A DNA stretch of 47,776 bases from Paludibacteraceae bacterium. GTDB taxonomy: Bacteria; Bacteroidota; Bacteroidia; Bacteroidales; Paludibacteraceae. Of the stretch, positions 1 to 47,776 are shown piece by piece (the stretch's first letter is position 1; each line of letters begins with the position of its first letter). The notes under the pieces are model-generated. The model was given only the letters and a program-made list of their open reading frames with translations. It was not told the DNA's origin and did no database searches. The DNA lies in NCBI GenBank assembly GCA_017503075.1, contig JAFVTU010000013.1, forward strand, positions 1-47,776, written 5' to 3'. A program made the translations under genes and the position numbers.

Positions 1-92
1 GGACCACACCATGGTGCCCAAAAATCTACTACGAGGGGCTTACCCTCTGCTAACAACTCTTGAAAGTTAGCATCTGTAATCTCTTTTGCCAT
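1..92 (-). CDS. trxA: thioredoxin, N-terminal part (cut by window edge)
   Basis: The minus strand from an ATG at 92 reads MAKEITDANFQELL and then VVDFWAPWCGP, up to the window edge. This is the N-terminal strand-helix and the start of the WCGPC redox site of thioredoxin, the cytoplasmic disulfide reductase; the second active-site Cys lies outside the window. It starts 5 bp after the stop of the Clp ATPase gene on the same strand, so it is probably the third gene of the porin-clp-trx transcript. About 30 residues are visible. The family call is firm from the WAPWCGP motif; which thioredoxin paralogue it is cannot be judged. Confidence 0.9.
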   Translation of the reverse strand, partial: MAKEITDANFQELLAEGKPLVVDFWAPWCG

Positions 93-97
93 AATTG

Positions 98-2398
98 TTA
101 TATTTTTATCTTTTTATTTTCAATCTTTCCTTCCAGTAGCATATCTGTAATCGAATCCTCTATGATTGTTTGTATAGCACGCTTCAATGGGCGAGCTCCA
201 TACTTACTATCTTGTGCACTCTCCAAAACACGATGTTTGGTCTTCTTTGTTAGGTACAGAGTGTATCCCATGGCAGCTAAACGTTGTTTTAAGGGGCGTA
301 ATTCAAGCGTCAAAATCTGTGCCAGAGCTTCATCGCTAAGAGGGTGAAATACTGCTATATTATCCAATCGATTGACAAACTCAGGTGGGAAGGTGCGGTT
401 CAGTGCCTTTGTCAGCAGGTGTTCCGACTGTTGCTCATTCATCTCATGGGAGCCAAATCCTATGCCTGTACCAAAATCGTTCAACTGCCGTGTTCCTACA
501 TTGCTAGTCATAATGATAATGGTGTTACGGAAATCCACCACGCGACCCTGACGGTCTGTCAGGCGACCTTCATCCATTACTTGTAGTAGGACATTGAATA
601 TGTCAGCATGAGCTTTCTCTATCTCATCAAATAGGACAATAGAATAGGGCTTACGGCGTACTGCTTCGGTTAATTTGCCACCTTCTTCATGAGCGATATA
701 TCCTGGAGGAGCACCCACTAGCAAACTAACTGTATGCTTCTCAATATATTCTGACATATCAAATCGCACAACTGCCTCTCGATTACCAAACATCTCCTCT
801 GCTAGACATTGTGCTAAATGTGTCTTACCTACCCCCGTAGGACCTAATAGGAAGAACGTACCAATAGGTTTGTTTGGATTGCGTAGTCCCATTCGTGAGC
901 GTTGAATGGCTTTGACAATGGTGTCAATGGCTTTGTCTTGCCCCACGACGCGTTGTTTGAGCACTTTGCCCATATTGCGTAGCTGTTCGCCTTCGGCTTG
1001 CGCCACGCGTTGCACGGGCACGCCTGACATACGACTAACCACAAATGCAACATCCGCTTCGGTTACTATTTCAACTTTATTGGGGAGAACGGAGGCATCG
1101 TGCGTTTCATCAATAACGCTATTATTGATCTTTGCGCGCGATTGCCGAACGTGAGCTCCCGCTTCATCCATGGCGTCAATGGCCTTGTCTGGGAAGAAGC
1201 GATCTGTGATATATCGATCGGTTAATTTGACACATGCGTGCAACGCCTCCTCGGTATATTGCACATGGTGAAATGCGCCATATACTTCGCTGATGCGTGT
1301 GAGTATAGTATAGGTTTCTTCGCTAGAAGTGGGCTGTACCATGACCTTCTGGAAACGCCGCTCCAATGCACCATCTTTCTCAATCGATTTGCGATATTCG
1401 GTGATGGTGGTGGCTCCTATACATTGTACTTCTCCACGTGCTAGTGCTGGTTTCAGAATATTAGCTGCATCCAACGAACCTTGTGCATTACCTGCGCCCA
1501 TGATAGTGTGTATCTCATCCACAAATAGGATAATCTCTGGGTGCTTGTGCAGTTCGTTGATTACCGATTTCATGCGCTCTTCAAACTGACCTCGATAAGT
1601 GGTGCCAGCTACCATGGAGGCAATGTCAAGTGACACAATTCGCTTACCAACTAACGTACTGGCTTCGCCGCTCTCAATGCGCAATGCTAATCCCTCTACA
1701 ATGGCTGACTTGCCTACACCGGGTTCGCCTATTAGGATAGGATTATTCTTCTTGCGGCGAGAGAGGATTTGTACCACGCGTTCCACTTCTGCTTGGCGTC
1801 CTATTACGGGATCTAACTCGCCGTGGCGCGCTTGTGCGGTTAAGTCTCTGCCATACTTATCTAGTGCAGGCGTACCACTTTTACTAGTCTTGGTCCTTTG
1901 TTCTTGGCTCTTGGCTCCCCATTCAAATGGCTGTTCGCCTGCAAATTCTGAATCCAAATTATTACCGTCTTGCGGTAGTGGTTGAGGCTTGGGATAGAGC
2001 AATTCGATGCGCTCATAATCAATACCAAATTGCTGCTCTACGAACATGGTGGGATAATTGACGCGTTCGCGGAGCATACCTAGCAACAGGTGCACCGAAC
2101 CGCATTCTTCCGCATGGTACAGTTTTGCTTCAATAAGCATCAACCTCATTATGCGCTCGCTTGCTCGCGACATTTTTGGAGTTTGACTAGTAGTGGCTTG
2201 CATCAGCCTTTCATCAATGGCGCGCTTGAGTTCCACGGGATTCAGACCTGCTTGCATGAGCAGTTCAAACGCTTTGCCATCAGCCAATCGCAAGATACCA
2301 AGCATCAAGTGGTCAGGCAAAATCTCATTATTACCTAATCGCTGTGCTTCTTGCTGAGCGTATAGGAGGATTGTATGTAAATTGTTTGTTTGTTGCAT
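98..2398 (-). CDS. clpC: ClpA/ClpC-type AAA+ unfoldase of the Clp protease
   Basis: ATP-driven unfoldase that feeds proteins to ClpP in the cytoplasm. The 766-residue product has a double Clp-N repeat at about 1-140, a first AAA+ module with Walker A GEPGVGKS near 224-231 and Walker B (FVDEIHT), and a second module with GPTGVGKT and FDEIEKAH. An IGFG sequence in the second module fits the IGF/L loop that docks on ClpP. The segment between the modules is short and shows no long coiled coil, so the ClpC middle domain seems absent. The linker after the N-domain (about residues 160-180, bases 1895-1918) is low complexity and contains a TTGGCTC heptamer repeat. It lies 14 bp after the porin gene and 5 bp before trxA. 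The name clpC follows usage in this phylum; clpA would fit the architecture equally well. Confidence 0.9.
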
Positions 2399-2412
2399 AG
2401 TTATCTAACGTT

Positions 2413-4440
2413 TTACTTATAAAAATGCCATGCAGCTCCTGCGCGGAACATATCTGGTGCCATTGGATAACCTGGCATTTCGTAGTAATGTTTGTTCATA
2501 AACGATGCGTTGAAGTGTTGGTATTGTACAAATAACTTCAGTCGAAGGCTTTTGACATAGAAATTGGCATACACATTCATCACGGGATAGTTGCCTACTT
2601 GTTCTTGGTTTTGCACGCAAAATTGTCCCAACGCAGGGTTTAGGATAGGTGCGTAGTATTTTGTAAAGAAACGCATGTCTACACCTATTTGTGTATCAAG
2701 TGCTTTGAACCAACAACCGTGATAATATAGGTTGTGGTACAGGGTCAATGCAGGTAGTGGTAATAGCTCAGATGATGAGTGCTGATAGATGACATGATTA
2801 TCTAAGTTTACCCAAGGTGTTGTGATGTTGAGTTGCAAATCGGCTGCCAATACCTGAATGTTCTTCTCTGCCTGTTGAGGTAGGCCTTGATTGTCGAAGT
2901 AAATGTGTTTGGTAATATTTTCAAAAGCTACATTCAGTTTGGGCTTTACCCATTGGGTTGGGTAAGCAATTTCTCCGCTAATATGCAGGCGGAGTGTTTT
3001 TTGAAAGTCATTATCCCAACGATAGTGGTTGCTGCGGTAGTGCTGCAGGTAATAGTCAGGTGTCTCACTTCTAAAGAATGCTTTTGCAGCGATAGTCATG
3101 GAGTCTTTGCCTAGGCGGAATCCTGCATCCAAATGTCCATTCACTTGAAACTCGCCCAACTTGTATCCTACCAAGCAGACATTACCGTCAAATCCGTAAT
3201 GAATATATTGCCCGCGATGCTTGTATAGCGCACCTCCAATGTAGGTATTGTTTGTCCAGCGAGTACCATACAGCGAATCTGGCATTAGGTGTAATGTGTT
3301 GGCTAGCACATCGCTATACGGATTGCTTTGTGGGAAAGGACTAAGATTTACGATATTTTCTGCTTGTCCGATGGCTAAAATATGACGCTGACACTCATTC
3401 ATAGCATACACCATTGCTCCAAACTTCAACCATGTGTTAAATTCCTCCTCGAATGTCACAGCCAATGTGTTCTTGATAGTTAAACATGCGGCAGAGTCGT
3501 TCGTAGCTTTTGGATTACGATATTGATTGGGCAGAATGCTTTGTGTCGCGGATTTCTCAATATATCGTTTTGTAGCATCGTTTACCTCAAATATATGTCG
3601 GAAGGTAGTTACAGGCACATATTCAATCTTTATGGAGTCTTTCTTCACCCATTTTCCCTCTTCATCTCGTTCTCGATAATTCACTTTGCGCTCGCGCTCT
3701 ACACAGATACTATAGTAATGGTTTAAGTATCCTGATAAGTAGCGTAATCCTGACATACCTTGCATGTTTACGGGCATGTCTTCGGGGCTTAGGACACCTT
3801 GCAAGTCATCTGGATTCATCAAACCGCCATTCTCGAAGTTGCTCAGCGTGTTCCATGTGAACGATGATTGCAGCGAGTAATGATCACCGTTGTACGAGCC
3901 AAATACGGAACCGAATACCGTTTTTCCTTCTTGGTTGGCAAACCTACCATACGAGTTTAAGTAGTCTATGGTCATGCCTAGATTCGTTCGGCGACTAACA
4001 TTGCCCGTAAACGAGAAACTAATATCGTTTTGATCTAGGTTGGTGACAAATCCTTTCTTGTACGCAATAGTGGAGTAGGGGGTAGTGGTATGATAATACT
4101 TCACTTGTTGCGGAGTGATGATATAAGGAGTATATGGATCAGCAAATAGAAAATCTACTGTTTTCTGCCTAGCAAAATAGATACGCGATTGGCTAGGTGT
4201 GATTAAGTTAGAATTGCTAATGTTGGAGATAGAGTAATCATTCAGTTTGTCGCGCATAGGTAGATGCATGTATGTGGAATCTATGCCCGATAGGGTATCG
4301 GCAACGCCAGTCCATGGGTCTAGCTGCCATGCACGCATGATGGTAGGTACAGGCTTATCTGCGGCTAGCGAAGCAATCGCGCTGCACACAATCAGTATGC
4401 AACTGCAGATAAAGCGTGATATGTCCTTATGATAAACCAA
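2413..4440 (-). CDS. putative outer-membrane porin (Porin_10-like)
   Basis: A 675-residue protein with an N-terminal signal peptide (hydrophobic stretch ending near SLAADKP). The rest is rich in alternating aromatic and polar strands and ends in an aromatic residue followed by Lys (AWHFYK), as in outer-membrane beta-barrels. The early part with DPWTGVADTL and the following YFARQKTVDFLFADPYTP segment resembles the Bacteroidota putative porin family (Pfam Porin_10), recognised from memory. Expected location is the outer membrane; the substrate is unknown. It is the first gene behind the promoter at 4486-4516, and clp and trxA follow closely, so a basic stress and envelope operon is plausible. 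Confidence 0.7.
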   Translation of the reverse strand: MVYHKDISRFICSCILIVCSAIASLAADKPVPTIMRAWQLDPWTGVADTLSGIDSTYMHLPMRDKLNDYSISNISNSNLITPSQSRIYFARQKTVDFLFADPYTPYIITPQQVKYYHTTTPYSTIAYKKGFVTNLDQNDISFSFTGNVSRRTNLGMTIDYLNSYGRFANQEGKTVFGSVFGSYNGDHYSLQSSFTWNTLSNFENGGLMNPDDLQGVLSPEDMPVNMQGMSGLRYLSGYLNHYYSICVERERKVNYRERDEEGKWVKKDSIKIEYVPVTTFRHIFEVNDATKRYIEKSATQSILPNQYRNPKATNDSAACLTIKNTLAVTFEEEFNTWLKFGAMVYAMNECQRHILAIGQAENIVNLSPFPQSNPYSDVLANTLHLMPDSLYGTRWTNNTYIGGALYKHRGQYIHYGFDGNVCLVGYKLGEFQVNGHLDAGFRLGKDSMTIAAKAFFRSETPDYYLQHYRSNHYRWDNDFQKTLRLHISGEIAYPTQWVKPKLNVAFENITKHIYFDNQGLPQQAEKNIQVLAADLQLNITTPWVNLDNHVIYQHSSSELLPLPALTLYHNLYYHGCWFKALDTQIGVDMRFFTKYYAPILNPALGQFCVQNQEQVGNYPVMNVYANFYVKSLRLKLFVQYQHFNASFMNKHYYEMPGYPMAPDMFRAGAAWHFYK

Positions 4441-4463
4441 GTCAGTATTTTTTTACAACATCT

Positions 4464-4483
4464 CCCCAAATTAAAATTTGGGG
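4464..4483 (-). other. perfect hairpin at the predicted 5' end of the porin mRNA
   Basis: CCCCAAATT-AA-AATTTGGGG is a perfect 9-bp stem. It lies right after the -7 box of the minus-strand promoter, so the transcript would begin with or just inside this stem. It could protect the mRNA from 5' decay. Function is inferred only. Confidence 0.5.
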
Positions 4484-4485
4484 TG

Positions 4486-4516
4486 CAAAGATACAACAAA
4501 AAATGCACATACGCAA
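4486..4516 (-). promoter_or_regulatory. promoter of the porin-clp-trxA transcript
   Basis: TATCTTTG (reverse strand of CAAAGATA, 4486-4493) with TTG 20 bp upstream (4514-4516). This matches the Bacteroidota consensus TTG-N19/20-TAnnTTTG. Confidence 0.8.
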
Positions 4517-4882
4517 GTAAAATCAATAAATTCGCCATTTTTCTTCTCCTATTTTCCATTTGTTCCCCCATTGTATGTTACCTATTTGCCTCCTATCTCC
4601 ATTGTAACCTCATCGGTAAGGGCTTATAGTGCCTTATTTCACATATGTTTGAATTATAGTTTCGTAAAAATGTGATAGCATCCTGCGAAATACGAACATT
4701 AAAGACCTTTACTTTAGTTTTTGGTAATAGTTTTTGTTTTCAATTGCTTTTTTCGAGGTTCTATGAGTGCTACGAATAGTGCGGTTATTGTCTGGTTATT
4801 GTGTGGTAATAGTGCGGTGCGAGCAGAGCACCTAAAAAACATCGCGAGTAATTCTGCATCATAATATTGTCAGGCACGAAAA
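4517..4882. other. intergenic stretch with no recognised gene
   Basis: About 365 bp between the divergent porin and flavodiiron promoters. I see only short AT-rich sequence and two loose copies of an AATAGTGCGGT motif (near 4773 and 4807). No ORF with convincing features, RNA gene or strong hairpin was recognised. Confidence 0.5.
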
Positions 4883-4913
4883 TTGTATATCTCAAAAAAA
4901 AGTAGTACCTTTG
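4883..4913 (+). promoter_or_regulatory. promoter of the flavodiiron protein gene
   Basis: TACCTTTG at 4906-4913 with TTG at 4883-4885, spacing 20. The box overlaps an in-frame TTG at 4911, which therefore cannot be the start codon; the ATG at 4944 is used instead. Confidence 0.85.
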
Positions 4914-4943
4914 CAGCGAAATTATAAACAAAAATATACGAAT

Positions 4944-6092
4944 ATGTACAGCAATAAAATACAATATATCGGTTGCGATGATGCAACATTGGATTTGTTT
5001 GAGAGTCAATATCCCTTATCGGATGGCATGTGCTACAATAGTTACCTGCTTTGTGGCGAGAAAACAGCCGTAATGGATAGCGTAGATGCCAGAAAAACAG
5101 ATGAGTGGCTGCAAAAACTGAAAGCGGAAAGCGAAAAACTGAAAACTAGCATTGACTATCTGATTATACAACACATGGAACCCGATCATAGTGGGTCAAT
5201 CGGTGCCTTCTTGGAGCAATACCCCAACGCTACCATTGTGGGCAGCAAAGCTGTATTGCAGTTTATGGAGCAGTTTGGTTACAAGCCACAAAACACACTA
5301 ATGATAAAAGCAGGCGATACACTCGACTTGGGCGGACTAACATTGCACTTCATCGCAGCACCAATGGTGCATTGGCCCGAAGTGATGATGAGTTATTGCC
5401 CTGAAGAGAAAACACTCTTCTCGGCAGATGCGTTTGGCTCGTTCGGTGTGCGCAATGCACACCCCAACAATTGGACAGACGAAGCCCGCCGTTACTACAC
5501 AAATATCTGTGGCAAGTATGGTATACCCGTGAGCATGGTACTGAGCAAGATACATAATTTAGACATCCAAACCATCGCACCGCTGCATGGTTGCGTGCTT
5601 GATAGCGAACAATTAGCAGAAGCCCTGCGACTATACGGCATTTGGAGTAGTTATGCCGTGGAGAGCGAGGGTGTACTGGTTGCACATGCTTCGATACATG
5701 GCAACACCGCCAAAGTGGCGCACCGCGTAGCAGAAGCTCTACGCGCTAAAGGCATAGAAGTGAAAGAGATAGACCTCTGCCGAAGCGACGTGTCAGAGGC
5801 AGTGAGCCAAGCGTTCCGATATGGCAAGATGGTGTTATGCGCATCCAGTTATGATTCGGGCGTCTTCCCGCCCATGCATATCTTCCTATACAAACTGGGT
5901 ATCAAGGGCTATCAGTCACGCCGCGTGGCACTGGTTGAGAACGGCACATGGGCACCTACCGCAGGCAAGACCATGCACGGCATGTTGGAAACGATGAAGA
6001 ATATCGACATTGTAGAACCTACCCTCACAATCCGCAGCGCGTGGAAAGAGGAATACGAAGAGCAATTGCAGACCTTACTGGAAAAAATCTAA
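4944..6092 (+). CDS. A-type flavoprotein / flavodiiron protein (O2 or NO reductase)
   Basis: Cytoplasmic enzyme of 382 residues that reduces O2 to water and/or NO to N2O with a diiron site and FMN. The N-terminal metallo-beta-lactamase-like half has the iron-ligand motif HMEPDH (the H-x-E-x-D-H signature) and later conserved His residues in APMVHWPE and LHGC. The C-terminal flavodoxin half starts near ASIHGNTAKVA, the FMN phosphate loop. The start at 4944 is chosen because a promoter box covers the upstream TTG. A short repeat of LKAESEKLKT type at bases 5113-5147 makes an extra charged loop. The gene stands alone; its stop overlaps the stop codon of the pseudogene on the other strand. A role in oxygen protection of an anaerobe is the family expectation. 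Confidence 0.92.
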   Translation: MYSNKIQYIGCDDATLDLFESQYPLSDGMCYNSYLLCGEKTAVMDSVDARKTDEWLQKLKAESEKLKTSIDYLIIQHMEPDHSGSIGAFLEQYPNATIVGSKAVLQFMEQFGYKPQNTLMIKAGDTLDLGGLTLHFIAAPMVHWPEVMMSYCPEEKTLFSADAFGSFGVRNAHPNNWTDEARRYYTNICGKYGIPVSMVLSKIHNLDIQTIAPLHGCVLDSEQLAEALRLYGIWSSYAVESEGVLVAHASIHGNTAKVAHRVAEALRAKGIEVKEIDLCRSDVSEAVSQAFRYGKMVLCASSYDSGVFPPMHIFLYKLGIKGYQSRRVALVENGTWAPTAGKTMHGMLETMKNIDIVEPTLTIRSAWKEEYEEQLQTLLEKI

Positions 6093-6500
6093 CCAAGCGA
6101 TATCTTGAATAGTTTGTCTATATGTCCGCTATGAATCATCTCTTGAGTGGGGAGATGGTGCATGGTGGGCGTGAGTGCAATCGTATCGCAGAGCGACTGG
6201 GCAATATCTAGTTCGTGGGTGGAGAACATGATGCACTTGTTGTCCTTATATGCCAAATCGGCCAGCAAATGGCATAGTTCATATCGGTTGGGCATGTCCA
6301 AAAACGAAGTGGGTTCATCAAGCAAGATAATAGGCGTCTGTTGAGCCAATCAATCGCCTCATCTTCTGCTTGCATACGACCTATCCAATTGGTGTAAGGA
6401 GCCCTGCCAAGAGCCACTACATCCCGGCACGAGAGATGAGCGATGCGGATACGTTCGGTAGTCACGAAAGCCACCTGTTGCGCAAGTTGCTGCGGTTGCT
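6089..6500 (-). pseudogene. decayed second copy of the B12 ABC ATPase (btuD remnant)
   Basis: This stretch is a close nucleotide copy of the btuD gene at 8731-9240. It keeps the Q-loop region (QQVAFVTTERIRIA), the Walker B segment (PIILLDEPTSFLD) and the switch His (STHELDIAQ). It has lost everything upstream of the Q-loop region, including Walker A. About 97 net bases are also missing near 6347-6356 compared with 8997-9102, which removes the LSGGQ-type signature (SDGECQRV) and shifts the frame. A 6-base in-frame deletion occurs near 6172. The two reading pieces are 6208-6528 and 6089-6349. It cannot make a working ATPase. It lies just outside the plus-strand cobalamin riboswitch, so it marks an old duplication or rearrangement at the edge of the B12 locus. 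Confidence 0.88.
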
Positions 6501-6617
6501 TCCAATAAAATACGTTCCAACAACGCATTATTCCAATACTTCTGTGATTATAGATAGGCCAATAACTTATTGAAAAATTCTAATTTTAGAAATTCCTAAA
6601 AAAAACTGCTTATTTTC

Positions 6618-6648
6618 TTGCGTATATGCTTTTTTTGTTGTACCTTTG
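6618..6648 (+). promoter_or_regulatory. promoter of the plus-strand cobalamin riboswitch transcript
   Basis: TACCTTTG at 6641-6648 with TTG at 6618-6620, spacing 20. The aptamer begins immediately downstream. Confidence 0.85.
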
Positions 6649-6651
6649 CAC

Positions 6652-6806
6652 CGCATTCAGTCAAGGGAAGCAGGTGTAATTCCTGCACAGTCCCGCTGCT
6701 GTGATTCGCAATCATGTCGCTAACTCTTTATGTCACTGGCGTTTATGCTGGGAAGGCAAGCGATAATGAGCGATAAGTCAGAAGACCTGCTGCGTGCCAC
6801 CAACGA
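6652..6806 (+). promoter_or_regulatory. cobalamin riboswitch (upstream of the DUF4465 gene)
   Basis: The sequence contains the conserved aptamer blocks in order: GGGAAgcaGGTGtAAtTCC, then CAGTCCCGCtgCTGTGA, later CTGGGAAGGC, and the B12 box AAGTCAGAAGACCTGC at 6775-6790. The family senses adenosylcobalamin or related corrinoids and usually switches genes off when B12 is plentiful. The start codon of the next gene is about 350 bp away, unusually far, and a second structured element lies in between. Confidence 0.93.
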
Positions 6807-6977
6807 GGAGTTGGTGAAGTTGAACGCTCTCGGGGAATCGAGCCAACGACAATGACGCAAAGGTTTTCAATATTATCTATGGTACGCTTGTACGCGTATA
6901 GGTATTTGATAGATGTATCAAGTACCCATTTGTTGTGTCCGATGGTCAGTGTGTTTCTCGGGAGTCAAAATCCCTAT

Positions 6978-7055
6978 CCACACACCCCTGACTATCAACC
7001 TGCCATGTTACTTCGCATTTGGGAAAATCCGAAGTAGATGGTCAGGGAGGTGTGG
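6978..7055 (+). other. large branched stem-loop in the DUF4465 leader
   Basis: The arms CCACAC..CCCTGACTATC (6978-6996) and GATGGTCAGGG..GGTGTGG (7037-7055) pair over 19 positions with one two-base internal mismatch and one G-U. A second stem TACTTCG/CGAAGTA (7009-7015 with 7030-7036) stacks inside, with a 12-nt one-sided bulge. There is no T-tract after it, so it is not a simple terminator. It could be part of a riboswitch expression platform or an independent RNA element. A 61-codon ORF (6852-7037) overlaps it but shows no protein-like features. Confidence 0.6.
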
Positions 7056-7070
7056 TTATACACGCAAAAC

Positions 7071-7118
7071 AACCGTTGAACAATGTTGAACTACTGTTGA
7101 ACAATGTTGAACCATTTT
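7071..7118 (+). repeat. GTTGAACAAT-type 10/11-nt tandem repeat
   Basis: Four imperfect units (GTTGAACAAT, GTTGAACTACT, GTTGAACAAT, GTTGAACCATT) just before the DUF4465 start codon. A related array stands between cysS and the DUF5715 gene (24188-24232). Confidence 0.75.
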
Positions 7119-7144
7119 GTATAACCCTTTAAACAACAAACAAG

Positions 7145-8095
7145 ATGAAAAAGATTTTCTTTTTTGGGGCATTATGCCTGATGAATGTGGCCCTAATGGC
7201 TGAGAACTACGAGTTACGAACCCTGACCTTCGAGGATGCGGATGCTAAGTTTGCGCCCTACACCCTCGAGTATGCCAACAAGACCATCTCCACATGGTCC
7301 GACCTCGTGGACGACGCGCAGTACAATGGCACACTTACCTACACCTCTGGCGGTGTTTATACATGGTGCGATGCAGAAAACACCCTGCTAACCCACAGTT
7401 TTACAGCACCTTATTGGAGCGGTGGACATGCTATCTCTAACTTCACCAACCCTGGCTTTACCAACAATGACCTACCCGCCAATACCGCATGGTACGAACT
7501 CCAATTCGCTACTCTCCACGGCGGCAATAATGGCTCCAAGAACTTCTGCGTACACAACGGATATGTAGATGACTATAATTCGGCTTACACTACCTACCAA
7601 ACGATTGCTTTCGCTGATGGCAAAGCGCGTGTGATTGATCACATGTATGTCACCAATATCTGTTACACTCTCAACTCGCTCGTGTATGGCGATGGATTTA
7701 ATCCTCCAGCTACTGACACAACTACTTTCCATATTGTGGCTATCGGTCAAGATGCCAATGGCAATGAGATCAGCCGCACATCGTTTGCGCTCTATTTGGG
7801 CAAGGACAGCGTAGTTACCACTTGGCAGAAATGGGATTTGTCGGTTTTGGGCGAAGTGGTGTCGGTTGGCTTCAACCTCGTTGGTTCAGCAGATTTGTAT
7901 GGTGATTGGGGTTTGAACGCACCTGGCTATTTCGCCTATGATGACGTAGCCGTTCGATTTGATAAGAACGACCAAACAGCAGTAAATAACCTTGTCGTAC
8001 CATCGTCTAACGGCAAAAAAATGCTCATGAACGGACAAATCGTTATCCTTCGCGAAGGCAAAACTTACACAATAATGGGACAAGAGTTGAAGTAA
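7145..8095 (+). CDS. DUF4465 secreted protein under cobalamin riboswitch control
   Basis: A 316-residue exported protein with a signal peptide (MKKIFFFGALCLMNVALMAE). The body (about 25-280) has the DUF4465 pattern: early FED and W-rich strands, YWSGG, GFTNNDLP, the ITNICYTLNSLVYGDGF-like strand pair and a closing APGYFAYDDV. This fits a jelly-roll-like lectin fold, recognised from memory. The last 27 residues after NGKKMLMNGQIVILREGKTY resemble the short C-terminal tail found on many exported Bacteroidota proteins, possibly a type IX sorting or anchoring signal. There is no lipobox Cys. Because it follows a B12 riboswitch and faces the btu operon, I infer a role in capturing corrinoids outside the cell, perhaps analogous to BtuG/BtuH proteins. 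That role is not shown by sequence alone. Confidence 0.8.
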   Translation: MKKIFFFGALCLMNVALMAENYELRTLTFEDADAKFAPYTLEYANKTISTWSDLVDDAQYNGTLTYTSGGVYTWCDAENTLLTHSFTAPYWSGGHAISNFTNPGFTNNDLPANTAWYELQFATLHGGNNGSKNFCVHNGYVDDYNSAYTTYQTIAFADGKARVIDHMYVTNICYTLNSLVYGDGFNPPATDTTTFHIVAIGQDANGNEISRTSFALYLGKDSVVTTWQKWDLSVLGEVVSVGFNLVGSADLYGDWGLNAPGYFAYDDVAVRFDKNDQTAVNNLVVPSSNGKKMLMNGQIVILREGKTYTIMGQELK

Positions 8096-8122
8096 AGTCA
8101 AGAATAGTAACTTTCCACTAAG

Positions 8123-8155
8123 TCACTCCGTTGTCAATTCTTGATGGCGGAGTGA
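8123..8155. terminator. terminator hairpin between convergent DUF4465 and DUF2284 genes
   Basis: TCACTCCG (8123-8130) pairs with CGGAGTGA (8148-8155), with an inner TCAA/TTGA stem and TTCTTTC behind it on the plus strand. It could serve both converging transcripts. Confidence 0.6.
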
Positions 8156-8160
8156 TTCTT

Positions 8161-8718
8161 TCATAACTGGATGTGCTTTTCGTTGTGGAATAGACCACAA
8201 ACCAACAGGAGGTATTCGGGCATGTGGCCATCTTTGCCCCAAAGCAGATCAAGACCAAACAACTCTTTGGTCGTCCTACTAATATCAAATCCATAGCCCT
8301 CCAGCGAAGGGCGTACACATTTTGGATGACGACATGGCAGGCCATTGGCGCGTGTGCATGTGCCCTCTGGACAATGTAGACAACTACCCACATACGCGGC
8401 GGAAAGAGCGTTGTATTGTTGTTCTAAATCCAAGAGTTTCTTCTCCAATCTAATTCTTTCTGGGCGAATGAGTTCGCGAGAAACAGTAATTGGCAAAGCG
8501 GTATCCGATGGCGTGATTTTGCATACAATCAATAGCAAATTGTGGTATTGACTTAGGCGTTGCTCAACATCAAAACCAAAGGGCGGACATGCCCAACTCT
8601 TGGCATAATTGGGGCACGCCTTGCAGTAAGTGCCAAAGCGTTCAGCATCGCGGTAGTGATTCAGATATTCCGAAACTGAGATTTGCTTTGTGTAATATTG
8701 TGTAGAGTAGTTTAGCAT
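8161..8718 (-). CDS. Cys-rich DUF2284 predicted metal-binding protein
   Basis: A 185-residue cytoplasmic protein with no signal peptide or membrane segment. It has two Cys clusters: CKACPNY..SWACPP near residues 32-46 and CLHCPEGTC..PCRHPKCVRPS near residues 117-138. This is the DUF2284 (predicted metal-binding) pattern, probably an Fe-S cluster or zinc site. It starts 12 bp after btuD as the last gene of the riboswitch-controlled B12 operon, before a terminator. Its job is unknown. Being at the end of the uptake operon suggests a link with corrinoid handling after import, for example a redox or cofactor-related step, but this is inference from position. Confidence 0.8.
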   Translation of the reverse strand: MLNYSTQYYTKQISVSEYLNHYRDAERFGTYCKACPNYAKSWACPPFGFDVEQRLSQYHNLLLIVCKITPSDTALPITVSRELIRPERIRLEKKLLDLEQQYNALSAAYVGSCLHCPEGTCTRANGLPCRHPKCVRPSLEGYGFDISRTTKELFGLDLLWGKDGHMPEYLLLVCGLFHNEKHIQL

Positions 8719-8730
8719 TGTGTAGCGTGA

Positions 8731-9456
8731 TTAGTGTCGCATTTTGAAGAGTTGATCAATATGTCCACTATTAATCATCTCTTGAGTCGGGAGATGGTGC
8801 ATTGTGGGCGAATCGATGAGCGCAATCGTATCGCAGAGCGACTGGGCAATATCTAGTTCGTGGGTGGAGAAGATAATGCATTTGTTTTCCTGATGTGCCA
8901 AATCAGCAAGCAATCGGCACAAGTCATATCGGTTAGGCATATCCAAAAACGATGTCGGTTCGTCGAGTAAAATAATAGGCGTTTGCTGCGCTAAAGCACG
9001 GGCAATCATCACGCGCTGACACTCGCCATCCGACATCTTATCCATGGTGCGGAAGGCATAAGACGCCATGCCTACTTTCTCAAGCGACTGCATGACAATG
9101 GTCTCGTCTTCGGATTGCATACGACCAATCCAATTGGTGTAGGGTGCCCTGCCAAGAGCTACCACATCCCGGCACGAGAGATTAGCGATGCGGATACGTT
9201 CGGTAGTCACGAAAGCCACCTGTTGCGCAAGTTGCTGAGGAGTAATCTGCTGAATGTCAATGCCGTTGATAAGAACAGAACCATGCTTGAGCGGTTCAGA
9301 ACCAACGATAGCACGCAGCAATGTGGATTTGCCTGTACCATTGCGACCAATGAGCGCAGTCGTTGTACCACAAGTGAAAGTGGTGGATACATTGTCTAAT
9401 AGCAGGTGCTGGCTATCGTATCCTAATGCTATATTTCTTAATTCAATCATATTCAA
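8731..9456 (-). CDS. btuD: B12 ABC transporter ATPase BtuD
   Basis: ATP-binding subunit, 241 residues, of the inner-membrane vitamin B12 importer. Walker A is GRNGTGKST (about 37-45), the signature is MSDGECQRV, Walker B is PIILLDEPTSFLD and the switch His lies in STHELD. Length is normal for FecCD-partner ATPases. Two Met codons (1 and 3) could start it. It follows btuC after 40 bp that hold a GC-rich palindrome, and precedes the DUF2284 gene. The family also serves iron siderophores; the B12 assignment comes from the riboswitch and from btuB/btuG/btuF in the same operon. A broken copy lies at 6089-6500. Confidence 0.9.
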   Translation of the reverse strand: MNMIELRNIALGYDSQHLLLDNVSTTFTCGTTTALIGRNGTGKSTLLRAIVGSEPLKHGSVLINGIDIQQITPQQLAQQVAFVTTERIRIANLSCRDVVALGRAPYTNWIGRMQSEDETIVMQSLEKVGMASYAFRTMDKMSDGECQRVMIARALAQQTPIILLDEPTSFLDMPNRYDLCRLLADLAHQENKCIIFSTHELDIAQSLCDTIALIDSPTMHHLPTQEMINSGHIDQLFKMRH

Positions 9457-9465
9457 TTTAATCTC

Positions 9466-9497
9466 CCTTCCCTTTAGGGAGGGGTTAGGGGTAGTCT
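9466..9497. repeat. GC-rich imperfect palindrome between btuC and btuD
   Basis: CTCCCTTCCC TTTA GGGAGGGG followed by TTAGGGG sits in the 40-bp gap. It resembles the dispersed CCCTAACCCCTCCCTAAAGGGAGGG-type palindromes often seen between Bacteroidota genes (recollection, not searched). It may stabilise or attenuate the mRNA inside the operon. Confidence 0.55.
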
Positions 9498-10501
9498 TAT
9501 ACTATAGATTTATTGCGAATAACGACCCAAATGACGATTGGGATACCGAGTAGGGCGGTGATGGTGTTGATAGGCAGTGTGAGCCATTTGGAGATAATAT
9601 CGCAGCCGAGCAAGATAACTGCTCCACACAAAGCGGTGGCAGGCAAGAGGACACGATGATCGGCATTGCAAAATAGCATGCGAGCAATATGCGGAATAGC
9701 CAAGCCCACAAAGCCAATAGGACCGCAAAAAGCAGTCGCAGTACCCGCCAACAGGGTGGTGGAGAGGAATATCAGATAGCGCGAACGGCGGACATTCAAT
9801 CCCATAGTGCGAGCGTATTGTTCGCCGAGAAGGAGCAAGTTCAGTGGTTTGATTACTGCCACTGACACGACCAAACCAATCAATACCGCAGGCAGTAAGA
9901 GCATGAGTTGGCTACTCGTGACATCGCCCAACGAACCCATTGTCCAGATAACAAAGGATTTGAGCGCTTCTTCGTTGCTCAAATATTGTAGAATCTGCAC
10001 TACTGCACTCACGCCCGAAGAAATCATCATACCTAGAATAAGGATGACCATAATGTCTTTGATTCGGGTGCTGACGGAAGCTACAAAAGCGAGAATCAAT
10101 GCCGCGCCTAACCACGCAGCACCCGCGGTGCCGATAGACGACAAGGTACTATTGGTTGCTACACCCAACAATGGCATACCCAAAATAAAGATAGCCACAC
10201 CTAGACTGGCACCCGAACTGATACCCAACACATAGGGGCCTGCCAAGGGGTTGCGGAAAAGCGTCTGCATCTGCAAACCGCTGACCGATAGTGCTATGCC
10301 CGCCAATACTGCCACAATAGCTTTGATGAGGCGAATATCCAACACGATAAGACGCGTGGCAGCATCTACATCTCCGCCAAATAGTGCACCCAAAATATCG
10401 CGAAGCGGGATATGAACAGAGCCGATGATCAGGTCAAGTACAAACAGAATGACCAGCAGGAGCGATAAGATGACAAATAATATGGTAGAATGACGCTGCA
10501 T
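9497..10501 (-). CDS. btuC: B12 ABC transporter permease BtuC (FecCD family)
   Basis: Inner-membrane permease of 334 residues with about nine to ten hydrophobic segments. It has family marks such as NPLAGPYVLGISSGASLG (about 82-99) and GPIGFVGLAIPHIAR near residue 265. The length is typical of FecCD permeases. It sits 12 bp downstream of btuF and 40 bp upstream of btuD. As for btuD, the sequence alone does not separate B12 from siderophore transport; the operon does. Confidence 0.92.
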   Translation of the reverse strand: MQRHSTILFVILSLLLVILFVLDLIIGSVHIPLRDILGALFGGDVDAATRLIVLDIRLIKAIVAVLAGIALSVSGLQMQTLFRNPLAGPYVLGISSGASLGVAIFILGMPLLGVATNSTLSSIGTAGAAWLGAALILAFVASVSTRIKDIMVILILGMMISSGVSAVVQILQYLSNEEALKSFVIWTMGSLGDVTSSQLMLLLPAVLIGLVVSVAVIKPLNLLLLGEQYARTMGLNVRRSRYLIFLSTTLLAGTATAFCGPIGFVGLAIPHIARMLFCNADHRVLLPATALCGAVILLGCDIISKWLTLPINTITALLGIPIVIWVVIRNKSIV

Positions 10502-10513
10502 GTTATAAAAGTT

Positions 10514-11662
10514 TTAAGGGTTGGGGAGTTTTCTATAATAAACGAACTCTTTGTCTGATTCTAATTCAGGATGAAAAATCTTGATTAAATCGCGCAAAAC
10601 AACATCAGGTTGCACTACACCCGACTCCCAATAATCGTTGCCTCCACCAGTGACTCTGCGTTTGTCGCAATTGTACACTTCGCCCCGTTGCACGCAAGGC
10701 ATCTTGGCAAACTTAGGGAACTGGCGACACAAATCGTCCACAGAATTGACATTGCCCACATTAATCCATACATCGGCTTGGGTAGTCAGTAATGCCGCCT
10801 CCTCCATATCGATTGGCAAAGAGTGGTTAGAGGTGTTTTTCTTATAAATATAATCGCCTCCTGCATCTGCAATCAGTCGTGCTACATAGCTGGTGGCGGA
10901 AGCCATAAACCACGAGTCGGCGTATGGTGTGTTGATCATTACTTTGGGAGTGGGAGTTTGGGCTGAAGCGGCTAAAGACTTAAGATGCTCGTAGCGTTTT
11001 GGCACTTCAGAAAAATAAGTGATGCCGTGCTTTCGGCAACCAACAATCTCAGCAATGGCAATAAGCCATTCGGTCTTTCCTAAAGGATCTTCTTCTACAT
11101 ACTCGCCAATATACATATACGGAATACCTAATTCATCGAGTTTAGACTCCATGACACATGCACCCGTTACACCAAAGAGAAGTACAATATCAGGTTGTTG
11201 CGCCACGAGAAGTTCGAAATTCATATTACCGTCATACCCCACATCGGGGATAGTGTGTTGATTAGCCACAATATAGGGGTTGGTGATGAAATCCTTGCCC
11301 GACACGCCCACTACGCTCTCTGTAGCTCCTATGGCATCAAGCATGGCAATATGGGTGGACGACATACATACCACTCGCTCAGCATCGCCTTGCAGCACTT
11401 GACCACGGAAACCATTGGGGGCTTTCTCGCCTCCACGAGCGATAAAGAGCATTGTCTCTACATCGTTGGCACTTTGCCACGGATTAGTCACTCGGATGAT
11501 AGTGCTCTGCTTGCCCTCTGCACCGACAATGCGAAAACCTGTGGCATATGTGGGGATATAAACCTCCAGGTTGTAATCATCAATATTGCCAGATGAACCA
11601 CACGAACACATGCACCACACGATGGCGCATAGAATGATAGTATGTAAATATTGCTTTTTCAT
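10514..11662 (-). CDS. btuF: periplasmic B12-binding lipoprotein BtuF
   Basis: Substrate-binding protein (382 residues) that delivers B12 to BtuCD. The signal peptide ends in a lipobox (VWCMCSCGSS), so it is a lipoprotein. The periplasmic-binding fold of the FecB/BtuF type is shown by RVVCMSSTHIAMLDAIGA, ELLVAQQPDIVLLFG and VARLIADAGGDYIY. An N-terminal extension of about 85 residues precedes the usual start of the fold. The gene begins 7 bp after the surface-lipoprotein gene and ends 12 bp before btuC; the last codons lie in a GTTTTAAGG sequence seen elsewhere as a repeat. Confidence 0.88.
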   Translation of the reverse strand: MKKQYLHTIILCAIVWCMCSCGSSGNIDDYNLEVYIPTYATGFRIVGAEGKQSTIIRVTNPWQSANDVETMLFIARGGEKAPNGFRGQVLQGDAERVVCMSSTHIAMLDAIGATESVVGVSGKDFITNPYIVANQHTIPDVGYDGNMNFELLVAQQPDIVLLFGVTGACVMESKLDELGIPYMYIGEYVEEDPLGKTEWLIAIAEIVGCRKHGITYFSEVPKRYEHLKSLAASAQTPTPKVMINTPYADSWFMASATSYVARLIADAGGDYIYKKNTSNHSLPIDMEEAALLTTQADVWINVGNVNSVDDLCRQFPKFAKMPCVQRGEVYNCDKRRVTGGGNDYWESGVVQPDVVLRDLIKIFHPELESDKEFVYYRKLPNP

Positions 11663-11669
11663 TAAAGGG

Positions 11670-12905
11670 TTATTCCTCTATATTCAAGTCGCGCGCATGA
11701 GAAATCTCGGTAGATATCTCGCCTATCCACCCACATTGCTGGTGTACACCCGTATAGACACGCACGAAGTCGGCACATGGCAAGTTAACAGGCTCGCCTT
11801 CGGCGGTAACTGCCCAAGCGATGTCGAACGAACAGCGGCTGATACTATCATTAGGATGGCTGTCTGCATAGCCATAATCGTATGCTGTTTGCACCCACAT
11901 ATTGCCTTTTCCGCTCTTGTCCACAGCATTGTCTGGCAAGCGAGTACCATAGAAAGTAAGCGTAGAATCGGTAAACCAAAGAGGATAATAGTCTTGTGAA
12001 TGGAAAGTGTTCTTGTGTACATACCCCTGCTCGCCTTGATTATTCTTCCATAGTATATATGTGGTGTCAGAGAGCGAGTTTTTTGTGTCTGCTTGTGGTG
12101 TATGCTCGGCAGGTGTACGATGGTAGGTGAGAGCATATTGGTGGATTGTAGCAGGATTGGTATATTCACTACCTGCGAGTTCATAGAAGGGGTCATCGGG
12201 CAGACCATTTCGATTCACATCTATACTGACCATCACAACACCTGGTTCGCTGCTACCATTACGATTGCCAGCTGAAGCATAGAAAGCATTTCCTTCTACG
12301 ATGAAATCGGGTAAATTAGGGGTATTTACCACAGAATGGTCGAAAGCAAAAGTTACATATCCGCCCCAACCACCGAGTGAGATTAGACTGCGGTTGGTGC
12401 CTGCAATGGCATCTTCCACTTTGCTGAGCATGGTTTGATAGGTGTCGCCTTCTTCGTATTCGGGCATGGTATTGATAAACTGTCCTGGAGCAGGATTATA
12501 CTCTAACACCTTAGAAATATACGGTGAATACGCCACTTCTTCGTCGAAGACGACAATGGTAGTATTGTGTAGTATTGTGTAGGATGGTGTAGGATTGTTG
12601 ATTTCCAATTGTAAATTATACGTGCCTGCCTCTGCTTGACAGAAAATTAGATCGCGTTCGGTACTAATTACCTTATCCCCCATTCGCCATGCATAGTGCT
12701 CGCCCTCATACTCAGGATGAAGGATAAGCGTGCGCATACGCTCAATGGTATAGGTATCGTCTATACCAAGGCCGACCATCGGTGTTTCGGGTTGCTCGCA
12801 ACTAACGATAGACAAAGCACATATGAGCAGGGATATCACCCGTGCGCACAGACCACTTGCGTTTGCCTTCGCGCGAGTAGCAATGTAATTGACCACTTGA
12901 GACAT
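11670..12905 (-). CDS. cell-surface lipoprotein of the B12 locus (PKD/Ig-like N-terminus)
   Basis: About 411 residues from the chosen ATG at 12905. A signal sequence ends in a lipobox (ALSIVSCEQ). Next comes an Ig/PKD-like part (HYAWRMGDKVISTERDL ... AGTYNLQLEI), then a larger conserved part with LPDFIVEGNAF, SSEPGVVMVSIDVNRNG, YELAGSEY, HSQDYYPLW, GWIGEIS. I recognise this architecture from surface proteins next to BtuB/BtuG in Bacteroidota; it might be a B12-binding protein of the BtuH kind, but I cannot confirm that. The start is uncertain: the ATG at 12905 overlaps the end of btuG by about 104 bp, and a GTG at about 12844 would make a shorter signal peptide. A 10-nt tandem repeat lies inside at 12562-12602. 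Confidence 0.75.
   Translation of the reverse strand: MSQVVNYIATRAKANASGLCARVISLLICALSIVSCEQPETPMVGLGIDDTYTIERMRTLILHPEYEGEHYAWRMGDKVISTERDLIFCQAEAGTYNLQLEINNPTPSYTILHNTTIVVFDEEVAYSPYISKVLEYNPAPGQFINTMPEYEEGDTYQTMLSKVEDAIAGTNRSLISLGGWGGYVTFAFDHSVVNTPNLPDFIVEGNAFYASAGNRNGSSEPGVVMVSIDVNRNGLPDDPFYELAGSEYTNPATIHQYALTYHRTPAEHTPQADTKNSLSDTTYILWKNNQGEQGYVHKNTFHSQDYYPLWFTDSTLTFYGTRLPDNAVDKSGKGNMWVQTAYDYGYADSHPNDSISRCSFDIAWAVTAEGEPVNLPCADFVRVYTGVHQQCGWIGEISTEISHARDLNIEE
12562..12602. repeat. 10-nt tandem repeat inside the surface-lipoprotein gene
   Basis: Units AGTATTGTGT, AGTATTGTGT, AGGATGGTGT and AGGATTGTT run in frame through a loop of the Ig-like part (coding PTPSYTILHNTT). A related array is found at 41910-41953 before the DUF3467 gene. 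Confidence 0.7.
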
Positions 12906-13974
12906 AGTTTTTAGCATCTGTAACATATATATCACCATTATAAGGATTGACTTGTATACCATATGGAATCTTAATCTCTTGTTCCGTTCCGTCTGTAATA
13001 AAATGTTCGGAAACGAGTGTTTGTTTTCGGATGTCAAAAATGCCATATGTTATTTGATTTGACATAGTTTGTTCACTCCAATGTGTTCCATAAAAATACA
13101 TACTATCGCCTATTATTACCATTTCGCTTACTGCTGGCGCATTGACAATTGGCAATTGGCAATTGGTCGAAGGCGAGAAACAGGTGAGTTGTGGTTGAAC
13201 ATCTTTATAGTCTCCACGAGATGTAATCCACAATTGATTATATTGGTCTTGACGCAAGCGGTGTGGATTCAGGCAAACAGGAATCTTTTGCACTTGTTTG
13301 AAATTTTCCAAAGAGATAACCGACATCGTAGAATCGTAGTCGGGGGCTCTATAACCGCCCGAATTCACCACATAAATATGCTCATTATGAACCACCAATT
13401 CTTCGGGCTGGTAGCCCACAGTCACTTTGCGAGTAATTTGCAACGTGGCAGTATCAATCTCAAATATCGCACCTAACTGAGCATTCGGATCGATGCTCAC
13501 TGGTCCAACATACGAACTTACATATGCCTTATTACCACGAAAACAAATGTAGCGACAATTAGGGATATCCACTTGACCGATACGGCGACAGGTACGGGCA
13601 TCCATCACCTCCACTTTGTGCGAGCAGTTGATCACCGCATATAGGCGATTGCCATAGATTTGTATATCATTGCCGACATCACCTAACTCTTTCACCACAT
13701 TCGGATTGCGTTCGCCATAGATATTACGGACATAACAACCATTGCAGAAATCAACGTAGTCAATAGTGGCTTTGTTGCTACCCATATTACCTTCGTTGAG
13801 TAGGTACATGCCTATGGGTTCGTTGGATGCAAAACTGCTCAATTCTCTCGATTCCATCGGCAAAACCTCGTACTCAGATGGGTAGGTAACCTCGTCGGTA
13901 CGACAACTCAACAAGCCAATAGCCAATAACCAATAGCCAATAGCCCCAATCAATATGTTATACTTACCGTACAT
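12802..13974 (-). CDS. btuG: BtuG-type surface B12-capture lipoprotein (beta-propeller)
   Basis: A 390-residue outer-membrane lipoprotein. The signal peptide ends at a lipobox (AIGLLSCRT). The rest is a seven-bladed-type propeller with repeated strands: NDIQIYGNRLYAVI, VEVMDARTCRRIGQV, RYICFRGNKAYVSS, IFEIDTATLQITRKV, PEELVVHNEHIYVV, NPYNGDIYVTDA. BtuG proteins bind B12 with very high affinity and form a lid on BtuB (known for Bacteroides). Adjacent position right after btuB, with about 25 bp overlap, supports the call. The hydrophobic core of the signal peptide is encoded by four 7-nt repeats (13914-13941), and a second heptamer array (GGCAATT, 13145-13168) lies in a loop. Confidence 0.88.
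   Translation of the reverse strand: MYGKYNILIGAIGYWLLAIGLLSCRTDEVTYPSEYEVLPMESRELSSFASNEPIGMYLLNEGNMGSNKATIDYVDFCNGCYVRNIYGERNPNVVKELGDVGNDIQIYGNRLYAVINCSHKVEVMDARTCRRIGQVDIPNCRYICFRGNKAYVSSYVGPVSIDPNAQLGAIFEIDTATLQITRKVTVGYQPEELVVHNEHIYVVNSGGYRAPDYDSTMSVISLENFKQVQKIPVCLNPHRLRQDQYNQLWITSRGDYKDVQPQLTCFSPSTNCQLPIVNAPAVSEMVIIGDSMYFYGTHWSEQTMSNQITYGIFDIRKQTLVSEHFITDGTEQEIKIPYGIQVNPYNGDIYVTDAKNYVSSGQLHCYSREGKRKWSVRTGDIPAHMCFVYR
13145..13168. repeat. GGCAATT heptamer repeat inside btuG
   Basis: About three units of a 7-nt repeat (CAATTGG phase) encoding NCQLPIVNAP in a propeller loop. Confidence 0.75.
13914..13941. repeat. AGCCAAT heptamer repeat in the btuG signal-peptide codons
   Basis: Four units (AGCCAAT, AGCCAAT, AACCAAT, AGCCAAT) and a partial fifth. 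On the coding strand they read ATTGGCT and encode YWLLAIGLL. Since 7 is not a multiple of 3, gain or loss of one unit would shift the frame before the lipobox. Confidence 0.85.
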
Positions 13975-16148
13975 TTATAATTTCGTTTTGGCATTGGATA
14001 ATTGATAATCACATCATAATCTTGTGATAGAAGATTATTTATGTCTAGCGCTACACGCAAGGTTATAGGAGAGATAGATCGATTCGCTGTAGATGGTAGA
14101 TCGGCAACGCCTGTAGATCGCTTCGCTGTAGGCTGGATGTTCCATTCGCCAAAAACACTCAGATCGTGGGTATACCAAGGTTGGGTGTAGTTATAGATGA
14201 TATTTTCCTGTTGGTTGTAGCGTTCTCCTACATAGATAAAGCTGTAATTTAAGCCATACTGCTGCCAGTCGTTTTGCCAACCAAACATACCCACAGCACT
14301 ACCCGAATGCCATGGGATATAGGGTATCTGATCGCCATAATAGGTGTCGTTGGGATCGGTGACATCGATAGCCGTTTGGTAGGTGTATTGCGCTTTGGCG
14401 GTGAGGTAGAAGTCTTTTGGTAAGACGAAATGCAATTGCGCATTGATGTCTATACCGTTGATTTTAACCAATCCGAGGTTTAGCATTGTCCAGCGGAACT
14501 GCTGGCCTTTTGGGTAAGCGATGATCTTATCGGATATGCGATTGTAGTAGTAATCGGCATTGATGCGGAACTCCGAGCCCTTTTGCCCCGCAATGCGGAA
14601 AGGTTGTGTAAAGCTCAATCCAACACTATGCTGCTTTGCCAACTCGGGTTTGAGGTAGGCATTACCCATGTCGGTATAATAAAGGTCGTTGAAAGTGGGA
14701 TAGCGGTAACTCTGTTTGTAGAAAGCATTAAGGCGGAGGTCAACGAGTTGAGTAGGGCGGTAGGACAGGAACAAAGCTGGAGTCCATTTTATGCTCGCTA
14801 CGCTCGCGTTAGTGGCTTGCTCTGCAAGCGTTGATGGCTTCGCGTTAATGGCTTCGCGTTGATGGGCTTCGCCGTTGTTGGTTGATTTTGCGTCATTGAC
14901 AAATGTCCCTAATACGCTGGCTTGGAGGCGCAGGTAGTTCTTTATATTGATAGCAGTGGCTGCGCTGAGCCAATGTGTCCAACGGTGCGCGTCGAGGAAC
15001 ATGCTGAGTTGGTTGTACTGCACATCGTATGCTGCGCTGACATCCCACCAATCAAAGATACGCACTTTGTGCGCCATGGTGAAGTAGAACTCCTGTTGCA
15101 GATATTGGTTCTCCACGCGGATGAGTTTGTCATCGTTGTTGATATAGCGCGTATAGTCGTTGGCGTACTTCATGTTCGCCCGCACCGACCAGCGGTTGAA
15201 CAACTCATCTTGCCAAGTGGCTTGCACAAAGGAGTTGCGATCCCACAGGCGTTCGCCATTGCGCCACACATTATTCACAATCGCACCCGGCACACCGCGC
15301 TCGGAGTTGTAGTGATAGAGTTGGAGTTTCCAGAAGCCCGTGTTGCTATAGTAGTGATTGAGTGCCGCTTCCACGCGGATGGCATTGATGTCGCCATTCT
15401 GGCGGATGGCAGTAGTGTCGTATGCCACTTCACCCGACGGAGTGACGCGGCGATAGCGGAAAGGGTACTTGCCATCAGAGGATACGAGTTCGGCATTCGC
15501 CGTGATGGACATCGTTTCGCTGAGGCGGATATCGAATAGCAGACTGGGATTGATAAGTGCAAAACTGCCTGCACGCATCTGCGCTTTCACGTTGAAGGCC
15601 TTGCCTGCCTCGAAACGCGGACGGCGGGTGGTGAGGTAGATACTTCCCGCAGCACCAAACTCGCGTGCGGACTGCCAGATGTCGGACTTCTGACCGTTGT
15701 AGAGTTGGATCTCTTCGATGTTTTCGAGCGAATATTTGCCGAGGTCGATTTGTCCGTTTTGTGCATTGCCGAGTTGTACACCATTGTAGAAAACCCCCAT
15801 GTGATTAGTACCCATAGAACGGATATTGACTGTCTTCAAACCGCCAACACCACCATAATCTTTGATCTGTACACCCGAGAAATAGCGAATAGCATCGGCT
15901 ACGCTGAGGGCGTTCATCTTCTTGAGTTGTACGCCGCTAAGTGTCTGAGGGATAATGATGTCCTTCTCTTTGACGCGTGCGGTGATGGTGTACTCATCTA
16001 AGTCGATATAACGGGCGATGTCCGAAGAATCGGACATAACGGACGCTACGCTATCGGTTATCGGATATAGGTTATCGGCGGCATTGTTTTGAGAGAATGC
16101 TGCCACACACATGAGTGTGAAAAATACTATGGATATTAATCTACGCAT
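13950..16148 (-). CDS. btuB: TonB-dependent B12 receptor BtuB
   Basis: Outer-membrane receptor of 732 residues. It has a signal peptide (MRRLISIVFFTLMCVAAFSQ), a plug domain at about 60-185 (QLKKMNALSVADAIRYFSGVQIKDYGGVGGLKTVNIRSMG, here quoted in part, then NGVQLGNAQNGQIDLGKYS) and a 22-strand-type barrel ending near CTVSITY. It is the first gene after the minus-strand cobalamin riboswitch, and btuG follows in overlap; together they form the capture and transport complex. Three low-complexity inserts are visible: heptamers after the signal peptide (residues 24-33), palindromic units at residues about 421-452 and a PTAxRS repeat near residues 670-690. These would lie in periplasmic or surface loops. 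Confidence 0.92.
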   Translation of the reverse strand: MRRLISIVFFTLMCVAAFSQNNAADNLYPITDSVASVMSDSSDIARYIDLDEYTITARVKEKDIIIPQTLSGVQLKKMNALSVADAIRYFSGVQIKDYGGVGGLKTVNIRSMGTNHMGVFYNGVQLGNAQNGQIDLGKYSLENIEEIQLYNGQKSDIWQSAREFGAAGSIYLTTRRPRFEAGKAFNVKAQMRAGSFALINPSLLFDIRLSETMSITANAELVSSDGKYPFRYRRVTPSGEVAYDTTAIRQNGDINAIRVEAALNHYYSNTGFWKLQLYHYNSERGVPGAIVNNVWRNGERLWDRNSFVQATWQDELFNRWSVRANMKYANDYTRYINNDDKLIRVENQYLQQEFYFTMAHKVRIFDWWDVSAAYDVQYNQLSMFLDAHRWTHWLSAATAINIKNYLRLQASVLGTFVNDAKSTNNGEAHQREAINAKPSTLAEQATNASVASIKWTPALFLSYRPTQLVDLRLNAFYKQSYRYPTFNDLYYTDMGNAYLKPELAKQHSVGLSFTQPFRIAGQKGSEFRINADYYYNRISDKIIAYPKGQQFRWTMLNLGLVKINGIDINAQLHFVLPKDFYLTAKAQYTYQTAIDVTDPNDTYYGDQIPYIPWHSGSAVGMFGWQNDWQQYGLNYSFIYVGERYNQQENIIYNYTQPWYTHDLSVFGEWNIQPTAKRSTGVADLPSTANRSISPITLRVALDINNLLSQDYDVIINYPMPKRNYKCTVSITY
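14081..14140. repeat. CTGTAGAT-linked repeat near the btuB C-terminus
   Basis: GATCGATTCG, CTGTAGAT, GGTAGATCGGCAACGC, CTGTAGAT, CGCTTCG, CTGTAGG follow each other in frame. They encode two PTAxRS-like copies (QPTAKRS and PSTANRS). Confidence 0.7.
14789..14883. repeat. in-frame palindromic repeat array inside btuB
   Basis: On the plus strand small GC blocks (CGCTACGCTCGC, CTTGCTCTGCAAGC, CTTCGC, CTTCGC, GCTTCGCC) alternate with an 8-nt linker GTTAGTGG, GTTGATGG, GTTAATGG, GTTGATGG, GTTGTTGG. CTTGCTCTGCAAG is a perfect hairpin. The array encodes about 30 polar residues in a barrel loop (around 421-452). Confidence 0.8.
16052..16079. repeat. TATCGGT heptamer repeat near the 5' end of btuB
   Basis: Four units (TATCGGT, TATCGGA, TATAGGT, TATCGGC) encode the stretch NLYPITDSV directly after the signal peptide. 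Confidence 0.8.
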
Positions 16149-16182
16149 GTTGTTTGACTCTATACCACGAGAGTGTTCAACT

Positions 16183-16334
16183 AAGCATGCAGCAGGTCTT
16201 CTGACTTATTGCTCGTTTGTTCAGCCTTCCCACCTGATAGGCAGTGACTTAGATTCGGAACAAACGATATTGCAAATCACAGCAGCGGGTCTGTGCCAGA
16301 ATCTCACTGGCTTCCCTAAAACTGAATGCGGGTG
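16183..16334 (-). promoter_or_regulatory. cobalamin riboswitch of the btu operon
   Basis: On the minus strand the conserved aptamer blocks appear in order: GGGAAGCCAGTGAGATTC, CACAGACCCGCTGCTGTGA, GGTGGGAAGGC and the B12 box AAGTCAGAAGACCTGC. The btuB start codon is about 40 bp beyond the box, so control of translation start is likely. The core sequence GACCCGCTGCTGTGATT..GCAAT is nearly the same as in the plus-strand riboswitch. Confidence 0.94.
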
Positions 16335-16365
16335 CAAAGGTACAACAAAATTTGCGGATTTGCAA
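16335..16365 (-). promoter_or_regulatory. promoter of the btu operon
   Basis: TACCTTTG on the minus strand (CAAAGGTA, 16335-16342) with TTG 20 bp upstream (16363-16365); the aptamer starts right after it. Confidence 0.85.
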
Positions 16366-16439
16366 ATTTTGTGTAAAAAAAGTTTTAGGAGTACTAAAAG
16401 TAAGGTATTTTCTTGCGGGCGGAAGTGCAAAGTACATCC

Positions 16440-16655
16440 CCAAAGACTAACATTATTATGATTAACAAAGACAAGGGATATGTAAATTCAACAACAGCAA
16501 CAACTTATTGCGCGGCAATCAACTCCCTGCCGCGCTCGTGGGAAGTTAGCTCGGCTAATTAACGCCGAGAACAAGACATGTGGCTTCGCAATATATTTCT
16601 TCATATGACATTGTGGAAAGAAGCATTGTAGTATAATAGTCTACTAATATTGTAT
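16440..16655. other. gene-free stretch with two GC hairpins
   Basis: GCGCGGCA/TGCCGCGC (16510-16535) and CTCGGC/GCCGAG (about 16551-16570) form two hairpins downstream of the 346-residue secreted protein gene, perhaps ending its transcript, though neither has a clear T-tract. A 34-codon plus-strand ORF (16458-16562) covers both but has no promoter. Confidence 0.45.
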
Positions 16656-16656
16656 A

Positions 16657-17697
16657 TTAGATTTCATTGGTATTATCGTATTCTTCCTTGTGTGTATAAT
16701 ATGATACTGCTATTTGATATTTTACTTTAAAAGTTTCTGAATCTGTATCTTTTCTGAATATTATGAATATCGGAGGCCAATCATAATCGGACGAGTACAT
16801 ACCACAGGAATACATTTTATCGTCTTTTTCATCTTTGTGCATTGTAAGATTAGTATATCTAGCTCCATATTGTTTTAGAAGTGCATTGAATTGCAATTCA
16901 GCATCTTGTCTTTCCCAAGAGTCATATTCTTTGAATGCCAATGCTTTTATAAATCCCTTACTATTATGAAAAGTAAAATAGGCATATTTGTATGTAATAC
17001 CTCCTATTGTTGTTTGGTAACCTATCAATTGGTTGCCAGAGGTTGATGTCATTACTTCTGAAGATTTGCTTTTTAAAATAGATCGTGCTTTATTCATGTC
17101 ATCTCCAAAGTTTACACTACCGAAACCTTTTACTTCATTTATAGAATCGTAACTTGCTGCAAACAACTTTAAATGCTGGGTTGCTTTATCATAAGAAATA
17201 GCATATGCGGGTTCTATAGCAAACACACATTTTGTATATGTATCTGTCGTAAATAATAACACTATTAATCCGTCACCTCTGCGAGACCATGTTTCTACAT
17301 CTTCTTCAAAACCATTACGATGAATAGTAGCAAAAAAAGTACTATCAGCAATTTCTAATTGACTATATTTATCACTAAGGTTCTTTCTTAATAATTTACT
17401 AGACTCGTAATTTTTATAGCCAAAATCATTACTGAAACTAAAATAATTTAGTGTGTCATTTGTAAATTCAAGTGTAATATTTTTAAATTCTAATCCAGCA
17501 TATAGAAATTTACCTTCATAATACAATGTTCGTATTGAATCTTGCCCAACGAGTTGAAATTTTTGACGTTGCATAATCTTCTCTACTTTAGGACGAGTAG
17601 ATTTTCCTAATGTAAATCCAAGAAATTGGTTCTGAATCGTTTCAGCAGATGCATGAATAGAAATAAATGCTAAAAATATAAAAGTAATTTTCTTCAT
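16657..17697 (-). CDS. exported protein of unknown function with a duplicated domain
   Basis: 346 residues with a signal peptide (MKKITFIFLAFISIHASAET) and no lipobox, so periplasmic or exported. I do not recognise the family. Two halves look related. The first starts FLGFTLGKSTRPKVEKIM and continues to FLYAGLEFKNITLEFTNDTLNYFSFSNDF; the second starts FGSVNFGDDMNKARSILK and continues to GITYKYAYFTFHNSKGFIKALAF. Each has a helix after an (F/L)G-(K/D) turn and then aromatic beta strands. The gene is AT-rich compared with btuB, stands alone behind its own promoter (17731-17761) and has no functional neighbours. Confidence 0.7.
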   Translation of the reverse strand: MKKITFIFLAFISIHASAETIQNQFLGFTLGKSTRPKVEKIMQRQKFQLVGQDSIRTLYYEGKFLYAGLEFKNITLEFTNDTLNYFSFSNDFGYKNYESSKLLRKNLSDKYSQLEIADSTFFATIHRNGFEEDVETWSRRGDGLIVLLFTTDTYTKCVFAIEPAYAISYDKATQHLKLFAASYDSINEVKGFGSVNFGDDMNKARSILKSKSSEVMTSTSGNQLIGYQTTIGGITYKYAYFTFHNSKGFIKALAFKEYDSWERQDAELQFNALLKQYGARYTNLTMHKDEKDDKMYSCGMYSSDYDWPPIFIIFRKDTDSETFKVKYQIAVSYYTHKEEYDNTNEI

Positions 17698-17730
17698 ATT
17701 GTTTAGTTTTTAATAAACTGATTTTTGATG

Positions 17731-17761
17731 CAAAGGTACTACTTTTTGAGTAAATATGCAA
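17731..17761 (-). promoter_or_regulatory. promoter of the 346-residue exported protein
   Basis: Reverse-strand TACCTTTG (17731-17738) with TTG at 17759-17761, spacing 20. Confidence 0.8.
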
Positions 17762-17790
17762 GAAGAAGAGGTATTTTTGTATTTTTTTTA

Positions 17791-17810
17791 CTCGCGGGGA
17801 AAGCCGCGAG
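17791..17810. other. CTCGCGG/CCGCGAG hairpin after the 167-residue protein gene
   Basis: A 7-bp GC stem with loop GGAAAG. It is preceded by a T-run on the plus strand, so on the minus transcript it is followed by A residues and is not a standard terminator. Confidence 0.4.
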
Positions 17811-17901
17811 CACTAGACTGGTGGCGGGATAATACGAGAAATACCCAAATGTTATTTGGGAAAATGAACAAACACTTTCAAAGAAAAGTGGTCGTGGCTA
17901 G

Positions 17902-18405
17902 TTATTGAGCTCGTAGTTGGTGGTAGAGCATGGCGCGGATGAATGCAGGGAATTGGGCGTATTGTTTGCCTTTGCCAGTCTTTGGATCAATGGGCGCTTG
18001 TGCGTCAGGGTGCTTGCCACGGGTATTGGGCAGTTGGGCTTCGTAGCGGCGGCGGAAATCCTCTAGCAACGTGCGTGCTTCTTCTAAGGTGTAATAGTCA
18101 GGGATTTGATTGATACGGCGTTCGAAGAGTTGTTGCTCGGTTGGTCCGTCGGGTTGGGCTGCTTGCAGGATTTGGGCAGTACGGCGACAAGATTCTTGCC
18201 AAACGGTTTGGTTGGCGAGTTCGGCTCCCTGGGCTGGGTTTTTCTTCCAGTCACGAGGATTTTGAATAGCATAAGATTCTTGCTTGCCTTCGTGAATGAC
18301 GCGACCGTTTACACGGTATTTCTTCTGGCGGTTGACAATGTTGCTGCGCTTGCTGAGCGCGCCATGAATCTCCGCAATAGGATGGTTGAGTTTGATTTCT
18401 GCCAT
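17902..18405 (-). CDS. conserved-looking hypothetical protein, 167 residues
   Basis: A basic soluble protein without signal peptide or membrane segment. I do not recognise the family for certain. The opening (IKLNHPIAEIHGALS) resembles small Bacteroidota proteins that begin IKLNPI..I.G.L and are sometimes found with mobile or structural genes; this is a weak recollection. The middle has helices rich in Arg, Gln and Glu (RRTAQILQAAQ, EEARTLLEDFRRRYEAQL) and the C-terminus reads KGKQYAQFPAFIRAMLYHQLRAQ. It has its own promoter (18563-18593) and a leader of about 150 bp full of repeats. Confidence 0.6.
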   Translation of the reverse strand: MAEIKLNHPIAEIHGALSKRSNIVNRQKKYRVNGRVIHEGKQESYAIQNPRDWKKNPAQGAELANQTVWQESCRRTAQILQAAQPDGPTEQQLFERRINQIPDYYTLEEARTLLEDFRRRYEAQLPNTRGKHPDAQAPIDPKTGKGKQYAQFPAFIRAMLYHQLRAQ

Positions 18406-18424
18406 AGTTTTGTAAAGTTAAAAG

Positions 18425-18451
18425 GTTTTAAGAGTTTTAAAAGTTTTAAGG
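18425..18451. repeat. GTTTTAAGA 9-nt repeat in the leader of the 167-residue protein gene
   Basis: Three units: GTTTTAAGA, GTTTTAAAA, GTTTTAAGG. The same three-unit block returns at 18610-18636. Confidence 0.8.
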
Positions 18452-18487
18452 GCGTGTCATGCTTATCCTATAGTGAAAGTCGCTGAA

Positions 18488-18550
18488 TCACCTAAGAATA
18501 ACCTATAAATCACCTAAGAATAACCTAAGAATAACCAAAGATTTATAGGT
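18488..18550 (-). repeat. CCTAAGAATAA repeats enclosed by a 10-bp inverted repeat
   Basis: CACCTAAGAATAA occurs near 18489 and 18511, and CCTAAGAATAA again near 18524. ACCTATAAAT (18501-18510) is the inverse of ATTTATAGGT (18541-18550). All lie in the transcribed leader between the promoter at 18563 and the start at 18405. Confidence 0.7.
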
Positions 18551-18562
18551 GCATTTCGGGTA

Positions 18563-18593
18563 CAAAGGTACAACAAAATTTGGAGATGTGCAA
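18563..18593 (-). promoter_or_regulatory. promoter of the 167-residue protein gene
   Basis: Reverse-strand TACCTTTG (18563-18570) with TTG at 18591-18593, spacing 20. Confidence 0.8.
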
Positions 18594-18609
18594 ATTTTGA
18601 GTAGAAAAA

Positions 18610-18664
18610 GTTTTAAGAGTTTTAAAAGTTCTAAGGGTGTAAAGTGTAAGGTGTAAAGTGTAAA
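18610..18664. repeat. 9-nt and 7-nt tandem repeats behind nrnA
   Basis: Three 9-nt units (GTTTTAAGA, GTTTTAAAA, GTTCTAAGG) run directly into four 7-nt units (GTGTAAA, GTGTAAG, GTGTAAA, GTGTAAA). The heptamer is shared with the array upstream of aroA (38480-38507). Confidence 0.85.
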
Positions 18665-18677
18665 GGCGGGTGATGGG

Positions 18678-19700
18678 TTATGCTTTGAAATATTTAGCGT
18701 AGTTGTCTAAAAACAGTTGTACGGCTTCAGCGAGAGTTCCATAATACTCGCCGCCTGCGGCGTTTGTATGTCCACCGCCGTTGAAAACCTCACTAGCAAA
18801 CACATTCACAGGGCGGTCGCCTTGGCTGCGAAAAGAGAGTTTAATCTTGGTCTTAATACCGCCATTTTTCTCCATTTCATCGGGAGTTGCTTTGTCTTCC
18901 CGCATAAAAACAGAGTAGTGGATGTCCTTGCTTTGGAGAGGCATATTGACGATACCTTCGGCATCACCTTTTTGGAAATTGAAGCGGTAGAGCTCTTTGC
19001 GATTGAGGTAGATAAGCGCCGCATGATGTTCGGGGAAAACGCGCATCTTTTGGTAAAGGCAATAACCGACTAACTTCATACGGTCCACCGAATATTGGTT
19101 GAAAACGGCGTTGTAAATAGCATCTTTGTCCACACCAGCCTCAATGAGGGAGGCAATCATGGGGTAGATTTGTGGTCGATTGGAATTATAGGAGAAATTG
19201 CCCGTATCGGTCATGAGTCCTGTGTATAGGCATTGGGCGATGGGGATTGAGAGTTGAGAGTTAAGAGTTGAGAGGAGCTCGCATACTAATTCACAGGTGG
19301 ATGATGCTTCGGGTACGGATACGATGAAATCGGCGAAATCAGAAGGGTGGAGATGGTGATCAATCATCACTTTGGGACATGTGAGTGAGAGCATCTTGTC
19401 GCCGAGTGCACCAATACGGTTAGGTGCGTTGAAATCGGTACAAATGACCAAATCTGCCGCATCCAAATACGCATCTGCTTGTGCTTGATGCGTGTCATAA
19501 AGCAACACACTGTCTGCCCCTGGCATCCAGGCAAGGAAATCAGGAAAGGCGTTGGGGACAATCACTTGTGCTTCTTTGCCTAGTGATATGATATAGTGAT
19601 ACATAGCTAGACTACTGCCCATGGCGTCACCGTCTGGCGATTGATGGGTAAAGATAGCTACTTTGTGCGCTTGTTGGATGTATGATAGAATGGATGTCAT
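18678..19700 (-). CDS. nrnA: DHH/DHHA1 phosphoesterase, NrnA-type oligoribonuclease / pAp phosphatase
   Basis: Cytoplasmic enzyme of 340 residues that degrades very short RNA and may dephosphorylate pAp. The DHH domain shows THQSPDGDAMGSS (about 18-30), CTDFN and VMIDHHLHPSD (DHH motif). The DHHA1 domain ends with GGGHTNAAGG. The start at 19700 is chosen because the predicted promoter lies at 19726-19756 and an upstream in-frame Met at 19736 falls inside it. An in-frame heptamer array (GAGAGTT, 19249-19274) encodes STLNSQLS in the region between the two domains. Confidence 0.9.
   Translation of the reverse strand: MTSILSYIQQAHKVAIFTHQSPDGDAMGSSLAMYHYIISLGKEAQVIVPNAFPDFLAWMPGADSVLLYDTHQAQADAYLDAADLVICTDFNAPNRIGALGDKMLSLTCPKVMIDHHLHPSDFADFIVSVPEASSTCELVCELLSTLNSQLSIPIAQCLYTGLMTDTGNFSYNSNRPQIYPMIASLIEAGVDKDAIYNAVFNQYSVDRMKLVGYCLYQKMRVFPEHHAALIYLNRKELYRFNFQKGDAEGIVNMPLQSKDIHYSVFMREDKATPDEMEKNGGIKTKIKLSFRSQGDRPVNVFASEVFNGGGHTNAAGGEYYGTLAEAVQLFLDNYAKYFKA
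19249..19274. repeat. GAGAGTT heptamer repeat inside nrnA
   Basis: Units GAGAGTT, GAGAGTT, AAGAGTT, GAGAG in a housekeeping gene; coding strand reads STLNSQLSI. Confidence 0.85.
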
Positions 19701-19725
19701 GGTGGTTGTTGATTGAAATGTGGTG

Positions 19726-19756
19726 CAAAAGTACAACTATTTTTTGATTTATGCAA
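19726..19756 (-). promoter_or_regulatory. promoter of nrnA
   Basis: Reverse-strand TACTTTTG (19726-19733) with TTG at 19754-19756, spacing 20. It is divergent from the glgB promoter; the two -33 elements are 7 bp apart. Confidence 0.7.
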
Positions 19757-19763
19757 ATTAAAG

Positions 19764-19794
19764 TTGTGTATGTGAGAAAAAATTAGTACCTTTG
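19764..19794 (+). promoter_or_regulatory. promoter of the glgB-nagB-cysS transcript
   Basis: TTG at 19764-19766 and TACCTTTG at 19787-19794, spacing 20; the glgB start is 22 bp beyond. Confidence 0.85.
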
Positions 19795-19816
19795 CCGCGT
19801 TTTATAAGATACTGAA

Positions 19817-21856
19817 ATGAAAAGTTTGAAACTCATCCAATCTGATTCTTATCTTCAGCCTTTTGCTGAGGCCATAGAGGGCCGTTATAACTATGCTTTG
19901 CAGCGCGAGAAGGAGTTGACTAGCGGCATGAAGCTGAGCGACTGGGCCAATGGGCATATGTACTACGGCTTGCACAAAGTTGGCAAAAAATGGATAATCC
20001 GTGAATGGGCACCTAATGCAACGGCTATTTATTTAGTAGGTGATTGTAATGGTTGGCAAAAGGACGAGGCATATCGTTTGCAACCTGTGGAGAATGGCGT
20101 GTGGGAAGCAACTTTTGCAGAGAAGATGCTGAAACATGAGCAGTTGTATAAGTTGCTAGTGGAGTGGCAAGGTGGTTGTGGAGAACGAATTCCAAGTTAT
20201 GCCCGCCGCGTGGTGCAAGATCCTGTGACGAAATTGTTTGCGGCGCAAGTATGGGAGCCTGTGGAGGTGAAATATGAAAAGTTAAAGGTGAAAGGTGCAA
20301 AGCGCCGTAAAGCAGGTGATCCGCTGTTTATCTACGAGTGCCATATTGGTATGTCTAGTGAGGAGGAAAAGGTGAATTCTTATGATGAGTTCCGTCGAGA
20401 TGTACTGCCTCGTATCGCGAAACTGGGCTACAACTGCCTGCAGATTATGGCAATACAAGAGCATCCTTATTATGGTAGTTTCGGCTATCATGTATCCAAT
20501 TTCTTCGCTGTTTCTTCACGTTGCGGTACTCCAGAGGAGTTGAAGCGTTTGATTGCGGACGCGCATGCGTACGGCTTGGACGTGATTATGGATATTGTTC
20601 ACTCGCATGCGGTGAAGAATGAGTTGGAGGGATTAGGCAACTTTGATGGTACACCATATCAATACTTCCATGACGGCGCACGTCGCGAACATCCAGCATG
20701 GGATAGTCTATGCTTTGACTATGGCAAGACGGAGGTGTTGCACTTCCTGCTCTCGAACTGCAAGTTCTGGATGGAGGAGTATGATTTTGACGGTTTCCGC
20801 TTTGATGGCGTGACCTCAATGATATACAAGAGCCATGGTTTGGGCGAGGATTTTGTGGATTACTCTTGTTACTACAATCTTAATCAGGATGGTGATGCGA
20901 TTTGCTACTTGACTTTGGCGAATAAGCTGATTCACGAAGTGAAGAAGAATGCTATTTCCATCGCTGAGGATATGTCGGGTATGCCAGGTTTGGCTTACCC
21001 TATCCAGGATGGTGGTATGGGCTTTGACTACCGATTGGCAATGGGTATTCCAGATTTCTGGATTAAATATATCAAAGAAGTGCGTGACGAGGATTGGAAA
21101 GCGGGACATATTTTCTACGAGATGACCAACCGCCGTCAGGATGAGAAGACCATCTCGTACGCTGAGAGCCACGACCAAGCGTTGGTGGGCGATAAGACTA
21201 TTATCTTCCGTCTATGCGATGCGGATATGTATTGGCATTTCGAGAAGGGGCATTCGACCTATATGGTAGATCGCGGCATTGCGCTGCACAAGATGATTCG
21301 ACTGATCACCGCTTCGACTATCAATGGCGGTTATCTCAACTTTATGGGCAATGAGTTTGGCCATCCAGAGTGGATTGATTTCCCTCGTCAAGGAAATGGT
21401 TGGAGCCATAAGTACGCACGACGCCAATGGAGCCTAGTGGATAACGAGAATTATTTCTTCTCCTGTCTCAACCTCTTTGACGAGAAGATGGTACACCTAT
21501 TGCGCGAGCACTTGGCTCCTGTCAAGGACAAGAAGTATGGTATGCACTTGCCATGGGATGAGAAACTTTGGGACAATGAGGGCGACCAAGTGATGGCATT
21601 CCAACGCGGTGATTTGGTATTTGTCTTCAACTGGAATGGCATGAAGTCGTTTGAGGGATATGGCTTCCCAGTTACAGCGGGTAAATACAAAGTGGTGTTG
21701 AATACCGACGCCAAGGAGTTTGCTGGCTTTGGCTTGTCGGATGACACGGTAGAGCATTTCACCATGCCAGATGAGGGCTATCTTGGAAAGGAAAAAGGCT
21801 GGCTTAGACTCTATTTGCCTGCGCGAAGCGCTGTAGTGCTTCAAAAAGTAGATTGA
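19817..21856 (+). CDS. glgB: 1,4-alpha-glucan branching enzyme (GH13)
   Basis: Cytoplasmic enzyme of 679 residues that makes alpha-1,6 branches in glycogen. An N-terminal CBM48 (WIIREWAPNATAIYLVGDCNGW) precedes the GH13 barrel. The nucleophile Asp is in DGFRFDGVTSMIY, the acid Glu in ISIAEDMSG and the transition-state region in YAESHDQALVGD. The last part (SAVVLQ) is the beta-sandwich. The length and motifs resemble the eukaryote-like branching-enzyme subfamily. A heptamer array (AGGTGAA type, 20265-20299) encodes a Lys-rich insert KYEKLKVKGAKRR between CBM48 and barrel. It heads a run with nagB and cysS. Confidence 0.93.
   Translation: MKSLKLIQSDSYLQPFAEAIEGRYNYALQREKELTSGMKLSDWANGHMYYGLHKVGKKWIIREWAPNATAIYLVGDCNGWQKDEAYRLQPVENGVWEATFAEKMLKHEQLYKLLVEWQGGCGERIPSYARRVVQDPVTKLFAAQVWEPVEVKYEKLKVKGAKRRKAGDPLFIYECHIGMSSEEEKVNSYDEFRRDVLPRIAKLGYNCLQIMAIQEHPYYGSFGYHVSNFFAVSSRCGTPEELKRLIADAHAYGLDVIMDIVHSHAVKNELEGLGNFDGTPYQYFHDGARREHPAWDSLCFDYGKTEVLHFLLSNCKFWMEEYDFDGFRFDGVTSMIYKSHGLGEDFVDYSCYYNLNQDGDAICYLTLANKLIHEVKKNAISIAEDMSGMPGLAYPIQDGGMGFDYRLAMGIPDFWIKYIKEVRDEDWKAGHIFYEMTNRRQDEKTISYAESHDQALVGDKTIIFRLCDADMYWHFEKGHSTYMVDRGIALHKMIRLITASTINGGYLNFMGNEFGHPEWIDFPRQGNGWSHKYARRQWSLVDNENYFFSCLNLFDEKMVHLLREHLAPVKDKKYGMHLPWDEKLWDNEGDQVMAFQRGDLVFVFNWNGMKSFEGYGFPVTAGKYKVVLNTDAKEFAGFGLSDDTVEHFTMPDEGYLGKEKGWLRLYLPARSAVVLQKVD
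20265..20299. repeat. AGGTGAA heptamer repeat inside glgB
   Basis: Five degenerate 7-nt units: AGGTGAA, ATATGAA, AAGTTAA, AGGTGAA, AGGTGCA. The GTTAAAGGTGAAAGG core is the same as in aroC (44142-44176). Confidence 0.8.
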
Positions 21857-21912
21857 GACTACTCTTGTGACTAGAATAAAAATAATATTAACATAAATAA
21901 AACAACAAAACC

Positions 21913-22722
21913 ATGAGACTAATTGTTCAACCAAACTATGACCTACTTTCAGAGTGGGCAGCAAACTATGTAGCAAAACGCATTAATGAGTTCGCTCCTA
22001 AAGAGGGTACTCCATTTGTTTTGGGCTTGCCAACAGGTTCTTCACCTCTCGGCATGTATCGCAACTTGATTAAACTGTATCAAGAGGGCAAAGTAAGTTT
22101 CCGCAATGTGGTGACCTTTAATATGGATGAGTATGTAGGTATACCAGAGGATCACCCAGAGAGCTACCATAGCTTTATGTGGAAGAACTTCTTCTCTCAC
22201 ATTGATATCCGTCCTGAGAATGTGAATATCCTTAATGGCAATGCAGAGGACTTAGTTGCAGAGTGCGCTCGTTACGAGGAGAAAATCAAGAACTACGGTG
22301 GCATCATGCTCTTCCTCGGTGGTATTGGTCCTGATGGTCATATCGCTTTCAACGAGCCTGGTAGCTCACTCTCTTCTCGCACTCGTATGAAAGAACTGAC
22401 TACTGATACGATTATCGCTAACTCTCGCTTCTTTGATAACGACGTGAACAAAGTGCCAAAGACCGCATTGACTGTAGGTGTAGGCACTATCATGGATGCT
22501 AAGGAGGTGCTGATTATGGTGAATGGTCACAACAAGGCACGTGCACTGCAACACGCTGTAGAGGAGCCAATCTCTCACATGTGGACTATCTCTGCATTGC
22601 AAATGCACCAACATGGTATCATCGTCGCTGATGAGGCGGCTTGCGCTGAACTCAAAGTGGGTACCTACAACTACTTCAAAGACATTGAGAAGAACAATCT
22701 CGACCCAAAATCATTGCTCTAA
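21913..22722 (+). CDS. nagB: glucosamine-6-phosphate deaminase
   Basis: Converts glucosamine-6-phosphate to fructose-6-phosphate and ammonia, linking amino-sugar use to glycolysis. The 269 residues show [29 protein letters not shown] (catalytic Asp) and [24 protein letters not shown], with the His and the active-site lid typical of NagB. It lies 56 bp after glgB and its stop TAA shares its last A with the ATG of cysS, so translation of the two may be coupled. Confidence 0.95.
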
Positions 22723-24185
22723 TGCTTCAGATTTATAATACATTATCTCGTCAAAAAGAATATTTTAAGCCCTTGCACGAAGGGCACGTAGGCATGTATG
22801 TCTGCGGTCCTACCGTGTATGGCGATGCACACTTGGGGCACGCACGCCCTGCTATCACATTCGATTTGCTCTACCGCTACCTTATGCACCTTGGCTACAA
22901 AGTGCGCTACGTGCGTAATATTACCGATGTGGGTCACTTGGAGCACGATGCCGATGAGGGTGAGGATAAGATTGCTAAGAAAGCACGCCTTGAGCAACTC
23001 GAACCAATGGAGGTGGTGCAGTACTTCACCAATCGCTATCACCGCGATATGGAACTGCTGAACGTGCTCCCTCCTTCAATTGAGCCACACGCCAGCGGAC
23101 ATATCATCGAGCAGATTGCTTTTGTGCAAAAGATTATGGACAAAGGCTATGCCTATGTCAGCAACGGTAGCGTATATATGGATGTCGAGAAATACGCTAA
23201 GGATTATCCTTATGGCAAACTCTCGGGTCGTAACCTCGAAGATATCGTTACAGAGACCCGCGAGCTCGATGGCCAGCAAGAGAAGAAGCATAGCTTCGAC
23301 TTTGCACTATGGAAAAAAGCAGCACCCGAACATATCATGCACTGGCCAAGTCCTTGGAGCGAAGGCTTCCCTGGCTGGCATATGGAGTGTTCGGCTATGG
23401 GTACGAAGTACCTCGGCGAGCAGTTTGATATTCACGGTGGTGGTATGGACCTGATGTTCCCTCACCATGAAGCAGAGATTGCACAGAGTTGCGCTGCATT
23501 GGGACATGATAGTGTCCGCTATTGGATGCACAACAATATGATCACCATCGCAGGCAAGAAGATGGGCAAGAGCTACAACAACTTCATCACCCTTGAGCAG
23601 TTCTTTGCGGGCAATCATGATTTGTTGGAGCAACCATTCTCGCCAATGACCATTCGTTTCTTCATTCTCCAAGCGCATTATCGTTCTACCGTTGACTTCT
23701 CCAACGATGCCCTTGTGGCTGCAGAGAAAGGCCTTGCTCGCTTGACCGAGGCATACCAACGTCTAATGAAATTACAGGCATCGGATACTACTACCATAGA
23801 GATTGGTAATCTCCGCGAGCGTTGCCAAGAGGCGATGGACGATGACCTCAACTCGCCTATTGTCATCTCGCATCTCTTTGATTCTGCACGCGCTATCAAT
23901 ACTGTCTTTGATGGCAAAGGCACTATCAGCGAGGCAGACCTCAAAGAACTGCGCGAAGTATGGAAGACCTATGCTATTGATATTCTTGGCTTGCAACTCG
24001 ACGGCGCGCAAGATGCAGGTACAGGTATGGACGCATACAAAGGCGCGATAGACATGCTGCTCAATATGCGTCTGGAGGCAAAGCGCAATAAGGATTGGGC
24101 TACCAGCGATAAGATTCGCAACGAACTGACCGCGCTTGGCTTCACTATCAAAGATACCAAAGACGGCTTTGAGTGGAGTTTGTAA
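22722..24185 (+). CDS. cysS: cysteinyl-tRNA synthetase
   Basis: Class I aminoacyl-tRNA synthetase of 487 residues. It has the [13 protein letters not shown] segment (HIGH-type, with a zinc-binding Cys), the later zinc ligands in MECSAMG and HHEAEIAQS, and the KMSKS loop as KKMGKS. The C-terminal DALR-type helical domain ends with [19 protein letters not shown]. It overlaps nagB by one base. Confidence 0.96.
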
Positions 24186-24187
24186 GC

Positions 24188-24232
24188 AATACTGAACAAT
24201 GTTGAACCATATTGAACAACTATTGAACATCA
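24188..24232. repeat. 10-nt TTGAAC-type tandem repeat after cysS
   Basis: ACTGAACAAT, GTTGAACCAT, ATTGAACAAC, TATTGAAC. It covers the ATG of the next gene and is related to the array at 7071-7118. Confidence 0.75.
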
Positions 24233-24924
24233 AATTAGTCCTGCAACAAGCAGGACTAATTTTAGTGTTGGCGGGACTAATCTTTGTCTTCTCTGCTTGT
24301 CGCAATCACTCCTCTGAACACTCTACACGAAGCACTCAACTAATCGAGGACACTATGGTGTCTTATCCAGGGCGTACATTTAGTTACAAGCAAAAGTTCA
24401 ATGACACCCAAGCCAAGCAGGAGCAGGCTGCTAAAGCTATTGGTTTAGCCACTCCTCCGCAGAATCGCCAAGAGGCAGCCCGTATGCGCAGTCAGTTGAA
24501 GCTCATCAAGAGCAACGAAAACTATATCGTGGACTCGCTCACGCACTCTATTCCGTATCTGGTGCCAGCGGCAGCAGCGGAACTGGAACGTATTGGTGAG
24601 GGCTTTGCAGATATTCTCCAGCGCAATGGCTTACCCCACTATCAGTTTTATGTCACCAGCGTGTTGCGCACCAAAGAGGATATAAAACAACTACAAAAAA
24701 GTGGTAATATCAATGCTACCACTAATTCTTGCCATAACTATGGCACCACTTTTGATTTGGCATACTTCCGTTTTAATAAGGTAACGCGCACGCGCGAGTA
24801 CATGCATCAAGACAATCTGAAATTGGTCTTGGGGCAAGTGCTTCTCAACGAACAACGTGCAGGTCGTATCTATGTCAAATACGAGTGGAAACAAGCATGT
24901 TTCCATATAACAGTAAGAGAATAG
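24199..24924 (+). CDS. DUF5715-type lipoprotein, M15 peptidase-like
   Basis: 241 residues with a hydrophobic N-terminus ending in a lipobox-like LIFVFSACRN, so probably a lipoprotein. The body has TSVLRTKEDIKQLQ, then NSCHNYGTTFDLAYF, which matches the S-x-H-x(6)-D zinc-site pattern of M15 (VanY-like) D,D-carboxypeptidases. The family name DUF5715 is from memory. A role in peptidoglycan trimming is plausible. The first ten codons run through a TTGAAC repeat, so the true start is less sure; a later Met does not precede the signal sequence. Confidence 0.75.
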   Translation: MLNHIEQLLNIKLVLQQAGLILVLAGLIFVFSACRNHSSEHSTRSTQLIEDTMVSYPGRTFSYKQKFNDTQAKQEQAAKAIGLATPPQNRQEAARMRSQLKLIKSNENYIVDSLTHSIPYLVPAAAAELERIGEGFADILQRNGLPHYQFYVTSVLRTKEDIKQLQKSGNINATTNSCHNYGTTFDLAYFRFNKVTRTREYMHQDNLKLVLGQVLLNEQRAGRIYVKYEWKQACFHITVRE

Positions 24925-24941
24925 ATTTTACAAATCTTAAT

Positions 24942-24988
24942 AAAAAGGTGGGTTTTTGAATGAAAATCCACTTTTTATTTTGTTTTTT
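24942..24988 (+). terminator. terminator of the glgB-nagB-cysS-DUF5715 transcript
   Basis: AAAAAGGTGGGTTTTTG pairs with AAAATCCACTTTTT (24963-24976), followed by ATTTTGTTTTTT. The T-rich tail overlaps the next promoter. Confidence 0.75.
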
Positions 24989-25009
24989 CAAAATAATTGT
25001 GTACCTTTG
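24980..25009 (+). promoter_or_regulatory. promoter of the AraC-type regulator
   Basis: TTG at 24980-24982 and TACCTTTG at 25002-25009, spacing 19. An in-frame TTG at 24997 lies inside the promoter and is not used. Confidence 0.8.
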
Positions 25010-25029
25010 CAGCAGTAAATCACAAAGAT

Positions 25030-25875
25030 ATGCAAAACGAAATTCCATTAATTGATTGCCCAATAGATTATATCTTCGGTGAGGCAAGTGGTAAAGTGTT
25101 GAATGAGTATATGCGTTTTCCATGCAAAATAAAGTGTGGTGTATATGCATTTATGGCTGCAGGTACTGCTCGTGCAATGGTTAATATTACCCACTATGAG
25201 TTTCGCGAGAATGATGCGCTCTATCTTGCACCCAATAGTTTTTTTCGTGTGCATGAATTTAGCGAAGACGCGCTAGTAAAGTACATTGTCTTATCTTCAT
25301 CTTTCCTTGAGAAGAATGCGTACAGTATTCGTCGTCCTCGTTTAGCGATGATGGAAGCCTGCCAGATTGTGAAAGTTAATGAGGAACAGAAGCGAGTAAT
25401 TTTACATTTTTCACAGCTATTGGAAGAAGCAGTAAATTGTATGCCTAGTATGATAGATACTGAGCGTATGGTACATGTGTACAATCTTATTCATTTGGTA
25501 TTTCATGATTATTTTGTGGCTAATCGCGAGACAAAAGCGCAACCCATGGATCGTAAATCAGAGATATATCAGGAATATAGCGAGTTAGTAATGAAACATT
25601 ACCAAGAGTGGCATCATGTAGCGGAATATGCTTCAGCGATGCATATTACAGTCCCTCACCTCTGCTCAACGATTAAGCAAGCGAGTTCTCGCACAGCAGG
25701 GGATCTGATAGTGGAAGCTCTTTTAACAGATGCCAAGGCTCAATTGAAACTATCAATGTCTCCAATAAAGGAAATAGCTAATAGTCTTGGATTTGAGAAT
25801 GTTGCATTTTTTAATCGATTCTTCAAAACCCATACGGGTGTTACACCCAAAAATTATAGAAACGGAGAGGACTAA
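25030..25875 (+). CDS. AraC-family transcriptional regulator
   Basis: 281 residues from the ATG at 25030, chosen because the promoter box ends at 25009. The N-terminal half is a cupin-like sensor (CKIKCGVYAFMAAGTARAMVNI, shown in part, and LYLAPNSFFRVHEF). The C-terminal AraC double helix-turn-helix reads EYASAMHITVPHLCSTIK, then ISPIKEIANSLGF-like SMSPIKEIANSLGFENVAF and FKTHTGVTPKNYR. It stands alone and faces the DUF5686 gene; its target is unknown. Confidence 0.92.
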   Translation: MQNEIPLIDCPIDYIFGEASGKVLNEYMRFPCKIKCGVYAFMAAGTARAMVNITHYEFRENDALYLAPNSFFRVHEFSEDALVKYIVLSSSFLEKNAYSIRRPRLAMMEACQIVKVNEEQKRVILHFSQLLEEAVNCMPSMIDTERMVHVYNLIHLVFHDYFVANRETKAQPMDRKSEIYQEYSELVMKHYQEWHHVAEYASAMHITVPHLCSTIKQASSRTAGDLIVEALLTDAKAQLKLSMSPIKEIANSLGFENVAFFNRFFKTHTGVTPKNYRNGED

Positions 25876-25906
25876 CTAAATGTCTTTCTTCTACATTTTT
25901 GCTATC

Positions 25907-25927
25907 CTTGCGCTACCTTTGCGCAAG
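25907..25927 (+). terminator. hairpin between the AraC regulator and DUF5686 genes
   Basis: CTTGCGC/GCGCAAG with a 7-nt loop, followed on the plus strand by ATAATATTTT. It is a weak terminator candidate. The loop contains TACCTTTG but no TTG stands 19-21 bp upstream. Confidence 0.45.
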
Positions 25928-25955
25928 ATAATATTTTGTAGAACCATATAACGAG

Positions 25956-28331
25956 TTACATTCCCAAAGACAGGCGGAAACGCACTGCCCACCGTGGCGT
26001 ACATGAGTCTTGTAGGTTTGTCAGTCGGAATACTCCATACACCTCTCCAATACGCAATATATTGCCAATTCCTACGCCCAGCTCTACGTATGGGATATTG
26101 AGGGCATTCATGGTGCAATATCCCGCTTGATTGGTAGGAAAGGCTAATATGCTTTGGTGCTGTTTGCTCAAGCCTCCGTATGCTACTTTCAACTCGAGTA
26201 ATTCTCTCAAACGCGCATAGCGTATTCCTGGAATAAGATTGAATAACACACCTTTGCCATTCCAATGAGCATGCAACGCAATATACCTGTCAGCCGCATA
26301 CTGGTAGTTGTTCATCAGTGAGAATCGATAGGTATCGAAGACGTGTGTTTGGTTGCCAGCAAAATGGTGCAATAGCGGATAAGGTACTTTGCCAAAGACT
26401 AATCCTGCTTGTAATAGGTAATCTAACTCTCCGCCTATGCCCAGATCGACGTTGTGGCGCAACATGAGTTGCAAGTTGCCATACATGCGATACGATGGCA
26501 TGTTATCCAGACGATAACTACCTAATTCAGCACCTACATATATGACAGGTAGGTTATTATAGATATACCTACGGTGGAAATAGGTATCCACTTTGCGTTC
26601 GTTGAAACTTATGCGTGCGGATGCACCCAAGGTGGAGTAGAACATGGTAGGTTGGCTATGGTAGTTGCGCGTGGCTTCTCCATATCCTGTTTGTCCTACT
26701 TTGATGTAGGCTTTTGTTTCAAGATATTTGTTCCAATCATCTGCAAATTGCACGCGCCCTTCTTGGCGACGGGTCATGGTGTTGTAGAAGTGCTTGGAGT
26801 TGAATCTTGCTCCACGGAAGATGTCGGTAATCAGGTTGACTTGAGGACTGAAAATTTTGTTTTCGCGTCTATATTCTTCAAAATCATCTACTTCTGAATA
26901 GACGTACAGGTCTCTGTACTTGAGCTGAACGGTATGCCTGCGTTCGCTTGGCAAGGCGATGTTGACTTGTCCAAATCCTTTGAACGCTCTATCTCCAATG
27001 CCATAAGCCACCATGGCTTCAAGGCTCACATGCTTCCATAGTGCCTCAGTTGTTCGCAGTGGAATACCCACCCGCAAGCCTTCTTGCTGATTGTATTTGA
27101 TGAGATGGTGTATCTTACCGACTTCCACATATTTGTTGGTAGGAATATAGCCCGTATTCAATACATACGCTAAGAATTTAGCCGTCTTGAAGAGAGGCGT
27201 GTTGTTGAGGCTATCCAATGCGGGCAGGATAACGTCTTCCATTGCCTCAGTGGTATCCAACGTGGCGATAGTTGGTGTAGTGTCGGTAAGGAAGCGGTTG
27301 TTGCGATTGAGCAGCAGGGTGGGGAAGATATGCACCGAATCGCTCAGCGATGGTGTCTTGATGGCGAAATCCATGAGCAGGCTCATCTGCTCGGATAGCA
27401 GTTGGTTGTTCGGCGCAAAGGTTTGATGGATAGTGAGTTCCTTGAGATAGTTGATGCTGGTTTGTACGGGCATCTGGACATCAATCGTGCGCAATGCACA
27501 AGTGACAGAGTCGATGGTCATCTCGCCGTTGAAGGTGGCGTAGAATGGGTTCTTGGTCTTGAAATGCAGCAAGTAATGTTTCTCATCGCCCACCTGTAGG
27601 CTATCTGCCAAGTAGTAATTGTAATAGGTGTTGCCAGATGCCGCCAGCGGACTCAGCAGCGATGTGCTGAGAAAGGGCAAACTATTGTCGTAGAAATCGA
27701 ATGCGGTAGGAATTTGTCCCAGTAGCAATTGGTAGTCGGTCAATGTCAGCAGGGTCGCCTCTTCGCGTACGCTATCTGCCACCTGCTGCCGCCAATACAG
27801 CGGAATCAGATACGTGCTATCCTCCTGCTGAATCATACCACTTTGTAGGCTCTTCCACAGTGCACGCTTTAGGTGCTTCGACTGGATATCCGATACATAT
27901 AGCGCCGTTTTGCCCGCTTGGCTGGTGGCTATTGCTCGTTTGTTGGCTGTACGTCGTGCCCGTACCTTATCCATCAATGCTAAGGCAGGGTTGTCGCCAG
28001 GCACGATAAACACCTCTTGCAAACTGCCCACCTTCTCTCGCAACGCAATATCAATACCCGATTGGGTATGTGGCTCTATCTTGAATCGTTCGGTATGATA
28101 GCCCACTGCGCTGACTACCATTGTACGTGAGCGATCCAAGTCTTCGCGCAGCAAGAATAGTCCTTCAGCATTGGTCGTAGTTCCCAACTGTGTCCCTTGG
28201 AGATACACATGCACATTCGACAACGGCTCACCCGTGTTGGCGTCATATACTTCACCCACCACAATCGTTTCTTGAGCAAGCAGATGCAAACTCAAGAAGA
28301 GCCACAATGATATGAGTACAAGTCGTTTCAT
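25956..28331 (-). CDS. DUF5686 outer-membrane protein with carboxypeptidase-like domain
   Basis: 791 residues. A signal peptide (MKRLVLISLWLFLSLHLLAQ) is followed by a carboxypeptidase-D regulatory-like domain (about 25-95: GEVYDANTGEPLSNVHVYLQGT, quoted in part, and GTTTNAEGLFLL). The rest (about 115-791) fits the DUF5686 family, which ends in a beta-barrel-like part rich in aromatic strands (RFRLSLGM end). Expected location is the outer membrane. The function of the family is not established. Its ATG overlaps the stop of the recombinase gene by 4 bp (ATGA), so the two are translated together. Confidence 0.85.
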   Translation of the reverse strand: MKRLVLISLWLFLSLHLLAQETIVVGEVYDANTGEPLSNVHVYLQGTQLGTTTNAEGLFLLREDLDRSRTMVVSAVGYHTERFKIEPHTQSGIDIALREKVGSLQEVFIVPGDNPALALMDKVRARRTANKRAIATSQAGKTALYVSDIQSKHLKRALWKSLQSGMIQQEDSTYLIPLYWRQQVADSVREEATLLTLTDYQLLLGQIPTAFDFYDNSLPFLSTSLLSPLAASGNTYYNYYLADSLQVGDEKHYLLHFKTKNPFYATFNGEMTIDSVTCALRTIDVQMPVQTSINYLKELTIHQTFAPNNQLLSEQMSLLMDFAIKTPSLSDSVHIFPTLLLNRNNRFLTDTTPTIATLDTTEAMEDVILPALDSLNNTPLFKTAKFLAYVLNTGYIPTNKYVEVGKIHHLIKYNQQEGLRVGIPLRTTEALWKHVSLEAMVAYGIGDRAFKGFGQVNIALPSERRHTVQLKYRDLYVYSEVDDFEEYRRENKIFSPQVNLITDIFRGARFNSKHFYNTMTRRQEGRVQFADDWNKYLETKAYIKVGQTGYGEATRNYHSQPTMFYSTLGASARISFNERKVDTYFHRRYIYNNLPVIYVGAELGSYRLDNMPSYRMYGNLQLMLRHNVDLGIGGELDYLLQAGLVFGKVPYPLLHHFAGNQTHVFDTYRFSLMNNYQYAADRYIALHAHWNGKGVLFNLIPGIRYARLRELLELKVAYGGLSKQHQSILAFPTNQAGYCTMNALNIPYVELGVGIGNILRIGEVYGVFRLTNLQDSCTPRWAVRFRLSLGM

Positions 28332-29209
28332 CGATTCTCGGGGTGGTATTTCAATACGGCTTCGCGTAGGTCGTGGATATCTACGTGCGTATAAATTTCG
28401 GTGGTACTAATGCTCTCGTGCCCCAGTAGTTGCTGAATAATGCGTAGGTCGGCTCCGTTTTGCAAGAGATGCGTAGCGAAGGAATGACGCAAGGTGTGAG
28501 GGGAAATGGTTTTCTGTATTCCAGCTTCGCGTGCCAAGGTCTTGATGATGGTGAAGATCATGGCTCGCGTCAGTTGTCGTCCGTATCGGTTAAGAAATGC
28601 AATGTCGATGGCTTCTGGTTTGATGTCCAAGGCACTGCGGTCTTGCATCCAATATTCGAACCACTCCACCGCCACGGGAGATACGGGAACTAATCGCTGC
28701 TTATTGCCTTTGCCAATAATGCGCATGTATCCCTCTTGGAGGTACATGTCGCTCAATCGCAGATTCACCAACTCGCTCACGCGCAGTCCACTACCATACA
28801 GCATCTCGATGATAGCGCGATTGCGATGGCTTTCGCTCTTCGACATATCAATCTGTGCAATCATCCGATCAATCTCCTCCACCGATAATACATCTGGCAG
28901 GTGCAACTCTTTTTTAGGCGTTTCGATGAGTTCCGATGGGTCTTGCTCAATATAGTTGTGGTAGAGCAAAAAGCGATAGAACGAGTGTAAACCAGCCACC
29001 AGTCGCGCTTGTGTGCGCACCGATGCTATATCCTTGAAGGTGTCGAATACAAATGCTTGTAAATCATCAAAACTGGCATGTACCACATCTATCCCATGCT
29101 TATCGGCATACTCCTTTAGTCGCTGATAATCCATTAGATAAGCATCTACTGAATTGATGCTCAGTCCTTTTTCCAACTTTAGATATGTGCGGTACTCCTT
29201 TTCTAACAT
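28328..29209 (-). CDS. xerD: tyrosine recombinase XerD-type
   Basis: Site-specific recombinase of about 293 residues that resolves chromosome dimers at dif with a partner XerC. The N-terminal SAM-like domain begins LEKEYRTYLKLEKGLS. The catalytic domain has Arg in YGSGLRVSEL, Lys in GKGNKQR, HxxR in HTLRHSFATHL, the second His in LGHESIS and the nucleophile Tyr in EIYTHV. The ATG at 29209 is preferred because it gives the usual XerD length and lies 7 bp after the upstream gene; a longer frame would overlap it. No partner recombinase is in the window, and the gene is in an operon, not beside mobile DNA. Confidence 0.9.
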   Translation of the reverse strand: MLEKEYRTYLKLEKGLSINSVDAYLMDYQRLKEYADKHGIDVVHASFDDLQAFVFDTFKDIASVRTQARLVAGLHSFYRFLLYHNYIEQDPSELIETPKKELHLPDVLSVEEIDRMIAQIDMSKSESHRNRAIIEMLYGSGLRVSELVNLRLSDMYLQEGYMRIIGKGNKQRLVPVSPVAVEWFEYWMQDRSALDIKPEAIDIAFLNRYGRQLTRAMIFTIIKTLAREAGIQKTISPHTLRHSFATHLLQNGADLRIIQQLLGHESISTTEIYTHVDIHDLREAVLKYHPENR

Positions 29210-29216
29210 GGATATG

Positions 29217-29747
29217 TTATCGATAGATTGCAGGACCTGTGTAGGTGGCGTGATAATGTGTAGAATCCTCATCGTAGAGATTGAAGTCCAGCACCACATC
29301 ATCTGCCTCGTATGCAATGGTCATGTTGCCTCCTGTCATTAGCAGGATACGCTGTATTTGATCCTCTGTAATCACCAGCACATAGGTGCCTGTCACATTC
29401 CCCTCAAAACTCATGCCACGCAAGAAAGTCATCTCCTTTGCTACACTATCCATCTCGTATCGTCCCGCAGGCAAACGCTCTGTGCTATCTTTTGCCACAA
29501 ACACATCCGATAGATACAAGTTGCATCCTGTACCAGAGATATGCCATGCTGAGTCGTACTCCAGTCCATCGGATAGCAAGTCTATGGCATATACTTGATG
29601 ACCGCTATTATAAAAGTCTTCGTATGCTCTAAAATCAGCGGTAGTGTACACGCTATCCACCTGCTGTGTAGCAGGGCGATTAGGGTTGTTGTGCGGCGTA
29701 CATGCCACCGCCAACACCAATATAATGATATATAAATATGCTTTCAT
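29217..29747 (-). CDS. small lipoprotein of unknown function
   Basis: 176 residues with a lipobox (LVLAVACTP). The mature part is beta-rich with segments GTGCNLYLSDVFVAKDS, GRYEMDS, GTYVLVITEDQIQRIL, NMTIAYEADDVVLDFNLYDED and YTGPAIY. The pattern suggests a small barrel or sandwich, but I do not recognise a named family. It overlaps the permease gene by 4 bp and precedes xerD by 7 bp, in a transcript starting at rpmH or rbfA. Confidence 0.65.
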   Translation of the reverse strand: MKAYLYIIILVLAVACTPHNNPNRPATQQVDSVYTTADFRAYEDFYNSGHQVYAIDLLSDGLEYDSAWHISGTGCNLYLSDVFVAKDSTERLPAGRYEMDSVAKEMTFLRGMSFEGNVTGTYVLVITEDQIQRILLMTGGNMTIAYEADDVVLDFNLYDEDSTHYHATYTGPAIYR

Positions 29748-30961
29748 CTCTCAATATTTATCTTTCTCGCTGGTATCCATGAGGAAACTGCTCCTAACAC
29801 CAATACTACTGCACTTACCAACGCAATGTCCCAACCTTGTACAGCCACTGGATATGCATTTAACACATACTCTGAACCATTGCCCAACTTGAGCAGTCCA
29901 AAGTGTTCTTGCAGTAGGCACACTCCTAATCCGACTATCAATCCGCCTATAGCGCCTAGCGTATTCACCATCCATCCTTCTAATACGAACACCTTACGAA
30001 TCATGCCGTCGCTGGCTCCCAAGTGCGATAGGGTGCGTATGTCTTGCTGCTTATCGATGATGAGCATTGATAGCGATCCGATGCCGTTGAAGGTGGCAAT
30101 CAACAAAATAAATATCAGCAATAGTGCTGTCAATAGTTTCTCCACGCGTAAGATGCGGAAGAAGTCTTCTTGCTGCTCGAAGCGGTCTTGTAGCACATAC
30201 CCATCGCCCAATACAGTTGCTATCTCGCGCTTGGTTTGCTTGATGCTATATGCTTCGTTCACACCCACTTGCAGTGCGGTTACCTCCGTGGAGTCGTAAT
30301 CCAATAACCTACGTGTAAGACCTATATCTACTAACATCAGATTATCGTCGTATTTCTGTTGATTCACAGCAAAAGTGCCTGCAATGAAGCATCTCTCTTG
30401 GTTGAAGTTGGCATCAGGACGCAACATGTTTACTTTGCCTTCGCGCTTGGGGGCATACACTTGGATGCCATGTACAAAACGTGCACCAATGCCTAATTTC
30501 CATGCCAGTCCTTGTCCCAATACTGCGCGGTCAAATGCACCATCGTACACCTCATAATGTCCGTCGGTGATGATGTTCTCAATACCAGTTAATGCAGAAA
30601 ACGAAGTATCTACCCCCATCAACTGAACAGGCATCTGCTTATCCTCAAAATAGACTAATGCTGTCTCTGAGATACTCTCGCTCAGCAGATCCACGCATGG
30701 CAATTCGAGTAATGCGTGTTTCTTTTCTTTGCTAATGCTGAATGATTTACCTGCTTTGGCAGTAATGCGTAGGTCAGGGTCAAATTGTGAAAACAGTTGC
30801 TCTACCATAACGCCAAAGCCATTCATCACGCTCAGCACGCAAATCATAGCCGCAGTTACCACTCCCACCGCTGCCGATGAGATGGCTGTGATGATATGGA
30901 TGGCATTGAATTGCTTTTTAGCAAACAAATACCGCCACGCTATTTTCAACTCCGTCTTCAC
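29744..30961 (-). CDS. LolC/LolE-type ABC transporter permease
   Basis: 405 residues with a membrane segment near 18-45 (IHIITAISSAAVGVVTAAM), a large periplasmic domain (about 50-260) and three C-terminal membrane segments in the FtsX pattern (LLIFILLIATFNGIGSLSM, TLGAIGGLIVGLGV, LVSAVVLVLGAVSSWIPA). The N-terminal layout with the first residues IAWRYLFAKKQ is that of LolC/E, which release lipoproteins from the inner membrane. It begins one base after rbfA, an arrangement I also associate with other Bacteroidota. No ATPase partner is in the window. Confidence 0.85.
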   Translation of the reverse strand: MKTELKIAWRYLFAKKQFNAIHIITAISSAAVGVVTAAMICVLSVMNGFGVMVEQLFSQFDPDLRITAKAGKSFSISKEKKHALLELPCVDLLSESISETALVYFEDKQMPVQLMGVDTSFSALTGIENIITDGHYEVYDGAFDRAVLGQGLAWKLGIGARFVHGIQVYAPKREGKVNMLRPDANFNQERCFIAGTFAVNQQKYDDNLMLVDIGLTRRLLDYDSTEVTALQVGVNEAYSIKQTKREIATVLGDGYVLQDRFEQQEDFFRILRVEKLLTALLLIFILLIATFNGIGSLSMLIIDKQQDIRTLSHLGASDGMIRKVFVLEGWMVNTLGAIGGLIVGLGVCLLQEHFGLLKLGNGSEYVLNAYPVAVQGWDIALVSAVVLVLGAVSSWIPARKINIER

Positions 30962-30962
30962 C

Positions 30963-31298
30963 TTATTGTTTTAGCAGTTCGTCAATGCGTGCCATCTTGT
31001 CGATGGTTTCGTCTAAGTGGAAGTGCAATTCAGGAATGATACGCAACTGATGGCGTTGCATATGTCCCATCTCCCCGCGTATTTTGGCGGTGTCTTCTTG
31101 CACTTTTGCGATGGTGCTTGCCACTTTGTCTTGTGGGAACACACTCAGATAGACGTGGGCGATGCTCAAGTCCGATGATATTCTCACTTCACTCACAGAG
31201 ATGAGTGTTCCGCGCATCGCGCGTGCGTATTTCAATAAAATATCGCTCAAATCCTTCTGGATTAAGCGTTCAATCTTCTGCTGTCTTGTTGATTCCAT
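30963..31298 (-). CDS. rbfA: ribosome-binding factor A
   Basis: 111-residue 30S maturation factor. It shows the RbfA pattern: RQQKIERLIQKDLSDIL, then LISVSEVRISSDLSIAHVYLSVF and a C-terminal LRIIPELHFHLDETID. It lies between rpmH and the Lol-type permease on the minus strand. Confidence 0.95.
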   Translation of the reverse strand: MESTRQQKIERLIQKDLSDILLKYARAMRGTLISVSEVRISSDLSIAHVYLSVFPQDKVASTIAKVQEDTAKIRGEMGHMQRHQLRIIPELHFHLDETIDKMARIDELLKQ

Positions 31299-31333
31299 AT
31301 ATGTTTTGTTTCTAAACTTCTTAACTCCCGAAC

Positions 31334-31425
31334 CTAATCAACGCAATAAGGGAAAGGAGTCTATACTCTTTTCCCTATGCTGATGCCTTAGGAAAAAGCC
31401 CTAAGGTTGTCTAATCGTTGATTAG
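31334..31425 (-). terminator. nested stem-loops between rpmH and rbfA
   Basis: Three hairpins follow one another: GGGAAAGGAGT/ACTCTTTTCCC (31350-31375, 11 bp, loop CTAT), CCTTAGG/CCTAAGG (31386-31406) and CTAATC/GATTAG (31411-31425). An outer inverted repeat CTAATCAACG (31334-31343) with CGTTGATTAG (31416-31425) could enclose the first two and would compete with the third. The last stem covers the rpmH stop codon. It may separate the very abundant rpmH message from rbfA. Confidence 0.65.
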
Positions 31426-31580
31426 CGTTTGTGACGACCTTCGTCAGCTACAGTCAATTTCTTGCGACCGTGTGCGCGGCGAGCTGCCAATACGCGACGA
31501 CCATTTGCAGTAGCCATACGAGCACGGAAACCGTGTTTGTTACGGCGACGACGTTGGCTTGGTTGGAATGTACGTTTCAT
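31422..31580 (-). CDS. rpmH: ribosomal protein L34
   Basis: A 52-residue basic protein of the large ribosomal subunit, found by reading the minus strand from an ATG at 31580: [18 protein letters not shown], then [17 protein letters not shown] and the end DEGRHKR. The sequence is unmistakable for L34. It has its own promoter at 31645-31675 and is followed by a complex of stem-loops before rbfA. dnaA and rnpA, its neighbours in many bacteria, are not here. Confidence 0.97.
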
Positions 31581-31644
31581 TGTTCTTATATCATTTTATG
31601 CCCCATCTCGTGGGCTGGTTAATAATTTCGTGCGAAAAAGCGTG

Positions 31645-31675
31645 CAAAGGTACTGCTTTTTTTTGATATGACCAA
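31645..31675 (-). promoter_or_regulatory. promoter of rpmH
   Basis: Reverse-strand TACCTTTG (31645-31652) with TTG at 31673-31675, spacing 20. It is divergent from the promoter of the sigma-54 activator. Confidence 0.85.
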
Positions 31676-31711
31676 ATTTTTGTATAAAAAAACTGTTTTT
31701 TGCTAAAATTC

Positions 31712-31742
31712 TTGCATATGTGCGTTTTTTATTGTACCTTTG
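31712..31742 (+). promoter_or_regulatory. promoter of the sigma-54 activator-lptE transcript
   Basis: TTG at 31712-31714 and TACCTTTG at 31735-31742, spacing 20. Transcription starts downstream of an in-frame upstream start, so the ATG at 31811 is used. Confidence 0.85.
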
Positions 31743-31810
31743 TCTGCCATTTTGGCAGATTGAAGCACATTAAACTTTTAATCCGAAACTTGGAAATATT
31801 TAAAATCATT

Positions 31811-33013
31811 ATGCCAAACTTAGATTTACAACGAATCAAGCAGCAATTTAGCATTATAGGTAATAGTGCTCAACTTAATCGTGGTATCGAGATCGCCGTG
31901 CAAGTCGCATTGACGGATCTTAGTGTCTTGATTACTGGAGAAAGTGGAGTAGGTAAGGAGCATTTCCCGAAAATAATCCACCAATATTCTCCTCGTAAGC
32001 ATGGCCCCTATTTTGCGATTAATTGCGGTGCTATTCCAGAAGGAACGATTGATGCAGAACTTTTTGGTCATACTAAGGGAGCTTTTACTGATGCTAAGAG
32101 CGAACGAAAGGGGTACTTTGAGATTGCGGACGGAGGTACACTTTTCCTTGACGAAGTCGGTGAACTTCCGTTATCTACGCAAGCTCGATTGTTGCGCGTG
32201 CTTGAGACGGGAGAATTTATTCGCATGGGTGACTCCAAAGTCATGAAGACCAATGTGCGTGTTGTTGCAGCAACTAATCTCAATATCTCAAAAGCTATTG
32301 ATGAAGGGCATTTTCGAGAAGATTTATATTATCGTCTGAATACGATTGAGATTAAGATTCCTCCATTGCGTGAGAGAAAAGAAGATATACCTTTGCTTTT
32401 CCGCAAGTTCGTGGTGGATTTTGCAGATCGATATCGTATGCCAGCTATTCGTTTGACAGAAGAGGCTACAGAGATGCTTAAATCATACTATTGGCAAGGC
32501 AATGTACGTCAATTAAAGAATGTGGCGCAGCAAATTAGTCTTATTGAGGAACGTCGCGAAATAACTCCCGATATCTTAGCGCGCTACTTACCTGCTCATC
32601 AAATGCATCGCGGGTTGGCTTTGGCTGGACAGCAGACACAGCAGGGTGTGCCTATGGAGGAATTGAAGATGCTTTATAATGTAGTGGGTGCTATGAAGCG
32701 TGAGATGGATGTGCTCAAGGCACAATTGGAGCAAATGCAAAAGAGTCACGACTCACGAACGAAGATAGAGGATGAGATTGTAGAATGGGAGCAGGGGCAA
32801 GTATTGCCCCCTTCACATGATTCTGTAGCGCTTAAAGAGGGGGCAGAGGTAGCAAATGTAGAAGAAGTAAAGGAACTGAATCTTGCTGATATGGAGCGTG
32901 ATACTATTCAAAAGGCATTGATTAAGAATGGAGGTAATCGTAAGGCTACGGCTGTAGATTTAGGTTTAAGCGAACGCACATTGTATCGCAAGATAAAAGA
33001 ATATGGCTTATGA
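31811..33013 (+). CDS. sigma-54-type AAA+ transcriptional activator without receiver domain
   Basis: 400 residues. The AAA+ domain (about 15-250) has Walker A GESGVGKE, the L1 loop as GAFTDA, Walker B GGTLFLDEVGELP and the sensor/finger region FREDLYYRLNTIEI..PPLRERKEDI. A linker with a coiled-coil stretch (EMDVLKAQLEQMQ) follows, then a Fis-type helix-turn-helix at the end (NRKATAVDLGLSERTLYRKI). There is no N-terminal receiver or GAF sensor. Its usual partner contact motif is GAFTGA; here the fifth residue is Asp. It overlaps lptE by 4 bp, the order activator-lptE-secG being familiar in this phylum. Confidence 0.9.
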   Translation: MPNLDLQRIKQQFSIIGNSAQLNRGIEIAVQVALTDLSVLITGESGVGKEHFPKIIHQYSPRKHGPYFAINCGAIPEGTIDAELFGHTKGAFTDAKSERKGYFEIADGGTLFLDEVGELPLSTQARLLRVLETGEFIRMGDSKVMKTNVRVVAATNLNISKAIDEGHFREDLYYRLNTIEIKIPPLRERKEDIPLLFRKFVVDFADRYRMPAIRLTEEATEMLKSYYWQGNVRQLKNVAQQISLIEERREITPDILARYLPAHQMHRGLALAGQQTQQGVPMEELKMLYNVVGAMKREMDVLKAQLEQMQKSHDSRTKIEDEIVEWEQGQVLPPSHDSVALKEGAEVANVEEVKELNLADMERDTIQKALIKNGGNRKATAVDLGLSERTLYRKIKEYGL

Positions 33014-33537
33014 AACTATTTCAATATCCAAGATCTATTATCCGATATCCAATTATCATCGTTTTGTTCCTGCTGAATGGGTGTGTTATCTCTTACAAGT
33101 TCAATGGAGCATCTATTGACTATGCTACAACGAAGACAATTAGCATTGCTGATTTTCCGAATGTAGCGCCACTTGTATATGCTCCTTTGTCCAATAACTT
33201 ATCGGATGGTATTCGCGATCTTTTCCAGCGTCAAACGCGTTTGGAACAAGTTAGACGAGGGGGAAACCTCGAAATTGAAGGTGAAATCACAGGTTATACA
33301 CTTACCCCGATGGCAGTGTCTGCAGATAGTTATGCTGCTGAAACCAAACTAACAATCACTGTGAAAGTGCGATTTACTAATAATGTGGCGCCTGAAGAGA
33401 GCTTCGAAAAGACCTATACTGCATACCAAACATTCGATGCATCGCAAATGCTCAATGATGTGCAAGATGAGCTATGCAACACGATGATAGCGGAGATTGC
33501 AGACCAAATATATAATGATACTGTCGCAAAATGGTAA
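33010..33537 (+). CDS. lptE: LptE-type LPS-assembly lipoprotein
   Basis: 175 residues with an N-terminal membrane segment ending in a lipobox (LFLLNGCVIS), so an outer-membrane lipoprotein. The mature part begins YKFNGASIDYATTKTISI and has the LptE-like run NNLSDGIRDLFQRQTRLEQV, EIEGEITGYT and the C-terminal helix DELCNTMIAEIADQIYN. LptE plugs LptD in lipopolysaccharide export. The start overlaps the stop of the activator gene. Confidence 0.85.
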   Translation: MKLFQYPRSIIRYPIIIVLFLLNGCVISYKFNGASIDYATTKTISIADFPNVAPLVYAPLSNNLSDGIRDLFQRQTRLEQVRRGGNLEIEGEITGYTLTPMAVSADSYAAETKLTITVKVRFTNNVAPEESFEKTYTAYQTFDASQMLNDVQDELCNTMIAEIADQIYNDTVAKW

Positions 33538-33542
33538 AAAAT

Positions 33543-33573
33543 TTGGTAGTGTCAAAAAAAAGTTGTACCTTTG
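33543..33573 (+). promoter_or_regulatory. promoter of secG
   Basis: TTG at 33543-33545 and TACCTTTG at 33566-33573, spacing 20, only 6 bp after the lptE stop. Confidence 0.85.
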
Positions 33574-33619
33574 CGGGCTGATTGTAGTCTTTACACTTAA
33601 AACTTTAAAATAATAAATT

Positions 33620-33958
33620 ATGTACGTACTATTGACTATTTTGATTGTAATTGCAGCAGTATTGCTGACCCTTTTGGTTTTGGTTCAAAACAGCAAGGGT
33701 GGCGGTTTGGCTGCTGGTTTTTCTAGCGGTAACCAAGTGATGGGTGCTCCTAAAACTGCTGACTTCTTGGAGAAGGCAAGTTGGACTTTAATTGCTATTA
33801 TCGTAGCATTAAGTATTACCGCTGTTGGATTCAACAAGAGCGACAAGGCTGTCGCTGAAGAGGGTAGTGTAGTTACTGAGCAAGCTCAAGAGCAAGTTGC
33901 TGCTGAGCAAGCTGCTCAAGCTGTTCCTGAGTTCGAAACAGAGGAAGTGGCTGAGTAA
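33620..33958 (+). CDS. secG: protein translocase subunit SecG
   Basis: 112-residue inner-membrane protein of the SecYEG channel. Two membrane segments (VLLTILIVIAAVLLTLLVLV and the WTLIAIIVALSITAVGF region) flank the conserved loop QNSKGGGLAAGFSSGNQVMG. The C-terminal tail is a low-complexity Glu/Ala/Gln run, common in the phylum. It has its own promoter and a strong terminator. Confidence 0.95.
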   Translation: MYVLLTILIVIAAVLLTLLVLVQNSKGGGLAAGFSSGNQVMGAPKTADFLEKASWTLIAIIVALSITAVGFNKSDKAVAEEGSVVTEQAQEQVAAEQAAQAVPEFETEEVAE

Positions 33959-33992
33959 TTTCCTACGAACAGTTGGAATTAGTTCCACAAAA

Positions 33993-34029
33993 CAAATGAG
34001 AGGCAGACGTGCCTCTCATTTGTTTTTTT
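33993..34029 (+). terminator. terminator of secG
   Basis: CAAATGAGAGGCA / TGCCTCTCATTTG with a 4-nt loop, followed by seven T. It is a textbook intrinsic terminator between convergent secG and the trpB-like gene. Confidence 0.9.
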
Positions 34030-34043
34030 ATATCTATCGGATA

Positions 34044-35348
34044 TCATTTCTTCAGTTCGCCTGCGAAATACCTATCATACGACGCCATATCGATTAGTCC
34101 ATGACCTGATAGGTTGAATAGTATCACTCGCTCTACGCCTTCCTCTTTTGCCTTAAGTGCCTCATCTATAGCCGCTTTGATGGCATGTGTAGATTCGGGC
34201 GCAGGGATAATTCCTTCCACTTGGCTAAAGAGTACACCCGCCTCAAAACTATCCAACTGATTGATATCCACCGCCTCTATCAACCCATCTTGGCGCAATT
34301 GGCTGACGATAGCCCCCGCACCATGATAGCGCAATCCACCTGCATGGATGGCTTCTGGCTCGAAGTCGTGCCCCAACGTAAACATTGGAATAAGCGGCGT
34401 AAAGCCTTCAGTATCACCAAAATCGTATTCAAATCGTCCTTGCGTTAGCTTAGGACACGCCTCAGGTTCGGCAGCAATAAAGCGCGTTTTATATCCTTTG
34501 GTTAGGTTATCACGCATAAATGGGAAGGTTATTCCGCAGAAATTACTACCACCACCAAAGCATCCAATCACCACATCAGGATAGTCGCCTGCTATCTCCA
34601 TTTGCTTGCGGGCTTCCTCGCCAATGATAGTCTGATGGAGGCACACGTGATTGAGCACAGAGCCCAATCCATATCGCGTATCTGGCTGTTTACGAGCCAC
34701 TTCCACCGCCTCTGAGATTGCCATGCCCAAACTGCCTGGCGTATTGGGGAACTGTGCTCTCAGCGATCGCCCAGCTTCGGTGGTGAAGGATGGAGAAGGG
34801 ATGATTGTTGCCCCATAGGTGCGCATCACGGACTTGCGGTATGGTTTCTGCTCGTAGCTGGAGTTCACCATAAATACGGTTAAATCCAATCCAAAGTGTT
34901 TGCACGCGATAGACAACGCGGAGCCCCACTGCCCTGCTCCCGTCTCAGTGGTCATATGCTTGATCCCCTGCTGCTTATTGTAATATGCCTGGGGTATTGC
35001 AGAGTTCAGTTTGTGCGAGCCAACGGGGCTGACACTCTCGTTTTTGAAGTAGATTTTGGCAGGTGTATCCAGTGCTTTCTCCAGTCCACTGGCACGCACA
35101 AGAGGCGTTGGGCGGAAGATACGATATAGTTCTTGCACTTCTTCGGGTATATCAATATACGGCTCTTGCGAGAACTCTTGCTCTACTAATGCCTCTGCAA
35201 ATAGCGAACTCATCTCCTCTTTTTTCAGCGGTTCACGCGTAACGGGATTGAGTAATGGAGCAGGTTTATTGGGCATATCTGCCACAATATTATACCATTG
35301 AGTAGGCATCTCATTCTCCTGCAATACAATCTTCTTCGTAATCTTCAT
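34044..35348 (-). CDS. trpB: TrpB2-type tryptophan synthase beta chain
   Basis: A 434-residue PLP enzyme that joins indole and serine to tryptophan. Longer N-terminal part and PTPLVRASGLEKAL, the PLP Lys in VGSHKLNSA, GAGQWGSAL, the phosphate loop GCFGGGSNF and the C-terminal LSGHGLIDM are those of the TrpB2 subfamily, which often works without a TrpA partner. No other trp gene is in the window, so this could act as an indole salvage enzyme. It is the last gene of a long minus-strand run that starts near 41431. Confidence 0.9.
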   Translation of the reverse strand: MKITKKIVLQENEMPTQWYNIVADMPNKPAPLLNPVTREPLKKEEMSSLFAEALVEQEFSQEPYIDIPEEVQELYRIFRPTPLVRASGLEKALDTPAKIYFKNESVSPVGSHKLNSAIPQAYYNKQQGIKHMTTETGAGQWGSALSIACKHFGLDLTVFMVNSSYEQKPYRKSVMRTYGATIIPSPSFTTEAGRSLRAQFPNTPGSLGMAISEAVEVARKQPDTRYGLGSVLNHVCLHQTIIGEEARKQMEIAGDYPDVVIGCFGGGSNFCGITFPFMRDNLTKGYKTRFIAAEPEACPKLTQGRFEYDFGDTEGFTPLIPMFTLGHDFEPEAIHAGGLRYHGAGAIVSQLRQDGLIEAVDINQLDSFEAGVLFSQVEGIIPAPESTHAIKAAIDEALKAKEEGVERVILFNLSGHGLIDMASYDRYFAGELKK

Positions 35349-35369
35349 ACGTTCTAAATTTAATAGGGT

Positions 35370-36158
35370 TTACCAACGGCGACGAAATAATCCGCCAATC
35401 AAACAGATTAATATATAGAATGGATATACCACCTCCAACAGCAACGCTGTACCGAAGCCAACCGACTTATCGCGTTTCTTAATCAAGTGATATTCAATCG
35501 GAAACTTCACAATCAAAGCCACAGGAAATAACACCTGTATCACATTGGCTATCAATACGATTGCTCCGCAGCAAAGAATATCTTTGTCCGTGTATTTAGG
35601 TGCCTTGCCTGCCCAACGCATGCGCTGACGGAAGAACGCGCTCCACGAGGTGTGAGGACGAACGATGGCGGTCAATTCCTCGCTCTCACTCACCGCAATC
35701 TTCAGCCCCCTCCGCTTAAACGACTCTAAAAGAAACATATCATCACCACTCGGTATTTCGGGGTGCAAATCGGGATAGGACTCTAACCACCTGTCGCGCT
35801 TGGCGATGAGGTTCGCTCCGCTACACATGACTGCGTGCCCTCGCTTGGCTGTTTCTATGGTGAGTTGCTGAATGGCAGCATACTCGGCAATTTGCAACCG
35901 CTCTAGGAGCGACGGTTTCTCCCTCTCCGACTCCATCCGAAGAGTCAAGATAAGCAAATCCATGCCTTTAACCTCTAAACTGTAGCCCGATAGGGCGTCC
36001 TCTAAACTATGCAAGATGACGTCGTCATCTTGCATCCACACATACTCCGTCTTCGCTTCCGATATAAGGCGATAAAGAGCATGTTTCTTGCCCTTACCTT
36101 CGTCGTTAATTCCCTTTTGTGGTACAACAATAGTTATATTTTTCTCGCCTCTTAACAC
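35370..36158 (-). CDS. glycosyltransferase family 2, N-terminally short
   Basis: 262 residues starting with GTG at 36158; no ATG lies upstream in frame. The usual parts from the middle of a GT2 are present: GKGKKHAL, the DxD region in MQDDDV, the acidic motif SGDDMFLLESF, the RxxRW motif RQRMRWAGKA, and two to three C-terminal membrane segments. The first 50-60 residues of the nucleotide-binding fold (the SVIVPARNE-like strand and the first DD) are missing. The frame stays open upstream into the beta-lactamase gene but holds no GT-like sequence. It is either a truncated, possibly dead transferase or an unusual short variant. Confidence 0.75.
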   Translation of the reverse strand: MLRGEKNITIVVPQKGINDEGKGKKHALYRLISEAKTEYVWMQDDDVILHSLEDALSGYSLEVKGMDLLILTLRMESEREKPSLLERLQIAEYAAIQQLTIETAKRGHAVMCSGANLIAKRDRWLESYPDLHPEIPSGDDMFLLESFKRRGLKIAVSESEELTAIVRPHTSWSAFFRQRMRWAGKAPKYTDKDILCCGAIVLIANVIQVLFPVALIVKFPIEYHLIKKRDKSVGFGTALLLEVVYPFYILICLIGGLFRRRW

Positions 36159-36178
36159 GAAAAGATAATCCTTCAGAT

Positions 36179-37348
36179 TTATTGACCAAAATACGCCTTA
36201 TAGATAGCATTGGCTAATGTTTCGACGACATCTTTCTCGGGATTGAACACATACCCATTGGTAATGGCTACGATACCCCAACCATCCGCTGGGCTCCATA
36301 TCATGATACTGCGCAAGCCGTAGGCATCGCCAGTATGTCCCACGGGGTAGTTGCCTGGGGTATTGTAGTGAGGATCATCTAGGAAGTCCACAAACTCCAT
36401 GAGGCACAATCCGTATTGGTCCTCGTAGTAGTCATCTGTTAGCTTGATCCATACGGGCGTTTGCATGGTTTTAGCACTCTCCTCAGAGATGATACGCACG
36501 CCATTGAGCTGGCCATAGTTCATGTGCATCATCATATAGGTAGCCAAATCATGCGCTGATATTTTCACGCCGCCAGTAGGCGAAAATATAGGTGCGGAGT
36601 AGCCCATGACGTAATCATCGAGTTGATGTGCTACGCTGCCGTAGGCATTGGACTCTACGTATTGTCCGTCGCGATAACGGTAGATGGCAGCACGTCTTGT
36701 GCTATCAAGCTCGTCATTGTTGTGACCTGCATGCAATCCAAGTGGTGTTATCACATTCTCCTTTACGTAGCGGTCAAAACGTATGCCAGACACTTTCTCC
36801 AAGATAGCGCCTGCGAAGTTGAGACCCAAATTAGAGTAGTTGTAGCCAGTACCTGGAGCATAATCGTAATAGGTGGCGCTGTAGTCGCCATTTACGGCAG
36901 GGTTGATATGATCGAGTGTGGAATAATTCTCTGGGTCGCGGAAACTGGCGGTGTGTGAGAGCACCATGCGCAATGTGATAGGCACCTCTGGGTGATGTGG
37001 GTTGCGTACTTGGAAACCAATGAGATCACTCACATCATCATCGAGAGAGATGACGCCTTTTTCCACGAGTTGCATCAGGGATGTAGCGGTGAAGGACTTG
37101 GAGATAGATGCGATACGCATGAAATGATTAGTAGTCAAAGGCGTTTGACTGTCGAGATTGGCATGGCCAAAGGCTTTTTCATAAACTATCTGCCCATCTT
37201 GGACGATGACAGCAGCAATGCCCACTGCTTGGTAGTCGTTCATCACTTGCTGAATAGCTTGGTCGGTGCGTTTCTCCGCGCTGGAAGCGCAACTTGTAAT
37301 TACTAACATCATGGCAACTAAAGCCATAAACACATGATTGCTTCTCAT
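36179..37348 (-). CDS. serine hydrolase of the class C beta-lactamase fold
   Basis: 389 residues with a lipobox (LVITSCASS), so a lipoprotein in the periplasm or outer membrane. The S-x-x-K motif is SISK in MRIASISKSFTATSL, and the Y-x-N motif is YSN in GYNYSNLG. A late GHTGDAYGLRS holds the third motif (HTG, equivalent to KTG). This family covers beta-lactamases, D-aminopeptidases and esterases; the natural substrate is unknown. It lies 4 bp after aroA. Confidence 0.85.
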   Translation of the reverse strand: MRSNHVFMALVAMMLVITSCASSAEKRTDQAIQQVMNDYQAVGIAAVIVQDGQIVYEKAFGHANLDSQTPLTTNHFMRIASISKSFTATSLMQLVEKGVISLDDDVSDLIGFQVRNPHHPEVPITLRMVLSHTASFRDPENYSTLDHINPAVNGDYSATYYDYAPGTGYNYSNLGLNFAGAILEKVSGIRFDRYVKENVITPLGLHAGHNNDELDSTRRAAIYRYRDGQYVESNAYGSVAHQLDDYVMGYSAPIFSPTGGVKISAHDLATYMMMHMNYGQLNGVRIISEESAKTMQTPVWIKLTDDYYEDQYGLCLMEFVDFLDDPHYNTPGNYPVGHTGDAYGLRSIMIWSPADGWGIVAITNGYVFNPEKDVVETLANAIYKAYFGQ

Positions 37349-37352
37349 ATTA

Positions 37353-38468
37353 TTATAATTTTAAGGTGTTAATTCGACGAAAATGTTCCATAAACTGCGG
37401 ATAGGATTTGCTGATGCAGGCGGTGTCGTCCACTTCGTAGCCAGCAATTAACAACGCCATTGCCATGCGGTGGTCGTGGTCGGTACGGTGTTCGCGCACA
37501 GCGCGCAGGCGGTCGGATTCTTTGATTGGTAACGAGTCGGTGCCTGTGGCGTGTAACTCTATGCCCAAACGCTCGCAAGTAAGAGCGACAGCAGGGTAGA
37601 GATCGGGGCAGCTTCCAAAATCCTGGGTAAGGATTTTGGAATGGGACGTCGCTTGTGCGGCTATAGGACGCCCACTCAGTGGGCTATTGGACGCTTCGCT
37701 ATAGGCGATAGGCGAAAGGATGATGCCTTCGGGGGTATATTCAGTATGTACGCCGAGGTGGGCGAAGATGTCGGCAACGACCTTATCGCCTTGCAAGGAG
37801 TCACAAGAGAGTCCTGGGAGCGTAATCTCACCACCATGAAGGGCTACATACTCGTACCAGAAGGCAGCGGAGGACCAGTCTTTTTCTAAAGCGGACGCCG
37901 CTTGTGCGGCTATTGGACGCCCACCATGTGGGCTATTGGACGCCCTATGGGCTATTGGGTATTGGTCAATGATTTCTCGTGTGAGGGTGATGTAAGGCGA
38001 GGTGCTATTGGTTTGGACGTTTGCACCGATGAGGAGTAAGGCGGAAACGAACTGTGTGGATTGGGGATTGTTGAGAGTAACTATCCTATGCTTATCCAAT
38101 ATACATCCCTTAATGCGCAAAGGCGGGAAGCCCTCTTCGCCCAAATACTCAATATCTGCGCCTATCTCACGCAAAGCTTCTACTAACTGACCTATAGGAC
38201 GGTGACGCATGCGTTCTACGCCATCAAGAATAACCGTTTGTCCCTCTAGTTGAGCACAGTAGGAAGTGAGGAAGCGCATCGCCGTGCCGCAGTTGCCCAC
38301 ATCAATGAGGCTATGAGGCGATGAGGCTATAAGGCATAAGGAGCGGTGAAGAATCTGCACATCATCGGGCATAGAATCGGAGACGGGCATAAGCTCGTCT
38401 CCGTGTATAGCCTGAAGTATGAGCCAACGATTGGCTATAGACTTCGATATGGGCAGTTCGATGCGCAT
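37353..38468 (-). CDS. aroA: EPSP synthase with two in-frame repeat inserts
   Basis: 3-phosphoshikimate 1-carboxyvinyltransferase of the shikimate pathway, 371 residues (the usual length is about 430). The conserved parts are present: SKSIANR, GNCGTAMRFL, RMRHRPI, STQFVSAL, KDWSSAAFW, PDLYPAVAL, KESDRLRAV, DHRMAMAL. Two inserts are encoded by GC-rich palindromic repeats: residues about 168-192 (ASNSPHGGRPIAAQAAS) and about 259-275 (ASNSPLSGRPIAAQATS). A third low-complexity stretch (LCLIASSPHSLID) comes from an 8-nt repeat near the N-terminus. All active-site motifs survive, so the enzyme is probably functional. Confidence 0.93.
   Translation of the reverse strand: MRIELPISKSIANRWLILQAIHGDELMPVSDSMPDDVQILHRSLCLIASSPHSLIDVGNCGTAMRFLTSYCAQLEGQTVILDGVERMRHRPIGQLVEALREIGADIEYLGEEGFPPLRIKGCILDKHRIVTLNNPQSTQFVSALLLIGANVQTNSTSPYITLTREIIDQYPIAHRASNSPHGGRPIAAQAASALEKDWSSAAFWYEYVALHGGEITLPGLSCDSLQGDKVVADIFAHLGVHTEYTPEGIILSPIAYSEASNSPLSGRPIAAQATSHSKILTQDFGSCPDLYPAVALTCERLGIELHATGTDSLPIKESDRLRAVREHRTDHDHRMAMALLIAGYEVDDTACISKSYPQFMEHFRRINTLKL
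37645..37694. repeat. palindromic repeat insert A inside aroA
   Basis: GACGTCGCTTGTGCGGC, linker TATAGGAC, hairpin GCCCAC-TCA-GTGGGC, linker TATTGGAC, GC. It reads through in frame on the minus strand. Confidence 0.9.
37894..37966. repeat. palindromic repeat insert B inside aroA
   Basis: GAC, hairpin GCCGC-TTGT-GCGGC, linker TATTGGAC, hairpin GCCCAC-CAT-GTGGGC, linker TATTGGAC, hairpin GCCC-TAT-GGGC, then TATTGGGTATTGG. It shares its first 50 bp with insert A at about 90% identity. Confidence 0.9.
38307..38344. repeat. ATGAGGCT 8/7-nt repeat inside aroA
   Basis: ATGAGGCT, ATGAGGCG, ATGAGGCT, ATAAGGC, ATAAGG in frame near the N-terminus of AroA. Confidence 0.8.
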
Positions 38469-38479
38469 TGATTTTTTTA

Positions 38480-38570
38480 GTGTATGATGTAAAGTGTATG
38501 GTGTAAAGGCTGGGGGATACGGCCTTGCCGCTACTTCCTGCCTTTAAACTTTAAACCATAAACTTTAAAC
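38480..38570. repeat. two facing heptamer arrays around a stem, upstream of aroA
   Basis: GTGTATG, ATGTAAA, GTGTATG, GTGTAAA (38480-38507) face TTTAAAC, TTTAAAC, CATAAAC, TTTAAAC (38543-38570). TAAAGGC (38504-38510) pairs with GCCTTTA (38540-38546), so the arrays form the two arms of a hairpin between the DPP III and aroA genes. Confidence 0.8.
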
Positions 38571-38574
38571 TACA

Positions 38575-40551
38575 TTAATTGATGTCAGGCAAGAAAGAAT
38601 AGTCGCGGGAGTAACGGAGGTGTTGCTCAATGTAACCCTCGGTGTAGTCGAGAGTGACATCTGTGATATTGCCTTCTGCATCGTAGTGCGCGGTGTAAAC
38701 AGGGTTTACGAAGCCCTTATATGGAGCTAGGTTAAGTTTCTCGTAACGCTCCAAAATCTCTTTGTGCAGGTCTTGATCTACTTTCACAGCATATTCCTCC
38801 ACCATTGCTTTTGCTGCAGGGTAATCACCTTCAGAAGTGATGCGTTGGATCTCCCGGAGCAACTCGCCATAGAGGTGACGAATGCCCTCGTAATCATTGA
38901 TTTGGAGATAGTGCTTACCATCGCGCTCGATCATCTCTACCTCGTTGTTCTTGGCATTTTTGAACACCCAAAGGGCGATGAGCTGACGGTTGCGCATGTG
39001 TGACTCCTCAATATCTTTGCCTGGCTCGATACGCACGAGTTGGGTCATCAGACCGTTCATCATCTGTTGGTAGTAGAAGCCCTTGTATGCATTTTCGTCC
39101 TCTAAGAGTCCGAGTTCAACGAGCTTAGGATCGGCCATGTAGTAGAGACCGAGCAAGTCGGCACGCGCCTCCTCGATGGTAGAAGCATGCTCCTTGAGTG
39201 CATCTTTGGTAACACCTGGCATCAGTTTGCCCGAACCGTGGCCTACGCACTCGTGGAGATCGGTATGCAAGTCGCCACAAGCACCAGCTTTCTCGTACAT
39301 GGTAATCACCTCAGGGCTAATCATAAACTCCTCGTTGAAGCCATTGCCCTTGGCTGCCTCGTTGTAGGCGTGGGTGATATTGTCGATAGTCACAGACTTA
39401 GAACCGTAATCCTTGCGAATCCAATTAGCGTTAGGTAGGTTGATGCCGATTGGGGTAGCTGGATAGCAGTCGCCTGCCAAGATAGCTGCGGTAATAACCT
39501 TTGCGCTCACGCCTTTGACTTCCTCTTTCTTGTATTTCTTATCGGTTGGGGAGTTATCCTCAAACCATTGTGCGTTGTCAGAAATAGTTTGGCAGCGGTG
39601 GGTAGCGCGCATATCTTTGAAGTTCACGAGCGATTCCCAAGTACCTGTAATACCCAGAGGATCAGCATATGTCTCGGTAAAACCATTCACATAGTCCACA
39701 CGGCTGTCGAGATCTTTTACCCAAGCGATGCAGTACTCGTTGAACGCTTTCAAGTCGCCAGTCTTATTGAACTCAATCATCTTTTCAATCACGAGACGTT
39801 GTTGCTCGTTCTCGGCGAAAGGCAGTGCTTTCTCAAGGTGCTCAACCACATGGCTGAGTGCTTCGCCGTACATACCACCTACTTTGTAGGTACGCTCTAC
39901 TACTTGTCCGTTCTCTTTCACGAGTTTACTGTTAAGACCAATCCACAGTGGCTCTGCAGAGTTGTCCTTGTGTGCCTCGTAGTATGCCTCTGCTTCGGCT
40001 TGGGTCACGCCTTCGTAGTAGTTGTTGGCAGACGCGAGGAGCAAGTCTTCGCCGTCAAGACTCAAACTCTTTGGCATTACGGTTGGGTCGAACATCACTG
40101 GCAGAATTGCCTCGTCGTAGGTCACACCTGCTTCAGCACACGCGTTTACAAACCACTCTTGAGAAAACTCAGGTTGGAACTTGTCGGAAGCGTAGTGATG
40201 GTGAATACCATTGGCAAACCATACGCGTTTGAGGTATTTCTCGAAGTTGAGGAACTCAGCGCTTGTCTTATCGCCCTTATATTGGGTGTAGAGGGCTTCG
40301 AGTGCGCGACGGATGCGCAGGTTGTAGCGACCGTTTTGATCGTAAAGGATATCACGACCATGCAGGGCTGCTTCGGTGAGGTGATAAACGAGGGTCTTTT
40401 GTTGCAGACTCAATGAGTCAAACTCTGGCACTTGGTAGCGCAGAATCTCAAGGTCATAAAACTTGTCCACGGTGTAGTCGAATGTTTGTTCTTGTTTGCA
40501 GCATGCACTGAGTGCAATCAGGGCGAGACTGAGGATTGCTAGTTTCTTCAT
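38575..40551 (-). CDS. dipeptidyl peptidase III (M49)
   Basis: A 658-residue zinc peptidase that removes dipeptides from peptide N-termini. The N-terminal lipobox-like ALIALSACCKQ suggests an exported lipoprotein. The zinc site is HECVGH (the M49 HExxGH motif), followed by GSGKLMPGV, and the second ligand region is EEARADLLGLYYM. Length and sequence match the Bacteroidetes type rather than the larger eukaryotic one. It lies one base after the nucleoside phosphorylase gene. Confidence 0.93.
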   Translation of the reverse strand: MKKLAILSLALIALSACCKQEQTFDYTVDKFYDLEILRYQVPEFDSLSLQQKTLVYHLTEAALHGRDILYDQNGRYNLRIRRALEALYTQYKGDKTSAEFLNFEKYLKRVWFANGIHHHYASDKFQPEFSQEWFVNACAEAGVTYDEAILPVMFDPTVMPKSLSLDGEDLLLASANNYYEGVTQAEAEAYYEAHKDNSAEPLWIGLNSKLVKENGQVVERTYKVGGMYGEALSHVVEHLEKALPFAENEQQRLVIEKMIEFNKTGDLKAFNEYCIAWVKDLDSRVDYVNGFTETYADPLGITGTWESLVNFKDMRATHRCQTISDNAQWFEDNSPTDKKYKKEEVKGVSAKVITAAILAGDCYPATPIGINLPNANWIRKDYGSKSVTIDNITHAYNEAAKGNGFNEEFMISPEVITMYEKAGACGDLHTDLHECVGHGSGKLMPGVTKDALKEHASTIEEARADLLGLYYMADPKLVELGLLEDENAYKGFYYQQMMNGLMTQLVRIEPGKDIEESHMRNRQLIALWVFKNAKNNEVEMIERDGKHYLQINDYEGIRHLYGELLREIQRITSEGDYPAAKAMVEEYAVKVDQDLHKEILERYEKLNLAPYKGFVNPVYTAHYDAEGNITDVTLDYTEGYIEQHLRYSRDYSFLPDIN

Positions 40552-40552
40552 C

Positions 40553-41431
40553 TTATATTCTTTCTAATACGGTTTGTACGAGTTGTTTGATACGAGGTTT
40601 GTAGTCAGTGTTAGCGGCTTCGACTTTGCGTTGGGCGATGACGCAGCAGACGGTCATGGCCTTGTGCCCCATCAGTAGACTGAGGCCTGCGATAGCACTA
40701 CCCTCCATCTCGTAATTGGTGATGCGTTGTCCCTCATAACGGAAGTCAGTGATACGTTCGTTGATGTCTTTCACTGCCAAGTCACAGCGCAATACGCGAC
40801 CTTGAGGGCCATAGAAACCATTAGCAGCGATGGTGCAGCCACGCATCATATCTTCGCCTGCAATACGGTTAACGAGTTCTGGGTTAGCAGCCACTACATA
40901 TGGGCGAGCCGCTTTGGCGGGATAGTGGATGAAGTCCACGAGTGCATTCTCAAAACCGAGGTCGGCAATCTCATCACGGCCTTCATAAAAAGCCAAGACA
41001 CCATCCCAACCGATAGACTTCTCGCTGACAAGGAAAGTGCCGAGAGGAATATCCTCTTGCATGCCTCCACAAGTGCCGATACGCACGATTTCAAGTGTGC
41101 GGTGCTCGTCTTTCTCGGTGCGAGTGGCGAAGTCGATGTTGGCAAGGGCATCGAGTTCGTTGAGCACAATATCGCAGTTGTCGGTACCAATACCCGTAGA
41201 GATACAAGAGATGCGTTTGCCCTTGTATTTGCCTGTAATGGTATGAAACTCACGGCTTTGGATATCGCACTCAATACTGCCTTCGTCGAAGAACGAAGCC
41301 ACCATATTCACGCGACCTTGGTCGCCGACCAGTATTACTTTATCCGCCAGATGTTCGGGGCGAATGTGCAAATGGAATATGCTACCATCCTCATTGATAA
41401 TGAGTTGGCTGGCAGGGAATGTTTTTTTCAT
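40553..41431 (-). CDS. nucleoside phosphorylase (uridine-phosphorylase family)
   Basis: 292 residues of the PNP/UDP phosphorylase fold, used for nucleoside salvage. It has VILVGDQGRV (phosphate loop with the acidic residue), CISTGIGTDNCDIVLNE, IVRIGTCGGMQ and the late NYEMEGSAIAGLSLLMGH motif with the ribose-binding Glu-Met-Glu. The exact base preference cannot be told. It is the first gene of the run down to trpB; no clear promoter box was found in the 170 bp upstream, which contain a GCGGCAAAGCCGC hairpin (41462-41474). Confidence 0.88.
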   Translation of the reverse strand: MKKTFPASQLIINEDGSIFHLHIRPEHLADKVILVGDQGRVNMVASFFDEGSIECDIQSREFHTITGKYKGKRISCISTGIGTDNCDIVLNELDALANIDFATRTEKDEHRTLEIVRIGTCGGMQEDIPLGTFLVSEKSIGWDGVLAFYEGRDEIADLGFENALVDFIHYPAKAARPYVVAANPELVNRIAGEDMMRGCTIAANGFYGPQGRVLRCDLAVKDINERITDFRYEGQRITNYEMEGSAIAGLSLLMGHKAMTVCCVIAQRKVEAANTDYKPRIKQLVQTVLERI

Positions 41432-41597
41432 AGATTCAAAATAGTTTTAAAGGTTTCACGCGGCAAAGCCGCTTGTTTCAAAGTTTTAATGCTATAAAGT
41501 TGCATTTTTATTGAGTAGATTGCGGCGCGGAGGGCGGGAGTTATGTGGTACATAATGACCAACCGACAAACCGCAAGATACCAACAAAAACAACTTG

Positions 41598-41903
41598 TTA
41601 TGCTTGACCGCCGCCGAAAGACATCGGAATAGTACTTCCTGGGGCAGGAGTGCCATTGATTTTGATGGTACCAAATTGCTTCTCGTATTTAGCTACGTTC
41701 TCTTGCAGCGCAAAGAGTAGTTTCTTGGTATTCTCTGGTGTCATGATGATACGTGATTGCACGTTTGCGCTCTTCTGACCAGGCATCATACGCACAAAAT
41801 CCACTACGAACTCCGATGAGGAGTGTGCTACGATAGCGAGGTTAGAATAATTACCTTCTGCCACTTCGGGCGAGAGGTTGATGTTGAGTTTTTGTTCTTC
41901 CAT
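41598..41903 (-). CDS. DUF3467 protein
   Basis: A 101-residue soluble protein. The family pattern is clear: EGNYSNLAIVAHSSSEFVVDFVRMMPG and SRIIMTPENTKKLLFALQENV (each quoted in part). DUF3467 proteins are short and widespread in the phylum; their function is unknown. The gene lies after the GT2 gene, separated by a 10-nt tandem repeat. Confidence 0.88.
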   Translation of the reverse strand: MEEQKLNINLSPEVAEGNYSNLAIVAHSSSEFVVDFVRMMPGQKSANVQSRIIMTPENTKKLLFALQENVAKYEKQFGTIKINGTPAPGSTIPMSFGGGQA

Positions 41904-41909
41904 AATTGT

Positions 41910-41953
41910 ATTGTTTAGAATTGTGTAGTGTTGTATAGGATTGTATAGGGTGG
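41910..41953. repeat. AGGATTGTAT 10-nt repeat before the DUF3467 gene
   Basis: AGAATTGTGT, AGTGTTGTAT, AGGATTGTAT, AGGGTGG. The same unit occurs in the B12-locus lipoprotein gene (12562-12602). Confidence 0.75.
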
Positions 41954-41954
41954 T

Positions 41955-43151
41955 TTACCAATATATTTGTTGTTTTTGACGTAATAAGGGTTGGGTCGCC
42001 AATATAAATAGATTTATTAGAGGCAATGCAATGTCGTAGAAAATAATGTCTATTCCTACACCGCGCATGTGTAACCTCTTTGTTGCTAAATTTATAATAA
42101 TCAATTGTATAAGTAAACGAATAAGCCATAGTCCTACTGCGATTGCCGCAATAAGCCATTGCCCGATAGAGCAACTATGTGCAATACAAAATATCAAAAA
42201 CAAGTATACTAGTCCTCTGCTGAAAGGTTCTGCTGCAATGCGCATTTTACTCTTTAAACTATAATGTGGAGATACCCCCAAATGACGGCGTTTTTGGTGA
42301 AGCCATTCATGCCAAGTGCGTTTAGGTGGCGACCAAGTGAGAGCATCTGGATTACATATGACAGATGTGTTGTTCTTTGTTGCTATTTTATTGACAAATA
42401 AATCATCATCTCCTGCTCGTTCGCAAAGTAATCCTTGAAAGCCCTTATTGGCAAAAAATGTATCTTTGCGATATGCTAAATTGCGCCCAACTCCCATATA
42501 TGGATGTCCTGATTTGGCCATTCCCATATATTGTAGACCGCTAAAAAGTGTATCGTAGCAAATTAACTTGTTGAGTACCCCTTTTTTTTCAAAATATGGT
42601 CCAAATCCCAAAACGATTTCGGTTTCTTCTTTATGGAAACCATTCACCATCTCGCGAATCCAATTGCGCGACTCTGGACGACAATCCGCATCTGTAAGAA
42701 GGATATAGTTATAGTGTGCCGCTTTGATACCAATGGTCAATGCTAATTTTTTGCTACTAATAACTCGTGCGCCATAAGGTACAAAGGTGTGGTATAATCT
42801 ATGGCTCTGTTGACTATATTGTTCTAGAATAGTATGGGTGTTGTCTTCAGAACCATCATCCACCACAATGACTTCAAAGGTAGGGTAATCTTGGTTGAGT
42901 AATGTGTGAAGATAGTCTTGTAGGTTGGTTTCTTCATTGCGTGCACACACGATGACACTCACTCCAGGCAATGGTTGGGTATTTTCTCTTGAAGCCGAAG
43001 GAGATACCTTGGCTCCTTTTCTAATATAACGAAGATAAAAATACAATTGATGTATTACAACAACGAGCATAATACCCAATAAACCACATCCCAGTGGATT
43101 GGTTTGTAGGTATGAAACAACGAAGTTGAGAATATCTTCGGGAATAATCAC
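41955..43151 (-). CDS. membrane glycosyltransferase family 2
   Basis: 398 residues with an N-terminal membrane segment (about 10-40), a full GT-A domain (PGVSVIVCARNEE, VIVVDDGSEDN, LLTDADCRPE) and, later, AGDDDLFVN and the QKRRH motif. Two to three membrane segments close the protein (YLFLIFCIAHSCSIGQWLIA). It resembles processive or polyprenyl-linked GT2 enzymes; the acceptor is unknown. It follows the SGNH gene after 17 bp, so both may handle an acetylated polysaccharide or lipid. Confidence 0.88.
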   Translation of the reverse strand: MIIPEDILNFVVSYLQTNPLGCGLLGIMLVVVIHQLYFYLRYIRKGAKVSPSASRENTQPLPGVSVIVCARNEETNLQDYLHTLLNQDYPTFEVIVVDDGSEDNTHTILEQYSQQSHRLYHTFVPYGARVISSKKLALTIGIKAAHYNYILLTDADCRPESRNWIREMVNGFHKEETEIVLGFGPYFEKKGVLNKLICYDTLFSGLQYMGMAKSGHPYMGVGRNLAYRKDTFFANKGFQGLLCERAGDDDLFVNKIATKNNTSVICNPDALTWSPPKRTWHEWLHQKRRHLGVSPHYSLKSKMRIAAEPFSRGLVYLFLIFCIAHSCSIGQWLIAAIAVGLWLIRLLIQLIIINLATKRLHMRGVGIDIIFYDIALPLINLFILATQPLLRQKQQIYW

Positions 43152-43168
43152 GACAAAATGACTAAAGG

Positions 43169-43882
43169 TTATTTAATGACTTCCTTTTTTAGTTTAGAGT
43201 TGCTATTTATGATTGCATCTTTTGCCATTCGTGCAACCATTTCTGCTCCTTCCTTGTTGAGTTGATATTCACCGTTTGTAAGTTGTTTGCTATTGAGTGT
43301 CACATAGTATGTACCAGCTTGCTCAACCGTCATACTATTGAGCCAATTGCGTGTGGCTTCCTCTAAGTCCAAGAGTGGTACTTGGTTGTATGTGGCAACA
43401 CGGCGGATGATATCGGGGTATATACCTAATCGATCCACTAGGGTGCTATCTTGGTAATATGGTTGAGCTAAAGGAGTGCAAAGAACAATGTTGATTTTAT
43501 TTTTTTTTGCGATACTAATAATCTTATTTAGACGACGTGCAAATGTTTCGCTGGAACTAAATTGCTCAGGAATGTCCTCGCGCAAATCGTTGGCTCCGAA
43601 TTGGAGGAAGATGTATGACTTTTTGGGCATATCCTCTATCTTTTCTATCATATTATCTTCGTCGAAGATCTTAGCACTTACACCTGTTCCAGCCATGTTG
43701 ACAACGTCAATACGATTATTAATGTACTGCTCCAAAGCAGTTCCCCATCCATAGGCCGATGTGCTGTCTGTATAATGTGCCATAGTGGCATCACCAATTA
43801 ACCATATGGTTTTAGGGGCAGCAACCATTAAAACAGTGGAGCAAAATATAGCACCAACTGTAAGAAGAATTAGTTTTTTCAT
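43169..43882 (-). CDS. SGNH/GDSL-hydrolase-like protein lacking the catalytic triad
   Basis: 237 residues with a signal peptide (MKKLILLTVGAIFCSTVLMVAA). The fold is that of rhamnogalacturonan-acetylesterase-like SGNH proteins: TIWLIGDATMAHYT, YGWGTALEQYI, NMAGTG, FLQFGANDLRED and LNKEGAEMVARM. The nucleophile Ser of the GDS motif is Ala (GDATMA). The Asp and His of the late D-x-x-H motif are replaced (NGEYQLN). Only the oxyanion Asn (GAND) remains. It is probably a binding or structural pseudo-enzyme, unless the family here uses other residues. It is the first gene behind the promoter at 43926-43956 and precedes GT2. Confidence 0.78.
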   Translation of the reverse strand: MKKLILLTVGAIFCSTVLMVAAPKTIWLIGDATMAHYTDSTSAYGWGTALEQYINNRIDVVNMAGTGVSAKIFDEDNMIEKIEDMPKKSYIFLQFGANDLREDIPEQFSSSETFARRLNKIISIAKKNKINIVLCTPLAQPYYQDSTLVDRLGIYPDIIRRVATYNQVPLLDLEEATRNWLNSMTVEQAGTYYVTLNSKQLTNGEYQLNKEGAEMVARMAKDAIINSNSKLKKEVIK

Positions 43883-43925
43883 ATGTTGTTTATGATTTTA
43901 ATTGGTTAGTACAAGTTTTATCGTG

Positions 43926-43956
43926 CAAAGTTACAGCTTTTTTTTTATATATGCAA
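43926..43956 (-). promoter_or_regulatory. promoter of the SGNH-GT2 transcript
   Basis: Reverse-strand TAACTTTG (43926-43933) with TTG at 43954-43956, spacing 20; divergent from aroC. Confidence 0.75.
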
Positions 43957-43965
43957 TTTTTTTTG

Positions 43966-43973
43966 TAATTTTG
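43966..43973 (+). promoter_or_regulatory. likely -7 box of aroC
   Basis: TAATTTTG 22 bp before the aroC ATG. The -33 position has TTT rather than TTG, so it is a weaker match. Confidence 0.5.
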
Positions 43974-43995
43974 CAGCCAATTAAGCGAATAAGCG

Positions 43996-44988
43996 ATGAA
44001 TAGATTAGGAAAAAGCTTTGTTTTTACCTCTTTTGGGGAGTCACACGGCAGGGCAATTGGCGGTGTGCTGGATGGTGTGCCTGCAGGTGTGCGTATTGAC
44101 ATGGATATGATTCGCGAGGCGTTGGACAGGAGGGCGGGAAGAGTGAAGGTTAAAGGTGAAAGGTTAGAGGTTAAAGGCACAGTATCACCTCGTGCGTTGC
44201 GCGAGGGAGATGAAGTAGAGTGGCTGAGCGGAGTGATGGATGGAGTGACATTGGGTACGCCAATCGCGTTTATTATTCGCAATAAAGATGCTCGTCCTGA
44301 AGACTACGAATGGCTGAAGCACTCCTATCGTATTGGGCATGCGGACCGCACCTACCAAGAGAAATATGGTATTCGTGATCACCGTGGCGGAGGCAGAGCT
44401 TCCGCTCGTGAGACTGCTTCGCGTGTAGTAGCAGGAAGTGTAGCACAGCAATTGCTGAAAGAGAAAGGCGTAGAGATACAAGCGAAGTTAGTACAAGTGG
44501 GCGAAGAGAAAAATCCAGAACGATTTGATGAGTATATTGCTGCTATTCAGCGTGATGGCGATAGCATAGGTGGAATAGTGGAATGTGTGATTACAGGTTT
44601 GCCTGTAGGAGTGGGCGAGCCGATTTTTGATAAGTTGCAAAGTCATTTGGCATTCGCAATGATGAGTATCAATGGTTGCAAAGGATTTGAGTATGGCTCT
44701 GGTTTTGAGGGCGTTGGTTTGAAAGGAAGTGATATGTATCTATCTGATAACCATACTCTTATTTCTGGCGGTATAGCAGGTGGTATATCCGATGGTACAC
44801 CCGTGGTATTCCGTTGTGTCTTCAAACCTACGGCTTCCAATCGCAAGACATTTGAGGCAATAAGGCGAGAAGGCGATGAGGCGAAAGGCAAGAGTATAGG
44901 TCGTCATGATGCCTGCATCGCCGTGCGAGCTGTGGCAGTGGTAGAAGCGATGGCAGCCCTCGTGCTACAAGATATCTTTTCTGTGTAG
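43996..44988 (+). CDS. aroC: chorismate synthase with repeat-encoded loops
   Basis: Last enzyme of the shikimate pathway, 330 residues (slightly short for the family). Motifs include the start NRLGKSFVFTSFGESHG, DHRGGGRASARETASRVVAG (quoted here to show the FMN/substrate site) and GGISDGTPVVFR. Two stretches are made of short tandem repeats: residues about 49-60 (RVKVKGERLEVKG, from heptamers) and about 287-297 (IRREGDEAKGK, from 8-mers). Both stretches look like surface loops. It stands alone on the plus strand. Confidence 0.95.
   Translation: MNRLGKSFVFTSFGESHGRAIGGVLDGVPAGVRIDMDMIREALDRRAGRVKVKGERLEVKGTVSPRALREGDEVEWLSGVMDGVTLGTPIAFIIRNKDARPEDYEWLKHSYRIGHADRTYQEKYGIRDHRGGGRASARETASRVVAGSVAQQLLKEKGVEIQAKLVQVGEEKNPERFDEYIAAIQRDGDSIGGIVECVITGLPVGVGEPIFDKLQSHLAFAMMSINGCKGFEYGSGFEGVGLKGSDMYLSDNHTLISGGIAGGISDGTPVVFRCVFKPTASNRKTFEAIRREGDEAKGKSIGRHDACIAVRAVAVVEAMAALVLQDIFSV
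44142..44176. repeat. GTTAAAG heptamer repeat inside aroC
   Basis: AGTGAAG, GTTAAAG, GTGAAAG, GTTAGAG, GTTAAAG in frame. Confidence 0.85.
44854..44885. repeat. AAGGCGAT 8-nt repeat inside aroC
   Basis: GAGGCAAT, AAGGCGAG, AAGGCGAT, GAGGCGAA in frame. Its core AGGCGATGAGGC also occurs in the aroA array at 38307-38344. Confidence 0.8.
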
Positions 44989-44994
44989 TTCCTA

Positions 44995-45492
44995 TTAATT
45001 TCTTTCTTGCACTTCGGCAATGGCGTTGAAAACGCTATTGTCTGCTATGCTGACCACAATAGGCATTTTGCTTTTGCGGGTGATGATGCAGACATCTTTA
45101 GGGTCGGTAATCAAAGACAAGTGTTTGCCACATTCTTGGCAAGTAAACAATCCAAGGTTGCCAAAGAAACCACCTGCTCCTGCAATACGGCTGGATTGGA
45201 TGCCATGTGGATAGTGCTCAATCTTCTCGATTTCATCGGCAGGAATGTTGATTTTCCAAGCAAGGAGGTGTATGTTGATCTCCTCTGTTGTTACCGTTAA
45301 TTTGCGGGGGATGAGCACCATACAACTGAGTAGGGCAATGGCAACAATTACGAAGGTGACCAATAGCATCACTTGCTTGGTTGTGTACCATTGATAAGCC
45401 ATATAACCCATTGTGGCGAGGATAATGATACTGGCAATAATGGTCACAGACTTGATAGCTGGACTCAATGGAAGGAAGATGGTTGTTTGCAT
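44995..45492 (-). CDS. membrane protein with bacterial PH-like domain
   Basis: 165 residues from the ATG at 45492 (an upstream in-frame Met lies ahead of the promoter). Two membrane segments (SVTIIASIIILATMGYMAYQ in part and MLLVTFVIVAIALLSCMV) are followed by a PH-like part: RKLTVTTEEINIHLLAWKINIPADEIEKIE (in part), AGGFFGNLGLF and the end VVSIADNSVFNAIAE. Such small PH proteins are widespread; their function is unknown. CQEC forms a Cys pair in the loop. It converges with aroC. Confidence 0.75.
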   Translation of the reverse strand: MQTTIFLPLSPAIKSVTIIASIIILATMGYMAYQWYTTKQVMLLVTFVIVAIALLSCMVLIPRKLTVTTEEINIHLLAWKINIPADEIEKIEHYPHGIQSSRIAGAGGFFGNLGLFTCQECGKHLSLITDPKDVCIITRKSKMPIVVSIADNSVFNAIAEVQERN

Positions 45493-45523
45493 AGTAGTAT
45501 AATTTTGTGTTAGAAAGATGCTG

Positions 45524-45555
45524 CAAAGATAGTGCTTTTTTTTTGAAATATGCAA
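45524..45555 (-). promoter_or_regulatory. promoter of the PH-like protein gene
   Basis: Reverse-strand TATCTTTG (45524-45531) with TTG at 45553-45555, spacing 21. Confidence 0.7.
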
Positions 45556-46040
45556 ACTTTTTGGATTGTATTCCGAAAATTCATTCGATTTTTTGGATTA
45601 TATTCCGAAATTTTGTTTAAAAATTCGGATTAGTACAATAAATAAGGAGTTTTGTGGGCTTTCGGTGGCTTTCAAATCACTCTCAAGTTGACTGCGGACT
45701 ACGTGACCATTTCGGGACCACTGTATCATATCTATGGGCTAGTTGTGTCTTATCTGTGGCTTTTAGGTTTCAAATATTTGTGCCTCTATATTATATTGTC
45801 TTGCCGTATCTTCGGCATTTTGGTGCTTTGGTGCCGAAGATTTGTAAATTTTGCCATAAAAAGGTGCTTAAAGCAAGCGGAAGGTGTTGATTACCAACGC
45901 CTCCCGCTTGGGTGATTTTTTTTGTTATTTTTTTTCTTCGTGCCGAAGGTTGTGGTGAAAGGTGAAAGTTACCTTTTCGTTTCAGGACCACCATAGCACA
46001 TCTATATGATATCTCCATCGGTGGCTATATAAAAACAATG
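45556..46040. other. gene-free stretch with a direct repeat and an orphan terminator
   Basis: TTTGGATTGTATTCCGAAA (45560-45579) recurs as TTTGGATTATATTCCGAAA (45592-45611). ORFs here (for example 45652-45915) show no protein-like features, and one runs into the terminator stem. A loose second repeat (GGGACCACTGTATCATATCTATG near 45714, quoted in part, and GGACCACCATAGCACATC near 45986) is also seen. Confidence 0.5.
45874..45923 (+). terminator. strong plus-strand terminator without an assigned gene
   Basis: CAAGCGG..AGG.GTTG pairs with CAAC.CCT..CCGCTTG (45874-45910), followed by GGGTGA and eight or nine T. The nearest annotated plus-strand gene, aroC, ends 890 bp away. Confidence 0.75.
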
Positions 46041-46072
46041 CTCCCCTTGTGCAACTTTCTGCACAAGGGGAG
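46030..46072 (-). terminator. terminator of the nuclease-like gene
   Basis: CTCCCCTTGTGCA / TGCACAAGGGGAG (46041-46072) is a perfect 12-13 bp stem. On the minus strand it is followed by CATTGTTTTTATA. Confidence 0.85.
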
Positions 46073-46102
46073 TGATGTCACAATGCTGGCATTCCAATAA
46101 AT

Positions 46103-46612
46103 CTATACTGTTTTAAATAGAAAAGTACATCCTAAACTTTCAATAATGGTCTCTATCTCTTTCATTGGTGCACCATATTCTTTCTCACGTCCTACCACTA
46201 ATACAATCAAATTATTGGTTGTGTACCTCCTTTTAGTATAATACACCACTTGTCCTATTAGACGTTCTACATGAGTGGCATTTAGCAATTGTTCAGCAAC
46301 TTTTAATTCTATACCGACCTGTCCGTTAAACAAATCAATATCACTTCTCATACCCCAATACCCACCGACACTGTACTCTGTCTTTACATTAACATTCCCA
46401 TAGACAGATTGTAGATATTTGAAGATACATTTTTGAATTTTTCCTTCTTTTGTCTCTCCAGCGTATTTGGGTTCACGAAGGATGGTAGTTGGAAATTCGA
46501 TTGTTTTTAAGGCATTCACAACATCTGTCAGACTAATGGTGTTGTGAATATCTATATCGTTACTTTTCCGTTGTGTCGCAGCGAATGAGAATATTTTGGA
46601 GATAACCTTCAT
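46103..46612 (-). CDS. PD-(D/E)XK nuclease-like protein of unknown function
   Basis: 169 residues, no signal peptide. The core KTEYSVGGYWGMRSDIDLFNGQVGIELK (quoted from separate pieces: GMRSDIDLF, then GIELK) gives the D-(x)n-E-x-K pattern of the PD-(D/E)XK fold, after a helix with IQKCIFKYLQ. A later LIGQVVYYTKRRY and LIVLVVGRE also fit this fold. It could be a small nuclease or a DNA-repair/defence accessory, but I do not know the family. It lies one base after a small secreted protein gene, in an AT-rich end near a transposase, and ends at a strong terminator. Confidence 0.65.
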   Translation of the reverse strand: MKVISKIFSFAATQRKSNDIDIHNTISLTDVVNALKTIEFPTTILREPKYAGETKEGKIQKCIFKYLQSVYGNVNVKTEYSVGGYWGMRSDIDLFNGQVGIELKVAEQLLNATHVERLIGQVVYYTKRRYTTNNLIVLVVGREKEYGAPMKEIETIIESLGCTFLFKTV

Positions 46613-46613
46613 A

Positions 46614-46994
46614 CTATTGCTTCTTTGAATATTTCGCTATACTCCCCTTAAAAGAAACCTCCCAAACCTCTCCAGTCATAGTATTCAGCACAAAGCAAGA
46701 TTCCACAGAAGACACATTCCCTTTCATCAACTGATAAATGCATTTTTGGTCTTGTTCTTTAATATCCGAGTTCATAGGATCTCTCATAGCAAGAGAAACT
46801 CCTTCTTTTGAGTATAACCAAATATTTCCAGTCCACTTATCAAATTTGATATTATACGCATGAGCTCCGTAAGATATTTGAAGCATTTCAAATCGATGAT
46901 TGTCCATTGTCGTTTTGTTATAATCATCTGCAAATGTATAACTTACGAATAAACTGCTAAGTAGCAAAGATAAACACATCAAATACTTTTTCAT
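46614..46994 (-). CDS. small exported protein with two TG-W motifs
   Basis: 126 residues with a signal peptide (LSLLLSSLFVSYTFADD). The mature part contains the related strands FDKWTGNIWLYSKEG and LNTMTGEVWEVSFKG, a (D/N)-x-x-TG-x-x-W repeat seen in many exported proteins. I do not recognise the family. It is directly followed by the nuclease-like gene, perhaps co-transcribed. No TAnnTTTG promoter was found upstream. Confidence 0.6.
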   Translation of the reverse strand: MKKYLMCLSLLLSSLFVSYTFADDYNKTTMDNHRFEMLQISYGAHAYNIKFDKWTGNIWLYSKEGVSLAMRDPMNSDIKEQDQKCIYQLMKGNVSSVESCFVLNTMTGEVWEVSFKGSIAKYSKKQ

Positions 46995-47295
46995 ACTGTC
47001 GTTATGGTTAAAAGTTCTACAATATAGTTTGGATAAATATGTCGGGCAACGGTATCGTTGCGGATTAACTATAAACTATGAGTGATGAGTGATTTTATGG
47101 GGTTAGTTATTTTATTTTCTAATAAACTTCACAATGCAATCAATACAAATGATTTTCCTGGGCTAGTTTGGCTTGCTGAAGCATTTGCACTTGCTTCAAG
47201 GCTTGTTCGCGCGTAGCAGCTGACAAGGTACGCCCCAATGAGCATCTCACCTGCGTAGTTCTTTTGACATGATTTTCTTTGCCATTTACAATTCC
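46995..47295. other. stretch without a convincing gene, behind a minus-strand promoter
   Basis: The promoter at 47301-47331 reads into this region on the minus strand. A 36-codon frame (GTG at 47250 to 47140) ends in a helical TREQALKQVQMLQQAKLAQ and could be real; other frames are short. A small RNA is the alternative. Confidence 0.3.
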
Positions 47296-47300
47296 GCTCG

Positions 47301-47331
47301 CAAAGATACGCTTTTTTTTTGAGATGTGCAA
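47301..47331 (-). promoter_or_regulatory. orphan minus-strand promoter
   Basis: Reverse-strand TATCTTTG (47301-47308) with TTG at 47329-47331, spacing 20. Confidence 0.7.
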
Positions 47332-47388
47332 GAAAAATCGTATTTTGGCGCGATTTTTCTGGTTTAGGGTGTAGAGGCGAGAAATGTA

Positions 47389-47493
47389 AGTCAACGGTTT
47401 CAGGAATGGAGTCAACCTTTTTAGGAAGGGAGACAACTTTTTCGGGAATCAAGTCAACCTTTTTAGGAAGGGAAACAATTTTTTTGGGGAAGC
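47389..47493. repeat. 21-bp minisatellite, five units
   Basis: Five 21-bp units in the phase AGTCAAC..TTT..GGAA.GG; units 2 and 4 are identical (47410-47430 and 47452-47472). The period is 3 x 7, so each frame reads a heptapeptide repeat: STFLGRE on the plus strand and IPEKV-like on the minus strand. No promoter or homologue supports a protein. Confidence 0.85.
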
Positions 47494-47546
47494 AATCTCA
47501 AGAAAAGTGCGGAGTTCTTAGCCGCAAGGGCACGATAACGCTTCGC

Positions 47547-47579
47547 TCTTCTCTCGGTCTTCTCTCGGTCGTCGGTCGG
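47547..47579. repeat. TCTTCTCTCGG 11-nt repeat
   Basis: Two perfect 11-nt units followed by TCGTCGG and TCGG, just outside the transposase gene. Confidence 0.7.
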
Positions 47580-47703
47580 TGGAATAGGGCAAGGTATAAG
47601 AGAAGCAAAAGAGATGGCAATCTTAATAAACAGCATGTCTTATACTGAAATAGGTTTACTCATAAAATGAACAAAAAGTATCAATTATTAAGATTCAAGT
47701 TTT

Positions 47704-47776
47704 ATGAAGCGAACAGTAAATTATTACTCTCAGTCATTCAAACAACAAGTTGTTGAAGACTATTTTGCATCAGGTA
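47704..47776 (+). mobile_element. start of an IS3-type transposase OrfA (cut by window edge)
   Basis: An ATG at 47704 opens MKRTVNYYSQSFKQQVVEDY and FASG, the first helix of the OrfA helix-turn-helix protein of IS3-like elements. The left end of the element should lie between 47600 and 47700, but I could not fix its inverted repeat; TGAAATAGGTTTACTC at 47646 is a candidate. Confidence 0.7.

Follow-up and report, generated by a model that had tools for sequence, protein, structure and literature searches.

The window, that is, the whole stretch of 47,776 nucleotides that was analysed, carries at 37353..38468 on the minus strand an aroA gene for EPSP synthase, a 371-aa open reading frame (ORF) assigned through profile matches to TIGR01356 (E 5e-53; 180.4 bits, under the 287.25 cut-off) and PF00275 (E 2.3e-44 across residues 47-323). 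The family profile covers two inserts, A (37893..37960, minus strand) and B (37644..37699, minus strand), and the aroA reading frame stays open through both. A sequence-only reading had described them as a palindromic repeat inserted twice in frame and adding two nearly equal peptides, and these are indeed encoded, RASNSPHGGRPIAAQAAS by insert A and SEASNSPLSGRPIAAQATS by insert B. At the DNA level, a 51-nt core at 37644-37694 is repeated with 90% identity at 37893-37943, 249 nt from start to start. Read on the coding (minus) strand, insert A consists of three hairpin modules on constant linkers, GCCC-ATA-GGGC (A1, 37942..37952), GCCCAC-ATG-GTGGGC (A2, 37919..37933) and GCCGC-ACAA-GCGGC (A3, 37897..37910), and insert B of another three, GC-GAA-GC (B1, 37693..37699), which equals the published DNA mini-hairpin d(GCGAAGC) (PMC4686876), GCCCAC-TGA-GTGGGC (B2, 37670..37684) and GCCGC-ACAA-GCGAC (B3, 37648..37661), with one mismatch. 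The hairpins had been called perfect throughout, which holds for insert A (plus strand GCCGC-TTGT-GCGGC, GCCCAC-CAT-GTGGGC and GCCC-TAT-GGGC) and for GCCCAC-TCA-GTGGGC (plus strand) of insert B, but not for GTCGC-TTGT-GCGGC of insert B, from whose hairpin list GC-TTC-GC had moreover been omitted. In both arrays the hairpins are separated on the coding strand by GTCC[A/T]ATA, and the constant linkers are TATTGGAC and TATAGGAC, as the earlier reading had given them. With up to two mismatches, GGGCTATTGGACG has four matches in the window, all within inserts A and B; these are not due to chance, since none of 100 shuffles reached four. A search of the window against Rfam at the gathering threshold gave no match at the aroA inserts; it returned two cobalamin riboswitches only, at 6641-6808 (plus strand) and 16174-16362 (minus strand).

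For comparison, AroA of 20 out of 80 relatives was aligned, distinguishing four filler sites (N, C, A and B) with filler types labelled by hand. Insert A is present in relatives L031 and L033 and absent from L032, L034 and L035, insert B is present in L031, L032 and L033, and the more distant L047, L048 and L052 have short loops that lack the array and the peptides, in keeping with the suggested presence and absence among relatives. A conserved functional peptide of AroA was accordingly rejected as an explanation, the insert peptides being absent from more distant AroA and found in unrelated proteins. The residues invariant in 40 aligned AroA sequences, among them K8, S9, R13, N58, G60, T61, R64, R89, Q138, D288, E316, R319, H332, R333 and K353, fall outside the inserts; they include the usual EPSP-synthase motifs, which are thus intact, as had been claimed. 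Because L031, a separate MAG, has both inserts, of which A differs in one loop and B has a third hairpin that is unbroken, as it is in L032, the inserts are not an artefact of one assembly. Within L031, moreover, site A and site B have identical cores, and the window's site A is matched by site B of L032, likenesses that give the pair in part the look of a local duplication or conversion. The aroA-matching ranges L062:3001-3978 and L078:3001-3966, from two draft genomes, each have one in-frame stop codon.

A dispersed family of hairpin modules

Dozens of further copies were found in the genome by blastn and by linker pattern. A blastn query with 66 nt of insert A matched 32 places in its own genome at E <=10 and 25 at E <=0.01 (both aroA arrays counted), in which the linkers are constant and the hairpin letters variable, and CTATWGGACG occurs 53 times in this genome, against 13 for the reversed control. 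The module emerging from these copies is a short hairpin (stem 2-6 bp, mostly with a 3-nt loop) followed by GTCC and the A/T-rich linker NATA. A strict pattern (CCNWTA, hairpin with 3-nt loop, GTCC) retrieved 188 modules, 77 from 487 kb of the window's genome and 111 from 438 kb of G022, the genome of its relative L033, many stretches of both genomes having been picked around known copies, so that the densities are not those of random samples. These modules contain 23 different arms and 75 combinations of arm and loop, most commonly the arms GCCC (43), GC (42), GGCG (16), GCTCGC (15) and GCCGC (13). Hence no single repeat has been copied, because the arms vary: of the proposed twofold insertion of a palindromic repeat, the array of shared modules stands, with tag and linker as its constant part, and the hairpin arms form a vocabulary of 23 or more sequences.

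The association of hairpin and tag was also seen from either side. Of 92 GTCC[ACT]ATA linkers in 445 kb of the window's genome, 49 are preceded by a perfect hairpin (stem >=4, loop 3-5), compared with 2,653 of 126,000 random positions. Ranking the tetranucleotides that follow hairpins (stem >=4, 3-nt loop) placed TATT (63) and GTCC (59) first against a median of 17, where TATT can be inferred to be the same linker seen from the opposite strand. As a lone tag GTCC follows 63 such hairpins, 45 of them also preceded by CCNWTA, and the same letters in other orders follow 12-35. An unbiased k-mer search after hairpins gave a clear signal in G000 (the window's genome), G069 and G071, and none in 31-50 kb samples of G070, G072, G073, G075 and G077.

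Modules run head to tail within arrays, and opposed arrays exist in L147 and L213. Among 25 arrays with at least two linkers (445 kb sampled), 12 lie inside ORFs with more than 20 aa on either side, one of these being a dubious 130-aa ORF; modules also sit between genes. The hosts include TruA, a CobW-type GTPase, an ABC ATPase (antisense), MurG, the 4-alpha-glucanotransferase MalQ, a PD-(D/E)XK nuclease-like protein and an M20 peptidase as well as AroA. A Pfam match was obtained for all nine proteins submitted (eight array hosts and the glycosyltransferase of the window; the 493-aa protein of L147, which has two arrays, was left out of this set), spanning the array in AroA, MurG, MalQ (in a starch-binding domain) and the ABC ATPase and adjoining it in the others. 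Identical stretches surround the elements on contigs C29 and C13 of the window's genome (L013/L014, L021/L022), which fits either a duplicated strain or contamination, estimated at 5.5%.

Hairpins of the same sort also occur on two other linker types, AAACTGTA-hairpin-GTCCTCTAAAC and GATCTACA-hairpin-GATCTACA. The second type occurs in the window at 35985..35996 (plus strand) as GCCC-GATA-GGGC, antisense within the glycosyltransferase gene (35370-36158, minus strand), where G070, G071 and G077 have the first type. The third is represented by GC-GAA-GC followed by GATCTACA at 14120..14126 (minus strand), within the ORF at 13950-16148 (minus strand), which also holds a GC-GTA-GC module at 16045..16051 (minus strand), with CCGATA before it and GTCC after it, adjoining a heptamer tandem at 16052-16078. 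CGATCTACAGCG is found in nine out of nine relatives, 1-24 times in each and 66 times in total, and its reversed control not at all. GAACTAC was considered as a fourth linker and dropped with 0, 0 and 1 modules in three sets. A fourth hairpin type, GCACCCC-hairpin-GGGGACCCCGC, lies at the aroA N-site of L036, L040, L043 and L045; it forms clean 39-nt insertions, in frame in aroA, and a 39-nt indel separates L221 from L142:580.

Stem length, loop type and strand

In the modules the type of loop depends on the length of the stem. A GNA loop, read on the GTCC strand, is present in 40 of 42 modules with a 2-bp stem, 4 of 5 with 3 bp, 42 of 62 with 4 bp, 6 of 55 with 5 bp and 0 of 24 with 6 bp (92 of the 188 overall), against a background of 9.2% among 3,616 GCNNNGC sequences. 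TNC loops, which are GNA loops read on the opposite strand, number 0, 0, 0, 12 and 1 for the same stem lengths, and four-nucleotide loops have the form GNNA in just 3 of 18 cases. The combination of a GNA loop with two or more closing G-C pairs is described as an 'extraordinarily stable' DNA mini-hairpin, with a melting temperature of ~78 C for GCGAAGC (PMC4686876). Standard DNA energy parameters, which include no GNA bonus, give one value for all five GCNNNGC sequences tested. Five- and six-bp stems show no GNA excess, TNC (12) even exceeding GNA (6) at 5 bp, and this lack is compatible with the idea, taken up below, of a stability threshold, but gives that idea no support. For linker types 2 and 3, the ratio of GNA to TNC is 7:0 of 14 and 6:0 of 8 in the window's genome and 15:2 of 22 and 2:0 of 6 in pooled relatives; in G022 it is 0:0 of 6 for type 3 and, weakly, 3:2 of 11 for type 2.

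In orthologous arrays at five of seven loci (aroA site B and the M20 site were dropped for unequal lengths), 12 of 50 loop columns are variable, in comparison with 4 of 140 in stems and 7 of 182 in linkers, that is, loops vary ~8 times as much as stems. Since the weakest stems nearly always have the loop that rescues them in single-stranded DNA, it is folded single-stranded DNA that seems to be kept, and these patterns suggest that the hairpins are maintained for this fold rather than for their letters, with selection on RNA as the alternative.

The hairpins may also favour one strand. Of 74 arrays, examined in stretches of 14-48 kb, 46 have the GTCC strand on the strand with C>G. At |skew| >=0.06, one of several thresholds tried, this rises to 23 of 28 arrays and to 14 of 14 intergenic ones, and with a gene-balanced third-position skew the numbers are 27 of 39 and 12 of 15, respectively. 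For arrays in ORFs at 0.06, the raw skew gives 9 of 14 (p 0.42) and the balanced skew 15 of 24, a p of 0.03 being reached only for sense arrays with balanced skew. Gene direction alone was rejected as the cause of orientation: arrays in ORFs are mostly sense (26, against 12 antisense), whereas the 36 intergenic arrays are mostly antisense to both flanking ORFs (22, with 5 sense to both). Replication direction, for which skew is taken as a proxy, fits better, though not cleanly. If the leading strand is G-rich, as is usual, the skews are suggestive of a GNA hairpin on the strand that has the nascent lagging-strand sequence.

Fillers and modules in related species

The loops that hold modules in the window hold other repeats, or none, in related species. 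At site A of aroA, the window, L031 and L033 have the module array and the rest of the near clade has other repeat types; site C, filled in the window by an octamer tandem (38305..38335, minus strand, period 8), has a hairpin array in L033 and L038. The fillers of sites A and B combine as aaggaac-aattc (L036), aattc-cccctta (L042), cccctta-tttacac (L041), tttacac-ctacagcgag (L037), ctacagcgag-gatctac (L038) and gatctac-aaggaac (L040), six pairs that form a cycle, and fillers common to different aroA genes are nearly identical by eye. Recombination between species is the simplest reading of this cycle and of the near-identity of shared fillers, so that the changing combinations at the same protein loops suggest exchange of this kind. 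The filler types at sites A, B and C need 10, 8-9 and 7-10 changes (minimum 7, 5 and 4) on two poorly resolved trees, built from AroA blocks and from the neighbouring peptidase gene, in which 2 of 14 and 1 of 13 inner branches are starred. This peptidase is 93-97% identical in ten genomes, and AroA of the same relatives 70-91%. A 434-aa protein encoded at 34044-35348 (minus strand) is 100% identical in G075 with diverged neighbours, pointing to a recent interspecies transfer.

A graded series is seen at the M20 site in 16 species, with native loops in G011, G035, G041 and G059, plain tandems in G004, G042, G072, G073 and G076, heptamer arrays with a single hairpin in G075, G077 and G022, several hairpins in G000, G070 and G074, and another hairpin-bearing filler in G069. 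MurG, compared in 15 species, has an array in G000, G069 and G073, other repeats in G074 and G072, and no module array in the rest, and TruA has an array in 3 of 16 (G000, G069 and G070). Clean interspecies indels comprise one of 62 nt (L149:14531 relative to G069), made of three modules of which the last is imperfect, with CCTATAG at both edges, and one of 37 nt with GCGAAGC.

That permissive protein loops simply gather low-complexity sequence, with hairpins as a by-product and no spreading element, would agree with the unrelated heptamer or octamer fillers at the same sites in other species and with several period-7 tandems in the window. This reading would not explain why perfect stems with 23 arms share a single linker, why GNA depends on stem length, why the strands are asymmetric or why copies lie between genes, and it is disfavoured as quite improbable. 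The period-7 tandems found in the window by TRF are ATTGGCA, AGCCAAT, TATCGGT, GTGTAAA, TTGAGAG, CTTTAAA and AAGGTTA, in a heptamer style like that of the linkers.

Abundance of the exact linker is, as sampled, confined to some close relatives. Among 61 genus genomes, 17 contain GCGTCCWATAGC, that of the window 24 times, G022 51 times and the others at most 5 times each; seven further relatives reached through loci have it 6-19 times, and a scan at the level of the order found the exact linker in 50 of 295 genomes, with at most 4 occurrences outside the own genome. Such unevenness (two of the 61 genus genomes with 24 and 51, the remaining 59 with 0-5, and the seven relatives with 6-19), and a presence that differs between close species at the same locus, speak against a host function, by which the hairpins would be putative protein-binding or RNA-processing sites under selection and their coding copies tolerated spill-over. 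Conserved stems and the antisense lean of intergenic arrays (22 of 36, with 5 of 36 sense) would suit such a function, which nevertheless appears very unlikely.

Spread of the modules and known systems

An even chance is given here to the reading that the inserts are arrays of structure-defined DNA mini-hairpin cassettes, multiplying by template switching or slippage and spread between species by recombination. A cassette would comprise a hairpin with free arms, then on one strand the 4-nt tag GTCC, then one degenerate heptamer unit joining it to the next. Folding of single-stranded DNA at replication forks might let modules multiply, as a very stable short hairpin would stall synthesis and the nascent end could re-pair at a different heptamer, whether of that array, of a sister array (as between aroA sites A and B) or of some other place, copy one or a few modules, and then return. 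Intrastrand copying would keep stems perfect as loops drift, new versions would spread by homologous recombination between species, and selection would retain insertions that stay in frame within tolerant loops. Switching or slippage at heptamers accounts for module indels edged on both sides by linker, for the resemblance between aroA sites A and B, and for stems that are perfect beside drifting loops; hairpin-free heptamer fillers and the graded module numbers at the M20 site in 16 species also count in favour of the cassettes. Against them, recurring arms (GCCC in 43 of 188 modules) need copying between distant loci, beyond simple slippage, and the aroA pair is the sole pair of donor and recipient seen.

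The main rival reading invokes an enzyme, for which the genome encodes a candidate. An initial statement that it has no transposase was overturned when a weak Pfam hit proved to be the ORF of a RAYT-like HUH-Y1 protein with MPDHVH and YIQDNP motifs (G000:C5:66627-67733, equal to L138:16627-17733, minus strand; PF01797 at 24.5 bits with a cut-off of 23, NF047646 at 38.5 bits, below its cut-off of 80). Its product has a ~150-aa C-terminal extension, and the gene lies, by eye, downstream of a putative hsdS and contains two in-frame copies of a CTCGGCG hairpin. The modules would then be REP-like elements moved by an HUH-Y1 transposase (RAYT/TnpAREP) that recognises a hairpin and its foot tetranucleotide and copies them into single-stranded DNA, the RAYT gene being now rare or lost in some species. 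Homologues are found in 16 of 25 genomes searched, and both motifs in all nine RAYT-like genes read. In six of these nine a perfect hairpin (stem >=8, loop 3-6) lies between the start codon and the stop codon, and a seventh hairpin precedes the first ATG; ~132 different hairpins of this class exist in 487 kb of the window's genome. Of seven TTCGCTCA-NNNN-TGAGCGAA hairpins in L253 (G003:C2:43001-50000), two are inside the RAYT-like gene and the other five form a tandem next to it. Insertion of REPs in frame into tnpAREP genes is also on record (PMC6006769). Modules of linker types 1-3 were found at none of the nine genes, either inside or within 2.5 kb (two flanks extending just 1.3 and 2.3 kb). 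Moreover, no homologue was detected in the draft genomes of G069, G070, G075 and G076, which have modules (17, 7 and 9 exact linkers in G069, G070 and G075, respectively), RAYT presence and module number show no clear relation, the tag is not GTAG or GTGG, and stems of two bp fall short of the 5-13 bp of described REPs. RAYT mobilisation is thus regarded as possible though unlikely, and we infer that template switching or slippage is the favoured route of spread for the cassettes.

A more far-reaching reading, put forward tentatively and judged rather doubtful, is that of a propagating element inherited as a single-stranded DNA fold, free to use any arms that pass a stability threshold (two G-C pairs being enough with GNA) on at least three interchangeable linkers, and traded between gut Bacteroidales as in-frame alleles of housekeeping genes. 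The trade-off between stem length and loop type points to the folding of single-stranded DNA, and the many close species provide a graded series of sites (native loop, heptamer filler, one hairpin, several) by which birth, spread and decay become directly testable. It also follows that housekeeping-protein loops in these bacteria can be repeat-derived and mosaic, and may mislead trees and annotations.

REP-like elements within genes are of a kind already known, being described in genes for tRNA pseudouridine synthase and, for two species of Xanthomonas, at about the same place in recB (PMC3733652). The earlier remark that no such family is known in Bacteroidales is too strong at the level of the phylum, as Bacteroidetes are named both among the phyla with CGTC-tagged REPs, which include Rickettsia RPE-4 and RPE-6 (Di Nocera 2013, PMC3733652), and for a subclass of tnpAREP genes, common in Bacteroidetes, with in-frame REP insertions (PMC6006769). 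Variable arms on constant linkers, the relation of GNA to stem length and the interspecies traffic at housekeeping loci did not appear in the literature searched, which mostly comprised papers outside subscription.

The CGTC-tagged REPs resemble the modules as short, dispersed palindromes with an unpaired tag and variable paired stem letters, some of them within genes, and with no dedicated transposase known (PMC3733652). They have 8-9 bp stems with AT first pairs, 4-5 nt loops and CCA tails and form mainly head-to-head dimers, whereas the modules have 2-6 bp stems with G-C ends and mostly 3-nt loops, often GNA, run head to tail on heptamer linkers and carry GTCC 3' of the hairpin on the GNA strand; location within genes is thus shared, and stem, loop and dimer form are not. 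GTAG REPs and BIMEs with RAYT likewise join a hairpin to a foot tetranucleotide, form arrays and have in-frame copies in tnpAREP genes (PMC3733652, PMC6006769), and RAYT-like genes exist in this genus, but the modules have another tag (GTCC on the 3' side, or GGAC 5' on the other strand, rather than GTAG or GTGG 5'), shorter stems and arms that are not fixed, and flank none of the nine RAYT-like genes. The d(GCGNAGC) mini-hairpins, whose form GC-GNA-GC is that of 40 of the 42 modules with two-bp stems, are known as oligonucleotides and aptamer parts (PMC4686876), and here are genomic repeats. Yeast mitochondrial GC clusters share GC-rich palindromes, merger and shuffling of units and exchange between species; yet GC42 is one 42-nt sequence and the clusters are flanked by AG or ACT direct repeats (PMC4478555), while the modules have variable arms and linker units at their edges. 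The CCTATAG at both edges of the one clean 62-nt indel, the case that bears on direct repeats, is expected alike from linker exchange and from duplication.

Rickettsia, some Proteobacteria and others are the best-known hosts of REP-like elements that invade genes in frame, and Rickettsia RPE-1, a longer element in a different phylum, is a palindromic insertion found in frame in unrelated genes. The comparison with Rickettsia palindromic elements made in the sequence-only reading, and drawn here from published descriptions, is apt in the sense of working alike: a dispersed, gene-invading palindromic family does exist in this genome, inserted in frame into unrelated ORFs and present or absent between relatives.
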